This document shows, one piece after another, positions 1 through 56,370 of a DNA stretch of 56,370 nt. The DNA comes from Gammaproteobacteria bacterium. Lineage in GTDB: Bacteria > Pseudomonadota > Gammaproteobacteria > JACQPQ01. A model generated the notes under the pieces. That model ran no database searches. It was not told the origin of the DNA and saw nothing but the letters and a program-made list of their open reading frames with translations. The position numbers and the translations under genes are program-made. The stretch is taken from assembly GCA_016207405.1 (NCBI GenBank), contig JACQPQ010000034.1:1-56370 (forward strand). The letters are read 5' to 3'. Within the stretch, counting starts at the first letter, position 1. The number at the start of each line of letters is the position of its first letter.

Positions 1-229
1 AGTCCGAGTGGCGGCTCACCCCCGTGTCCAGTATGGCTACCACCACACCTTTCCCGGTGATCCCTTTCTTGTGAAGGAGGGGGACATTGAGCTTTTCGAG
101 ACCGTAGGGGATAGTTTGCCCCGTTTGCCCCAGCTGGTCTCGGTTAAACGGGTCCGAAAACTGAACGGGGGGTAAATGGACCTCCCCGCGAAAAATGCTG
201 AAAGGTTTTTTTAAGGAGTTGGTGTACAT
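1..229 (-). CDS. Subtilisin-like (S8) serine protease, N-terminal part, cut by window edge
   Basis: The first 76 codons are visible before the window ends. The reading frame starts with ATG at 229-227, eight bases behind a clear GGAGG (236-240), and runs to IPYGLEKL, then GITGKGVVVAILDTGV at about residues 56-71. The DTG with Asp68 matches the catalytic-aspartate segment of the S8 family, and the preceding PYGLEKLNVP resembles the mature N-terminus of subtilases. The visible N-terminus has no obvious signal peptide. The His and Ser of the triad lie outside the window, so activity cannot be judged. Its 5' untranslated region holds a perfect hairpin (258-279) behind a plausible promoter (303-331), so expression may be controlled there. 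Confidence 0.8.
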   Translation of the reverse strand, partial: MYTNSLKKPFSIFRGEVHLPPVQFSDPFNRDQLGQTGQTIPYGLEKLNVPLLHKKGITGKGVVVAILDTGVSRHSD

Positions 230-257
230 GACACACCTCCTTGTGTAAAAGATATGG

Positions 258-279
258 TTACACGGGTAGCCCCGTGTAA
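258..279 (-). promoter_or_regulatory. Perfect 9-bp hairpin in the protease 5' leader
   Basis: TTACACGGG (258-266) and CCCGTGTAA (271-279) are exact inverted repeats around a 4-base loop, TAGC. The element lies between the predicted transcription start and the Shine-Dalgarno (236-240). It could be an operator or an RNA structure affecting initiation; the sequence alone does not decide. Confidence 0.5.
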
Positions 280-302
280 GGTCCTAGCAAAACAATCGAA
301 GT

Positions 303-331
303 ATGGTAAACACGTTAGTGAAGGGTGTCAA
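303..331 (-). promoter_or_regulatory. Candidate sigma-70 promoter for the subtilase
   Basis: On the minus strand TTGACA (331-326) is followed after 17 bases by TACCAT (308-303). The predicted transcript would start near 296 and carry a leader of about 65 bases containing the hairpin at 258-279. The -35 is a perfect consensus and the -10 matches at four of six positions. Confidence 0.45.
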
Positions 332-339
332 TTTAAAAT

Positions 340-395
340 AGGATTTAGGATTTAGGATTTAGGATTTAGGATTTAGGATTTAGGATTTAGGATTT
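340..395. repeat. Tandem heptanucleotide repeat, (AGGATTT)x8
   Basis: Eight exact, uninterrupted copies of the 7-bp unit AGGATTT occupy 56 bases and end directly against the palindromic repeat at 396-440. Degenerate copies of the same unit, read on the other strand as AAATCCT, recur at 18011-18023 and 18217-18245. Confidence 0.95.
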
Positions 396-440
396 GTAGG
401 GTGGACAAAGCGAGCGTACGCGAGCGGTCCACCAATTCCA
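396..440. repeat. GTAGGGTGGAC palindromic repeat, copy A
   Basis: The element begins GTAGGGTGGACAAAGCGAGCG and ends GCGAGCGGTCCACCAATTCCAG. Its ends (GGTGGAC and GTCCACC) and its internal CGAGCG blocks give a dyad. Near-identical copies lie at 8975-9020 (inverted) and 43468-43511. It sits between the divergently oriented tandem heptamer tract and the 3' end of the L,D-transpeptidase gene. Confidence 0.85.
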
Positions 441-441
441 G

Positions 442-924
442 CTAGGGTTCGATAAGCACAGGAGTAGCGACGATAACAATGTCGAATAACTCAATGATGT
501 CTTGGTTTCGCATGCGAATGCACCCGTGGGAATGCGGTCGTCCAATGCTTGATTCATCGGCAGTACCATGGATATAAATAAACCGCTGCATCGTATCCAC
601 CGGCCCTAATCGATTAATGCCTTTTTCACATCCTGATAACCACAGAATACGAGTTAAGATCCAATCCCGATTGGGATATTGCTTTCCTAAGTTCTCTGAA
701 TAAATTTCGCCTGTGGGACGACGGTTGACAAATACACTCTTGGCCGGCATGCCGGCTCCAATTTTAGCTCGAATAATATGTCGCCCAACGGGAGTTTGAT
801 AACTTCCTTTTTCTTGGCCTACGCCAAAGGAAGAAGTAGAAATAGAATATTTCGTATCGGATTCTTTACCCCGGTCAGAAAATACATATAATTTTTGTTC
901 TGGGATTCGAATAAGAAGGTGCAT
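442..924 (-). CDS. L,D-transpeptidase (YkuD) family protein
   Basis: The 160-residue product is a compact YkuD catalytic domain. IHGTADESSIG (about 118-127) and SHGCIRM (132-138) give the His and the catalytic Cys135 of the family, which makes 3-3 peptidoglycan cross-links or anchors proteins to peptidoglycan. I chose ATG at 924. An in-frame GTG at 984 would add 20 residues, but those are encoded by the double-hairpin repeat at 927-973 and look like translated repeat. GTGAGGG just upstream of 924, itself part of the repeat, is the only Shine-Dalgarno-like sequence. No signal peptide is visible, which is odd for an enzyme acting on the cell wall; the original N-terminus may have been displaced by the repeat. 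It lies downstream of the FadL-like gene on the same strand. Confidence 0.85.
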   Translation of the reverse strand: MHLLIRIPEQKLYVFSDRGKESDTKYSISTSSFGVGQEKGSYQTPVGRHIIRAKIGAGMPAKSVFVNRRPTGEIYSENLGKQYPNRDWILTRILWLSGCEKGINRLGPVDTMQRFIYIHGTADESSIGRPHSHGCIRMRNQDIIELFDIVIVATPVLIEP

Positions 925-926
925 GC

Positions 927-973
927 CCTCACCCGGCACTTCGTGCCGACCTCTCCCGCTTTTCGGGAGAGGT
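927..973. repeat. Intergenic double-hairpin repeat
   Basis: Two adjacent hairpins lie between the FadL-like and L,D-transpeptidase genes: CGGCAC/GTGCCG (934-939 and 943-948) and CCTCTCCCG/CGGGAGAGG (950-958 and 964-972). A related CTCTCCCGCC..GCGGGGGAG motif lies near 17941-17970. It resembles the widespread short GC-rich intergenic repeats of proteobacteria. Confidence 0.7.
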
Positions 974-998
974 GAAATTGGCACATGCTGGTTTAAAT

Positions 999-2312
999 TT
1001 ATATATTCCAGGCTACCTGAACACCCAGGAGATCAGCCTTACCATCATATTTGCCATTTATGGCAGCAAAACTCGTTACTGCTCCTGTCGCAGCATTTAA
1101 AGGCGCTGTTTCATTCACTGGAATATTGTTTTCAAAAAACACGTGAGCATAACCCACATCAAAAACAACTTTCTGGCTGTTTGTACGATATTGGAAACCC
1201 ACTGCAAGCCATTGACGGTCGGAATCAGGCAAACGAGAAGTTCTGTGTCTGTTTCGAACGGGTGAGTTATCATACATATATCCAGCTCGGACTGCCCAAT
1301 TATCTGTTAAACGATAGTTGGTCCCAACAGAATACCTCCAAGTATCTTCATAATTTTGAGGGGTAATGGTGTCAGGTAAAGCAGTTTCCGGAAAATTAAT
1401 CCTGAGCTTTTTGAATCGACTCCAATTAGTATAAGCAACATCTACTAGTAAGTCCCACTGAGGATTAAGACTCTGCGATAAACTAGCGGTTATAGTTTCT
1501 GGTAGAGTGACCCTTCCATTCACATGTTGTGGCACAAGGACCGTCGGGGCGGCTGCTACACCTGCGCCTTCAAATTTAGCCTTACCCTTCAAATCATAAT
1601 TTATTTTAGAGCGATAGGCTAAACCCACTTTGGTACGTTCTTGGTTAAACCGAGCTAATAAACCAACATTCCAACCTGGACCCCAATCGTCCGCCGTGAT
1701 CTTGGATTCAAAATCACCGGCTGCATCGGCCAATCGCGATGCATTGTTTAATTTTGCACGTAAGTATTGTGCACTCACACCCACCCCAGCAGAAAGCCAC
1801 GGAGTGGCTTGATAAGCTAATGAAGGATTTAAATCAATAGTGATTAGTTCTGAACGAGTCGCATGATATCTTTGTATGGCATCCATATCATATTCTGTAG
1901 CAAGGCCAAATGGAGACGTGATACTAAATCCAACGCCCCAGCGGTCTGTTAGAGGATTCGTATAATGAATGGCTGGAAGCACAGAAGGAACGGCCGGATC
2001 ATCGTGCTGCTTTCCTGTAAGGTTATTCGCCCCTGCAGGTCCTGTCGGGATAGTGCCACTCGTATGCGTATAATCAAAATCCCCATGAATATAAGTACCA
2101 CTGGCCATCGCTTGATGTTTATTTAACTGCATTATTCCCGCAGGATTGTAAAACGCAGTAGACGCATCATACGCACTTGCTGCGGTTCCTGAAAAAGCAG
2201 TCCCTAGATAGGATGAGGCTGCCTCATTGTTTTGGAACCCAGACGCCCAGAGAACTGTTGAAACACTGAGTGACAGAATTCCAAGTAAACATTGATTCAA
2301 TCGAACTCTCAT
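999..2312 (-). CDS. FadL/OmpP1/TodX family outer-membrane transport protein
   Basis: The 437-residue product begins with a signal peptide of about 24 residues ending VLWA, followed by SGFQNNEAASS. It then has YDASTAFYNPAGI near residues 48-60. The NPAG motif and this N-terminus are typical of the FadL family, 14-stranded barrels that take up long-chain fatty acids or other hydrophobic compounds. The rest has alternating strands with aromatic girdles and ends VQVAWNI. The start at 2312 is favoured over the in-frame ATG at 2327, because GAAAGGAGG lies four bases before 2312 and is itself what encodes the first residues of the longer form. The substrate cannot be read from sequence. Confidence 0.85.
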   Translation of the reverse strand: MRVRLNQCLLGILSLSVSTVLWASGFQNNEAASSYLGTAFSGTAASAYDASTAFYNPAGIMQLNKHQAMASGTYIHGDFDYTHTSGTIPTGPAGANNLTGKQHDDPAVPSVLPAIHYTNPLTDRWGVGFSITSPFGLATEYDMDAIQRYHATRSELITIDLNPSLAYQATPWLSAGVGVSAQYLRAKLNNASRLADAAGDFESKITADDWGPGWNVGLLARFNQERTKVGLAYRSKINYDLKGKAKFEGAGVAAAPTVLVPQHVNGRVTLPETITASLSQSLNPQWDLLVDVAYTNWSRFKKLRINFPETALPDTITPQNYEDTWRYSVGTNYRLTDNWAVRAGYMYDNSPVRNRHRTSRLPDSDRQWLAVGFQYRTNSQKVVFDVGYAHVFFENNIPVNETAPLNAATGAVTSFAAINGKYDGKADLLGVQVAWNI

Positions 2313-2438
2313 AAAACCTCCTTTCATAGTTAAATGTTAAGCCCTAACTTTTGAAGAAGCCTTCCTTTGCAACCGAAAGGCATCCTTATCAAGAGTGGGG
2401 AACACCATACACCATTTCGAAAATAAAAAAAAGAAGTT

Positions 2439-4550
2439 TCAAATTTTGACGTGACTCAGTCGTAAGGCATTGTAAACAACCGATACAGAACTCAAACTCA
2501 TGGCAAATGCAGCTATCATGGGGGATAAGAGTAAACCCGTAGAAGGGTATAAAAGCCCCGCAGCAATCGGTATACCTAAAGCATTATACAAAAAGGCAAA
2601 CATCAAATTCTGACGCATATTTCGAACCGTGGCAGAAGATAAAAGCCGTGCGGTTACAATGCCTCGCAAATCACTCTTTACCAAAGTAACCTCTGCGCTT
2701 TGCATGGCAATATCTGAGCCCGTTCCCATTGCAATCCCAACATCCGCTTGTGCTAAGGCAGGCGCATCGTTGATGCCATCCCCTACCATAGCGACGCGAT
2801 GCCCTTTTTGTTGAAGATTGGAAATGATCTGCATTTTATCTTCTGGTCGCACTTGGGCATGAATTTCGCCAATGCCTAAACGAGATCCTATCGCTTCTGC
2901 CGTCCCCAAAGCATCACCCGTTGCCATGACTATTTCAATGCCCATAGCTTGAAGCGCTTCCAAAGCATCTGGAGTAGTTGTTTTAATTGGATCAGAAATC
3001 GCAATAACGGCTTTCAATAGATTATCGACCGCAACAAAGATCACACTCGAACCCTGCGTACGAAGATATTCTGCCTGCTTGACCAGTGCAGGATCTGGAA
3101 TGCCCTGCTGTTTTAAAAACGCACGATTACCCACAACAAGTGTTTTGCCTTCCACCTGCCCTTGGATCCCAAAACCGCTTTCTGACTTAAAATATTCAGG
3201 TTTTCTGAGCACAAGGTTTCGTTTTCTAGATTCTTCTATTAAGGCTTTTGCAAAAGGATGCTCGCTCGCCTGTTCCAAACTGGCTACACCTCGAATAATC
3301 TCATCTTCAGAAACATCCGGGCAAAGAACTATTTTTTCAAAGCCGGGTTTACCTAAGGTTAGAGTTCCTGTTTTATCCAGGATAATCGTATCCACACGAC
3401 TCAGGTGCTCTATAGCTCTGGCACCCCTAAACAGAATGCCGGCCTTCGCGGCCCTTCCAAAAGCGACTCTAACCGATAAAGGCGTCGCAAGCCCCAGTGC
3501 ACAAGGACACGCAATAATGAGAACCGATACCGCACTGATAAGTGCATACAGTAAACTGGGAGAAGGGCCCCATGCCCACCATATTAAAAATGTGAGAAAA
3601 GAAATCCCAATCACACCGAGCACAAAATAGTGAGCAACACTATCGGCAAGTTTTTGCATGGGCGCACGCGAACGCTCGGCTTCGGCTACGCACGCTATGA
3701 TCTGTGCAAGAACCGTCTGCATTCCCACATGCGACGCACGCATCGCGACACTTCCATTGGTATTCAAGGTTGCCCCTATCAATAGATCACCAGGCTGTTT
3801 TTTAACCGGAAAAGATTCACCGGTTAACATGGATTCATCCACGCGACTTTCGCCTTCTACGACGACACCATCTACCGGTATAGTTTCACCCGGCCGAACT
3901 CGAAGCAGATCACCCACACAAACCTTTTCCAAAAGAATATCTTCTTCCTTCCCCTCTCCCATTATTTTTCGAGCCGTTTTGGGAGAAAGCCTCATCAGGG
4001 AACGAATGGCATCCGACGTTTTGGCGCGAGCAGAAAGTTCTAAAATTTGACCCCAAAGCGTCAAAGAAATAATCACGGTAGCCACTTCAAAATAGACGGC
4101 GAGGCGACCTCCCACCCAAAATGAGAGTGGGAATAACTCCGGGAAGATTGTTGCCGTAACACTGTAAAGAAAAGCAGCGCCTGTCCCACAGGCAATGAGC
4201 GTCCACATATTGGGTTTTCGGGCAATTAACGACTGTGCCCCTCGAATAAAAAAAGGCAAACCTGCCCAGAGAAGAACGGGGATTGAAAGTAAAAAGGCAG
4301 TCCAGTTTTGCTGGGGTGGGGAAAATCCTTCAAGCTTATGCCCCACCATGGCAAGGGTCATCACGAGAAGGGTAAACGGTAAACTCCACACAAATCGCAA
4401 CCGAAAGTTTTTTAATTCGGGCGACTCCTCCTCTTTTAGTGGTTTTGGCAGAAAAGCCTCAAGCGCCATACCACATTTCGGACAGATCCCTGGCTTCGTC
4501 TGCCTAACTTCAGGATGCATCGGACAAGTGTATTCAGTCACTTCATTCAT
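2439..4550 (-). CDS. Cu(I)/Ag(I)-exporting P1B-type ATPase
   Basis: The 703-residue pump carries an N-terminal heavy-metal-binding domain (TCPMHPEV .. CPKCGM, residues 8-28) instead of a GMxCxxC HMA domain. The ATPase core is complete: TGES at 243-246 (actuator), CPC at 348-350 in the membrane, DKTGT at 392-396 (phosphorylation) and SEHP near 429-432, followed by [10 protein letters not shown]. Near the C-terminus, YNALG and [10 protein letters not shown] match the YN and MxxSS signatures of the copper/silver subgroup, so it should export Cu(I) or Ag(I) from the cytoplasm. Start ATG 4550 puts the metal-binding domain at the N-terminus; an in-frame TTG at 4571 adds seven residues, and neither start has a good Shine-Dalgarno. 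No copper regulator or chaperone is adjacent. Confidence 0.93.
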
Positions 4551-4582
4551 AGGGAGAACTAGATAACGCAATGAGATAAATG

Positions 4583-4617
4583 AGTGAATTGAACGCAGTT
4601 TATAGGGTTAATTCACT
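4583..4617. promoter_or_regulatory. Operator-like dyad between the copper ATPase and fic
   Basis: AGTGAATT (4583-4590) and AATTCACT (4610-4617) are exact inverted 8-mers separated by 19 bases in the 125-bp divergent intergenic region. The spacing is two helical turns, compatible with a dimeric regulator. Which gene it serves is unknown. Confidence 0.35.
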
Positions 4618-4646
4618 AATTATTTCTTTTTTTAGGTAAATTGACT

Positions 4647-4669
4647 AAAATGGTTCTTAAAATGGTTCT
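4647..4669 (+). promoter_or_regulatory. Direct repeat just upstream of fic
   Basis: AAAATGGTTCT occurs twice (4647-4657 and 4659-4669) with a 12-bp period, directly after TTGACT (4641-4646) and before TATAAT (4672-4677). The TATAAT overlaps the start codon, so the normal promoter geometry does not fit the annotated start. The repeats could be a regulator site. Confidence 0.35.
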
Positions 4670-4675
4670 AATATA

Positions 4676-5572
4676 ATGAGTATAACCAAACCAATCAAAA
4701 ACCACATTCAGGCTTTAAGAGCTGAATATGAGGTCCTTCGTAAGGGAAAGGATTCTCTTTTAGTCATGATCGATGAGGCAGAAATACCGGAAAGTGTATA
4801 CAACTCAAACGCTATAGAGAACTCTACACTTACTCTCAAGGAAACCGAAAAGATTCTTTTGGATATGGAGGTTGCACGAAATATTTCATTACGTGAAGTT
4901 TATGAGGCAAAAAACCTTGCTCGAGTCATCGGTTATATTCGCAACAAATCACAAGAGACGGAAGTAAACCGAGAACTTGTATTGTTTCTGCACCAGATGC
5001 TTATAGGCGGAATTGACGACCAGATCGCCGGACGCTTTCGAGAACCCGGCGAATATGTGCGCGTCGGTACACACATCGCACCCGCTCCAGAACACGTTGA
5101 GAAATTGATTGGATCTATTATCATCGAGTATGCCAGTGACTTGTCCGCTTACTTTTTAGATAAAATCGCGAAATTCCATTTGGATTTTGAAACCATCCAT
5201 CCATTCTGCGATGGCAACGGTCGTATCGGTCGCGTACTGCTCTCTTTCCAACTTCAGCATCTCGGTTTCCCTATGATTATTATTCGGGATTGTGAGAAAA
5301 AAAAATACTACCAATCTTTTGGCGACTATCGCGACAGTAACAACACCAAAACATTGGAAAAAATTATCTCTCTTGGACTGACCGAATCGTTTCATAAGCG
5401 AATCGCCTACCTTAAAGGTGACAACATTATTAGACTGTCCGAATTTACGAAAAGGCACGGCAAGTCTGCCTCAGCAATAACGAACGCTGCTCGTCGACAG
5501 AACATTCCAGCCTTTAGAGAGAAGGGTGTTTGGAAGATCAGTGGAAATTTCGAGTATACAAAAAGTCTGTAA
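4676..5572 (+). CDS. Fic family protein, class II (self-inhibited), with C-terminal winged-helix-like region
   Basis: The 298-residue protein has the full FIC motif HPFCDGNGRIGR at 175-186, with catalytic His175, Asp179, Asn181 and Arg183/Arg186, so AMP (or other NMP/phosphate) transfer to a protein hydroxyl is expected. SNAIEN at 44-49 fits the inhibitory-helix consensus [S/T]xxxE[G/N] N-terminal to the core, which defines class II Fic enzymes: Glu48 should block ATP orientation until displaced. Residues about 250-298 (LSEFTKRHGKSASAITNAAR) look like a DNA-binding winged helix. No separate antitoxin is beside it. It stands alone between the copper ATPase and the aroQ operon. No Shine-Dalgarno is visible before ATG 4676, so either a leaderless transcript or a later start is possible. 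Confidence 0.88.
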   Translation: MSITKPIKNHIQALRAEYEVLRKGKDSLLVMIDEAEIPESVYNSNAIENSTLTLKETEKILLDMEVARNISLREVYEAKNLARVIGYIRNKSQETEVNRELVLFLHQMLIGGIDDQIAGRFREPGEYVRVGTHIAPAPEHVEKLIGSIIIEYASDLSAYFLDKIAKFHLDFETIHPFCDGNGRIGRVLLSFQLQHLGFPMIIIRDCEKKKYYQSFGDYRDSNNTKTLEKIISLGLTESFHKRIAYLKGDNIIRLSEFTKRHGKSASAITNAARRQNIPAFREKGVWKISGNFEYTKSL

Positions 5573-5629
5573 TAGGGGAAGAAAATAGAGGATAGACAAA
5601 CCCTAGTCACTTGAGTCACAATTTTGGCT

Positions 5630-6094
5630 ATGCCAAAACAGAATGAAATCATTTTAGTGCTGCATGGCCCTAATTTAAACTTATTGGGAACTCGCCAGCG
5701 CGAAATTTATGGCTCCGTTCCCTTACAAATTTTAAATCAGCGGTTGGTCAAATTAGCGGCTCAATTTGGCCATAAGCTCATCTCTAAACAGAGTAATAGT
5801 GAGCATGCCCTGATTGAAGAGATCCATCAAGCACCTAAAAAAGGAGTTCGGTTTATTCTCTTTAACCCTGCTGCATTTACGCATACGAGCGTGGCTTTGC
5901 GGGATGCTCTCCTTGCAGTATCGCTGCCTTTTATTGAAGTGCACCTCTCTAACCTCTACGCACGAGAACCTTTCCGGTCTCATTCCTATTTTTCAGATAT
6001 CGCCCTCGGCGTTATCGTTGGGTTTGGATCAAAAGGATATGAGTTAGCACTCCATGCCGCCATCGATTACCTGGCTATCGAAAAAACTCCATAA
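5630..6094 (+). CDS. aroQ: Type II 3-dehydroquinate dehydratase
   Basis: The 154-residue cytoplasmic enzyme dehydrates 3-dehydroquinate to 3-dehydroshikimate in the shikimate pathway. Diagnostic segments are [11 protein letters not shown] (12-22) with the flexible-lid Arg22 and catalytic Tyr27 in [21 protein letters not shown] in the middle, and [20 protein letters not shown] with the catalytic His. Start ATG 5630 is preferred to an in-frame TTG at 5624, because the sequence after it matches family N-termini. It begins an aroQ-accB-accC operon, a common gammaproteobacterial order; only four bases separate its stop from accB. Confidence 0.96.
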
Positions 6095-6098
6095 CCTT

Positions 6099-6551
6099 AT
6101 GGATATCCGAAAAATAAAAAAACTTATTAAACTTTTAGAACAATCTGGGATCTCTGAACTTGAAGTTAAAGAGGGCGAAGAATCCATTCGGATTAGCCGG
6201 CATGGAACCATTATTCATGCTGATCGCGCTCTCCCCTCCCAACCCTCACCTCCTTCCTCCGAAAAACAAGAAAGTCAAACAGAACCCCCTCCTCGTCCCC
6301 CAGATCATACGCAACATACAATAAAAGCGCCCATGGTCGGTACATTTTATCGCTCGCCTTCGCCCAACCTTCCTCCATTTGTAAACGTGGGACAGAAGAT
6401 AGGCAAAGGAGATATTCTGTGCATCATTGAGGCCATGAAGATGTTCAACCGTATTGAAGCAGATCAAGAAGGGCTCCTCCAAAATATTTTAGTTGAAAGT
6501 GGACAGGCTGTAGAATTTGACCAGCCGCTTTTTATCATTCAACTGGCATAA
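6099..6551 (+). CDS. accB: Biotin carboxyl carrier protein of acetyl-CoA carboxylase
   Basis: The 150-residue carrier has the N-terminal helical segment ([22 protein letters not shown]), a Pro-rich linker (about 47-70) and a C-terminal biotinyl domain with EAMKM at 111-115. Lys114 is the biotin attachment site. The protein shuttles carboxyl groups between AccC and the AccA/AccD transferase in the first step of fatty-acid synthesis. ATG 6099 starts the family N-terminus ([10 protein letters not shown]); the longer open frame from 6054 overlaps aroQ. The linker is shorter and more acidic/Pro-rich than the Ala-Pro linker of E. coli. accA and accD are not in this window. Confidence 0.95.
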
Positions 6552-6577
6552 TGGCTTAACATAAAGGGTGCCTTGGA

Positions 6578-7921
6578 ATGCTAGACAAAGTTGTGATTGC
6601 CAATCGGGGGGAAATTGCACTCCGAATTTTACGAGCCTGCAAAGAACTCAATATTAAAACGGTAGCCGTTCATTCCACCATAGACAAAGATTTGATGCAT
6701 GTGCGGTTAGCCCATGAATCCGTCTGTATAGGCCCCCCCTCCCCTTTGCAGAGTTATCTCAATGCCCCCGCTATCATCTCTGCTGCCGAAGTGACCGATG
6801 CGGTTGCTATCCATCCAGGCTATGGTTTTCTATCTGAAAATGCGGACTTTGCCGAACAAGTGGAAAATAGCGGCTTTATATTCGTAGGCCCCACCCCTCA
6901 GAATATCCGCCTTCTAGGAAACAAGTTAGCGGCACGCGCGCTCATGCAAAAAATGGGAATTCCATGTGTTTTGGGAGGAGAAGGCGCTTTAAGTGATGTC
7001 CTGGAAACCCAATATGCGCTTGCAAAAAAAATTGGCTACCCCATCATCCTTAAAGCTGCCGCAGGAGGGGGGGGGCGCGGCATGCGGGTCATCCATAGCG
7101 AAGCGGCACTCGCGAATGCCGTTGCCATCACTCGGTTAGAGGCAAAAAACGCTTTTAATGATCCTGCGATATATATGGAAAAATTTTTAGAAGATCCGCG
7201 TCACATTGAAGTCCAGGTGATTTCAGATGGACAAGGACACGCCATTTTCCTCGGAGAAAGAGAGTGTTCATTGCAACGCAAACACCAGAAGATTCTAGAA
7301 GAAGCCCCCGCATCCATACTCACGCCCGCTCTCCGGCAGGACATGGGTGAACGGTGTGTCAATGTATGTTTGGAAACGGGGTATCGAGGCGTTGGAACTT
7401 TTGAATTCCTTTACCAAGAAGGGCAATTTTATTTTATTGAAATGAACACAAGGCTTCAGGTTGAGCATCCTGTCACAGAAATGGTCACAGGCATAGATAT
7501 TGTCAAAGAGCAGCTCTCACTTGCAGCAGGCGAACCATTATCTGTGCGACAAGAAGATGTCACCGTGCGAGGGCACGCCATCGAATGCCGCATCAATGCG
7601 GAGCATCCTATGCATTTTACACCGAGTCCAGGCGTAGTAACCTTTTATCATCCTCCTGGGGGCCCTAGTGTCCGAGTGGACTCTCATCTTTATACTGGGT
7701 ATGTCATCCCTCCGTATTATGATTCTTTAGTGGCTAAAGTCATCACACACGGAGAAACCCGTTCTATTGCGATTTCAAGAATGGTCCATGCTCTGGAAGA
7801 AATGGTGATAGAAGGGGTGGATACGCTCATTCCTTTGCATAAAGAAATTTTACACGACACTGCTTTTTTAGAAGGCCACATTCACACACATTTTTTGGAA
7901 AGAAAGTTAGGGATAAGCTAA
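6578..7921 (+). CDS. accC: Biotin carboxylase subunit of acetyl-CoA carboxylase
   Basis: The 447-residue ATP-grasp enzyme carboxylates the biotin on AccB using bicarbonate and ATP. The N-terminus [18 protein letters not shown] is diagnostic, followed by [14 protein letters not shown], the glycine-rich ATP loop GGGGRGMR (about 164-171), and [20 protein letters not shown] near 290-310 with catalytic Glu/Arg residues. Length equals that of the E. coli enzyme. It follows accB by 26 bases and ends shortly before a strong hairpin (7942-7994) that probably terminates the operon. Confidence 0.97.
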
Positions 7922-7941
7922 TTTTTTGAGGCCATTCCAAG

Positions 7942-7994
7942 AATATGTTTTACAAACATTATGTTTTTCGAACATAATGTTTGTAAAACATATT
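7942..7994. terminator. 24-bp perfect inverted repeat between convergent genes, likely bidirectional terminator
   Basis: Arms at 7942-7965 and 7971-7994 are exact reverse complements around a 5-base loop (TTTCG). The stem is strongly A+T-rich (core TTTTACAAACATTATG), unlike a normal GC-rich Rho-independent terminator. Its position between the accC stop (7921) and the convergent SDR gene (ends 8024) favours transcription termination, but its length and perfection are unusual. Confidence 0.6.
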
Positions 7995-8023
7995 TAGTAA
8001 CCCCTCACCCCCTAAAAACCCTG

Positions 8024-8941
8024 TCATCGCAAGGCAGAGGCGAGCGTCGGATACGAAAATTTAAAACCCAGTTGTTTTAATCGTTCGGGAATGACGTTCT
8101 GCCCACCAAGCAAGAGTTCTTCTCCCATCTGACCGAACAGTATTTTGATTACAAAAGCCGGCATGGTTAAGCATAAAGGCCGGTGCATCACACGGGCTAA
8201 CTCTTTTGCAAATGCCTTTTGAGTAACACACTCTGGCGCGCATAAATTGACAGGCCCTGTGATCTCAGGGTGTTGCAGAAGAAAAAGAATGGCATAGACC
8301 AAATCATGAATATGAATCCATGAAAAGGGTTGACACCCGCTTCCGAGGCGACTGCCCAATCCAAACCAAAAGGAAGGTTCTAGCTTTTTTAACACCCCTT
8401 CCCACCGTTTTAATACCACTGCAAATCGCATAAGGGTTACTGGAATACCTGCCGAGACAGCTGGTTTTGTCGCTTCTTCCCAAGCTTGAGTTACTTCACT
8501 TAAAAAATCGGATGGATGTCCCCAATGAATTTTATGCGCTTCAGTCATGGGAGGTGGCAGCTTTTCTTCAACAGGCTGCCTCCCATAAATGCCTATTGCG
8601 CTGGTATTATAAAGATGCGGCTTTTTTTGCTCCGCACGTGCCGCCCAAGCCACCAATTTTTGAGTGGCATGGACGCGGCTGTCTTTTATTTTCTTTTTTA
8701 TGCGATCACTCCAACGGCTTTCCCCTATGTTTTCTCCTGCCAGGTTAATAATGGCATCAAACGAGTCGGGCAAAAGGGTATCGAGTTCGTTCCAAGAGTA
8801 GGGAGTCACCGTCGGTCCAAAAACTTTTGCGATTTTGTTAGCTGAACGGCCTATGACGACTAGTTCGTGATGTTCCTTCAATAAGGCTGGAACAAGATTT
8901 CTCCCCACAAAACCTGTAGCGCCAGCAAGAATTATTCTCAT
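8024..8941 (-). CDS. TIGR01777 (YfcH-like) SDR-type epimerase family protein
   Basis: The 305-residue product starts MRIILAGATGFVGRNLVPAL, with the GxTGFxG NAD(P)-binding motif of extended SDR proteins, and has AIINLAGENIGESRW near residue 70 and a C-terminal segment with LGGQNVIPERLKQLGFKFSYP. These are typical of the TIGR01777/YfcH family, annotated as sugar-nucleotide epimerases but without a settled substrate; related proteins influence cell division or chloroplast division. Start ATG 8941 begins directly at the first beta strand; a GTG at 8953 would add four residues. It is monocistronic and convergent with accC. Confidence 0.85.
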   Translation of the reverse strand: MRIILAGATGFVGRNLVPALLKEHHELVVIGRSANKIAKVFGPTVTPYSWNELDTLLPDSFDAIINLAGENIGESRWSDRIKKKIKDSRVHATQKLVAWAARAEQKKPHLYNTSAIGIYGRQPVEEKLPPPMTEAHKIHWGHPSDFLSEVTQAWEEATKPAVSAGIPVTLMRFAVVLKRWEGVLKKLEPSFWFGLGSRLGSGCQPFSWIHIHDLVYAILFLLQHPEITGPVNLCAPECVTQKAFAKELARVMHRPLCLTMPAFVIKILFGQMGEELLLGGQNVIPERLKQLGFKFSYPTLASALR

Positions 8942-8974
8942 GGATTGTCTCACATTATTTTACTCATTATAGAC

Positions 8975-9020
8975 CTGGAATTGGTGGACCGCTCGCTCAA
9001 GCTCGCTTTGTCCACCCTAC
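8975..9020. repeat. GTAGGGTGGAC palindromic repeat, copy B (inverted)
   Basis: On the minus strand this reads GTAGGGTGGACAAAGCGAGC .. GAGCGGTCCACCAATTCCAG, nearly identical to the copy at 396-440. It is joined within six bases to a second, unrelated repeat at 9026-9077, so the space before sdhB is a repeat composite. Confidence 0.85.
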
Positions 9021-9025
9021 AAAAA

Positions 9026-9077
9026 CTTTTAGCGAGCAGCAGGCAGCGGAAAATACATAGTGAACCACCCATCAGTG
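9026..9077. repeat. Half-copy of the inverted-repeat element at 31737-31858
   Basis: About 52 bases (core AGCGAGCAGCAGGCAGCGGA, then AAATACATAG and ACCACCCATCAGTG) match the reverse complement of 31737-31790 with only a few differences. Only one terminal repeat and its inner flank are present, so this looks like a solo end or decayed copy. Confidence 0.8.
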
Positions 9078-9105
9078 AGAGATTACCTCGGGCAGAAAGA
9101 AGCAC

Positions 9106-9134
9106 TTGAGACTTAAAAGACATTGATATAGAGT
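9106..9134 (+). promoter_or_regulatory. Possible promoter of the sdhB-suc operon
   Basis: TTGAGA (9106-9111) is followed by an A+T-rich GATATAGAGTAT segment, where TAGAGT (9129-9134) sits at 17-base spacing. It is a weak match, the best in the 100 bases between the repeat composite and sdhB. Confidence 0.3.
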
Positions 9135-9177
9135 ATCTTTCAATTCTCTTAGGCTTGATGCCGTAAAGGAGTCCACA

Positions 9178-9882
9178 ATGATTTTTTCAATTTACCGCTA
9201 CAATCCTGAACAGGATAAAAAACCCTACATGCAAGAGTTTGAAATCCCTTCTGATTTTGGTAAAAATAAAATGGTATTGGATGCGCTTATTTTTATAAAA
9301 GCTAACCAGGATGAAAGCCTTTCGTTTCGACGATCCTGTCGAGAAGGCGTATGTGGTTCGGATGGTCTCAATATCAATGGCAAAAATCAGTTGGCATGCA
9401 TTACCCCCATTACAGACGTTTCCAATCGAAAAAAAATAGTTGTCCGCCCTCTTCCAGGTCTACCTGTTATTCGAGATTTAGTAGTAGATATGGACCTTTT
9501 TTACAAGCAATATGAACGCATGGAACCTTATTTACAGAATGACACCCCTCCTCCTGAAAAAGAACGTTTACAGTCTCCTCAAGAACGCTCCAAACTGGAT
9601 GGGTTGTATGAGTGTATTTTATGTGCCTGCTGCTCTACATCTTGCCCTCCTTTTTGGTGGAATCCAGATAAGTTTGTTGGACCTGCGGGCCTTTTACAAG
9701 CCTACCGTTTTATAGCCGATAGCCGAGACACCGCCAAAGAAAAACGTTTAGCTAAACTGGGCGACCGTCATAGCCTATTTGGGTGTCGAGGGATTATGGA
9801 TTGTATCGATGTTTGTCCTAAACACCTCAATCCCACCCATGCCATTGGTATGCTAAAAGAAAACCTTGTGAAGGGAGGGTAG
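9178..9882 (+). CDS. sdhB: Succinate dehydrogenase iron-sulfur subunit
   Basis: The 234-residue subunit carries [11 protein letters not shown] (53-63) plus Cys74 for the [2Fe-2S] cluster, with the Asp in place of a fourth cysteine as in enterobacterial Sdh[20 protein letters not shown] and [13 protein letters not shown] carry the ligands of the [4Fe-4S] and [3Fe-4S] clusters. It passes electrons from the flavoprotein SdhA to the membrane quinone site. An AAGGAG lies six bases before the ATG. It opens the sdhB-sucA-sucB-lpd-sucC run, but sdhC, sdhD and sdhA, which normally precede it, are absent: upstream are only repeats and the TIGR01777 gene. Confidence 0.95.
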
Positions 9883-9898
9883 ACATCCCTTAAACCTT

Positions 9899-12730
9899 AT
9901 GATGAATACCGCATGGCAAAGTTCATATTTTTCTGCCAGCAATGCTTCTTACCTTGAAGCCTTATATGAAGATTTTTTAAAAGCCCCGGAAGCTGTCCCC
10001 GCCGACTGGCAAACGGTGTTTAAGAGTCTCCCGGGATCACCTGGCGCTCCTCAAGATATTCTTCATTCTGAAATAAGAAATTATTTTTATAAGCAGGCAA
10101 GAGAGCCCAAAAAGCTCTCACCCCAAACATTCTCGGCCCCCCTTCCCCGCGACATTGACCACGAAAAAAAACAAGTCCGCGTCATACAACTTATTAACGC
10201 TTTTCGGTTTAGAGGCCATCAGTTAGCCAACTGTGATCCTTTAAACCTCTGCGATAAAAAAGTTCTGCCCGAATTAACGCTTAGTTTTCATAACTTATCG
10301 GAAGAAGACACTTCTCTTGTCTTTAACACGGGAACTTTTTTAAATTCGGTCGACTTGCCTTTGCGAGAGATCTTCCAAGTCTTATCGGACACCTATTGCA
10401 AAACGATTGGGCTTGAAGTGATGCACATGACAGAAACCCAAGAAAAGCGATGGATTCAAAATCGCTTTGAGTCTATTCGGGGAAAGCCCCAATTTTCCGC
10501 TGACATTAAAACTCAAATTTTAAATAAACTCATTGCTGCAGAAGGCTTAGAAAAATACTTGCATACGCGCTATGTTGGACAGAAACGATTTTCATTGGAA
10601 GGGGGTGAAAGTATCATTCCCGCCCTCGACGACCTCATTTCTCGCGCAGGCGCTTCAGGGATTAAAGAAATTGTGATTGGCATGGCCCATAGAGGACGAT
10701 TAAATGTTTTGGTCAATCTATTGGGAAGGTCCCCTGAGCGCCTCTTCCAGGAGTTTGAAGGAAAGTACGAAAATAATGGGGGCACAGGTTCTGGGGACGT
10801 CAAATATCACCTCGGCTTTTCCTCTGATATTCAAACTAAAAACGGCCCCATACATGTTGCGCTTGCCTTTAATCCTTCTCACCTTGAAATTGTTTCCCCT
10901 GTAGTCGTCGGCTCCGTGCGCGCAAGGCAATACCGGTATCAAGATCTCGAAAAAACGACGGTATTGCCAGTTATGCTCCATGGAGATGCGGCTTTTTCAG
11001 GACAAGGCGTGGTGATGGAAACGTTTAATATGTCACAAACGCGCGGATTTTCTGTAGGAGGAACGCTTCATATTATTCTCAATAACCAGATTGGGTTTAC
11101 GACGAGTCAACCACAAGATGCCCGCTCAACCTCGTATGCTTCCGATGTCGCTAAAATGGTTCTGGCGCCCATTTTCCATGTGAATGCCGATGATCCAGAA
11201 GCTGTTCTATTCGTCATGGAAGCCGCTTTCGATTATCGCATGACTTTTAAAAAAGATGTTGTGGTGGATTTGGTTTGCTACCGGCGCCATGGTCACAATG
11301 AAGCGGATGAGCCTTCTGCGACTCAACCCGTCATGTATCAACGCATCAAACAGCACCCAACCACCCTAACGCTTTACAGTCAAAAACTCATACAAGAAGG
11401 TCTTTTAACGGAAGAAGGACGGAACCATTTATCTAAAGATTATCGCGCTCTCCTTGAAGCCGGAAACCCTGTGATCTCCAATCTCATCAATAAAACCTCA
11501 CGTCCTTTTCTTAAAGACTGGATGCCGTTTTTGGGACAAACCGATACCTTAACCACAACGGATGTGAATACCAAGGTGCCTGAAGACACCCTTAAGAAGC
11601 TGGCTTATCAACTTGAACAAATGCCCAAAAATTTTACCCTGCATCCTCGTGTCAAAAAAATAATGGAAGACAGGCAAAAAATGACGCGAAGCGTTTTACC
11701 AGCAGACTGGGGGTATGCGGAAACCCTCGCGTATGCCAGTTTGTTGAATGAAGGGTTTGCGATACGTCTTTCGGGGCAAGATACCAGCCGAGGAACATTT
11801 TTTCACCGACACGCCGTATTGCATGATGCGGAAAATGGAAAAACCCACACACCATTAGCGCATATAAAACCTGAACAACCGCTCTTTATGGTTATCGATT
11901 CCCCCCTTTCCGAAGAAGCAGTCCTTGCCTTTGAATATGGGTATTCTACAACCGATCCCAAAACCTTAGTGATTTGGGAGGCGCAGTATGGCGATTTTGC
12001 GAATGGCGCACAGGTGGTCATCGACCAATTCATTAGTTCTGGAGAGCAAAAATGGGGGAGGTTATCGGGGCTTGTCCTATTTTTGCCGCATAGCTATGAG
12101 GGACAAGGGCCAGAACATTCTTCCGCGCGATTGGAGCGCTATCTTCAACTCTCGGCCCAACATAATATGCAAGTTTTAGTTCCCTCAACCCCCGCACAGG
12201 TTTTCCATATGCTTCGGCGGCAACTGAAAAATCGCGTACGAAAGCCGCTGATTGTGATGACGCCTAAAAGCATACTGCGGCATAAACTTGCAACGAGCAC
12301 GCTAGCGGAACTTGCGGAAGGGTCATTTCAGCCGGTTATAGGAGAAATAAACCCTCACGATCCTAAAAAAATAACGCGAATCATTTTATGCAGCGGAAAG
12401 CTTTATTACGATCTTCTCGTTAAAAGAGAAGAAACTAAAAATACGACAACCGCTATTTTCCGCATTGAGCAATTGTATCCTTTTCCAGAAGCGCATTTTT
12501 GTGCAAGCTTAGAACAGTATTCAAACGCTCAGGAAGTCGTGTGGTGTCAAGAAGAACCTAAAAACCAGGGTGCTTGGTATTCGAGCCAACACCATTTTCG
12601 GCATTGCCTTCAAAAAGGCCAGACGTTACAGTATGTGGGCCGCCCAGATTCTGCTTCGCCTGCGGTAGGATATAGTACGGTTCATGCACAACAAGAAGAG
12701 GCTATTCTAAAAGAAGCCTTACAAACCTAA
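9899..12730 (+). CDS. sucA: 2-oxoglutarate dehydrogenase E1 component
   Basis: The 943-residue thiamine-diphosphate enzyme decarboxylates 2-oxoglutarate and transfers the succinyl group to the lipoyl arm of SucB. It has the short N-terminal segment [23 protein letters not shown] for complex assembly, [16 protein letters not shown] near residue 261, [20 protein letters not shown] near 361 and [17 protein letters not shown] near 460. The C-terminal half includes [19 protein letters not shown]. Length is close to the 933 residues of E. coli. Two adjacent ATGs (9899 and 9902) are both possible starts. Gap to sdhB is 16 bases, to sucB 11, so co-transcription is very likely. Confidence 0.97.
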
Positions 12731-12741
12731 GGACGCTACCG

Positions 12742-13911
12742 ATGAGAATTGAAATCAAAACCCCAACCTTCCCAGAATCCATAGAAGAAGGCACGGTTGC
12801 CAAGTGGCATAAAAAAGAAGGCGACACCCTCGAACAAGACGAAAATCTAGTCGACATTGAAACCGATAAAGTTGTCTTAGAAGTACCTGCTCCTAAACGC
12901 GGAAAGCTCATTTCTATTCAAAAACCAATCGGCAGCGCAGTCAAAGCAAAGGAGGTTTTAGCAGTTATCGATACGGAAATGGAAAAGGGGGAAGGGAAAA
13001 TGGAAAAGGAAAAAATGGCTTCAGGTGAAATGATTCAAAAATTAATCAGCCCTGCCGTTCGCCGCCTTATCGAGCAACACCATCTTTCTATCACTGACCT
13101 ACAGAAAGAAGGCCGCATTACGAAAGAAGACGTATTAGCTGCGGTTAAGAAAAAAACAACCCTTACTCCCGCTCCTCTTGCGGTCAAGCCACAAGAAACA
13201 CAAAGTGATCTCCGCCCCCAAAAACGTGTGCCGATGACGCGGCTTCGTGCCCGCATTGCAGAACGCTTAGTGAACGCTCAACATAATGCCGCTATTCTCA
13301 CGACCTTCAACGAGGTTAATCTTCAAGCTATCAAAAAATTACGAGAAGATCACCGAGAGTCCTTTGAAAAAACGCACGGAATTAAATTGGGATGGATGTC
13401 CTTCTTTGTAAAAGCCACCCTAGAGGCTTTAAAGCGCTTTCCAGAAGTCAACGCCTCTATTGACAGCCAAGATATTGTCTATCATGGGTTTTATGATATT
13501 GGCGTTGCCGTTTCAACCCCACGAGGATTAGTGGTTCCTATTGTAAGAAATGCAGATCTCATGACATTAGCAGACATTGAGCGCACTATTGACGACTATG
13601 CTAAACGAGCTAAAGACGGAAAGCTTTCGTTAGAAGAAATGACAGGAGGCACCTTTACCATAACGAATGGCGGTGTTTTTGGTTCTCTTTTTGCGACACC
13701 TATTTTGAATCCTCCGCAAACCGCCATCCTCGGTATGCATAAAATACAAGAACGTCCCATCGCAGAAAAAGGAGAAATCGTTATTCGGCCCATGATGTAT
13801 TTGGCACTGTCTTATGATCACCGTTTAATCGATGGCCGAGAAGCCGTCAGTTTTGTCGTCACTATTAAAGAAGTTTTAGAAGAACCTTCTCGTTTGTTAT
13901 TAGAAATTTAG
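12742..13911 (+). CDS. sucB: Dihydrolipoyllysine succinyltransferase (E2 of 2-oxoglutarate dehydrogenase)
   Basis: The 389-residue protein has one lipoyl domain with [12 protein letters not shown] (lipoyl-Lys near residue 43), an acidic/Lys-rich linker, a peripheral-subunit-binding domain ([18 protein letters not shown], about 102-140) and the catalytic acyltransferase domain with [13 protein letters not shown] near 355-367. The HxxxDG catalytic signature is intact. It moves succinyl from lipoate to CoA and forms the core of the complex with SucA and Lpd. It follows sucA by 11 bases and ends 26 bases before the chosen lpd start. Confidence 0.96.
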
Positions 13912-13937
13912 GATTGCAAAATTTAAGGAAGTTAACC

Positions 13938-15368
13938 ATGCCACAAGAACACTATGATGTTGCGATTATCGGCGCTGGCCCTGGGGGCTATGTCGCTGCG
14001 ATTCGTGCTGCGCAAAAAGGCTTTAAAACCATTTGCATAGACAAATGGGTTAACAAACAAAATCAATCCACTCTGGGTGGGACCTGCCTCAATGTCGGGT
14101 GTATTCCCTCCAAAGCCCTCCTCGACTCCTCCGAAGTGTACGCCAAACTTAAAAGCATTGGAGAACACGGTATCCAAGTCGAAAATATTCAAGTCGATAT
14201 CGAAAAGATGATGGCAAGAAAAGACAAAATTGTCTCTTCTTTAACCAAAGGCATTGAATCCCTTTTTAAAGCCAATCAAGTCGTCTGGCGTTCCGGGCAA
14301 GCAAAATTGGTCTCTCCAACAGAAATAAAAATTTCTTCTGAAACCATCACGGCAAGCCATATTATTCTTGCGCCCGGCTCTCTTCCCATTTCTATTCCTC
14401 ACCTCTCTTTTGACGATAAAACTATTGTGGATTCAACCGGTGCACTGGAATTTCCAAACCTTCCTAAAAAACTCGGCATTATCGGCGCTGGGTTTATTGG
14501 GCTTGAACTCGGCAGCGTATGGAATCGTTTAGGTTCAGAAGTAACGATTCTAGAAGCTCAAGCAGAATTTTTACCCATGGTTGACCGGCAACTGGCCGAT
14601 ATCGCTTATAAGGAATTTACAAAACAAGGCATACGTATTCTCCTCGGTACCCAAGTGGTTAAAGCATCCAGCACAAAAACAGGCGTTCAGGTGCTGTACC
14701 AAAAAGGCCAAAAAGAAGAAAAGTTAGAAGTAGATAAACTCGTTGTCGCTGCAGGTAGACGTCCTTATTCAGAACACATCGCTGAATCAACATCCGGATT
14801 AAAAATAGACAAGAAAGGATTCATCGAAGTAGATCAGCATTGCCGTACCTCTCTTCCCAATGTGTATGCTATCGGCGACGTTGTGCGGGGGCCCATGCTG
14901 GCGCATAAGGCTTCCGAAGAAGCTATTGCCGTGATTGATACCCTTACAACCGGTCATGGACATGTTAATTATTCAGCGATTCCATCGGTCGTTTACACCC
15001 ATCCTGAAATCGCATGGGTTGGTAAGCGAGAAGAAGAACTCAAGTTGGAAGGCATAGAATATAAAGTCGGCACCTTTCCTTTTGCAGCCAATGGCCGAGC
15101 TAAAGCCATGAATGAATCGGTAGGTTTAGTGAAAATTTTAGGAGATAAAACAACGGATAAATTGCTAGGACTTCATGTTATAGGTCCTTTTGCCTCTGAG
15201 CTGGTTCATCAAGGCGTCATCGCAATGGAATTTGGGGCGAGTGTGGAGGATTTGCAACTCATTATATTTGCACACCCTACCTTAAGTGAGGCAGTCCACG
15301 AAGCTGCGCTTTCTGCAGATGAGCGTGCTATCCATAGGGTGAATAAGGGGTTAGGGGTTAGGGGTTAG
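13938..15368 (+). CDS. lpd: Dihydrolipoyl dehydrogenase (E3)
   Basis: The 476-residue flavoprotein reoxidises dihydrolipoate. It has the FAD-binding [10 protein letters not shown] at about 14-23, the redox disulfide in [16 protein letters not shown], a second Rossmann motif [14 protein letters not shown] and the C-terminal HAHPTLSE-like segment ([15 protein letters not shown]). ATG 13938 is chosen because AAGGAA lies seven bases upstream and the family N-terminus starts there; a TTG at 13914 would add eight residues. The last residues (NKGLGVRG) and the stop codon are encoded by the TTAGGGG heptamer tract at 15344-15371, so the natural C-terminus has been rewritten by a repeat. Confidence 0.96.
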
Positions 15369-15371
15369 GGA
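15344..15371. repeat. TTAGGGG heptamer tract overlapping the 3' end of lpd
   Basis: Four 7-bp units (TAAGGGG, TTAGGGG, TTAGGGG, TTAGGGA) cover the last codons and stop of lpd. The spacer continues as TTAAAGGGA, which supplies the purine-rich sequence in front of the sucC GTG start. Confidence 0.85.
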
Positions 15372-15388
15372 TTAAAGGGAATAGAAAA

Positions 15389-16564
15389 GTGAATCTTCAT
15401 GAATATCAAGCTAAACAAATTTTCAAGGATTACGGTCTTCCTGTTCCCAAAAGCGTATTGGTAACATCCCCTGAGAAAATAGAAACGGCTCTCAACGATG
15501 CCGAAAAAACCTTTACTTCCAAAAATTGGGTGATTAAAGCTCAAGTTCATGCAGGTGGAAGAGGCAAAGCGGGTGGAATTGTACGTGTTTCAAGCCGAAA
15601 AGAAGCCGGGGAAGCCATTATGCGCCTCATCGGTAAACGTCTCGTGACCTACCAAACCAACACAATAGGCCAACCCATTCACCAAGTCCTGCTGGAAGAA
15701 GCCTCTTCAATAGCCCGTGAACTTTACTTGGGCGCTGTGATTGACCGCGCCTGCCAACGCATTGTCTTTCTGGCTTCCTCTTTCGGAGGTGTTGAAATCG
15801 AAGAAGTCGCTGCCAAACATCCTGACAAAATTTTTAAAGTGAAGTTGTGCCCCATGCTTGGGATCATGCCCTATCAAGGACGACAACTGGCTTTTAAACT
15901 CGGTTTTTCAAATAAACTGGTCACCCAATTTGTGGAACTTCTCGCACAGTGTGGCAAACTTTTTGTGGAATCTGATCTCAGTCTCCTTGAAATCAATCCC
16001 CTGGTGGTTACAACAGATCTCTCTTTAGTGTGCCTCGATGCTAAAATTGTCGTGGACGACAATGCCCTATACCGCCAAAAAAAACTGGCCGCTCTTCGAG
16101 ATCTCACGCAAGAAGATGAACGTGAACGGAAGGCCAAAGAATGGGATTTAAACTACATTTCTCTCGATGGGGAAATCGGCTGTATGGTCAATGGCGCAGG
16201 CCTTGCAATGGCTACGATGGATCTGATTCAATTACAAGGCGCCTCCCCAGCTAACTTTTTAGATGTCGGAGGAGGCGCCACACGAGAAAGAGTCGCTGCC
16301 GCTTTTAAAATTATCCTCTCCGATCCAAAAGTAAAAGCCGTGTTAGTGAATATTTTCGGAGGAATTGTTCGGTGTGATGTTGTCGCAGATGGAATTGTCT
16401 CTGCCATCAAAGACGTCGAAGTTAAAGTTCCTGTCGTTGTTCGGTTAGAAGGCACTCACGCTGAAGAAGGCGCAAAACTTTTAACCCAAAGTGGCCTGCA
16501 CATAACTCCAACACGTACTTTGGCAGAAGCCGCTTCTCGCGTTGTGAACTTGGTTAAAAAGTAG
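15389..16564 (+). CDS. sucC: Succinyl-CoA ligase, beta subunit
   Basis: The 391-residue ATP-grasp subunit begins [20 protein letters not shown] and contains [14 protein letters not shown] (about 50-63), the signature nucleotide loop of SucC, and LLEINPLVV and [10 protein letters not shown] further on. It binds nucleotide and succinate for substrate-level phosphorylation in the TCA cycle. The start is GTG at 15389 with AAAGGGA upstream. Its partner sucD, which normally follows directly, is missing: the next gene, ten bases on, encodes a TolC-like protein. Either sucD lies elsewhere or it was lost when the tolC-like gene was joined to the operon. Confidence 0.95.
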
Positions 16565-16574
16565 GGTGAACAAA

Positions 16575-17891
16575 ATGAAATGGACTTTCTTCCTCATTCT
16601 CTTAGGCACTCCGACTATTTTTACAATGGCAGCGGAGCCAGAAAACCCAACCACCCTTGCCGCGGTACTTCAAAAAGTGATGGACCGCCACCCGATAGTA
16701 CAAGCCTATAAAGCCCGCAAAGAAGTCGCCCAACAAGGGGTGAGCGAACAAAAGTCTACTTTTTTTCCTACCTTAGATCTCACGCTCGCCATGGGAGATG
16801 AGTGGAACAACAACGCAACTACTCGCACACGTTACGAGGGTAATGATCTCCATAAACTCTTACGTCAAGAAGGTAATCTTACTCTCACGGAACGCCTGTT
16901 CGATGGGTTTGATACCTTAAGCCGAGTACGTGCCGCAAAAGAACGCAACCAGAATGCGCACTATGCGGTACACACAGTGGGAGAAAAGCTCGCCGTTCGC
17001 ACCATAGAACTTTATCTGAATGTGCTCCGACAGAGAGCTTTAGTTCAGATCGCAGAAGAAAGTGTTCGCACTCACCAAGACATTCTCTCCAAAATAGAAA
17101 GGCGAGAAGAACTGGGATACGATAAAAAATCAGACGTTTATCAAGCAAAAAGCCGCTTAGCACTCTCAAAAACACGAATGCACGCTCAAAAGGGAGGGCT
17201 GGAAGAAGCGACATCCTCCTATTTTGAAGTGGTTGGAGAAACGCCTGGAAACTTAGAACCTCCTTCGTTTGACGCAGCATGGACTTATCTCTCCATAGAA
17301 GAAGCGATTGAAACCGCCTTGAAAGATAATCCCAACCTTCAAGCGGCACAAGCCAATACCTCCGCGAGTCGATGGGATATTCATACGGCCAAAGCACCCT
17401 TTTTCCCGGCTTTGAATTTAGAACTGACAGGTGCAGAAGCTGAAAATTTAAGCGGGGTTAAAGGACAAGATGATTCTTATTTTGCAGCGCTTCGTCTTCG
17501 TTATAACTTATTTAAAGGAGGTGCTGATCAAGCCCGCAAGAAAAAGGCGGTGGAAACTTATTTCCAGGCGAGTGCCGAAGAAACAGAAGAAAAAAGACAA
17601 CTCCGAGAAGAAATGCGACGCACCTGGAGTAGTATAGAAGTGGCACGCGCCCAAATGGTTGAAGAGAAAGAACACCTGAAAATATCTGAGCAGTTAGTTG
17701 AGGTTTACCTAAAACAATTTCTGATTGGTACCCGACCTTTACTTGCTCTTTTAGATGCTGAAGACGAACGAGCATCTGCCAAAACTAATTTAAAAAACTA
17801 CGAAACTAAATTATTGTTTGAACAGTTTAGATTGTTATCCGCCACAGGGCAGGTTTTAAAACGGCTAAATGTTTCACTCAAACTAAAGTGA
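16575..17891 (+). CDS. TolC family outer-membrane efflux protein
   Basis: The 438-residue product has a signal peptide (about 1-19, MKWTFFLILLGTPTIFTMAA), then two structural repeats of long heptad-rich helices and short beta segments. TLAAVLQKVMDRHPIVQAYKAR, GNLTLTERLFDGF and FAALRLRYNLFKGGADQARKKKAV are typical of TolC/type I secretion outer-membrane proteins (OEP domains). It should form a trimeric channel for type I secretion or efflux; no inner-membrane partner is adjacent. ATG 16575 is chosen over GTG 16566 because AGGGTG lies upstream and the signal peptide begins cleanly. It shares the TCA operon, only ten bases behind sucC. Confidence 0.87.
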   Translation: MKWTFFLILLGTPTIFTMAAEPENPTTLAAVLQKVMDRHPIVQAYKARKEVAQQGVSEQKSTFFPTLDLTLAMGDEWNNNATTRTRYEGNDLHKLLRQEGNLTLTERLFDGFDTLSRVRAAKERNQNAHYAVHTVGEKLAVRTIELYLNVLRQRALVQIAEESVRTHQDILSKIERREELGYDKKSDVYQAKSRLALSKTRMHAQKGGLEEATSSYFEVVGETPGNLEPPSFDAAWTYLSIEEAIETALKDNPNLQAAQANTSASRWDIHTAKAPFFPALNLELTGAEAENLSGVKGQDDSYFAALRLRYNLFKGGADQARKKKAVETYFQASAEETEEKRQLREEMRRTWSSIEVARAQMVEEKEHLKISEQLVEVYLKQFLIGTRPLLALLDAEDERASAKTNLKNYETKLLFEQFRLLSATGQVLKRLNVSLKLK

Positions 17892-18248
17892 GATCCCATC
17901 GGTATATACTCCTCATGAATGAAGATGCTGCTTTTTTCACCTCTCTCCCGCCAGCGGGGGAGGGGGTAACATAGTCAGTATCGTCAAATTATGACCGCGC
18001 GCAGTATACCTTAATCCTAAATCGTATCCTCTTCTTCAAGTTTCATGGTACACGCGATGCGGCCAAAATTTCTTGTAGGTCGGCTGCTGGTCTTCGCACA
18101 GTCAACAGTGAGCGAAGCTGTCCCGTTTCATTTTGTCGGATTCTTCGCTTACGCTCAAATCCGACCTACAGGGTGGTTTTGCCATGGTTTTTGAAGAGGA
18201 TACAAGGATTCGATGACTAAATCCTTCATCCTAAATCCTAACTCCTTC
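17892..18248. other. 357-bp gene-free gap filled with repeats
   Basis: Between the convergent tolC-like and serA genes no open frame looks coding. It holds a CTCTCCCGCC..GCGGGGGAG hairpin (about 17941-17970), short AAATCCT-type heptamers (18011-18023 and 18217-18245) and a 180-bp nested inverted-repeat element (18024-18203). Confidence 0.8.
18024..18203. mobile_element. 180-bp nested palindromic element (MITE/REP-like, no coding capacity)
   Basis: Outer ends GTATCCTCTTC (18024-18034) and GAAGAGGATAC (18193-18203) are exact inverted repeats, continued imperfectly towards CATGG on both sides. Inside, TGTAGGTCGG (18074-18083) and CCGACCTACA (18161-18170) form a second inverted pair, and two smaller hairpins (CTTCGC..GCGAAG and CGGATT..AATCCG) lie within that. 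Heptamer tracts flank both sides. It encodes no transposase, so mobility would have to be supplied from elsewhere. Confidence 0.55.
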
Positions 18249-19472
18249 TTAATACAGCACTCTAAACTTAAGCGTATGTGGCACTCTTTTTAGCTCCTGA
18301 ATCACTGCCTTAGGATAATTTTTATCGACATCCGTAATGAGGTATCCAATGATTTCGTTAGTCTTTAAATACTGTCCGACAATATTAATGTGACTCTTTG
18401 CCAAGATACCATTCACCTTCGCCAGTATGCCTGGAACATTTTCATGAATATGCAGCAATCGGTGCGCATTCACCTGCTCCGGTAATTGAATGGCCGGAAG
18501 ATTAACACTTCCTAAAGAATTTCCTGTATTGATATAGGCAATGAGCTGAGAGGGAACATATTCTCCAATCGCTTTTTGCGCCTCTTCCGTTGCACCCCCT
18601 ACATGGGGCGTGAGAATAACATTGTCACATTTATCTAATGGTGACTGAAACTTCGCGTGACTTGCAACCGGTTCCTCAGGATGAACGTCAATCCCCGCTC
18701 CACCCAAATGGCCATTTTCCAAATATTTTTTAAGCGCTTGGATATCTACAACATGTCCTCGACTTAAATTAATAAACAGTGTCCCCTTTTGCATTAACTT
18801 AAATTTTTCTTCCCCAAACAAATTTTTATTGGAAGACCGACCATCGACATGTACAGAAACTACATGCGATCTTTTAAGAAGCGCTTCCAAAGTTTTACAC
18901 TTTTGGGCGTTACCCATGGCCAATTTTTCAACTAGATCGTAATACAACACTTGCATACCGAGAGACTCTGCCAAAATAGAAAGCTGAGAACCAATATTCC
19001 CATAACCCACAATACCTAACGTCTTTCCCCTCACTTCAAATGAATGGTGAGCTGTTTTATTCCAAATGCCTTTATGCATCTCATAACACCGGTCAAACCC
19101 ATACCGCATCAGCATAATGATTTCACCAATCACGAGTTCCACTACACTTCGAGTATTACTATAAGGCGCATTGAATACCGCAATTCCCCGTTTAGAACAT
19201 TCAGATAAATCTACTTGATTCGTCCCAATACAAAAGGCGCCAATGGCAAGCAATTTTTTGGCATTCTGGAGAATGGGCTCTGTTACTTCTGTAGTAGAGC
19301 GGATCCCCAGCATTGAAATATCGGGGATTCGCTCTGCCAGTTGATGGGCTTTTAAACCGTTGGGAAGAACCTCTACCGAATAACCCTCTTGCTTCAAAAG
19401 AAGAACTGCCTGCGTATGAATGCCTTCTGCTAATAAAACCTTTATTTTGTGTTTAGGATAAGACGTTTTCAT
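18249..19472 (-). CDS. serA: D-3-phosphoglycerate dehydrogenase
   Basis: The 407-residue enzyme oxidises 3-phosphoglycerate to phosphohydroxypyruvate, the first step of serine synthesis. It has the NAD-binding GKTLGIVGYGNIGSQLS near 145-162, catalytic-site segments LSRGHVVDIQAL and ILTPHVGGATEEAQ (His of the Glu-His pair near 292), and a C-terminal ACT domain (HIHENVPGILAKVNGILAKS). Size and architecture are those of the E. coli enzyme (410 residues, serine-inhibited through ACT). Its ATG overlaps the stop of the phosphoserine-phosphatase-like gene as ATGA, so two serine-pathway genes appear translationally coupled. Confidence 0.95.
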   Translation of the reverse strand: MKTSYPKHKIKVLLAEGIHTQAVLLLKQEGYSVEVLPNGLKAHQLAERIPDISMLGIRSTTEVTEPILQNAKKLLAIGAFCIGTNQVDLSECSKRGIAVFNAPYSNTRSVVELVIGEIIMLMRYGFDRCYEMHKGIWNKTAHHSFEVRGKTLGIVGYGNIGSQLSILAESLGMQVLYYDLVEKLAMGNAQKCKTLEALLKRSHVVSVHVDGRSSNKNLFGEEKFKLMQKGTLFINLSRGHVVDIQALKKYLENGHLGGAGIDVHPEEPVASHAKFQSPLDKCDNVILTPHVGGATEEAQKAIGEYVPSQLIAYINTGNSLGSVNLPAIQLPEQVNAHRLLHIHENVPGILAKVNGILAKSHINIVGQYLKTNEIIGYLITDVDKNYPKAVIQELKRVPHTLKFRVLY

Positions 19473-20116
19473 AAGAGACGTAACAACTCATCAAAATTTG
19501 GAATGATGTGATCAGCATATTTTAAAATATTTTTCCGACAGACATTCTCAGTAAATGCACAAAATTTGTGTGCAAGCCCTGCTTCTTTCACCGCATAGTC
19601 GCTCATTCCATCGCCCACACTGTAAACAGGGCCTGTCAGGTTTAGCGATTTGACACAAATAACTTTTCCATCGCTTTTACATAACGGGTTTTCTAAGTCA
19701 AAGCCAATAATACTCCCCTTTAGATCTGTGATAAATGTATTGGCAAATATCTGTTTAAATGAGATCCCAAAAGGCTTGACCACGGGCCAAATAAATTCCA
19801 AAAACCCTCCTGAAATAATATATATCGAACCCCTGTGCTGTTTGAAAAAGGCTTGATTACGGAGGATAGACGGCGTGATGTTTTTTTTGAGATGGACTAT
19901 CACCCGCTTCAAATCTGAACGCCTGGCCGAAAGAAGCTGAATACGCTTTTGAAGCGACTCTGTAAAAGACATTTCGCCCATCACGCCTTGTTGCGTAATG
20001 CTTTTAATTTTTTCGATGACTTCTGGCTTATCTCTCAGCGTTAAAGCCGCCCATGCATCTAATGTTTCAACCTGAATAAAAGTACTATCAAAATCTAAAA
20101 GGAGGGTAAATGTCAC
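19469..20116 (-). CDS. HAD-family phosphoserine phosphatase-like protein
   Basis: The roughly 215-residue protein begins with the HAD motif LLDFDSTFIQ, where Asp is the nucleophile in DxDST, has SGG near the middle (IYIISGGFLEF, motif II) and YSVGDGMSDYAV (motif IV) with the metal-binding aspartates. DFDST and its coupling to serA favour phosphoserine phosphatase (serB-type), the last step of serine synthesis; it lacks the N-terminal ACT-like domain of E. coli SerB. The start is uncertain: GTG 20116, ten bases after the miaB stop, places the family motif near the N-terminus, whereas a TTG at 20173 overlaps miaB. The region between is built of TAGTGGT-type repeats. Confidence 0.78.
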   Translation of the reverse strand: MTFTLLLDFDSTFIQVETLDAWAALTLRDKPEVIEKIKSITQQGVMGEMSFTESLQKRIQLLSARRSDLKRVIVHLKKNITPSILRNQAFFKQHRGSIYIISGGFLEFIWPVVKPFGISFKQIFANTFITDLKGSIIGFDLENPLCKSDGKVICVKSLNLTGPVYSVGDGMSDYAVKEAGLAHKFCAFTENVCRKNILKYADHIIPNFDELLRLL

Positions 20117-20120
20117 AATG

Positions 20121-20140
20121 TAGTGGTTAGTGGTTAAGGT
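20121..20140. repeat. TAGTGGT heptamer tract at the miaB/serB junction
   Basis: TAGTGGT TAGTGGT TAAGGTT, a 7-bp period, covers the last codons and stop of miaB (…NLNH) and the upstream edge of the phosphatase gene. It parallels the CACTAAC tract at 32441-32458, which is the same unit read on the other strand. Confidence 0.7.
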
Positions 20141-21554
20141 TACCTTGCAAAGAATGGCGCAAGGCTTTAACAATCTCTACAGTTACAAAATGCCCAATCT
20201 GTTCTGGACTGCCTTCAAAATGAACGACTCGATTGTTTTCCGTACGCCCCTTGAGCCTCACTGGATCTTTTTTGGAAGGCCCTTCCACCAAAACGGATTG
20301 GCAAGTCCCCACCATACTTTCATTCATACGACGTTCAAAGGTTTCGAGTCGCTTTTGAAGAATAGCCAATCTCTGCTTTTTCTTTAAAAGAGGAACCGGG
20401 TGTGGTAACCGTTCTGCAGGCGTCCCTCGCCGTGGGCTGTACATAAAACTAAAAGACTGGTCAAACGCAATATCTTCTACAAGGGAGAGAGTCGCCTTAA
20501 AATCTTCCTCTGTCTCGCCCGGAAAACCTACAATAAAATCGGAAGAAACACTCATGCCCGGTCGAATTTCTCTAAGCGTTTTAATTTTAGAACAGTATTC
20601 GGCCCGAGTATAATTACGCTTCATTAAACTTAAAATCCGGTCTGATCCACTCTGAACCGGAAGGTGAATATGACTAGCTAACTTTGGAACCTCTTGATAA
20701 GCCAACGCTAAACGGTTACTGAAATGAGCGGGATGAGAAGTCGTATAACGAATGCGTTCGATACCCTCAATTTCAGCGACGACTGAAATTAGTTCTGCCA
20801 AATCCACTTCCCGCCCATCCACTGTCTTCCCCCGATAAGCGTTCACGTTCTGACCCAATAAAGTTACTTCACGAACCCCTTGCTTTCTCAGATGCGCAAT
20901 TTCAATGATGAGATCATCAAAAGGACGACTGACTTCAATCCCTCGCGTATAAGGCACCACACAAAAGGAACAGTATTGATTACATCCTTCTATGATAGTG
21001 ACAAAAGCAGTGGGGCCTTCGGCACGCGGCATCGGCAAGGAGTCAAACTTTTCAATTTCTGGAAAAGATACATCCACTGCAGCTTTTTTTTCTAGGCGTA
21101 TCTGGTTAAGAAGTTCCGGCAAACGATGCACCGTTTGCGGACCAAAAATAATGTCCACATAAGGCGCTCGTTTTAAAATCGCTTCTGCCTCTTGACTCGC
21201 AACACATCCCCCCACTCCAATAATTAGATGTTTTTTTTGGTCTTTGAGTTTTTTAAAACGCCCTAACTCTGAAAATACCTTTTCTTGTGCCTTTTCTCGA
21301 ACGGAACAGGTATTCAAAAGTAGAATGTCTGCTTGGGTTGGATCGTGGGTAATTTCAACCCCCTGAGATGCCACCAATAATTCCCCTAAACGCTTACTAT
21401 CGTAAACGTTCATCTGGCACCCCTGGGTTTCAATGTAGAGTTTTGCTGAGTGACCACCAGAATCTTTAAGAGACTCTTTGGGAAGAGTTTTCTCCCCCTG
21501 TGCGAGCGTGTCCCGAGCGACGTAGAATTTTTCAGGTAAAAATGCAGGATGCAT
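20127..21554 (-). CDS. miaB: tRNA-2-methylthio-N6-dimethylallyladenosine synthase
   Basis: The 475-residue radical-SAM methylthiotransferase adds the 2-methylthio group to i6A37 of tRNAs reading UNN codons. It has an N-terminal UPF0004 domain ([18 protein letters not shown]), the radical-SAM motif [15 protein letters not shown] and a C-terminal TRAM-like region. The family normally starts within a few residues of KLYIETQG; here about 38 residues precede it, with no in-frame start codon closer. That extension is encoded by the left arm (21470-21536) of a long inverted repeat. ATG 21554 (or GTG 21563) is therefore the only available start, and neither has a clear Shine-Dalgarno. Confidence 0.92.
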
Positions 21555-21662
21555 TTTTAGCACACTGGAGATAGGATATCGACTGTGCGCGGCCTGAAAA
21601 ATTCTAGGAGCGCAGGGACACTCGTGCTCGCACCGGGGGAGAAAACCTGCCCAAAGAGTCTC
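21470..21662. repeat. Long imperfect inverted repeat covering the miaB 5' end
   Basis: The left arm (21470-21536, read on the minus strand) and right arm (21593-21662, plus strand) share CCTGAAAAATTCTA, GGGACAC, GCTCGCAC, GGGGGAGAAAAC and CCCAAAGAGTCTC in order, about 70 bp each, around a 56-bp spacer. The left arm lies inside the miaB frame and encodes its non-family N-terminal extension. The right arm lies in the miaB-guaB spacer. Confidence 0.8.
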
Positions 21663-21719
21663 AAATTGTTAGAAAACTTTTGAGATTTCTCAGAGAGTTT
21701 AGAAGATAGCACGAATAAC

Positions 21720-23846
<2,127 letters not shown>

Positions 23847-23847
<1 letters not shown>

Positions 23848-25604
23848 TACATCGTATCCGGTGCAGAAACGCCTAATAACGAAAGTCCATTTGCCACTAC
23901 TTGTTTAACCGCCAAACTAAGTGCAAGCCTTGCATTGCGAAGGGGAGGTTCTTCCACAAGTACTCTATGCTCATTATAGTAACGATGAAAACACCCTGCA
24001 CATTCTTGTAAATAATGTGCGACAGGATGGGGTTCATATTGCTTAGCCGCAGCTTCAACACAGTCAGGATATTCCGATAATTTCCCAAGCAGCCGTTCCT
24101 CTTCTTTCGTTTTAAGTAGCCCAACATTTTGTAAACCCATCGTTTGATCGTACCGCCATCCGAGAGGCGCGAGCTTCTTAAAAACACTTGCGACACGCGC
24201 ATGTGCATACTGAATGGTGTATACGGGATTTTCGTGGGACTTGGAACGAGCGAGTTCGCAATCAAAGTTCATATGCTGGCTGCTTTTACGCATTACATAA
24301 AAAAAACGCGCCGCGTCGTTTCCTACCATCTCCCGCAACTCCCGCAACGTGACAAATACCCCACTTCTTGTCGACATCGACAGTCGCTCTTTGCCACGAG
24401 TTAACACTGCGAACTGCACTAAAATAAAATTTAAAATTTTTGGGTAACCAAGGGCTTTCATTGCGGCTGTCAAACGGGTGGTATACCCATGATGATCTGC
24501 ACCCACAATATTGATAAGCACATCAAATCCTCGTTCTACCTTCGTAAGATGATAGGCCAGATCGGAGGCAAAATAGGTCAACTCTCCATTTCCCCGTCGA
24601 ACGACTCGGTCTTTTTCGTCTCCATATTTACTACTATTAAACCACAAGGCGCCGTCGTGATGATACAGATCACCGGTCGCATCAAGCCTTTCAATTACCT
24701 TTTGCATTTTCCCATCACGAAAATGCGATTGTTCTTTGTACCAAGCATCAAAAGTAACGCCAAATTGAGTTAAATCCTCTTGGATATCTTTTAAAATGGC
24801 CTCTTCCCCAAACGTGCGAACCGCTGTAAATTTTTCCTCCCCCAGCAGAGATTTTGCTTCTATAAGAAGCGCATCAAGCTCCCGTTCTCCTGCCTCTCCT
24901 TTTGTTGCTTCTTGTTTCGAGGCGCAACCGGGAAGAAGTGCATAAAATTGTCGGCCAACCTTCTCCATAAACGCTTGGGCAATATCAATAATATAGTGTC
25001 CCACATAAGTATTTAGCGGTAATGTAATTGCTTGCCCACCTAAAAGTTCCAGATATCGTAGCCACACACTCACTGCCAGAATATCCATCTGCCGTCCAAC
25101 ATTATTAACATAATATTCTCGATGCACAGAAAAGCCGCTTGCCGACAAAATATTCGCTAAACTGGCGCCACAGGCTGCTCCTCGCCCATGCCCCACATGC
25201 AAAGGCCCTGTCGGATTCGCCGATACAAACTCGATGAGTACTTTTCGATTTTGCCCTAGGTTAGAGGATCCATAGTGTTTTCCCTCTGTCAAAACTCGCT
25301 CAATCACTGCGCCATAGGTCGCCGGCAACACATAAAAATTAATAAAGCCGCCTCCGGCGACTTCTACTTTCTCAATGAAGGGTGAAGCAGGAAACTCTCT
25401 AATGATTTGCTCGGCTATTGTGCGTGGGGATTGCTTGCCCTCTTTTGCAAGCACCCATGCAATATTACTCGCATAATCTCCTTGTGCTTTGTGCCGAGGC
25501 CGTTCGAGAGTGGCTTTGACTGTTGGCATTTCTGAGGGAAGCACGCCTTTGTCTTTCAGCGCTTTCTGTGCAGCAATTAAAAGCTCTTGTATTTTTTCTT
25601 TCAC
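23847..25604 (-). CDS. argS: Arginyl-tRNA synthetase
   Basis: The 585-residue class I synthetase charges tRNA-Arg. The HIGH-type motif is HVGHGRGA in SANPTGPLHVGHGRG (about 120-134), and the second class I motif region is RGKERLSMSTRSG, a relaxed KMSKS as is usual for ArgS. It ends with the all-helical anticodon-binding domain (from about 470). The start is GTG at 25604, giving the family N-terminus MKEKIQELLIAAQKAL; no Shine-Dalgarno is visible. It is divergent from serS with only 40 bases between, so the two synthetase promoters must overlap closely. Confidence 0.97.
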
Positions 25605-25644
25605 GATGTATTTTATTTTGAGTTAAGTTAAACTCATTCCAATC

Positions 25645-26922
25645 ATGTTAGATCCTAAGGTTTTTCGCCAAAAAATCAACGATCTCCAAGAAAAGCTCAA
25701 ATTGCGCAATTTCACTATTGATCTCGATTGGCTTCAAGCTCTGGAGGCCGAAAGAAAGATCTTACAAAGTCAAACGCAAGCGCTTCAAAATGAACGAAAT
25801 GTTCTTTCTAAGCAGATCGGACAAAAGAAAGCAAAAGGAGAAAACACGGAAGACTCTTTAGCAAAAGGGGAAAAAATTGCAAAAGCCCTTCAAGAAAAAG
25901 AAGAGGCTCTTAAATCCCTTCAAAAAAAATTGTGGGACTTCCAAACCACGGTGCCGAATCTTCCTCACGTTAGTGTTCCTCCTGGCAAAAATCCTTTGGA
26001 TAATCTTGAGGTTCGAAAATGGAAAGAACCCCCCTTGTTTCCTTTTGAACCTCTTGACCACATTGCCTTGGGCAAACGTTTACACGGTATTGATTTTGAC
26101 CAAGCTACACGCATTGCAGGCTCCCGTTTTGTCATTCTGAATGGTCCCGTGGCAGAGCTCCACCGGGCGCTCACCAACTGGATGTTGGATGTTCACACAA
26201 AAGAACATGGCTACACGGAAGTTTATGTTCCTTACCTCGTTAATGAGAATAGCCTATTTGGAACTGGACAACTGCCTAAATTTGAAAGTGAGTTGTTCAA
26301 AATCGAACGCGATCCGCCTTATTATCTTATTCCAACGGCTGAAGTTCCGGTAACCAATCTAGTACGCGAACGCATCTTGGAGGCTGAAGCACTCCCTCTT
26401 AAATGGGTCTCACACACCCCTTGTTTTCGAAGTGAAGCGGGATCTTATGGCAAAGATCTACATGGAATGATCCGCCAACACCAATTTGAAAAAGTTGAGC
26501 TTGTTCAGGTCGTTCGCCCCGAACACTCTTATAAGATCTTGGAAGAATTAACCTCTCATGCAGAAACCATCCTAAAAAAATTAGAGCTCCCTTATCGAGT
26601 CATCGCCCTTTGTGGAGGTGATCTCGGTTTTGCCGCTGCTAAAACTTACGATCTCGAAGTATGGCTACCCAGCCAAAAAATCTATCGCGAAATTTCATCC
26701 TGTAGTAACTTTGAAAGTTTTCAGGCACGCCGCTTAGAAGCCCGTTGGCGTGAAACGCCTAGCGCGAAACCCGATTACGTACATACTTTAAATGGCTCCG
26801 GGCTTGCTGTGGGCAGAACCTTAATTGCACTAATGGAAAATTATCAAGATCAGAATGGCAATATCGCTATTCCTGCTGTTTTACACCCTTACATGAAAGG
26901 AATAACCCACATAGAAAAATGA
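25645..26922 (+). CDS. serS: Seryl-tRNA synthetase
   Basis: The 425-residue class II synthetase has the N-terminal long coiled-coil arm (about 25-105) that contacts the tRNA-Ser variable arm, then motif 2 (FRSEAGSYGKDLHGMIRQHQFEKVE) and motif 3 (LNGSGLAVGRTLIALMENYQ). Both are intact. The arm is rich in Lys/Glu/Gln, as expected. The stop overlaps the next start codon as ATGA, so a ThDP decarboxylase gene is coupled to it. A tRNA-Ser gene lies in the same window at 47713-47803. Confidence 0.97.
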   Translation: MLDPKVFRQKINDLQEKLKLRNFTIDLDWLQALEAERKILQSQTQALQNERNVLSKQIGQKKAKGENTEDSLAKGEKIAKALQEKEEALKSLQKKLWDFQTTVPNLPHVSVPPGKNPLDNLEVRKWKEPPLFPFEPLDHIALGKRLHGIDFDQATRIAGSRFVILNGPVAELHRALTNWMLDVHTKEHGYTEVYVPYLVNENSLFGTGQLPKFESELFKIERDPPYYLIPTAEVPVTNLVRERILEAEALPLKWVSHTPCFRSEAGSYGKDLHGMIRQHQFEKVELVQVVRPEHSYKILEELTSHAETILKKLELPYRVIALCGGDLGFAAAKTYDLEVWLPSQKIYREISSCSNFESFQARRLEARWRETPSAKPDYVHTLNGSGLAVGRTLIALMENYQDQNGNIAIPAVLHPYMKGITHIEK

Positions 26923-28547
26923 ATCTTTCAGAAGCCTTACTTCATGCGCTTAAAGCGCAAGGTGCAAAAGAAATCTTTGGTATTCCGGGCGATTTTGTAC
27001 TTCCCTTTTTCAAAATCATAGAAGAATCCAACCTCTTACCACTTTATACCTTAAGTCACGAACCGGCTGTCGGATTTGCTGCTGACGCTGCTGCACGCAT
27101 GCATATGAATTTAGGGGTAGCTGCGGTTACTTACGGTGCAGGGGCTCTGAACATGGTCAATGCTATTGCAACCGCTTATGCAGAAAGATCTCCGGTTGTA
27201 GTTATTTCAGGCGCGCCTGGAGAAGGTGAAAGCCAAAAGGGCTTACTGTTGCACCACCAAGCTAAAACGCTGTCCTCTCAGTTTCGTATTTATTCTGAAA
27301 TCACCTGCGACCAAGCGCGATTAGATGACGTGCACCATGCACCCCAAGATATCGCTCGCGTTTTATGTCATGCACACCTTTACTCTCAACCCGTATATAT
27401 TGAACTTCCAAGGGATAAAATCCACCAGAGCTGCGAGGAGGTTCCCATTCAAAGGCTTCCTGCAATTGATAAGGAAGCGCTTCGTATGGCAGCTTCTGAA
27501 ATTATGACAAGGCTGACTCGTGCCAAAAAACCGGTTCTCATGATCTGCGTCGAAACCAGGCGATATGGCCTTGAAACCAAGGTAGCAAAATTCGCACGCA
27601 AACTGGGGATCCCCGTTGTAACCAGTTTAATGGGAAGAGGCCTCTTCGCTGGGATGGAACCTCCACTCATAGGACCTTATTTAGGCATAGCCGGAGATAA
27701 AAAAATCACTCGCCTAGTTGAACATTCGGATGCGTTATTTCTCCTCGGAATCATCTTGTCTGATACTAATTTTGGTATTTCGAAAGAACCGATTGACCTT
27801 AAAAAAACCATTCAGGCTACTCGAAACCAAGTCATCATAGATTATCATGTCTATCCGTATATCCCCTTATCCTCTTTGATAGATGAACTATTAAGGCTGA
27901 CGGAAGAGAGGAATGACGCCCCCGCAACAGTTTTCCCTAAAATTCGTTACCCTAGAAACTTAAAAAGTGACGACCATCCTATCCACCCTATTGATATTGC
28001 AACCGCTGTAAATGATCTGTTTGATACGGCAGGACGCATGCCTATCGTAGCCGATATGGGAGATGCGCTATTCACTGCCTTTGATATTGAAAATACCACC
28101 CTCTTGGCTCCCGCTTATTATGCAACCATGGGATTTGGCATTCCAGCCGGCTTAGGGTTACAAGCCACAACAGGTAAGCGTCCACTTATTCTCGTTGGAG
28201 ATGGTGCCTTCCAGATGACGGGATTGGAACTTGGAAACTGTAAAAAATATGGATGGGACCCCATTGTGCTCGTTTTTAACAATAGCAGCTGGGAAATGTT
28301 GGCGGTTTTCCAGCCTGGATCGAAATTTAATAAAATTGACGGCTGGAATTTTGCCGAAATCGCAATGGGGTTAAAGGGGGTAGGCATTCGAGTCACCACT
28401 CGGCGTGAACTCCACCAGGCTCTTTTTCAGGCGGTACAGGAGCGCGGTCGCTTCCATTTGCTGGATATTGTGATCCCTCCGGGGAAAATTTCCCCTACCT
28501 TATCGAACTATGTCTCTGGCATTCGCCGGCTTTCAAGAAACCCTTAA
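26919..28547 (+). CDS. Thiamine-diphosphate-dependent phenylpyruvate/indolepyruvate decarboxylase (IpdC-like)
   Basis: The 542-residue enzyme has the three ThDP-family domains: a PYR domain with catalytic Glu48 in [15 protein letters not shown], a central domain, and a PP domain with the GDG..NN cofactor motif ([15 protein letters not shown] .. VFNNSSWEM). From memory, the whole sequence, including [12 protein letters not shown] and [14 protein letters not shown], resembles the Azospirillum IpdC/phenylpyruvate decarboxylase group more than pyruvate decarboxylases or acetolactate synthases. It would convert aryl 2-oxo acids to aldehydes, possibly towards indole-3-acetate or aromatic amino-acid breakdown. 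The coupling to serS by a 4-base overlap is unusual. Its last 15 bases overlap the convergent ispH gene. Confidence 0.8.
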
Positions 28548-29468
28548 AGATTTTGGCAAAGAAAAAACAATGGTTTCTTTCTGGCCTGAACACTCTTCTA
28601 CACCACTCGCTCCCCACGTAAAGAGGCGTTCAACGACACGTTGAACTAAAATGGCTGGAGCGGAAGCGCCCGCTGTAATCCCAACTGTTTTTTTATCCTG
28701 GAACCATTCGCGGCGAAGGTGGTTTTCATCATCCACTAAATAAGCCGGGATCTCTTTTTTTTCTGCAATTTCCCTCAAGCGATTGGAATTGGAACTCGTT
28801 ACCGAGCCTATCACGATAACCACATCCGAAACTTCTGCTAAACGCTTAACGGCATCTTGCCTATTTTGTGTGGCATAGCAAATGTCTTCTCGGGCAGGCC
28901 CCTCTATATTCGGAAACCGTTGACGCAAAGCCGAGATCATTTGTGTCGTATCCTCAATGGATAACGTGGTTTGCGTAACGTAGGCGATATTGAGGGGGTT
29001 TTTAACCTCTAACGTATAAAGATCTGCAAGCCTTTCAACCAAGTAAATCCCCCCTGAAAGATTGTGATACTGACCTAAAGTCCCTTCTACCTCCGGGTGC
29101 CCCGCATGTCCAATCAGAATGCATTCGCGTCCCTTTTTTGCATGACGCGCCACTTCCATGTGCACCTTGGTCACCAAGGGACACGTTGCATCGAACACGG
29201 TTAAATTTCGTTTTTTGGCTGCCTCCTGAATGGCTTGAGAAACGCCATGGGCGCTAAAAATTAATGTTGCGCCACACGGAACATCTTCTACACGTTCCAC
29301 AAAAAAAGCGCCCTTTTTCTGCAAGGCTTCTACCACGTGGCGGTTGTGCACGACTTCATGTCTAACATAGATGGGAGGCCCCAGAAGTTCTAGAGCCCTT
29401 TCTACAATACTAATGGCTCGATCAACCCCTGCACAAAAGCCTCTTGGATTTGCAAGCAGTATGTTCAT
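28533..29468 (-). CDS. ispH: 4-hydroxy-3-methylbut-2-enyl diphosphate reductase
   Basis: The 311-residue iron-sulfur enzyme makes IPP and DMAPP in the last step of the MEP isoprenoid pathway. [19 protein letters not shown] carries Cys12; the other cluster cysteines lie in [11 protein letters not shown] and in [16 protein letters not shown]-type and TSSNSNRL substrate-site motifs are present. ATG 29468 is the family start and overlaps the lspA stop as ATGA, giving the common lspA-ispH pair without the fkpB gene that lies between them in E. coli. Its 3' end overlaps the convergent decarboxylase gene by 15 bases. Confidence 0.97.
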
Positions 29469-29929
29469 GTTTTGTGTTTTTTGAAGCATTCTATAATTAA
29501 TCCCAAAACGCCTACTGAGATAGCCAGATCTGCGACATTAAATACGGGCCAATGCCAGGTTCCCACATAAAAATCTAGGAAATCTACGACATAAGACAAC
29601 GTTAAGCGGTCCCATAGATTCCCCAGTGCGCCTCCTAAGATAAGACTGAGAGAGCAAGCAGGCCACGCTGAAAACTTAAGTAAATAAAGCCAGTACACAA
29701 TTCCAATACTCACAAGCAAAGCAAAGATCACTAAAAAAATTCTTTGCCAGTCGCCCCCTGTAGAAAGAAGGCTAAACGCAATGCCCCGATTAAATATAAG
29801 TGTAAGATCAAAGCAGGGAAAAATAGGATAAGGTGTGTTTGGCTCCAACTTCAGAAGTACGAGGTTTTTTGTGATTCTGTCGAGTCCCAGTACAAGACTG
29901 CTAAGAGAGAGCCATAAAAAAAAGCGCAT
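29465..29929 (-). CDS. lspA: Lipoprotein signal peptidase (signal peptidase II)
   Basis: The 154-residue inner-membrane aspartyl protease has four transmembrane segments and both catalytic regions: [10 protein letters not shown], then [23 protein letters not shown] and [15 protein letters not shown], with the two active-site aspartates in DR/VDF and NVAD. It cleaves diacylglyceryl-prolipoproteins before the lipidated Cys. ATG 29929 is chosen with GGTGG upstream; a TTG at 29944 would overlap the lptB stop. It takes the place that rpoN holds after lptB in E. coli, joining the lpt block to ispH. Confidence 0.95.
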
Positions 29930-29940
29930 TTTGCCACCGT

Positions 29941-30669
29941 TCAAAGTTGAAAATCCTTTCCTAAAAACACGGTTTTAACTTGCTCATTTTGAGCAATCGT
30001 ATCGGGAGAACCTTCTGCAATGAGAGTCCCTTCATTCATAATGTAGGTGTGATGGCAAATATCGAGCATTTCTCGAACATGGTGATCGGTAATAAAAACG
30101 CCAATGCCTTGCGACGTGAGTTGCCCGATTAAGCGTTTAATATCGACGATAGAAAGTGGATCAACCCCCGTAAAAGGTTCATCTAATAAAATGAATCGTG
30201 GAGTGCTTGCCAAAGTTCTTGCAATTTCAACTCGTCGCCGTTCTCCCCCAGACAAACTCATTCCAAAGTTCTCTCTCACATGAGACAAATGAAACCGGTC
30301 TAACAAAGCTTCTAACTTTCGCTGTCTTTGTTTAGCCGTCACCCCTTTTTGCAGCTCTAAAGTAGCCAGGATATTTTGCTCTACGGTGAGTTTTCTAAAT
30401 ACAGAAGGCTCTTGAGGTAAATACCCAATACCCAGTTCTGCTCTTCTGTGAATAGGGAGATAGGTAATCGCTTTAGTATCTAACATAATCTTGCCGCTAT
30501 CACAGGCAATGATCCCAACAAACATATAAAAGCAAGTTGTTTTCCCCGCACCATTGGGGCCTAATAACCCGACCACTTGTCCACTTTGGACGGCTAAGGA
30601 AACATCTTTAACAACCGCTCGCCTCCGGTAGGATTTTTTAAGACCGTGAGCGCACAAAAGGCTAGTCAT
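29941..30669 (-). CDS. lptB: LPS export ABC transporter ATPase
   Basis: The 242-residue ATPase powers extraction of LPS from the inner membrane with LptFG. It has Walker [10 protein letters not shown] near 38-46, [18 protein letters not shown] (Q-loop), the ABC signature [13 protein letters not shown], and Walker [14 protein letters not shown] followed by the switch His in FITDHHV. ATG 30669 gives the family length (E. coli 241) and overlaps the lptA stop by eight bases. lptF/lptG are not in the window. Confidence 0.97.
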
Positions 30670-31165
30670 GAGCAGCGTGTTTTTCTGGAGAAGGTTTTTT
30701 GGGGTAGACCACCATGCGCGTACGTCCGCCTTTGGTCTCAAGTTGTTTGGTATTGAGATGATAGAGGATATGAGGAGCCGTAAAAGTATCCTGGTTTCGC
30801 CGCAAGATAGCCTCTTCTATTAATTCCACTTTTCGCTCTCCAATATCGTAGATAATTTTACGTGCCTCGGCAGTAAAAGTCGTTTTATCATCTAATTCTT
30901 CTCGATACGTGGCAGGTTTCCCTTCTGCAGTTAAACGTTTGATACCTTTATCATCATTCATAACTTCGGCATGATCCGCAAGGAGTTTTCGTGAGCCCTG
31001 CTTAAAGTGTACATTCCCCTTGTAAACGCTCAGTTTGGTTTCGCTATCATACTGCAGGGTGTCCGATTCAATTTGAATGGGTTCTTGTTTATCGCTTTCC
31101 AAGGCAACGCTATTGAAAGAAAAAACTATCATCAGAATGGAGCACAAAAGGCTAACGTACCCCAT
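30662..31165 (-). CDS. lptA: LPS transport periplasmic protein LptA
   Basis: The 167-residue protein has a signal peptide (about 1-21, ending NSVALES) and one OstA/LptA domain ([31 protein letters not shown]), with successive beta strands that stack into the LPS bridge across the periplasm. It ends in a short Lys/His tail (PEKHAAHD). It overlaps lptC upstream by 14 bases and lptB downstream by eight, an ordering shared with E. coli. The membership rests on domain pattern and context; sequence is otherwise diverged, as usual for LptA. Confidence 0.9.
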
Positions 31166-31724
31166 ACTGCCCCCTCACCTCTCCCAACAACTGTACCTCT
31201 TTAGTGTTCAATTTGGCATACAACCCTCGCGCTTGAAGATTGCTAGCCCCTTGGCGAAACAAAACCTGTTTATCTGTTTTTAAAATCTGTTGCTTGGGTA
31301 AAAAAGTAAGTTCAGAAGTTTCCAAAGTGGCTTTTTTTTGATTCTTCTCATTTAAATAGGTCGCTTTCACTTCTTGGCGTAAAGTGATGGATTCTTCTAA
31401 ACCCTTTCCGCTCATTTCCCCAGACTCCGCGCGGAGAGACCAATGTTCTTTAGGATCGAATGCCGTAAAATATGGTTTAATCGCAACCGTGCGGTTTGGA
31501 TTTCGAAAAATGTTCATTTCTGTTGCATAAAGTTGGTGATCTGGGTGACCTTCTGAATTCATCTGGGTAACCACCACATTTTTAAGAATGAGCGTGGGTA
31601 ACGGATTTTTATGTATTTTCACTTCGTCTTTCGACTTCCCTTGCAATGCTAACCATCCACTCACACTCACCATCAGAACGAGGAACAGAATGGTTACAAC
31701 CTGTTTATCTAAGAAAAATAACAT
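31152..31724 (-). CDS. lptC: LPS export protein LptC
   Basis: The 190-residue bitopic protein has one N-terminal membrane anchor (TILFLVLMVSVSGWLALQG, about 11-29) and a periplasmic beta-jellyroll related to LptA (LKNVVVTQMNSEGHPDHQLYA and later strands). It receives LPS from LptBFG and passes it to LptA. It lies at the conserved place between kdsC and lptA, but here a 113-bp inverted-repeat element (31746-31858) separates it from kdsC, so the lpt genes may depend on their own promoter or on read-through. Confidence 0.88.
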   Translation of the reverse strand: MLFFLDKQVVTILFLVLMVSVSGWLALQGKSKDEVKIHKNPLPTLILKNVVVTQMNSEGHPDHQLYATEMNIFRNPNRTVAIKPYFTAFDPKEHWSLRAESGEMSGKGLEESITLRQEVKATYLNEKNQKKATLETSELTFLPKQQILKTDKQVLFRQGASNLQARGLYAKLNTKEVQLLGEVRGQYGVR

Positions 31725-31736
31725 TTTTTATAAAGT

Positions 31737-31858
31737 CCCACTGATGGGTGATTTGCTGTGTATTTTCCGCTGCCTGCTGCTCGCTAAAAAGTCCCTTGCG
31801 CTCCTAGAATTTTTCCGGCCGCTCGCAAAGGCATCAGAAAATACATAGCAAACCACCC
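31737..31858. mobile_element. Inverted-repeat element (MITE-like) between kdsC and lptC
   Basis: Terminal repeats at 31746-31767 (GGGTGATTTGCTGTGTATTT..) and 31837-31858 (..AATACATAGCAAACCACCC) match at 20 of 22 positions when one is reversed. The 113-bp body has no coding capacity. Homology to the half-copy at 9026-9077 extends a few bases further, to 31737 (ACTGATGGGT). It interrupts the otherwise conserved kdsC-lptC junction. Confidence 0.65.
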
Positions 31859-31889
31859 TCCCCACCATTTTAGTGAGGCCCTAGCATTT

Positions 31890-32432
31890 TTATAGTAAAT
31901 ATATGTTCTGAATAGAGTCTAGCTTATTTTGGGCTCGTAATAGAAACTCACACGCCTCTCGTACGGCCCCTTGGCCGCCGAGCCTTTTCGTTTGCCAGTC
32001 GGCAACTTGGCTCACAAAAGGCACGGCATTCGCGACTGCAATAGAAAAACCGACTTGTTTCATAATAGGCAGATCGGGCAGATCATCCCCAATATAAGCA
32101 ATCTCTTCATCAGTCATATGCAAATAATCTTTCAATTTTTGATACGCCACCCTTTTGTCTTTTTGTCCCATTAAAATGTGGGCTTTGGGCACATTGAGTT
32201 CCACCATTCTTTTGATAGCCGCAGAGGAGTTTCGACTGGATAAAACCGCAACGTGAATACCTGCTTGTTCTAACATTTTAAACCCTACGCCGTCATGACA
32301 GTGAAAGGGTTTACATTCGGAATGCAGATCAGCGGTAAACCACAGCGACCCATCGGTCATGACGCCATCGACATCCGAAATAAGTAACCGAATACGCGCG
32401 GCTTTTTCGATAAGAATTTTGTTTTCTGCCAT
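31890..32432 (-). CDS. kdsC: 3-deoxy-D-manno-octulosonate 8-phosphate phosphatase
   Basis: The 180-residue C0-type HAD phosphatase (no cap domain) removes phosphate from KDO-8-phosphate. Motif I is ISDVDGVMTDG (nucleophile Asp), followed by HCHDGVGFKMLEQAGI, AVLSSRNSSA (motif II), GQKDK (motif III Lys) and YIGDDLPDLPIM (motif IV). It works as a tetramer. ATG 32432 has GGAAG five bases upstream; a GTG at 32450 lies inside the CACTAAC heptamer tract. It follows kdsD as in E. coli. Confidence 0.95.
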   Translation of the reverse strand: MAENKILIEKAARIRLLISDVDGVMTDGSLWFTADLHSECKPFHCHDGVGFKMLEQAGIHVAVLSSRNSSAAIKRMVELNVPKAHILMGQKDKRVAYQKLKDYLHMTDEEIAYIGDDLPDLPIMKQVGFSIAVANAVPFVSQVADWQTKRLGGQGAVREACEFLLRAQNKLDSIQNIYLL

Positions 32433-32440
32433 CTGACTTC

Positions 32441-32458
32441 CACTAACCACTAACCACT
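32441..32458. repeat. CACTAAC heptamer tract between kdsD and kdsC
   Basis: CACTAAC CACTAAC CACT, a 7-bp period, fills nearly the whole kdsD-kdsC spacer. It is the reverse complement of the TAGTGGT-type unit at 20121-20140. Confidence 0.7.
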
Positions 32459-32460
32459 AT

Positions 32461-35555
<3,095 letters not shown>

Positions 35556-35558
<3 letters not shown>

Positions 35559-35574
35559 GGTGCATTTACGCACC
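35556..35574. terminator. Short GTAGGGTGC palindrome after ald, possible terminator
   Basis: GGTGC (35559-35563) and GCACC (35570-35574) pair around ATTTAC directly after the ald stop. The GTAGGGTG head links it to the longer palindromic repeats at 396, 8975, 42396 and 43468. There is no U-tract, so termination would be weak. Confidence 0.35.
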
Positions 35575-35686
35575 ACTGACAAAAAGCCACACAATGCTGT
35601 CGTTCATTTACGCAATTAAGCATGAGTAAGTTAAGTTATTCTTACCAGGATTTTTAAAAGAGGCCATGCTTTGTGTAATATCATTT

Positions 35687-35707
35687 AAATGTCTTTTATA
35701 GACTTTT
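35687..35707 (+). promoter_or_regulatory. Dyad upstream of abiEi, possible autoregulatory operator
   Basis: AAATGTCT (35687-35694) and AGACTTTT (35700-35707) are inverted with one mismatch around TTTAT, about 13 bases before the ATG. The core GTCTTTTATAGAC contains a TATAGA that could be the -10. AbiEi proteins are known to bind inverted repeats in their own promoter; the fit here is inferred. Confidence 0.4.
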
Positions 35708-35719
35708 TATGAATAAAAT

Positions 35720-36523
35720 ATGGCAATAATCAGAACCTATCACGAGTTACTAGAATACGTTCAGGCTCAGGGTCGTAAAACTTTTTCGCTGCAAGAAGTC
35801 ATTCAGATAAAAGAAGGTAACAGAAATGCAGCGAGCTTAATGCTACAAGACATGGTCTCACATAAATTTGTTAAACCCATTGCAAAGGGGTTTTATGCAA
35901 TTTACTCGTCGTCAGAGAAGCAAACTGAATCTATTTCCTGTCATGACTATATTGACCAATTGATGCAGCATAAGAAGGTCCAATACTACGTAGGACTCCT
36001 TTCGGCAGCCAGTGTTTATGGGGCTACCCATCATAGGCCAATGATTTATCAAGTGGTTACAAATCAGCAAGTACGCATCCCAAAAAAACTGTTGCCAGAT
36101 ATCCATTTTTTTACTAAAAAGCACTTTCCAACGCATTGCGTGCTAAAACGCAAGGGCCAGTATGGGTATATGAATTTTTCAACCCCTGCGTTAACTTTGT
36201 ATGATGCTATTAAGTTTGAAAAGAGCTGCGGTACCCTCTACAACGTTATTCTCATATTTAAGGAAATATTGCCTGAACTCAAGCTCCTAGACGTTAGGGA
36301 ACTGGTAAAAAACTCTATTGAAGTGTCTGTTATCCAGAAATTTGGATATCTTTTAGAAAAGTTGGGGCAAGTTAACTTAGCTAAATATTTCAAACCGATG
36401 GCCGCTGCTGCAAAAAGCTATGTTCCCCTTTCTAAATATGATTCCAACAAAAGGTTTGAAAAAAACGGGGTCTGGAAAGTTATTGATAATATTGATTGGG
36501 GGGAAGTAGAAGATGTTGCCTAG
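35720..36523 (+). CDS. AbiEi-family antitoxin (type IV toxin-antitoxin)
   Basis: The 267-residue protein has an N-terminal winged helix (FSLQEVIQIKEGNRNAASLML .. GFYAIY, about 20-65), where the recognition helix would sit, and the AbiEi C-terminal domain. The latter includes YYVGLLSAASVYGATHHRP and VTNQQVRIPKK. In type IV systems the antitoxin neutralises the toxin without binding it directly and represses its own promoter. The 3' end overlaps the toxin gene by 11 bases (36513-36523), so both are made together. It lies between housekeeping genes (ald and, after the next two genes, ftsK). Confidence 0.85.
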   Translation: MAIIRTYHELLEYVQAQGRKTFSLQEVIQIKEGNRNAASLMLQDMVSHKFVKPIAKGFYAIYSSSEKQTESISCHDYIDQLMQHKKVQYYVGLLSAASVYGATHHRPMIYQVVTNQQVRIPKKLLPDIHFFTKKHFPTHCVLKRKGQYGYMNFSTPALTLYDAIKFEKSCGTLYNVILIFKEILPELKLLDVRELVKNSIEVSVIQKFGYLLEKLGQVNLAKYFKPMAAAAKSYVPLSKYDSNKRFEKNGVWKVIDNIDWGEVEDVA

Positions 36524-37301
36524 CGCCTACATTGAACATTGGCGACGTTATGCCCCATGGCGTTCTAATGAATTTGTTGAACAAGATCTGATTTTATCTA
36601 GGATTTTGACTGAACTTTACTCCAGTCAGCTTATTGTGGATTCTTTAGCATTTAGAGGGGGAACAGCACTTCATAAAATATTTTTAGACAAACCTGCTCG
36701 CTATTCTGAGGATCTCGATTTTGTTCATATCAAAGGAGGACGAATAGGAAGTGTAATTTCAGAAATTAGAAGAATCTTGGATCCCATCTTTTCAAGCAAA
36801 CCTCGATACAAGGCGGGTAAAGACCGTGCAACACTGCTGTACCGTTATCAAGCAGAATTGCCGCCTCATTCCTCTATGAAGATTAAGATTGAAATCAACA
36901 CAACAGAATCTTTTTTTGTTGAGCCGCTACAAGTTAAAACTTTAATCTACGAGTCACCCTGGTTTTCTGGAAAAGCTGCCATTACTACGTATTCAACCGA
37001 AGAACTATTGGCGACGAAATTACGCGCCCTTTATCAGAGAAGAAAGGGGAGGGACTTGTTTGATTTATTTATGAGCAAAAAGCTCGAACCAGATTATGAA
37101 AAGATCGTTCAAATTTTTAATAAATATCTCAAAGCCGAAAACAAGCACATTCCATCGGCTCTTTTTGAACAAAATCTTGTAGAAAAATTAAAGAAACCAC
37201 ATTTTGGATTAGATTTCCAACCACTGATCAATCCTGTCATTCAATACGATCAACAAGAAGCTTTTGAATATGTGCTGGGAAAATTTCTTTCTCGCTTTTG
37301 A
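36513..37301 (+). CDS. AbiEii-family nucleotidyltransferase toxin
   Basis: The 262-residue protein has the DNA polymerase beta-type nucleotidyltransferase signature of the AbiEii/AbiGii group: AFRGGTALHK near 48-57 and RYSEDLDFVHIK near 65-76, with acidic metal ligands in EDLDF, then STEELLATKLRALYQRRKGRDLFDLF near 164-189. Characterised relatives use GTP or other nucleotides to modify tRNA 3' ends, and give abortive infection against phages. All motifs appear intact. It overlaps the antitoxin gene and is followed by an exported protein of unknown role 82 bases on. Confidence 0.85.
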   Translation: MLPSAYIEHWRRYAPWRSNEFVEQDLILSRILTELYSSQLIVDSLAFRGGTALHKIFLDKPARYSEDLDFVHIKGGRIGSVISEIRRILDPIFSSKPRYKAGKDRATLLYRYQAELPPHSSMKIKIEINTTESFFVEPLQVKTLIYESPWFSGKAAITTYSTEELLATKLRALYQRRKGRDLFDLFMSKKLEPDYEKIVQIFNKYLKAENKHIPSALFEQNLVEKLKKPHFGLDFQPLINPVIQYDQQEAFEYVLGKFLSRF

Positions 37302-37383
37302 ACGCAATATAGTTTTACCAACCATACCATTATTCATTATATGACATTAGAAATTTCCAACACATTGCTCTTAGGAGATAACC

Positions 37384-39657
37384 ATGAAACTTCGATTGAT
37401 TTTTAGTATTTTCTTTCTTTGCTGGCTCACCTTATTCCTAACGTGTAGTTATGCTGAGGACTTAAGTGAAGAAGAAACCGTTGCATATCTAGAAGATTAC
37501 ACAACAGCAGTTGAAAAAAAAGAATCCGAAAAAATATCGATCATCTATACCAAACTTGCCGAATATCCTTATCTTACCATTCAAACAATCTTTCACCTCA
37601 TGAAGCAAAATTCTCCCCCAATTAAACCGTGGAAAGTGATTGATTTTCTGCCTCCTTTGCTCAAAGAAATAAAAGACGCTAAAGAAGCAGGCAACGTTTT
37701 CTACACCCTTATGAGGTGGGAAGAGAGTGATTTTTTTTGGGATTTTTGGGAGAAAAATCCAACTTTTAGAAAAGGGAGAGATACGAGAGATAGAAATTTC
37801 CAAGGTTTCATGTGGTATGCCGAGTGGGGGCGCACATTGTCCAAAGAGGACGCTCTTTACAATACTGTGATAGATGTTTTCTATTCAGATGGGCGTATAC
37901 AAGAAATCCTCGATGGATGGGTCAAGCAATTTCCAGAAGCAATGATACCCATCATACTGGAGACATTTCCATACACAGATCTGTCCAATAATACTGGGAA
38001 TAGGCTGAGTACTTTTCTTTTGTTGAAAAATAAAACCCTTTTAATGCCACACATTGAAGGGGCTTTTGATGAAGAAAAAGATCCTATAAGACGAGCTCAA
38101 TTATTTTTTATGCTTCAGGCGGTTGAATCGCCCAAACTTTTTACAATCAATTCTGAAACAGTGTTTACCGCTGAAGTGCGAGCTAATAAGGCATTTGCGG
38201 GGCTATATGGTGGTAATAATTTTTCCATCATGCGTTACAGTTTGTGGGAACATCAGTCTTTCAATCAAGACATTGGCTACTTATATAGAGATGAAACGGA
38301 TAGAGAGGTCAACCAAAGAAACTTATTACTTGAAGTTGCCAGGAAGGCAGTAAATAACATCGTAAAACACTATATCAATATTGATCCGAAAAAATGGTCA
38401 TATGAGCAGGGTGGACCATATATAGATAACTCGCCGCTTGTAGACGATTCAACAGATACGCTGAATGACGATGAAGGTCGCCATCAAATTCTCATAGAAA
38501 TACACAAGTTTGCTCTTTTAAAAAACCTTAATATTGACGAGCATAAGCTTGAACAACTTATAAATAGTTCCAAATACACAAAACAGGATGATGAATTTAT
38601 TATGGCTAGCATTAGCTTCGGCATTCTCTTTTTGCAATCAAGTAAATCCATTTACTCTGAGAGTAGCGAGGATGTTTCAAAAATTAATCAGAAAATCATT
38701 CAAGCAGCCCAGGTAATCCAACAATATCAAGATAAAATGATACCCCCTGATGATGAAGATGTCTGGTTTGAAGGCCTTGAAGGTTTATCTTTGGCTATTC
38801 TTGCGTTTAAGTCCATATTAAAAATGGACATCCTCAGTGAACAAGATAAAAAGTCATATCAAAAAACTTACACTTTCTTTGTGGGTCTCCTTGTATCATT
38901 TATGAGCCGTATAGATGAATATGAGACGTACAATACGCGGAATACATTTTTTTTAGCTATGCGTGCGCTTACCTTGTTAACCATAGATTACAATCAGCTG
39001 ACGACTTTCTATTCGGGTGAAATTGCTTTAGATAAATGTATTGCGCTATTGCAAGGAACATTTTATCCGGAGGATCCTTTGTCAGTGGCTTATGACACTG
39101 AGCATTCATACGACAGAGGACTCTCTAATAAAAACAGTTCTGTTGCAAGAACTCCGCTCGTTCATTTGGCATTACACCTTTATTCATTACGTCATAAAAA
39201 AGGGGCTCTCCTGAAAAGCACCCAATCTAACTTAGTTCTTGCACTAGAAAATTACATACGCTTTCTAACTCTCTTGCTAAAAGTAGTTGAAGAAGATCCT
39301 ATAACACACGGTAATCGAGCCAAAGATGTAGGCGATCATTTCTTCCATGCAAGTGTTTTTTGGGTTACCTCTGCTTTACAGCTTATACAGAGTTCTCCTG
39401 AAAAGAGGCATCAAAATTTTTCGAATAAATCCGTTTCTGAATTATTAACAAAAATATTTTCCTCATTACTTACAGAAGATGGCTTGTTTAAAAGAATCGC
39501 ACCCAATAGTACCGACAAGAGAAACGACCCCTTTGCGGTCTCAGATGCTTATTCTAACTTTACAATAGGACTTGCATTAACTTCCATATTGGCGCTTTAT
39601 CAGGAAAATAGGGAAGAAAAATTAAATATGACACCCATGCTTCCTGAGAGATTTTGA
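37384..39657 (+). CDS. Exported protein of unknown function, 757 residues, predicted all-helical
   Basis: I do not recognise this protein. It begins with a signal peptide (about 1-24: hydrophobic IFSIFFLCWLTLFLTC, then SYA-ED, an AxA-like cleavage site; a lipobox reading is poor because Thr precedes the Cys). AGGAGA lies just before the ATG. The mature part is nearly all predicted helix with alternating acidic and hydrophobic blocks. The C-terminal third (about 540-740: RTPLVHLALHLYSLRHKKGA .. GDHFFHASVFWVTSALQLI .. YSNFTIGLALTSILALYQEN) suggests paired helices like an alpha/alpha-toroid, but I see no catalytic motif. Cysteine is almost absent after the signal. It lies alone between the AbiE pair and ftsK, with lower G+C than ftsK, so it may be part of the same acquired segment. 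Confidence 0.75.
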   Translation: MKLRLIFSIFFLCWLTLFLTCSYAEDLSEEETVAYLEDYTTAVEKKESEKISIIYTKLAEYPYLTIQTIFHLMKQNSPPIKPWKVIDFLPPLLKEIKDAKEAGNVFYTLMRWEESDFFWDFWEKNPTFRKGRDTRDRNFQGFMWYAEWGRTLSKEDALYNTVIDVFYSDGRIQEILDGWVKQFPEAMIPIILETFPYTDLSNNTGNRLSTFLLLKNKTLLMPHIEGAFDEEKDPIRRAQLFFMLQAVESPKLFTINSETVFTAEVRANKAFAGLYGGNNFSIMRYSLWEHQSFNQDIGYLYRDETDREVNQRNLLLEVARKAVNNIVKHYINIDPKKWSYEQGGPYIDNSPLVDDSTDTLNDDEGRHQILIEIHKFALLKNLNIDEHKLEQLINSSKYTKQDDEFIMASISFGILFLQSSKSIYSESSEDVSKINQKIIQAAQVIQQYQDKMIPPDDEDVWFEGLEGLSLAILAFKSILKMDILSEQDKKSYQKTYTFFVGLLVSFMSRIDEYETYNTRNTFFLAMRALTLLTIDYNQLTTFYSGEIALDKCIALLQGTFYPEDPLSVAYDTEHSYDRGLSNKNSSVARTPLVHLALHLYSLRHKKGALLKSTQSNLVLALENYIRFLTLLLKVVEEDPITHGNRAKDVGDHFFHASVFWVTSALQLIQSSPEKRHQNFSNKSVSELLTKIFSSLLTEDGLFKRIAPNSTDKRNDPFAVSDAYSNFTIGLALTSILALYQENREEKLNMTPMLPERF

Positions 39658-39688
39658 GTTACAAAGAGATCTACATTGAAAAAGGACC

Positions 39689-42040
39689 ATGCCACAAGCC
39701 GTTAGGAAAAAAAAAGAGGTCTCAGGGCTTTTAGAAGCGCTCCAAAAACGCTTGCGAGAAGGTCTTTTTATTTTACTCCAAGCCTTGGCAGTCTATTTCC
39801 TACTCACCTTGGGGAGTTACGCCGAGAGTGATCCAGGATGGTCTACGAGCGCCACGGTGGAAGGAATTCAAAATATGGGAGGGCGTGTAGGCGCTTGGAT
39901 CTCCGATATTTTTTTCTATTTTTTTGGATACTTAGCTTACTTTTTCCCAGCTGCCATCGCTTATCTTGGAACCCGCGCGCTTTACGGCGGGCGTGAGGAA
40001 ACCAAAGAACCGCATCGAAGGATGGAAGCCTTCATCCGCGGGATAGGAGGACTTTTTATTCTTCTTTCGGGAACGGGGCTTTCTCATTTTTATGGCCAGG
40101 CCTTAAAGTCTCATTTGCCCATGGGCGTTGGCGGAATTATCGGACAAGTGGTTTCGGGCACATCCGGGCATATCTTCAATGCAGTGGGAAGTGTGCTGAT
40201 CTTGTTCGCCCTCCTTCTGATTGGGATTACTTTCTTAACCGGCTTATCTTGGTTTAAAACCGTCGCCTTCTTATGGCGAAAATTTTTACAGAGCATTCTC
40301 TGGCTTCATCATCAATATGCTTCACCCCCCGCTATTAAAAAAGAAGAACTCCTTGCTTCTCCTTTTCCAGCCGTAGAACGCATAGAACCCAAGATCAGCA
40401 TTCCCGTAGAAAAAAAACCTTACATTCATCCGATGCCAGTGCCAGGAAGCGAGAGAGAAGAACCTGAAGAACCTACACACGCTTCCACAACCTTAGAAAA
40501 ATCTATCACTTCTAAGCCCTTACCTTCGCTTGAACTCCTGGACTCCCCAGACAACACCCATGTTTTAGCTTCTAACGAAACTGCCCATCAAGAAATGTCT
40601 CGCCAAGTGGAACTCAAGTTACAAGATTTTGGGGTTGACGCAAAAGTGGTTGCAGTGAATCCGGGCCCAATTATCACTCGTTTTGAGCTTCAATTAGCCC
40701 CCGGCATTAAGGCGAGCAAGGTCTCCACCCTCGCAAAAGATTTGGCACGCTCTCTTTTGGTGAGAAGTGTTCGTATTGTAGAAGTCATTCCAGGGAAATC
40801 TACCATTGGTCTTGAACTTCCTAATGAACATCAAGAAGTCGTTCGCTTGAGGGAAATTTTAGAATCCGATGCTTATCGAAATGCGCGTTCTTCTCTTACA
40901 CTGGCTTTAGGCAAAGATATTGCAGGCGCTCCCGTCGTGGTTGACCTGACTAAAATGCCTCATCTGTTAATGGCCGGAACGACGGGCTCTGGCAAATCCG
41001 TATGTGTGAATGCCATTTTGTTGAGCCTTTTATATAAAGCGACTCCGGATAAGGTTCGTCTACTCCTGATTGACCCAAAAACATTAGAGTTATCGGTTTA
41101 CGAAGGGATCCCCCATCTTTTGGTACCCGTTGTGACAGACATGCGGGAAGCCTCCAATGCTTTACGTTGGTGTATTAATGAGATGGAAGAGCGGTATCGT
41201 CTGATGGCCTGTTTTGGCGTTCGAAACGTGGCCAGCTTCAACAAAAAAGTAAAGGAAGAAACTGAAAAAGGACATCCCCTGGAGCATCCCTTTCCAACTG
41301 CCGAAGAAGCATCAAAGGGTGAACGCCGGTACTGTGAACCCTTACCCTACATTGTCATCATCATTGATGAACTCGCGGATATGATGATGGTTGTAGGTAA
41401 AAAGGTTGACCATTTAATCGCGAGACTCGCCCAAAAAGCACGCGCTTCAGGTATTCATTTAATCCTGTCTACTCAAAGGCCTTCTGTTGACGTGATTACA
41501 GGGTTAATTAAAGCCAATATTCCAACGCGGATTGCGTTTCAGGTGTCTTCTCGAATAGACTCCAGAACCATTTTAGATCAGCAAGGTGCAGAGCATCTCC
41601 TCGGAAATGGAGACATGTTATATTTGCCTGCAGGTTCTGGTTTACCGGTTCGGATCCATGGGGCACTGGTAGCTGATCATGAAGTGCATAAAGTCGTTTC
41701 TGCCTGGAAGCAGCAAGGCGCACCCTGTTATCTTCAAGGCATATTAGAAGGTTCATCACAAGATTTTTCGGAAGAGGGTTCCTCTAACGAGAACTCAATG
41801 GGCTTTGAACAGGGAACGGAAGAAGGAGATGAATTATACGACCGAGCGGTTTATATTGTCACTCAAAGTCGACGCGCTTCTATTTCTCATATACAACGTC
41901 GTTTAAAAATTGGTTATAATCGAGCAGCACGTTTAATTGAAGTGATGGAAAAAGCGGGGGTCGTCAGCGAAATGGAAACCAATGGCAGCCGTACTGTTTT
42001 AGCACCCCCTCCACCGGAAACTGAAAAAGAATTTGAATAA
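39689..42040 (+). CDS. ftsK: DNA translocase FtsK
   Basis: The 783-residue protein has four N-terminal membrane segments (within about 25-195), a short Pro/Glu-rich linker (about 215-300) and the motor domain, with Walker [17 protein letters not shown] near 430 and Walker [14 protein letters not shown] near 555, then the C-terminal gamma winged helix ([36 protein letters not shown]) that reads KOPS sites. It couples septation with chromosome segregation and XerCD resolution. The linker is far shorter than in E. coli FtsK (1329 residues), as in many bacteria. fis follows after 13 bases. Confidence 0.97.
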
Positions 42041-42053
42041 AAGCATAAAACCC

Positions 42054-42362
42054 ATGACAGAAATAGCTCCACTGAACCCTATTAAAACGCTAACAGGAGA
42101 AAACTCTCCTAAAGAAAATTTCTCCCAAGAATCTCTTCCTTTACGGGAAAGTGTTAGCCGAGCGATGAAAAACTATTTTCATCATTTGGATGGACAAGAC
42201 ACTCAAGGTGTCTACCAAATGGTACTGTCCGAAGTAGAGGCTCCCTTATTAGAATCCGTGATGGCGTACACGGGGAAAAATCAGAGCAAGGCCGCCATTC
42301 TTCTCGGCATTAACCGCGGCACCTTACGAACGAAACTCAAGCAATACGGGCTGATTGAGTGA
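42054..42362 (+). CDS. fis: Fis-family nucleoid protein
   Basis: The 102-residue protein ends in a helix-turn-helix nearly the same as E. coli Fis: [20 protein letters not shown], then [19 protein letters not shown]. The N-terminal half has the helices of the dimer core. It bends DNA and modulates rRNA, tRNA and recombination sites. ATG 42054 is chosen over a TTG at 42033 that lies inside ftsK. Fis normally follows dusB; here it follows ftsK, which is unusual. A strong hairpin (42396-42430) lies 33 bases after its stop. Confidence 0.93.
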
Positions 42363-42395
42363 ACGATCCTCCTATCCTCTTCAAATCTCAGATCC

Positions 42396-42430
42396 GGTAG
42401 GGTGGGCACGTTTTTTGTGCCCACCCTACC
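42396..42430. terminator. Perfect 14-bp hairpin after fis (GTAGGGTGGGCAC repeat), bidirectional terminator candidate
   Basis: GGTAGGGTGGGCAC and GTGCCCACCCTACC are exact inverted repeats around GTTTTTT. It lies between fis and the convergent small exported-protein gene, which ends nine bases on. The GTAGGGTG end relates it to the other palindromic repeats in the window, so it may be a repeat doing service as a terminator. Confidence 0.65.
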
Positions 42431-42438
42431 TGTCTAAT

Positions 42439-42711
42439 CTAAGATTTTACTTTTGTTTTGCAGAACACGACATAATAACCGGGGAGCTGATTAAATTCTC
42501 CGTCGCTTTTATAAAAAATGCTTTGAATTTCGTACGTGTATCCTGCACTCCTGTCGTTTTTCAAATTTTGCACATAGGTAGCAACAGCAGAGATATTTTG
42601 GAAGTTTGTGCTGTATGTACACGCATAAAAAGAGCTACCAGCTAACGCACTTTGACTTAAAAAACCAAGCGACAACACTATCCCCACGCTGAGTTTTAAA
42701 ATAGTTTTCAT
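42439..42711 (-). CDS. Small exported protein of unknown function, 90 residues
   Basis: The product has a clear signal peptide (KTILKLSVGIVLSLGFLSQS, cleavage after ALA at residue 24) and a 66-residue mature part with two cysteines (31 and 84), which could form one disulfide. Many Tyr/Ser/Asn residues are present. I cannot assign a family. AAGGAG sits six bases before ATG 42711. An 11-G run (42768-42778) lies 57 bases upstream of the start, where length changes could alter promoter spacing. Confidence 0.7.
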   Translation of the reverse strand: MKTILKLSVGIVLSLGFLSQSALAGSSFYACTYSTNFQNISAVATYVQNLKNDRSAGYTYEIQSIFYKSDGEFNQLPGYYVVFCKTKVKS

Positions 42712-42767
42712 ACTGTTCTCCTTATGTAGTTTTTGTTGTACAAATTGAGTCTCACATAAAAAGTGTA

Positions 42768-42778
42768 GGGGGGGGGGG
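42768..42778. repeat. Run of 11 G upstream of the small exported-protein gene
   Basis: An uninterrupted homopolymer of 11 G (C on the gene's coding strand) lies in the likely promoter/leader region of the 90-residue exported protein. Such tracts slip during replication and are classic phase-variation sites. The exact length is uncertain because homopolymers are error-prone in assemblies. Confidence 0.8.
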
Positions 42779-42829
42779 ACTTTTGTCAAATGCATGGATT
42801 ACTTTCCAGTAGTTCCCGCTCATTCGTCG

Positions 42830-42851
42830 CCCCGCGGCACCGACCGCGGGG
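42830..42851. repeat. Perfect GC-only hairpin upstream of brnT
   Basis: CCCCGCGG (42830-42837) and CCGCGGGG (42844-42851) are exact inverted repeats around CACCGA, in an otherwise A+T-rich spacer. It lies between the divergent small exported-protein gene and brnT and may insulate their transcription. Confidence 0.6.
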
Positions 42852-42888
42852 TCCAGATTTATTGAGCCTGGATAAAGACTATGTGATT

Positions 42889-42924
42889 GTTACAATTGAA
42901 TGTAACTACAACTAAAGCTACAAT
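42889..42924 (+). promoter_or_regulatory. brnT promoter with overlapping dyad operator
   Basis: TTGAAT (42896-42901) and TACAAT (42919-42924) are spaced 17 bases. GTTACA (42889-42894) and TGTAAC (42901-42906) form a perfect dyad covering the -35. The expected start of transcription, about 42931, coincides with the brnT ATG, so the message may be leaderless, consistent with no Shine-Dalgarno. The antitoxin BrnA is known to repress its own operon; this dyad would be the natural site. Confidence 0.5.
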
Positions 42925-42930
42925 ACGATC

Positions 42931-43212
42931 ATGGAATTAACCTGGGACGAACAAAAAAATGGAAAAAACATTGCCAAACATGCTTTTGATTTTTCGGATG
43001 CAGCGATTGTTTTCCAGAGTAAATTGTTTGTTCGTCAAGACAGACGCAAAGAGTATGGTGAAGATCGCTATCAGGGAATCGGCAAAATACACAATGTTTT
43101 GGTGGTCATAGTGTTTACCATCAGAGAGCCGGAGACTATTCGCATCATTTCTTTGCGAAAAGCGAATCGCAATGAGAGGAAAATTTATGAAGAAGCACTC
43201 AAAATTCTCTAG
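42931..43212 (+). CDS. brnT: BrnT-family ribonuclease toxin
   Basis: The 93-residue protein starts MELTWDEQKNGKNIAKHAFDFSDAA, ending in the VVIVFTIREPETIRIISLRKANRNER segment. WDExKNxxNxxKH at the N-terminus and RIISxRKAxxxER at the C-terminus are the BrnT family pattern, a RelE-fold RNase that blocks translation. The toxin gene comes first, as usual for brnTA, and overlaps brnA by 26 bases. It may be leaderless from the promoter at 42896-42924. Confidence 0.9.
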   Translation: MELTWDEQKNGKNIAKHAFDFSDAAIVFQSKLFVRQDRRKEYGEDRYQGIGKIHNVLVVIVFTIREPETIRIISLRKANRNERKIYEEALKIL

Positions 43213-43471
43213 AACAGACTGGGCACGCATTAAAAAAATAAAGGACGATGAAATTGACTATTCGGATAATCCAGAATTGGATGAGGCCTTTCTCAAGGAG
43301 GCAGTACTTTGGCATGGCACAAAGAAGCAAATCACACTTCGGATTGATCCAGATGTGCTAGATTTTTTTCGGCATACAGGGAGAGGATACCAAACTGTTA
43401 TAAATCTGGTATTACGTAAATATATGGAGATTAGCCAGCACCATAAACCGGCACATTCTGTCGAAAGATAG
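43187..43471 (+). CDS. brnA: BrnA-family antitoxin
   Basis: The 94-residue protein has an N-terminal BrnT-contact part (FSRTDWARIKKIKDDEIDYSD) and a C-terminal ribbon-helix-helix DNA-binding domain (KKQITLRIDPDVLDFFRHTG, then RGYQTVINLVLRKYME). It neutralises BrnT and represses the operon as a dimer. ATG 43187 is favoured by AGAGGA seven bases upstream; a start at 43172 would add five residues. The last codons and stop run straight into palindromic repeat copy C (43468-43511). Confidence 0.9.
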   Translation: MKKHSKFSRTDWARIKKIKDDEIDYSDNPELDEAFLKEAVLWHGTKKQITLRIDPDVLDFFRHTGRGYQTVINLVLRKYMEISQHHKPAHSVER

Positions 43472-43511
43472 GATGGACAAAGCGAGCGGGAGCGAGCGGT
43501 CCACCAATTCC
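43468..43511. repeat. GTAGGGTGGAC palindromic repeat, copy C
   Basis: ATAGGATGGACAAAGCGAGCG .. AGCGAGCGGTCCACCAATTCC matches copies A (396-440) and B (8975-9020) with two or three changes in the head and a different central trinucleotide. It overlaps the brnA stop codon, the same gene-end habit seen for other repeats here. Confidence 0.85.
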
Positions 43512-43614
43512 CCCTCTGTACCAATGTAAGTGAAACACTTTTTGTGGTTTTAATTAGATTAATCCGAGGAGGTAAAATAGTGGTTAAGTTGAAGGCGAAA
43601 ATCTAACAGCTGTT

Positions 43615-43875
43615 TTATTTCAGTGGTTTAATTTTACCAATTGATTTGCCTTTTACAGCTTGTGCCCAAAATTCTAAGAGCTCCCTTTGGTGTAAAGTAG
43701 CCCATTCAATGACTAAACCTAATGCCCGCGGAGGGAATTTTCCACCTATAATTGAAAGGTTTTTGATGCTAATAATAGCTGAGTCGTCACCATAATAAGC
43801 GTGGAAATGTGGAGGTAAATGATCCTCAAAATACATTCGGATGATTATTCCAAAAAAACGGCTAATTTCAGGCAT
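43615..43875 (-). CDS. DUF4160 domain protein
   Basis: The 86-residue protein starts MPEISRFFGIIIRMYFEDH and continues LPPHFHAYYGDDSAIISI, the defining pattern of DUF4160 with its conserved PPHFHA and acidic residues. The function of the family is not established. It is two bases downstream of a DUF2442 gene on the same strand; this pair recurs in many genomes and behaves like a predicted toxin-antitoxin module. The histidine-rich PHFHAxY stretch is the only candidate active site visible. Confidence 0.85.
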   Translation of the reverse strand: MPEISRFFGIIIRMYFEDHLPPHFHAYYGDDSAIISIKNLSIIGGKFPPRALGLVIEWATLHQRELLEFWAQAVKGKSIGKIKPLK

Positions 43876-43877
43876 GT

Positions 43878-44150
43878 TTATTCGAAGGCGTCCGGGAAAA
43901 GTTCTTCCGGTTTTTTGCCAGTTACTTTTAAGTAAAGACTATCTGGGCACAAGTCAATTGTTTTACCCCACATGACTTCGCCAAAAGACCCTACTTCCGC
44001 TTCTTGAAAAGCCGTTGGATCTTTCCATAAAGCAAACACACCTTTCCCTACCCGATCAGATAGGTCAATGGTGCCTTCTACGCCATCATCGAAGTGTAGC
44101 CAGAGTTTGTACTCTGGTAAGGCTTTGATTTCAGTTACTTTATGCATCAT
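43878..44150 (-). CDS. DUF2442 domain protein
   Basis: The 90-residue protein has VTEIKALPEYKLWLHFDDGVEG, then IDLSDRVGKGVFALWKDP and FGEVMWGKTIDLCPDSLYL, the complete DUF2442 pattern (a NE0471-like N-terminal fold). No function is known. It precedes DUF4160 with a two-base gap, so the two are made from one message. Two adjacent ATGs (44150 and 44147) are both possible starts, and neither has a Shine-Dalgarno; ATTATA overlaps the start, hinting at a very short leader. Confidence 0.85.
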   Translation of the reverse strand: MMHKVTEIKALPEYKLWLHFDDGVEGTIDLSDRVGKGVFALWKDPTAFQEAEVGSFGEVMWGKTIDLCPDSLYLKVTGKKPEELFPDAFE

Positions 44151-44342
44151 TATAATTTTGTCACATTAGAACTGGCGTGGGCCTGCCAAAATCTGCATAA
44201 AACGGCGTGGCTCTTGAAGGCGAGCCTAGAGTGTATTGGCTATAATTCTTTTGTACATCAGAGGGTTAACAAATTACTCAGTTTATTGAGTGATTTTAGC
44301 TTAAATCTAGCGCAATTCAAGCGTGATAAATTCAGAAACCTA

Positions 44343-44371
44343 TTGCAAGTAAAGATTCAGCTGACTAAAAT
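44343..44371 (+). promoter_or_regulatory. Promoter for tRNA-Gly (and probably lolA)
   Basis: TTGCAA (44343-44348) and TAAAAT (44366-44371) are spaced 17 bases and predict a start near 44378, eight bases before the tRNA. The remaining 44151-44342 between DUF2442 and this promoter shows no gene or repeat that I recognise. Confidence 0.55.
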
Positions 44372-44385
44372 CTTTAATCGGTTAT

Positions 44386-44459
44386 GCGGGTGTAGTTCAA
44401 TGGTAGAACGGAAGCTTCCCAAGCTTCTAGCGTGGGTCCGATTCCCATCACCCGCTCCA
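44386..44459 (+). tRNA. tRNA-Gly (anticodon CCC)
   Basis: GCGGGTG and CACCCGC form a 7-bp acceptor, with T as discriminator and an encoded CCA. The D arm is GTTC AATGGTA GAAC, the anticodon stem-loop GAAGC TTCCCAA GCTTC gives CCC (reads GGG), and the T arm is GTGGG TCCGATT CCCAT. It is close to E. coli glyU. The T loop has C at position 55 in place of the near-universal U that becomes pseudouridine. lolA starts 17 bases downstream. Confidence 0.95.
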
Positions 44460-44476
44460 AAAAATTGTAGAGACAA

Positions 44477-45109
44477 ATGCATCATATCCATCCGCGCTTT
44501 TTTTTCTTGCTTTTAAGTGCTTGTGCTTTCCCTGTGACAGCAGGAGATGAGGCCAGCCAAAGGCTGCAGACACTCTTAACAGGAATAGCATCCTATCATT
44601 CGCCTTTTTCACAAACGCTTTATAACGAGAAAGGAGAAATTCTTCAGAGCACAAAGGGAACTTTCTATTTAAAAAAACCAGCCCAATTCCGCTGGGAAAC
44701 TTTTTCTCCATTCAAACAAATTTTGATATCAAACGGCAAAACGTTTTGGAACTACGAAGTTGAATTGGAGCAAGTGACGATAGAACCCACCGAACGGATC
44801 CTGCAAGAAACCCCCATAGCTGTTTTAAGTTATGGAGGGCATATAGAAGACTATTTTGATATCAAACCATCCGCCGCTCATGCAGAGTGGTTTCAACTCT
44901 TTCCAAAGCAGAAAAAAAGCAAGGAACTGTTTGACCATATTGAACTTCAGTTTATCAACAAGGGGATCAGAGAAATGAAAATTATCGATAAGCTGGGACA
45001 AAACTCCCATATTATTTTTTATGATCCCAAAATGAACCTTCCTCTCTTAGATACTACCTTCCGATTAGAAATTCCCAAAGGGGTGGATGTCGTTACTAAC
45101 CCTCATTAG
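44477..45109 (+). CDS. lolA: Outer-membrane lipoprotein carrier protein LolA
   Basis: The 210-residue periplasmic chaperone has a signal peptide (about 1-22, PRFFFLLLSACAFPVTA|G) and the LolA fold: SFSQTLYNEKG-like SPFSQTLYNEKGEILQSTKG, then RPGxFRW-type FYLKKPAQFRWE with the functional Arg near 73, and a C-terminal FRLEIPKGVDVV. It carries lipoproteins from LolCDE to LolB. It starts 17 bases after tRNA-Gly and may be transcribed with it. In many gammaproteobacteria lolA follows ftsK directly; here an island of about 2 kb lies between. Its last 45 bases overlap the convergent epmB. Confidence 0.93.
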   Translation: MHHIHPRFFFLLLSACAFPVTAGDEASQRLQTLLTGIASYHSPFSQTLYNEKGEILQSTKGTFYLKKPAQFRWETFSPFKQILISNGKTFWNYEVELEQVTIEPTERILQETPIAVLSYGGHIEDYFDIKPSAAHAEWFQLFPKQKKSKELFDHIELQFINKGIREMKIIDKLGQNSHIIFYDPKMNLPLLDTTFRLEIPKGVDVVTNPH

Positions 45110-46087
45110 TCGTTTAAAGGGAAGTGCCGGATCTTCTCGCACCAGCTTTGGGACACAATATCCGGGTAACCGACAACAGAGCTCTCGATAGAGAGCCATC
45201 GCTTTCTCCTCGGCAACCTCGAAGTGTGCAGCACCTTGCACTCTATCCAATAGATGTAGGTAATAAGGGTTAACCCCCCACTCAAATAATTTTTGACAGA
45301 GACGAGTCAACACCTCGCTTGTATCATTGACCCCCTTTAGCAAAACCGACTGGTTGAATAAAACCACCCCCGCACGATGCAATCTTAAAAAAGCTTGCTT
45401 CTCTGCCCTATCCAACTCTTTGGGATGATTGACATGGAACACCATGACGACTTTCAAACGACATCGCTCTATACTCTGAAGGCATTCAGTCGTTATCCGA
45501 GAAGGGATCACAACGGGTAACCGCGTATGAATTCTCAGGCGCTTAAGATGAGGAATACGGGCAATATCTTCTATCTTTTGGTTAAGTTTCTCATCGCTTA
45601 ACACGAGCGGATCTCCCCCGCTTAAAATAACTTCGTCCACATCTTTATGACGGGTAAGATAGGAAAGTACTCCCTTCCACTCTCCCCCTCCTAAGGCATG
45701 TTCAGCATAAGGAAAGTGTCTCCGAAAACAATATCGACAATGAATCGCACATGCCCCCGTCATAATGACCAAAACACGGCCTTTGTACTTATGTAATAGG
45801 CCAGGAAAAGAAGAAGCGGTCTTCTCTAATAAAGGATCGGATATAAATCCCGGCACCTCTTTAAGTTCTTCGCCTAAGGGCAGTATTTGCCGGAGCAAGG
45901 GATCGTAAGGATCTCCTTTTTTTATCTTAGCGATGTACCCTCTTGGAACACGAAGTGGAAAAAGGCGGGCAGCTTTTTTTGCAGGCTCTAGCCATTCTTT
46001 CCCTAATTGAAGTTCCTCCAGCAATGTTTTGGGATCGGTCACCGCTTCACTCAATATTTGTCGCCATAAGGGTAATGCGCTTTTCAT
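45065..46087 (-). CDS. epmB: EF-P beta-lysylation radical-SAM protein (lysine 2,3-aminomutase family)
   Basis: The 340-residue enzyme has the radical-SAM cluster CAIHCRYCFRRHFPY (Cys113, 117 and 120) and the KamA-type segments EVILSGGDPLVLSDEKL and RIHTRLPVVIP. It lacks the long C-terminal extension of true KamA. It converts alpha-lysine to (R)-beta-lysine for EF-P. It faces away from efp with about 60 bases between, which places it firmly in the EF-P module. Three in-frame ATGs (46099, 46093 and 46087) are possible starts. The 3' end overlaps lolA on the other strand by 45 bases. Confidence 0.93.
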   Translation of the reverse strand: MKSALPLWRQILSEAVTDPKTLLEELQLGKEWLEPAKKAARLFPLRVPRGYIAKIKKGDPYDPLLRQILPLGEELKEVPGFISDPLLEKTASSFPGLLHKYKGRVLVIMTGACAIHCRYCFRRHFPYAEHALGGGEWKGVLSYLTRHKDVDEVILSGGDPLVLSDEKLNQKIEDIARIPHLKRLRIHTRLPVVIPSRITTECLQSIERCRLKVVMVFHVNHPKELDRAEKQAFLRLHRAGVVLFNQSVLLKGVNDTSEVLTRLCQKLFEWGVNPYYLHLLDRVQGAAHFEVAEEKAMALYRELCCRLPGYCVPKLVREDPALPFKRLMRVSNDIHPFGNF

Positions 46088-46148
46088 AATCATGTACATA
46101 TCTATTCTATAGAGTAGAATGTGGAACCTTACAGTATGGAATACGATT

Positions 46149-46721
46149 ATGACAACCTACACTAGCAATGAACTTAAAGCGGGCCTTAAAATCATTTTAG
46201 AAAACGAGCCTTTTAACATCGTAGAAAATGAGTTTGTTAAGCCAGGGAAAGGACAAGCCTTTAATCGCGTTAAGTTACGTAACCTACTAAATGGTCGAGT
46301 CATAGACCGCACCTTCAAAGCGAGCGAGAGCGTCGAAGCTGCGGATGTAATTGAATTTGAAATGCAATATCTTTACAACGATGGCGTTCATTGGCACTTC
46401 ATGCACCCAGAGACTTATGAACAATATGCCGTTAATGCACCTATTATGGAAAATGCAGCAAAATGGCTGACTCCCCAAGCGATGTGCCTGGTAACCATCT
46501 GGAATAATACCGCCATTACTGTATTACCCCCTAAACAAGTGGTGCTTCAGGTTGCGCAAACGGAGCCTGGGATCCGCGGCGACACCGCAACAGGAGGGTC
46601 CAAGCCCGCCACCCTCTCTACAGGCGCTGTGGTTCGCGTTCCTCTTTTTATCAATGAGGGTGACTTTATTAAAGTCGATACCCGGGAAGAGACCTACACC
46701 GCACGCGCAAAAGGACCTTAA
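46149..46721 (+). CDS. efp: Elongation factor P
   Basis: The 190-residue factor starts [21 protein letters not shown] and has [16 protein letters not shown], with Lys34 at the tip of the modified loop; domains II and III follow, ending [19 protein letters not shown]. It relieves ribosome stalling at polyproline. Lys34 and the two adjacent modification genes imply beta-lysylation. ATG 46149 gives the family start and length (E. coli 188). EpmC, the hydroxylase, is not seen in the window. The spacer contains ATTCTA..TAGAAT, a short dyad. Confidence 0.97.
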
Positions 46722-46732
46722 CTTTCAAGCAA

Positions 46733-47695
46733 GTGTGGCAACCCACCGCTTCTTTACAAAACTTAGCGCAAAGAGCAGAAGTTCTTTGTAAAATCCGACA
46801 CTTTTTTGCGGAACGTCATATTCTGGAAGTAGAAACCCCTCTTCTTTCGGGAGCAACGAACCCTGATCCAAACTTGGATTCACTTTCCTTGAGCCTTGCA
46901 AGGAATACCGCTCACGCAAAAACGTATTATCTTCAAACTTCTCCTGAGTTTGCGATGAAGCGCCTCCTCGCAGCAGGAAGCGGACCTATTTATCAAATTT
47001 GCAAAGCCTTTCGCGATGGGGAACACGGGCGCTTGCATAACCCAGAATTTACGCTTCTTGAATGGTATAGACCCAACTTTACTCTTGAAGAACTGATGAC
47101 TGAAGTAGACGCACTCTTTGCATGGCTTTTTTCGTTTCAGAAGGCCAAACGGATAACGTATGCGGATTTGTTTCAGGAGTTTCTCGAGATCAATCCTCAT
47201 ACGGCAGATCTTGCCACCCTAGAAGCGCTTGCACGCTCTCACAATCGAGACGCATTCCATCATTTAACGTTAAACGATAAAGATGATTGGCTACAGCTCC
47301 TTATGACGCACTTTATTGAACCTTTTTTAGGGTTTGTCACGCCTGTGTTTGTCTATGGCTATCCGGCATCCCAAGCCGCGCTTGCCGCTATTTCCAAAAG
47401 CACGCCTGAAGTCGCCGAACGATTCGAGATTTATATGAATGGCATCGAAATTGGCAACGCTTTTTTTGAACTAACCGATCCAGCCAGCCAACGGCGTCGT
47501 TTTGAAGAGAACACTCAAAAACGGCAACAGCTTAAAAAACCCGTTCTCCCTTTCGATGAACATTTTCTTCAAGCATTGGAACATGGGCTACCCACTTGCT
47601 CTGGAATTGCCATAGGCCTTGACCGTTTAATGATGGTCAAAACAGGTGCAAAAACCATTGGCGAAGTCATGGCTTTCCATATTGAACATGCTTAA
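46733..47695 (+). CDS. epmA: EF-P--(R)-beta-lysine ligase
   Basis: The 320-residue protein is a truncated class II lysyl-tRNA synthetase (catalytic domain only). Motif 2 is [25 protein letters not shown] and motif 3 is [33 protein letters not shown] at the N-terminus is shared with E. coli PoxA/GenX. It attaches beta-lysine to Lys34 of EF-P. The start is GTG at 46733, 11 bases after the efp stop, so the two are co-transcribed. tRNA-Ser follows 17 bases after its stop. Confidence 0.95.
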
Positions 47696-47712
47696 TATGG
47701 AATGGAAAAATC

Positions 47713-47803
47713 GGAGAGGTGGCTGAGTGGTCGAAAGCGGCGGTCTTGAAAACCGTTGAAGGGTTTATTCCTTCCGGGGGTTCGAATCCCTCCCTCTCCG
47801 CCA
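47713..47803 (+). tRNA. tRNA-Ser (anticodon UGA)
   Basis: The 91-base gene has the acceptor pair GGAGAGG / CCTCTCC, discriminator G and encoded CCA, a long variable arm typical of class II tRNAs, anticodon stem-loop GCGGT CTTGAAA ACCGT giving TGA, and a normal T loop TTCGAAT. It lies 17 bases after epmA and is probably processed from that transcript. The next gene downstream begins the electron-conduit cluster. Confidence 0.95.
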
Positions 47804-47827
47804 AAATGAGTATTTCTTGCAAGACCC

Positions 47828-47857
47828 TTGACAATATGTAAAAGTGTGTTCTAGTAT
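47828..47857 (+). promoter_or_regulatory. Promoter of the decaheme cytochrome operon, with overlapping dyad
   Basis: TTGACA (47828-47833) and TAGTAT (47852-47857) are spaced 18 bases and predict a start near 47864. AGTGT .. ACACT arms (about 47843 and 47862) flank the -10, so a repressor or activator dimer could cover it. This separates the cluster from the tRNA-Ser upstream. Confidence 0.5.
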
Positions 47858-47917
47858 TTTAACACTCGGAAGTTGAGTATGGTACGTTAGTTTAATCGGG
47901 GAATAAGGAGAGTTCCT

Positions 47918-48868
47918 ATTCACACAAAAGCACACCGCTTGGTAAACCTTCAAAGGCAAGGATTAATTTTAATTGGCTTATTATGTGTTGCGAATGTTTC
48001 TCTACTCGCTTCGGATAACAGCCCCCCTCCCACAACAAACATGGCACAATGCACTAAGTGTCATGATGAAAGCACCGCCCCTGTTTTACCCTTATTACAA
48101 TCCAAACATGCGGTTATAGCAGACAACAAAACCCCTTTTGCAGACCGCTCATGCCAAACGTGCCATGGCATGAGCGAAGAACACATGAAAGGTTCTGAAG
48201 CGGGAGGACCGCGCCCTTCTCCCAACATTCGATTTGATTCCAAGTCCAACACCTCCATTTCAGAGCAGAATGGAACTTGTTTAAGTTGTCATCGTTCTGG
48301 ATCCAGGATGAAATGGAAGGGTAGCCAGCACGAAATGAAAGGCGTTAGATGTGTCAGTTGCCATACGATACACACGGAGAACGCCAAGGTTTTAGATAAA
48401 AAAAACCAAGCAGAAGTCTGTTTTATCTGTCATAAGACACAGAAGGCAGAGAGTTATAAGTTTTCCTCTCATCCCATTCAAGAAGGAAAGGTCGTTTGTT
48501 CCTCTTGCCATAATCCCCATGGTTCTGTAGGACCAAAACTTTTGAATAAAGCGACGGTTAACGAAACCTGTTACACCTGCCATGCGGAAAAGCGAGGGCC
48601 ATTTTTATGGGAACACCCGCCGGTGCGGGAAGACTGCTTAAATTGTCACACACCCCATGGGTCCATCCATAAACCGCTTCTTAAATCAAGAGGCCCCTGG
48701 TTATGCCAACAATGTCATTTAGCACAATTTCATCCGAGTGCGGTCTATAGTGGTACAGGGGTTCCGCCTGTCGGAGCCGCCGATCAACTATTAGGCAAAA
48801 ATTGTTTGAATTGTCACTTCGAGCCACATGGATCTAACCATCCTTCAGGTGCAAGGAAAACGAGGTAG
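47918..48868 (+). CDS. Decaheme c-type cytochrome, MtrA/DmsE family
   Basis: The product has exactly ten CxxCH heme sites (CTKCH, CQTCH, CLSCH, CVSCH, CFICH, CSSCH, CYTCH, CLNCH, CQQCH, CLNCH) after a signal peptide (QGLILIGLLCVANVSLLA), and ends CLNCHFEPHGSNHPSG, typical of the MtrA/DmsE/PioA group. Such proteins sit inside an MtrB-type barrel and carry electrons across the outer membrane. The start is unusual. The first conventional codon is TTG 47939 with no Shine-Dalgarno, but an in-frame ATT at 47918 lies seven bases behind AAGGAG (47905-47910) and adds a basic n-region; I annotate ATT with caution. The MtrB-like gene follows after 35 bases. No outer-surface cytochrome or Mtr lipoprotein is seen nearby. 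Confidence 0.92.
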   Translation: MHTKAHRLVNLQRQGLILIGLLCVANVSLLASDNSPPPTTNMAQCTKCHDESTAPVLPLLQSKHAVIADNKTPFADRSCQTCHGMSEEHMKGSEAGGPRPSPNIRFDSKSNTSISEQNGTCLSCHRSGSRMKWKGSQHEMKGVRCVSCHTIHTENAKVLDKKNQAEVCFICHKTQKAESYKFSSHPIQEGKVVCSSCHNPHGSVGPKLLNKATVNETCYTCHAEKRGPFLWEHPPVREDCLNCHTPHGSIHKPLLKSRGPWLCQQCHLAQFHPSAVYSGTGVPPVGAADQLLGKNCLNCHFEPHGSNHPSGARKTR

Positions 48869-48903
48869 AAAGGGATAAGAGGTAAGGGATAGGGGGTAAG
48901 GGA
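48869..48903. repeat. Degenerate TAAGGGA-type tract between the cytochrome and MtrB genes
   Basis: AAAGGGATAAGAGGTAAGGG then ATAGGGGGTAAGGGA fill the whole spacer, a degenerate 7- to 8-bp period. The last AAGGGA serves as the ribosome-binding purines for the MtrB-like ATG. Confidence 0.6.
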
Positions 48904-51201
48904 ATGAAAATTCATAACAAAATATTTATAGCCATTTTATATTTAACCGCTTTTCCTCTTTTGGCTGAAGATGATCCCTTTTCTTTGGGCACAGGTGACG
49001 GAAGTTTTTCTCGAGAAGCGACCCCTCCCCTACCTTCCCATCGTCCTACGAGCGAACTTGAAATAGGACTTGGGTCTATCAGCCAAGATTCTTTTAAATT
49101 TGGAGAGTATACGGGGCAGGAAGAAAAAGGCCCTTATGTTATAGGTAATCTAAACATTCACCGTCTGGGTACTGTTGATAGCACAACGCTTGACAACGAC
49201 GCGGCACTCTACTGGATTTTAAAAGGCAGAGCGTTGGGGTTGAATTCGCGAGAGTTAGGATTAGAGACTGGAGTACAAGGCGATTATAAGCTATGGGTTG
49301 GCTATGACCAATTGCCAAAATTTCAAACAGATACCGCTAAGACTCCCTTTAGAGGAGTGGGAGGAGATACGCTTACTTTACCCGCAGGGTGGGTGGCTGC
49401 AACAACGACAGCCGGGATGACGGCATTAAATAGTAGTCTGCAAGATTTAAAAATAAGCCACGAACGTAAGAATTATAAAATCGGATTTTCTAAATTATTT
49501 GGCTCTCATTGGGGTTTTAAAACACAGTATCAGCATGAAACAAAAGAAGGAAAGACAATTACAGGCGCTGTTATTGGTAACTCAGGGGCAAATCCGAGGT
49601 CCGTTTTAATTCCGCAGCCTATTGATTATGTCACTCACCAATTTGAAGCTGTATTAGAGTTTACAGGGCAAAAGGGGCAATTTGAACTGGGGTATTATGG
49701 TTCTCTGTTTAATGACAAGGAAAATTCGTTGACGTGGGAAAATCCTTATTCCACCATTACGACCCCCCCACCAGGATGGAGTGCAGCCGCTGGGTTTCCA
49801 ACAGGACAAGGAAGAATCGGTTTACCGCCGGATAATCAGTTTCATCAGATTTTAGCTTCTGGGGGATATGCATTTACGAAGAATACGCGCCTCACGATGT
49901 ATGGAGCGGTTGGAAGGATGACTCAGGATGAAACCTTCCTCCCCTATACCGTCAATTCTGGGTTAACAGCAGCAACGCCTTTGCCCCGTACTTCTTTAGA
50001 TGGAAGGATTGACACGACTCTTTTCGATCTCCATCTACTGTCACATCCTTTAGATCCCCTCAATCTTATCGCTCACTATCGGTATGATGACCGGGATAAT
50101 CAAACCCCCCAGGCCCAGTACATTTATATAGGAGGGGATTCTCAAAACCAGGGAACCGTAACAACTACCAATGACAAAGTGAGAACCAATCTTCCCTATG
50201 GGTTTAAACAACAGAAGTTAAAGGGGGAAGCAGATTATGAGATATGGGCTCGAACTCACTTACAGGGTAGGTATGAATACGAAGAAACGAAACGAACCTT
50301 TTCAGAAGTTAAGAAGACAAAAGAACACACCTATAAAGTGGAATTAAGAAAAAATGCTTCAGAGCTTGTGCGAGGAGGGGTTCGTTTTCTTCAGGGGTTC
50401 CGGAGAGGTTCCACTTATCAAGGGAATCTTCCTTATTTACTGAGTTACTCTAATTCATTTACCGGTGCACAAGCTGCAAATGTGCGATTTGATAATCATC
50501 CCCTCATGAGGAAGTTTAATCTGGGGAATAGAGATAGAACTCAGTTTGGCGCTTTTGTGATGGCAGAGCCGCATGAAATGGCAACTGTGCAATTAGCAGT
50601 CGACTGGAATGACAATGATTACCCAAGATCCACACTAGGCTTAAGAGGAAGTGAAGGGCAGATCTATACGTTCGATGCTGCCTTGGCACCCAAAGATGGT
50701 TTGACTGCTCATGCTTTTTATACCTATGAGCATTTAAAATCAGACCAAAAGGGTCGCTATTTTCTTGGTGGTGCACCAAAAGCTATTCAGTCAGCTGATT
50801 CTACCCGCGACTGGACGGCTAAACAGCGGGACGGAGTAGATACGATAGGTTTAGGTTTTGAGGCAACCCCAAACTTAAGCAAATGGAAGGGTGGGGCAGA
50901 ATATACGTATGCTCGCTCTCGTGGGAAGGTACATGTCAGAACAGGACCTTCTTTAGTACCTGCAGCAATAAATTTACCGCTTTTAACAACAGAGCTTCAT
51001 AGACTGGATGTTTTTTTAAAGTACAAAATAAAAGAATCGCTTTCAACCAAGTTCAATATTCTCTACGAAAAATTTAATTCGCAAGACTGGGCGCTGGATA
51101 ACACAACCGCCACCACATTAGCAGGTGTCATTTTAACGGGAGAAAAGAGCCCGGATTACTCAGTAACTGTTTTCGGGGTATCGCTATTGTATGCTTTTTG
51201 A
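48904..51201 (+). CDS. MtrB/PioB family decaheme-associated outer-membrane protein
   Basis: The 765-residue protein has a signal peptide (about 1-21, FIAILYLTAFPLLA|ED), a Gly/Pro-rich N-terminal stretch and then many amphipathic strands (LEIGLGSISQDSFKFGEYTG, repeated YDDRDNQTP-like turns) to a C-terminal aromatic (LLYAF), a large beta-barrel. The sequence pattern and the decaheme cytochrome upstream are characteristic of MtrB/PioB, which sheathes MtrA/PioA. I see no cysteine at all, so the CxxC near the N-terminus of Shewanella MtrB is absent, as in PioB-like members. The direction of electron flow (metal or mineral reduction against Fe(II) oxidation) cannot be told. Confidence 0.9.
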   Translation: MKIHNKIFIAILYLTAFPLLAEDDPFSLGTGDGSFSREATPPLPSHRPTSELEIGLGSISQDSFKFGEYTGQEEKGPYVIGNLNIHRLGTVDSTTLDNDAALYWILKGRALGLNSRELGLETGVQGDYKLWVGYDQLPKFQTDTAKTPFRGVGGDTLTLPAGWVAATTTAGMTALNSSLQDLKISHERKNYKIGFSKLFGSHWGFKTQYQHETKEGKTITGAVIGNSGANPRSVLIPQPIDYVTHQFEAVLEFTGQKGQFELGYYGSLFNDKENSLTWENPYSTITTPPPGWSAAAGFPTGQGRIGLPPDNQFHQILASGGYAFTKNTRLTMYGAVGRMTQDETFLPYTVNSGLTAATPLPRTSLDGRIDTTLFDLHLLSHPLDPLNLIAHYRYDDRDNQTPQAQYIYIGGDSQNQGTVTTTNDKVRTNLPYGFKQQKLKGEADYEIWARTHLQGRYEYEETKRTFSEVKKTKEHTYKVELRKNASELVRGGVRFLQGFRRGSTYQGNLPYLLSYSNSFTGAQAANVRFDNHPLMRKFNLGNRDRTQFGAFVMAEPHEMATVQLAVDWNDNDYPRSTLGLRGSEGQIYTFDAALAPKDGLTAHAFYTYEHLKSDQKGRYFLGGAPKAIQSADSTRDWTAKQRDGVDTIGLGFEATPNLSKWKGGAEYTYARSRGKVHVRTGPSLVPAAINLPLLTTELHRLDVFLKYKIKESLSTKFNILYEKFNSQDWALDNTTATTLAGVILTGEKSPDYSVTVFGVSLLYAF

Positions 51202-51258
51202 AGGTATGGGGTGACGGGATATCGGGATATTACGGACACATTGAATAGAGGTCACACC

Positions 51259-51288
51259 CATCCAGTATTAAGATCTCAATGCTGGATG
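51259..51288. repeat. Imperfect palindrome centred on AGATCT
   Basis: CATCCAG .. CTGGATG flank a nearly self-complementary core (TATTAAGATCTCAATG) in the spacer between the MtrB-like and porin genes. It is followed by GACAGCTTTCGCTGGTATGACAG, which resembles dispersed intergenic repeats of other genomes. It may attenuate transcription between the two genes. Confidence 0.45.
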
Positions 51289-51365
51289 ACAGCTTTCGCT
51301 GGTATGACAGTAGAGAATTTTTTAATTGTGCTAAATAGATACTAAAGCACAAAGGGAGATTAATC

Positions 51366-52574
51366 ATGCAAAAAACAAGGATAGTGTGCATAGCCGTAAG
51401 CCTTTTTATTTTTGTATTCAGTTCTTCGAAACTTGTCTGGGCCGATACTGAACTCGATGCGCTCAAAAAGGAATTTAAAATCATGCAGGAAAAAATGGAA
51501 CCTTTACAAACAAGGATTGAACAACTAGAAAAACGAGATGAAAGTAAAACCGCTCAGACAGAGAGCCTCCCCCCAAAAAGCGTTCTTTCTAACTATACTT
51601 TAGGAGAAGGATTTAAGCCTTTTGGAGAATCCGGCGTAACGCTGGGTGGATTTGGTACTGTTTTAGGTGACAAGCAACAAAATTCTCACTCTTCTTTTCG
51701 CATAAAAGCATTTCACCTGTATGTAGATGTTCCTTTAGGAGAAAAGTTTAAGTCTTTGGCTGAGATGGAATTTGAAGATGGAGGTAATGTAAATGCAAGT
51801 GACGGGACAGAGGGAAAGATTTTATTATCGAGATTCTGGGTTAATTGGAAGATACATGACAAGGTAAATTTGAACTTCGGTAAAGAACTCAATTCTGCAA
51901 ATGGCCCGTATAATCTTTTGTATATTCACCCTTTACTTCCCACTGCAACCAAACCACTTAAAGTAAATAAGGCACGATTACAACAGCAGATCACAGGGGC
52001 ACGCGTGTGGGGCAACCTTTTTGCTAAAGATTGGGAAGTGGCCTATTGGTTAGGAGCTTCCAATGGCAGTGGGCCTACGCCCGATTTTACAGACACAAAT
52101 AATAATAAGATGCTGTATGGGAGACTACAAGTTGTTCCACCTTTGGGTGATAAAGGAGAGCTAAAAGTAGGCATCGTAGGGACGAATGGCAAAGACGGTA
52201 ATTTGCATAATGCGAGAGAAAACGGTACAGGAGTGGATCTGACCTATTATTATAAGAAGTTTGGGCTATGGGGGGAATGGTATAAAAGTTGGGTTAATCC
52301 TAGTACACAAGCTGATTTTACTTCGAAGACTTTTTTCCTTATGGGGTTGTACAAGCTCATGCCGAAATGGACTGCAATTGTACGCTATGAAGAAAATGAT
52401 ACCAAATCTACAGCTAAGACATCTAACTTTGTAGATGGAAATCGGTGGGTATGGGCGGTAAATTATCGGCCCATACCGCCTATAAGGTTTGGATTAGAAT
52501 ATGTAAAACATGATGAAGAGCAGAATAAAATAAGAAACAACAGTTTGATAGGGAGTGTAAGTATGATGTTTTAA
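51366..52574 (+). CDS. Porin with N-terminal coiled coil (OprP/OprO-like)
   Basis: The 402-residue protein has a signal peptide (about 1-26, ending KLVWA|DT), a short heptad-rich coiled coil (DALKKEFKIMQEKMEPLQTR and on, about 28-60) and a barrel (from about 75: TLGGFGTVLGDKQQ, MEFEDGGNV, LLSRFWVNWKIHDKVNLNFGK) ending in VSMMF with terminal Phe. This is the layout of phosphate-selective porin O/P-type and related porins, whose coiled coil trimerises in the periplasm. GGGAGA precedes the ATG. The substrate is not evident; the PstS-like neighbour may hint at an anion. Confidence 0.82.
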   Translation: MQKTRIVCIAVSLFIFVFSSSKLVWADTELDALKKEFKIMQEKMEPLQTRIEQLEKRDESKTAQTESLPPKSVLSNYTLGEGFKPFGESGVTLGGFGTVLGDKQQNSHSSFRIKAFHLYVDVPLGEKFKSLAEMEFEDGGNVNASDGTEGKILLSRFWVNWKIHDKVNLNFGKELNSANGPYNLLYIHPLLPTATKPLKVNKARLQQQITGARVWGNLFAKDWEVAYWLGASNGSGPTPDFTDTNNNKMLYGRLQVVPPLGDKGELKVGIVGTNGKDGNLHNARENGTGVDLTYYYKKFGLWGEWYKSWVNPSTQADFTSKTFFLMGLYKLMPKWTAIVRYEENDTKSTAKTSNFVDGNRWVWAVNYRPIPPIRFGLEYVKHDEEQNKIRNNSLIGSVSMMF

Positions 52575-52609
52575 TAGGGTGATCTCGGTTATGGATAACG
52601 AGAATGTGT

Positions 52610-53074
52610 ATGAAAAAATATGTTTTCCTGTTTATTATTTTCCTTGCAAATTTTGCCTTACCTGTTTTCGCTGAGCCTATCGCTATTATCGTTAACAAAA
52701 ATAACCCGCAAAACGAAATTTCACTTAAAGAACTCGATAACATTTATAGGGCAAAGGCAACTACATGGAATAACGGAAGCCAAATTGTCCCTATAAACCA
52801 AGAACTTACTGCCACCAAAGGAATAAGAGAGGCTTTTTCCAGAATCATCCACAACGCGTCATTAGATGACATACAAGCATTTTGGCTAGGACAGCGCTAT
52901 AAAGGAATAAAACCACCCCTCACGCAACAATCAAGCCTTGCCGTAAAGCGAATGGTTGCCAACGTAGAAGAAGCGGTCGGATATATTTATGCAAATGAAG
53001 TAGACGATTCTGTGAAGGTTTTAAAGGTGGATGGTCTAAGTCCCAACGATCCTGGTTATAAAATTAATGATTAG
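52610..53074 (+). CDS. Small periplasmic PstS-like substrate-binding protein
   Basis: The 154-residue protein (156 if the ATG at 52604 is used) has a signal peptide ([22 protein letters not shown]) and one lobe of a phosphate-binding-protein-like fold: [40 protein letters not shown], and [20 protein letters not shown]. The first two motifs are shared with PstS and with the PBP-like family found beside other transport and signalling genes. At this length it is half of a true PstS. It probably feeds information to the following chemoreceptor or helps the porin; no ABC transporter is present. Confidence 0.75.
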
Positions 53075-53082
53075 ATAAAACA

Positions 53083-55149
53083 ATGGAACTATTCAACAAA
53101 GGGATACGTGAAAGATTGATGGCAGTATTTGTAGTTTTGTCATTGGTGCTTATCGTTATCGTGGGAAGTATAAGTTATTACCACGGGCGCAAAATCATTA
53201 TGGAATCGATTAGCGCTAAACTTCCTACCTTTGCTTCTCAGATCATACAGAAGATAGACACAATGTTTTATTTTGTTTCGAAAGATACTCAGGCCTGGGC
53301 GGGCTTGGACATTATGCAAGATGTTTTAACAAAAGATGTGGATGCAAGGATAACTTCACTCCTGAGTAAATTAAAGGAAGGTTATGGAGTTTATAAAAAC
53401 ATCTATTGTGTGGATGAGAAGGGGAACATTATTGCGAGTTCTAATCCCAAGTCTATAGGAACCCATGTGGGAGGTGAAGACTGGGTTAAGGAAGCTCTGG
53501 GAGGAAAAACGGTTATCAAGGATGTATATCTTTCTCCTCTTGATAATGCAATGGTGGTTAACTTGGCCGTACCGGTTTATGCGCTACAGGGTACTAATAA
53601 AATTATTGGGGTTCTATCTTCGCATTTCGACTGGCAGCAGATTGTAACGACTATCAACACGGCTATGATGGATAATAAACCGCAAAGCAGATCCTCTCAT
53701 TTGGTTATGATCAACAAAGAAGGGTTAGCATTGAGTGATGCGTCTTTTGATAAAGAAAGAAGAGAGACGGGATTATTAAAAGATAATCTCATTCATCAAG
53801 GTTTAAAGTCAGCAGATCTTGCTCGTGAAGGAAAGAGTGGTTGGATGGTAGAAAAGAATGAATATGGAATTGAAAGTCTTATTGGTTTTGCCTCTTCAAA
53901 AGGATTGGGGGATTTTAAAGGATTAGAATGGTCAGTATTAGCGATGACTTCTCTGCAAGAAGCCTATACACCTATCAGAAATCTGCGTGATGTAATGGCG
54001 CTGACAGGCCTTTTGTTACTTATTATGGTTATCTTTATCACTTATTTTATGTCCCTCAGCCTAGTCAAACCACTGAATTTGCTTCTGATGGCAGCGCATA
54101 ACCTTGCTTCTCGCGCGGGCGATCTGAGGCAAAAAATCGCCATATCCACAAGTGATGAAATAGGAAAACTCGCAGGGGCATTTAACGCAATGATCGATTC
54201 ATTGCATGACATGGTCTATCAAGTACGTCACACGGCTGACAAAGTTATTAATTCTGCTCAGGAGTTATCTGCCTCTAATGAGGAAATGAACTCTTCCATT
54301 CAACAGGTTTCTACTGCCATTGCGCAAGTTGCCCAGGGAGCATCAAATCAGGCTAACAAACTTGAAGAAACATTTGAAGTGGTAGAAAAAGCATCGGTTG
54401 CTTTAAAACAGATGGTAGATAATGCACAAATGGCAAGTGCTTCGGGAAACGAGACCAATGACCATGCCGAAAAGGGACGAGTCTTTGCTGCCGAATCAGT
54501 TGCAAAAATCGAATTCCTCGCAAAAACGGTAATGGACACTGTAAAAGTTATCCAGGGTTTAGGAGAGAAGTCAGAGCAAATTAGTGAAATTACTGGAACG
54601 ATTACCTCTATTGCAGACCAAACCAACTTGCTGGCTTTAAACGCAGCGATTGAAGCGGCACGCGCTGGGGAAGCTGGAAGAGGCTTTGCGGTGGTCGCTG
54701 AAGAAGTACGTAAACTTGCTGAAGGATCAGCAATCGCTGTGAGAAAAATTGATGCCCTTATCAAGTCCATACAAACTGAAACCAATCGAGCTATAAGCTC
54801 AATAGACGTGAGTTCCAAAGAAGCTCAGGAAGGAAGGAATCAAGTTACTAAGATAGCAGAAGGATTAGTAGAAATTAGCAAATCCGCTGGGCAATCCGCG
54901 GATTTAGCAAAGCAAATATGGCACGCCGGCACCCAACAGGTTGAGGAAACAAAACATATAAAGGAGTCCATCCAACAAATCGGCGTGATTGCCAAAGAAT
55001 TTGCTGCCACCTCCCAAGAAGTATCTGCAAGTACCGAAGAACAGACCGCGGCTATGCAAGAAATGGCCGCCTCAGCGCAAGAGCTGGCGAATACATCCAT
55101 AGACTTAAAAACGCTGTTTGATAAATTTAAGTTAAGAGGGGAGAAATAA
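53083..55149 (+). CDS. Methyl-accepting chemotaxis protein with periplasmic Cache-type sensor
   Basis: The 688-residue receptor has TM1 (about 14-34), a periplasmic region of about 265 residues that fits a double Cache domain ([40 protein letters not shown]), TM2 (about 306-328), a HAMP domain ([20 protein letters not shown]) and a long signalling helix bundle. The hairpin tip contains [40 protein letters not shown], the CheA/CheW-binding motif. Cache sensors usually detect small metabolites, so the ligand could be a carboxylate, amino acid or oxidant. No C-terminal NWETF-like pentapeptide is present. It follows the PstS-like gene by eight bases. Confidence 0.93.
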
Positions 55150-55181
55150 TATCAAAAAATAGCGTTTATTCTGTATCAAAA

Positions 55182-55811
55182 ATGAATGACAAAACTAAAA
55201 ATTCCTTTACTTCGTTCGATTTATTGCAAAAAATAGGGATGCTTGGCTCTAAAAAAGCGGCTGCTGCGTTAGCCGAGTTTCTGAATTGTGAAGTAGAAAT
55301 ACCTCTATCAGAAGCCAATATCATTCCACTCAAATCATTAAACACCATTTTTGGAAATCTTGAGAACTTATATTTTGTTATGGATGGTGAAGTTACAGGA
55401 GAGATAGAAGGAAGAACTTGTTTTTTTCTCTCTCCTCAAGAGGCACAAAACTTAGGTGCCATTCTTTTAAAAAAGAATACGGAAATAAGCCGTGATGATC
55501 CCCTTTTCCAATCTGCATTAAATGAAGTCATGAACATTATATCTGGAGCTTATATCAATGTATTAGCGGATAAAATCCATGCAAAAATAATGCGCGGTCC
55601 ACCCTCGTTAGCCATAGATATGGTGGGCGCTATTTTAGATTTTTTATACGCCTATTTTAATTCACATACGAGCAACGTATTTCTCATAAAAACAAAGTTG
55701 AAAGTAAAAAATTCGCCTTATGAAGGATTGTTTATTTTCCTCCCTAAAAAGGAATCCATAGAAAAAGTATTTGGGAGCTATTCAGCCTATTTCCAAAATC
55801 AGTCGAATTGA
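55182..55811 (+). CDS. CheC-like chemotaxis phosphatase with one degenerate site
   Basis: The 209-residue protein has the CheC/CheX/FliY fold: FDLLQKIGMLGSKKAAAALA (12-31) and FQSALNEVMNIISGAYINVL (109-128). CheC-type proteins have two D/SxxxExxN phosphatase sites. The second is intact (Ser111, Glu115, Asn118), but the first is degenerate (Asp13, Lys17 in place of Glu, Met20 in place of Asn). It should dephosphorylate CheY-P at one site. CheC is widespread in bacteria and archaea with alternative chemotaxis systems but rare in gammaproteobacteria, which use CheZ, so this module may be of a different lineage. Confidence 0.8.
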   Translation: MNDKTKNSFTSFDLLQKIGMLGSKKAAAALAEFLNCEVEIPLSEANIIPLKSLNTIFGNLENLYFVMDGEVTGEIEGRTCFFLSPQEAQNLGAILLKKNTEISRDDPLFQSALNEVMNIISGAYINVLADKIHAKIMRGPPSLAIDMVGAILDFLYAYFNSHTSNVFLIKTKLKVKNSPYEGLFIFLPKKESIEKVFGSYSAYFQNQSN

Positions 55812-55817
55812 TTTGTT

Positions 55818-56315
55818 ATGCAAGAATCCATTGAAACCACTCAAGAATTGCAACTCGTGGTCTTTCAGATCGGAAAAGAAGAGTTTGGAGTTAATATTAA
55901 TCAGGTAAGGGAAATCATTAAACTGACTCCGATTACTCCTATTCCACGAGTATCTCCTTATATCGAAGGCGTTATCAATTTACGCGGACAAATTTTAGCA
56001 ATTGTCGATCTTGCTAAAAAGTTAGACTTAAAAAAAACGATTTATTCAGAAAAAACGAAAATTATTATCATAGAACTTGAGGAAACCAAGGTTGGAATTA
56101 TTGTTAATGAAGTCACTGAGGTATTACGCTTTTCTACAAAAGATATTGAACTGCCATCTGGTTTAATTATGAACAAAGAGATCCAACCCTATATCAAAGG
56201 CGTGGGGAAATTAGGGGATCGCCTATTAGTCATTATTGATCTGGCCGCTATCTTTTCTTCAACAGAGATGCAGGAAATAAACAAAAATATAAATGAGAAG
56301 AAAAATGAGGAATAA
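55818..56315 (+). CDS. cheW: Chemotaxis coupling protein CheW
   Basis: The 165-residue adapter has the two SH3-like barrels of CheW: ELQLVVFQIGKEEFGVNINQ, then VREIIKLTPITPIPRVSPYIEGVINLRG with the conserved Arg in NLRG that binds receptor tips, and IIVNEVTEVLRF and PYIKGVGKLGDRLLVIIDL. It links the upstream receptor to CheA, which is not in the window. A Lys/Asn/Glu-rich tail ends the protein. The gap to the CheC-like gene is six bases. Confidence 0.93.
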   Translation: MQESIETTQELQLVVFQIGKEEFGVNINQVREIIKLTPITPIPRVSPYIEGVINLRGQILAIVDLAKKLDLKKTIYSEKTKIIIIELEETKVGIIVNEVTEVLRFSTKDIELPSGLIMNKEIQPYIKGVGKLGDRLLVIIDLAAIFSSTEMQEINKNINEKKNEE

Positions 56316-56319
56316 ATAA

Positions 56320-56370
56320 ATGGATGAAAAAAGAAAATTTAACCGTTTGCATGTCAATGGTGAAGAGAGA
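56320..56370 (+). CDS. Start of a probable PilZ-domain (c-di-GMP-binding) protein, cut by window edge
   Basis: Only 17 codons are present: MDEKRKFNRLHVNGEER. The KRKFNRLHV pattern fits the RxxxR c-di-GMP-binding arginines at the start of PilZ domains. ATG 56320 lies four bases after the cheW stop, with AGGA behind it, so it belongs to the chemotaxis operon. With so little sequence the call is tentative. Confidence 0.45.
   Translation, partial: MDEKRKFNRLHVNGEER

Follow-up and report, generated by a model that had tools for sequence, protein, structure and literature searches.

Can a bacterial electron conduit and a chemotaxis module form a single genomic unit, by which a cell steers toward or away from an extracellular electron donor or acceptor? 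The question is raised by eight genes at the end of a 56,370-nucleotide stretch of gammaproteobacterial DNA (hereafter the window), which is the entire contig C14 of a genome of 1.45 Mb (73 contigs, 94.3% complete, estimated contamination 0%). Searches for genomes at the family and order level returned only this genome itself. No genomic unit that couples electron conduits to steering is known to us, and nothing direct on a conduit-chemotaxis gene cluster was found in the literature searched. Such a unit would matter, and the comparison described below argues against one here.

All eight features lie on the plus strand, and the contig ends at 56370, inside the sensing module. In gene order from mtrA to the PilZ-like gene, the gaps are 35, 164, 29, 8, 32, 6, and 4 bases, the widest being the 164 bases before the porin, as the original prediction had it. 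The features are as follows.

47828..47857, plus strand: best sigma-70-like promoter match upstream of mtrA, TTGACA-18-TAGTAT (10/12 consensus bases)
47918..48868, plus strand: periplasmic decaheme c-type cytochrome of the DmsE/MtrA/MtoA type, mtrA (profile, 6r2q MtrA chain, CXXCH count)
48904..51201, plus strand: outer-membrane beta-barrel of the MtrB/PioB/MtoB type without cysteine, mtrB (profiles, 6r2q MtrB chain)
51202..51365, plus strand: mtrB-porin gap of 164 bases, with an inverted repeat at about 51259-51288 with an 11-bp stem (fold z = -2.7)
51366..52574, plus strand: outer-membrane porin, weak Porin_O_P match, possible N-terminal coiled coil (profile)
52604..53074, plus strand: half-size PstS-like periplasmic protein (half-PstS), one lobe, PstS SRE-x-GSGT loop lost (profiles)
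53083..55149, plus strand: dCache_1-HAMP chemoreceptor (MCP) with hairpin tip motif (profiles)
55182..55811, plus strand: CheC-like phosphatase of CheY-P that retains one active site (profile, alignment)
55818..56315, plus strand: CheW coupling protein, the sole one found in the genome (profile)
56320..56370, plus strand: probable PilZ-domain protein, first 17 codons, cut by the contig end (RxxxR; too short for a profile match)

The conduit and its sister copy

The first two genes were predicted to encode a decaheme MtrA/DmsE-type cytochrome and a cysteine-free MtrB/PioB-type barrel, and both assignments hold. The cytochrome matches the DmsE family profile TIGR03508 with 289.5 bits (cut-off 192.2) and carries exactly 10 CXXCH motifs; the barrel scores 504.8 bits against PF11854 and 462 bits against TIGR03509 (cut-off 240) and contains zero cysteines. 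In the Shewanella complex PDB 6r2q, the MtrA chain matches the cytochrome with 264 bits and the MtrB chain matches the barrel with 218.5 bits, and for both proteins the structure and profile matches are nearly full length. Translation of the cytochrome could begin at an in-frame ATT at 47918, a rare codon but a plausible start, located 7 bases after AAGGAG, or at TTG 47939, the first conventional start of the gene. The upstream promoter match is directly preceded by a tRNA-Ser, and total promoter matches in this region are no higher than in shuffled sequences.

By sequence, the pair qualifies as a predicted porin-cytochrome conduit of the MtrAB/MtoAB/PioAB kind, in which the decaheme wire would thread the MtrB barrel and carry electrons between the periplasm and the outside. 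With MtoAB of Sideroxydans lithotrophicus ES-1 and MtrAB of Shewanella it shares a DmsE/MtrA-type decaheme cytochrome followed directly by an MtrB/PioB barrel; unlike them, the window cluster holds no MtrC/OmcA, MtoD, or CymA gene, and a NapC/NirT partner is found at the sister locus on contig C70. The absence of a surface cytochrome, already remarked in the original prediction, extends to that locus, since inspection of both clusters revealed no MtrC/OmcA surface decaheme cytochrome gene beside either conduit. The closest relatives (L007, L008, L010, and L011) likewise show the pair without an obvious adjoining multiheme surface cytochrome. This is reminiscent of the Mto arrangement, which is known from iron oxidisers (PMC10654088, PMC13390432).

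The sister conduit (L006:8386-13373) begins with an MtrA-type cytochrome that has 11 CXXCH motifs, one above the usual ten; MtrB, a tetraheme protein of the NapC/NirT type, and an EB_dh protein come next, and the locus has no chemotaxis genes. Its MtrB is 58% identical to that of the window. In a tree of 48 MtrB proteins the two copies pair at 100/100, with a betaproteobacterial MAG adjacent and the window copy on the shorter branch, and because of this pairing the two conduits appear, among the sequences sampled, to be duplicates that arose in this lineage. DNA similarity between the copies ends at the mtrB stop codon; shared ancestry therefore ends there and the sensing genes begin. The conduit adds a lineage without sampled relatives, having a small genome and two conduits, to the predicted performers of extracellular electron transfer.

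The sensing genes and their place beside the conduit

Downstream of mtrB, the original prediction listed a coiled-coil porin, a half-size PstS-like periplasmic protein, a Cache chemoreceptor, a one-site CheC, and CheW, and the profile searches bear these names out with differing strength. The porin match is weak (Porin_O_P, 24.6 bits, barely above the cut-off), whereas CheW scores 139.8 bits and the chemoreceptor matches dCache_1, HAMP, and MCPsignal. The half-PstS protein (156 aa) matches PBP_like_2, and its TIGR02136 match is confined to positions 114-241 of the 295 in the profile and stays below the family cut-off, so that the two lobes of a PstS are not present. CheC aligns with 1xkr over residues 11-198 and, being full-length with at least one E-x2-N site, belongs to its family; in the first site E and N are replaced by K and M, and the second site keeps its E..N. 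The PilZ-like fragment comprises the 17 residues MDEKRKFNRLHVNGEER, with the RxxxR motif present as RKFNR, after which the contig ends, so that the D/NxSxxG motif of a PilZ domain would lie beyond it; this fits a PilZ start and proves nothing.

One MCP and one CheW occur in the genome, two of the components by which a chemotaxis pathway is recognised. The original prediction saw no CheA, and a search for H-kinase_dim shows that this holds for the entire genome at 94.3% completeness; neither CheR nor FliG was detected in the genome, and none of the response-regulator matches elsewhere in it lies beside other che genes. A CheA kinase may be located past the contig end, as would probably be the case for the remaining genes of the operon (cheA, cheY). 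A continuation of the contig was sought in the genome through PilZ and receiver domains, and none was found; the one PilZ gene found, on C34, was rejected as the continuation, since it has its own start and lies near type IV pilus genes. The type IV pilus genes of the genome include a PilT-like ATPase, PilW, and PilM; should the missing part of the pathway lie past the contig end, type IV pili or c-di-GMP would be likelier targets than a flagellum. As a separate observation, contig C10 of the same bin (L033, 841-3251) carries GvpK and GvpL/F genes adjoining a response regulator and a PAS kinase, which would reflect either buoyancy or a misbinned contig.

To compare gene neighbourhoods, 52 other MtrB loci were gathered, 25 of them in named genomes and 27 sampled evenly across the class, with at least one locus in both sets. 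Relatives of CheC, CheW, the half-PstS protein, or the porin were found at 0/52 of these loci, several of which are short contigs where a negative is weak. MCPs were found at only one, Noviherbaspirillum L009, where two of other types are located at a distance of about 3-5 kb, the downstream one separated from mtrB by cytochrome genes; by our estimate, one such locus is about chance level where genomes carry dozens of MCPs. To the extent that these loci permit a test, conduits without che genes are the outcome that the original prediction had itself named as refuting the link. The conduit and the sensing module had both been named correctly in the original prediction, and it is the proposed link between them that finds no support.

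Three readings of the adjacency were weighed. The comparison suggests that the conduit and the sensing operon are neighbours by accident, and we consider them probably to be two functionally separate units side by side. The first, mtrA-mtrB, would be one of two copies of the lineage's Mto/Mtr-type conduit, and the second an operon of the porin, half-PstS, dCache chemoreceptor, CheC, CheW, and PilZ-like genes. They are read as two because the mtrB-porin gap is the widest and bears an inverted repeat, and the gaps within the second unit are only 4-32 bases. The operon boundary would then fall in this gap, possibly between two transcripts; no standard terminator was found in its 164 bases, so that read-through from mtrAB into the second unit is possible.

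An alternative is that conduit and chemoreceptor are co-regulated as one unit and that an extracellular electron donor or acceptor guides the cell's movement. The two are adjacent on the same strand, the receptor is the only one in the genome, and there is a precedent in Shewanella, whose gathering around minerals needs the Cache MCP SO_2240 together with mtrBC/omcA (PMC5789149), although the genes there carry distant locus numbers. In this congregation and energy taxis, as in the present genome, a Cache-domain MCP and an outer-membrane conduit occur in one organism; in Shewanella, however, their genes are unlinked and the cells swim by flagella, whereas FliG was not detected here. Neither the 52 other conduit loci nor the sister conduit shows the linkage, CheA, CheR, and the flagellar FliG were not found in the genome, and the porin/half-PstS/sensor pattern is met again at loci that have no conduit, all of which makes this alternative unlikely. 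Redox steering may nevertheless occur in this organism, as Shewanella depends on both a conduit and a Cache receptor although the two are not neighbours, but nothing here shows it.

The composition of the sensing genes bears on the remaining reading, in which everything from the porin onward derives from another organism and was joined at the repeat-bearing gap during assembly or binning. CheC is rare in the class, occurring in 8/369 genomes including that of the window, with the other seven below 27% identity, and on plasmids it was seen in one Bacillus record only. The GC3 of cheC and cheW lies 2.2-2.5 sd below the local mean, and that of mtrA is not low, a contrast that also speaks for two separate units. 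This rarity and the drop in GC and GC3 at the gap would fit such an artefact, as would a contig end inside the sensing module, an inverted repeat in the gap, and the lack of CheA and CheR in the bin. However, codon usage of the second unit is in the normal range, with no module gene scoring more than 1.4 sd from the genes of the genome, a point that also counts against the two-unit reading. The contamination estimate is 0, and no further long copy of the inverted repeat was seen in the sequence of this genome that was examined, so that an artefact appears quite improbable. The rarity of CheC together with the GC3 drop in cheC and cheW also hints at import of these two genes from another lineage, which stays a hint because codon usage does not stand out.

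A recurring porin, half-PstS, and sensor set

Relatives of the half-PstS protein occur in 71/369 genomes of the class Gammaproteobacteria. Forty of the best-scoring loci were surveyed with their flanks, picked by similarity to the window's protein and not by neighbourhood. A gene was counted as barrel-like if it lay directly upstream on the same strand, encoded 300-480 aa, and ended in an aromatic residue, the C-terminal mark of outer-membrane barrels. Such a gene precedes the half-PstS gene at 27/40 loci, compared with 8/343 control ORFs (p about 1e-24), the controls being drawn from the same loci and hence not fully independent. Among 31 aligned upstream proteins, Pfam matches were to Porin_4 (11), OMP_b-brl (5), and Porin_O_P (3), with possible overlap. 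An MCP, GGDEF protein, or histidine kinase is encoded within three genes of half-PstS at 21/40 loci, and barrel and sensor occur together at 17/40, against 2/343 controls. Counted by the tip motif, MCPs are found near half-PstS at 10/40 loci and near conduits at 1/52 (p about 0.0009); a tblastn count of 20/40 was dropped, as kinases and GGDEF proteins that match in HAMP and coiled-coil regions inflate it.

Given this enrichment, porin, half-PstS, and sensor are a recurring set that needs no electron conduit. Its recurrence without an adjacent conduit speaks against the conduit-chemotaxis link and, at the same time, supports the earlier suggestion that the PstS-like protein is a sensor accessory. 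No direct description of such a system was found in the literature searched, and the pattern, statistically strong in the loci examined, is a more durable lead than the conduit. At four loci (L078, L080, L088, and L113) the upstream barrel and half-PstS are followed directly by a GGDEF protein instead of an MCP, in what looks like the same module with a different output.

The co-encoding of these proteins recalls YfiBNR-type envelope signalling, in which an outer-membrane protein, a small periplasmic protein, and an inner-membrane HAMP signalling protein are likewise encoded together. YfiR and YfiB belong to other families, and the output there is GGDEF, in place of the chemoreceptor here; some of the half-PstS loci do have GGDEF.

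The ligand loop and the role of half-PstS

In two-lobed PstS the phosphate loop SRE-x-GSGT reads SREDGSGTR; the window protein, aligned to it, lacks this loop, its Arg being replaced, and where the Arg would stand nearly all relatives carry D/N-Q, N-L, or the like. AlphaFold modelling of half-PstS alone gave an unusable result (pLDDT 40). What the second unit senses is a matter compatible with the two-unit explanation. In Pseudomonas aeruginosa, PstS serves the chemoreceptor CtpL in phosphate chemotaxis (PMC4926252), and, as there, a PstS-type periplasmic protein is paired with a chemoreceptor in the window, implying indirect sensing. Unlike in CtpL-PstS, however, the window protein is half-size and without the PstS ligand loop, the sensor domain is dCache, and the gene string holds a porin, CheC, and CheW. 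Half-PstS might accordingly be read as a phosphate shuttle for the chemoreceptor of a cell that seeks phosphate, for which its PstS homology, the spacing of 8 bases to the MCP gene, and this precedent could be cited; with one lobe only, and with the loop Arg replaced in the window protein and nearly all relatives, such a shuttle is improbable.

Because a single lobe without the loop Arg is unlikely to bind phosphate in the manner of PstS, a docking or relay role is preferred, on the model of the indirect sensing by CtpL-PstS. Within the second of the two units, a small solute would enter through the porin, and the periplasmic half-PstS lobe would modulate or dock on the receptor. As output, we infer that the receptor would signal via CheW and the missing CheA, that type IV pilus movement or c-di-GMP would be the target, and that CheC would terminate the signal. 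More tentatively, the stand-alone half-PstS without a phosphate loop might be a periplasmic relay from a partner porin to an inner-membrane sensor with exchangeable output (MCP, GGDEF, or histidine kinase), forming a widespread three-compartment module that here sits beside an electron conduit and could report on it.

Elsewhere in the window, two overlapping genes at 35720-37301 resemble, by eye, a toxin-antitoxin pair of the AbiEi/AbiEii type (regulator plus nucleotidyltransferase). Dispersed repeats of 50-150 bases, mostly intergenic and several of them self-complementary, are scattered over the genome, with copies at 388-441, 8972-9086, 21470-21662, and 31736-31870 of the window, at 15388-15612 of L006, and at 1-143 of L035.
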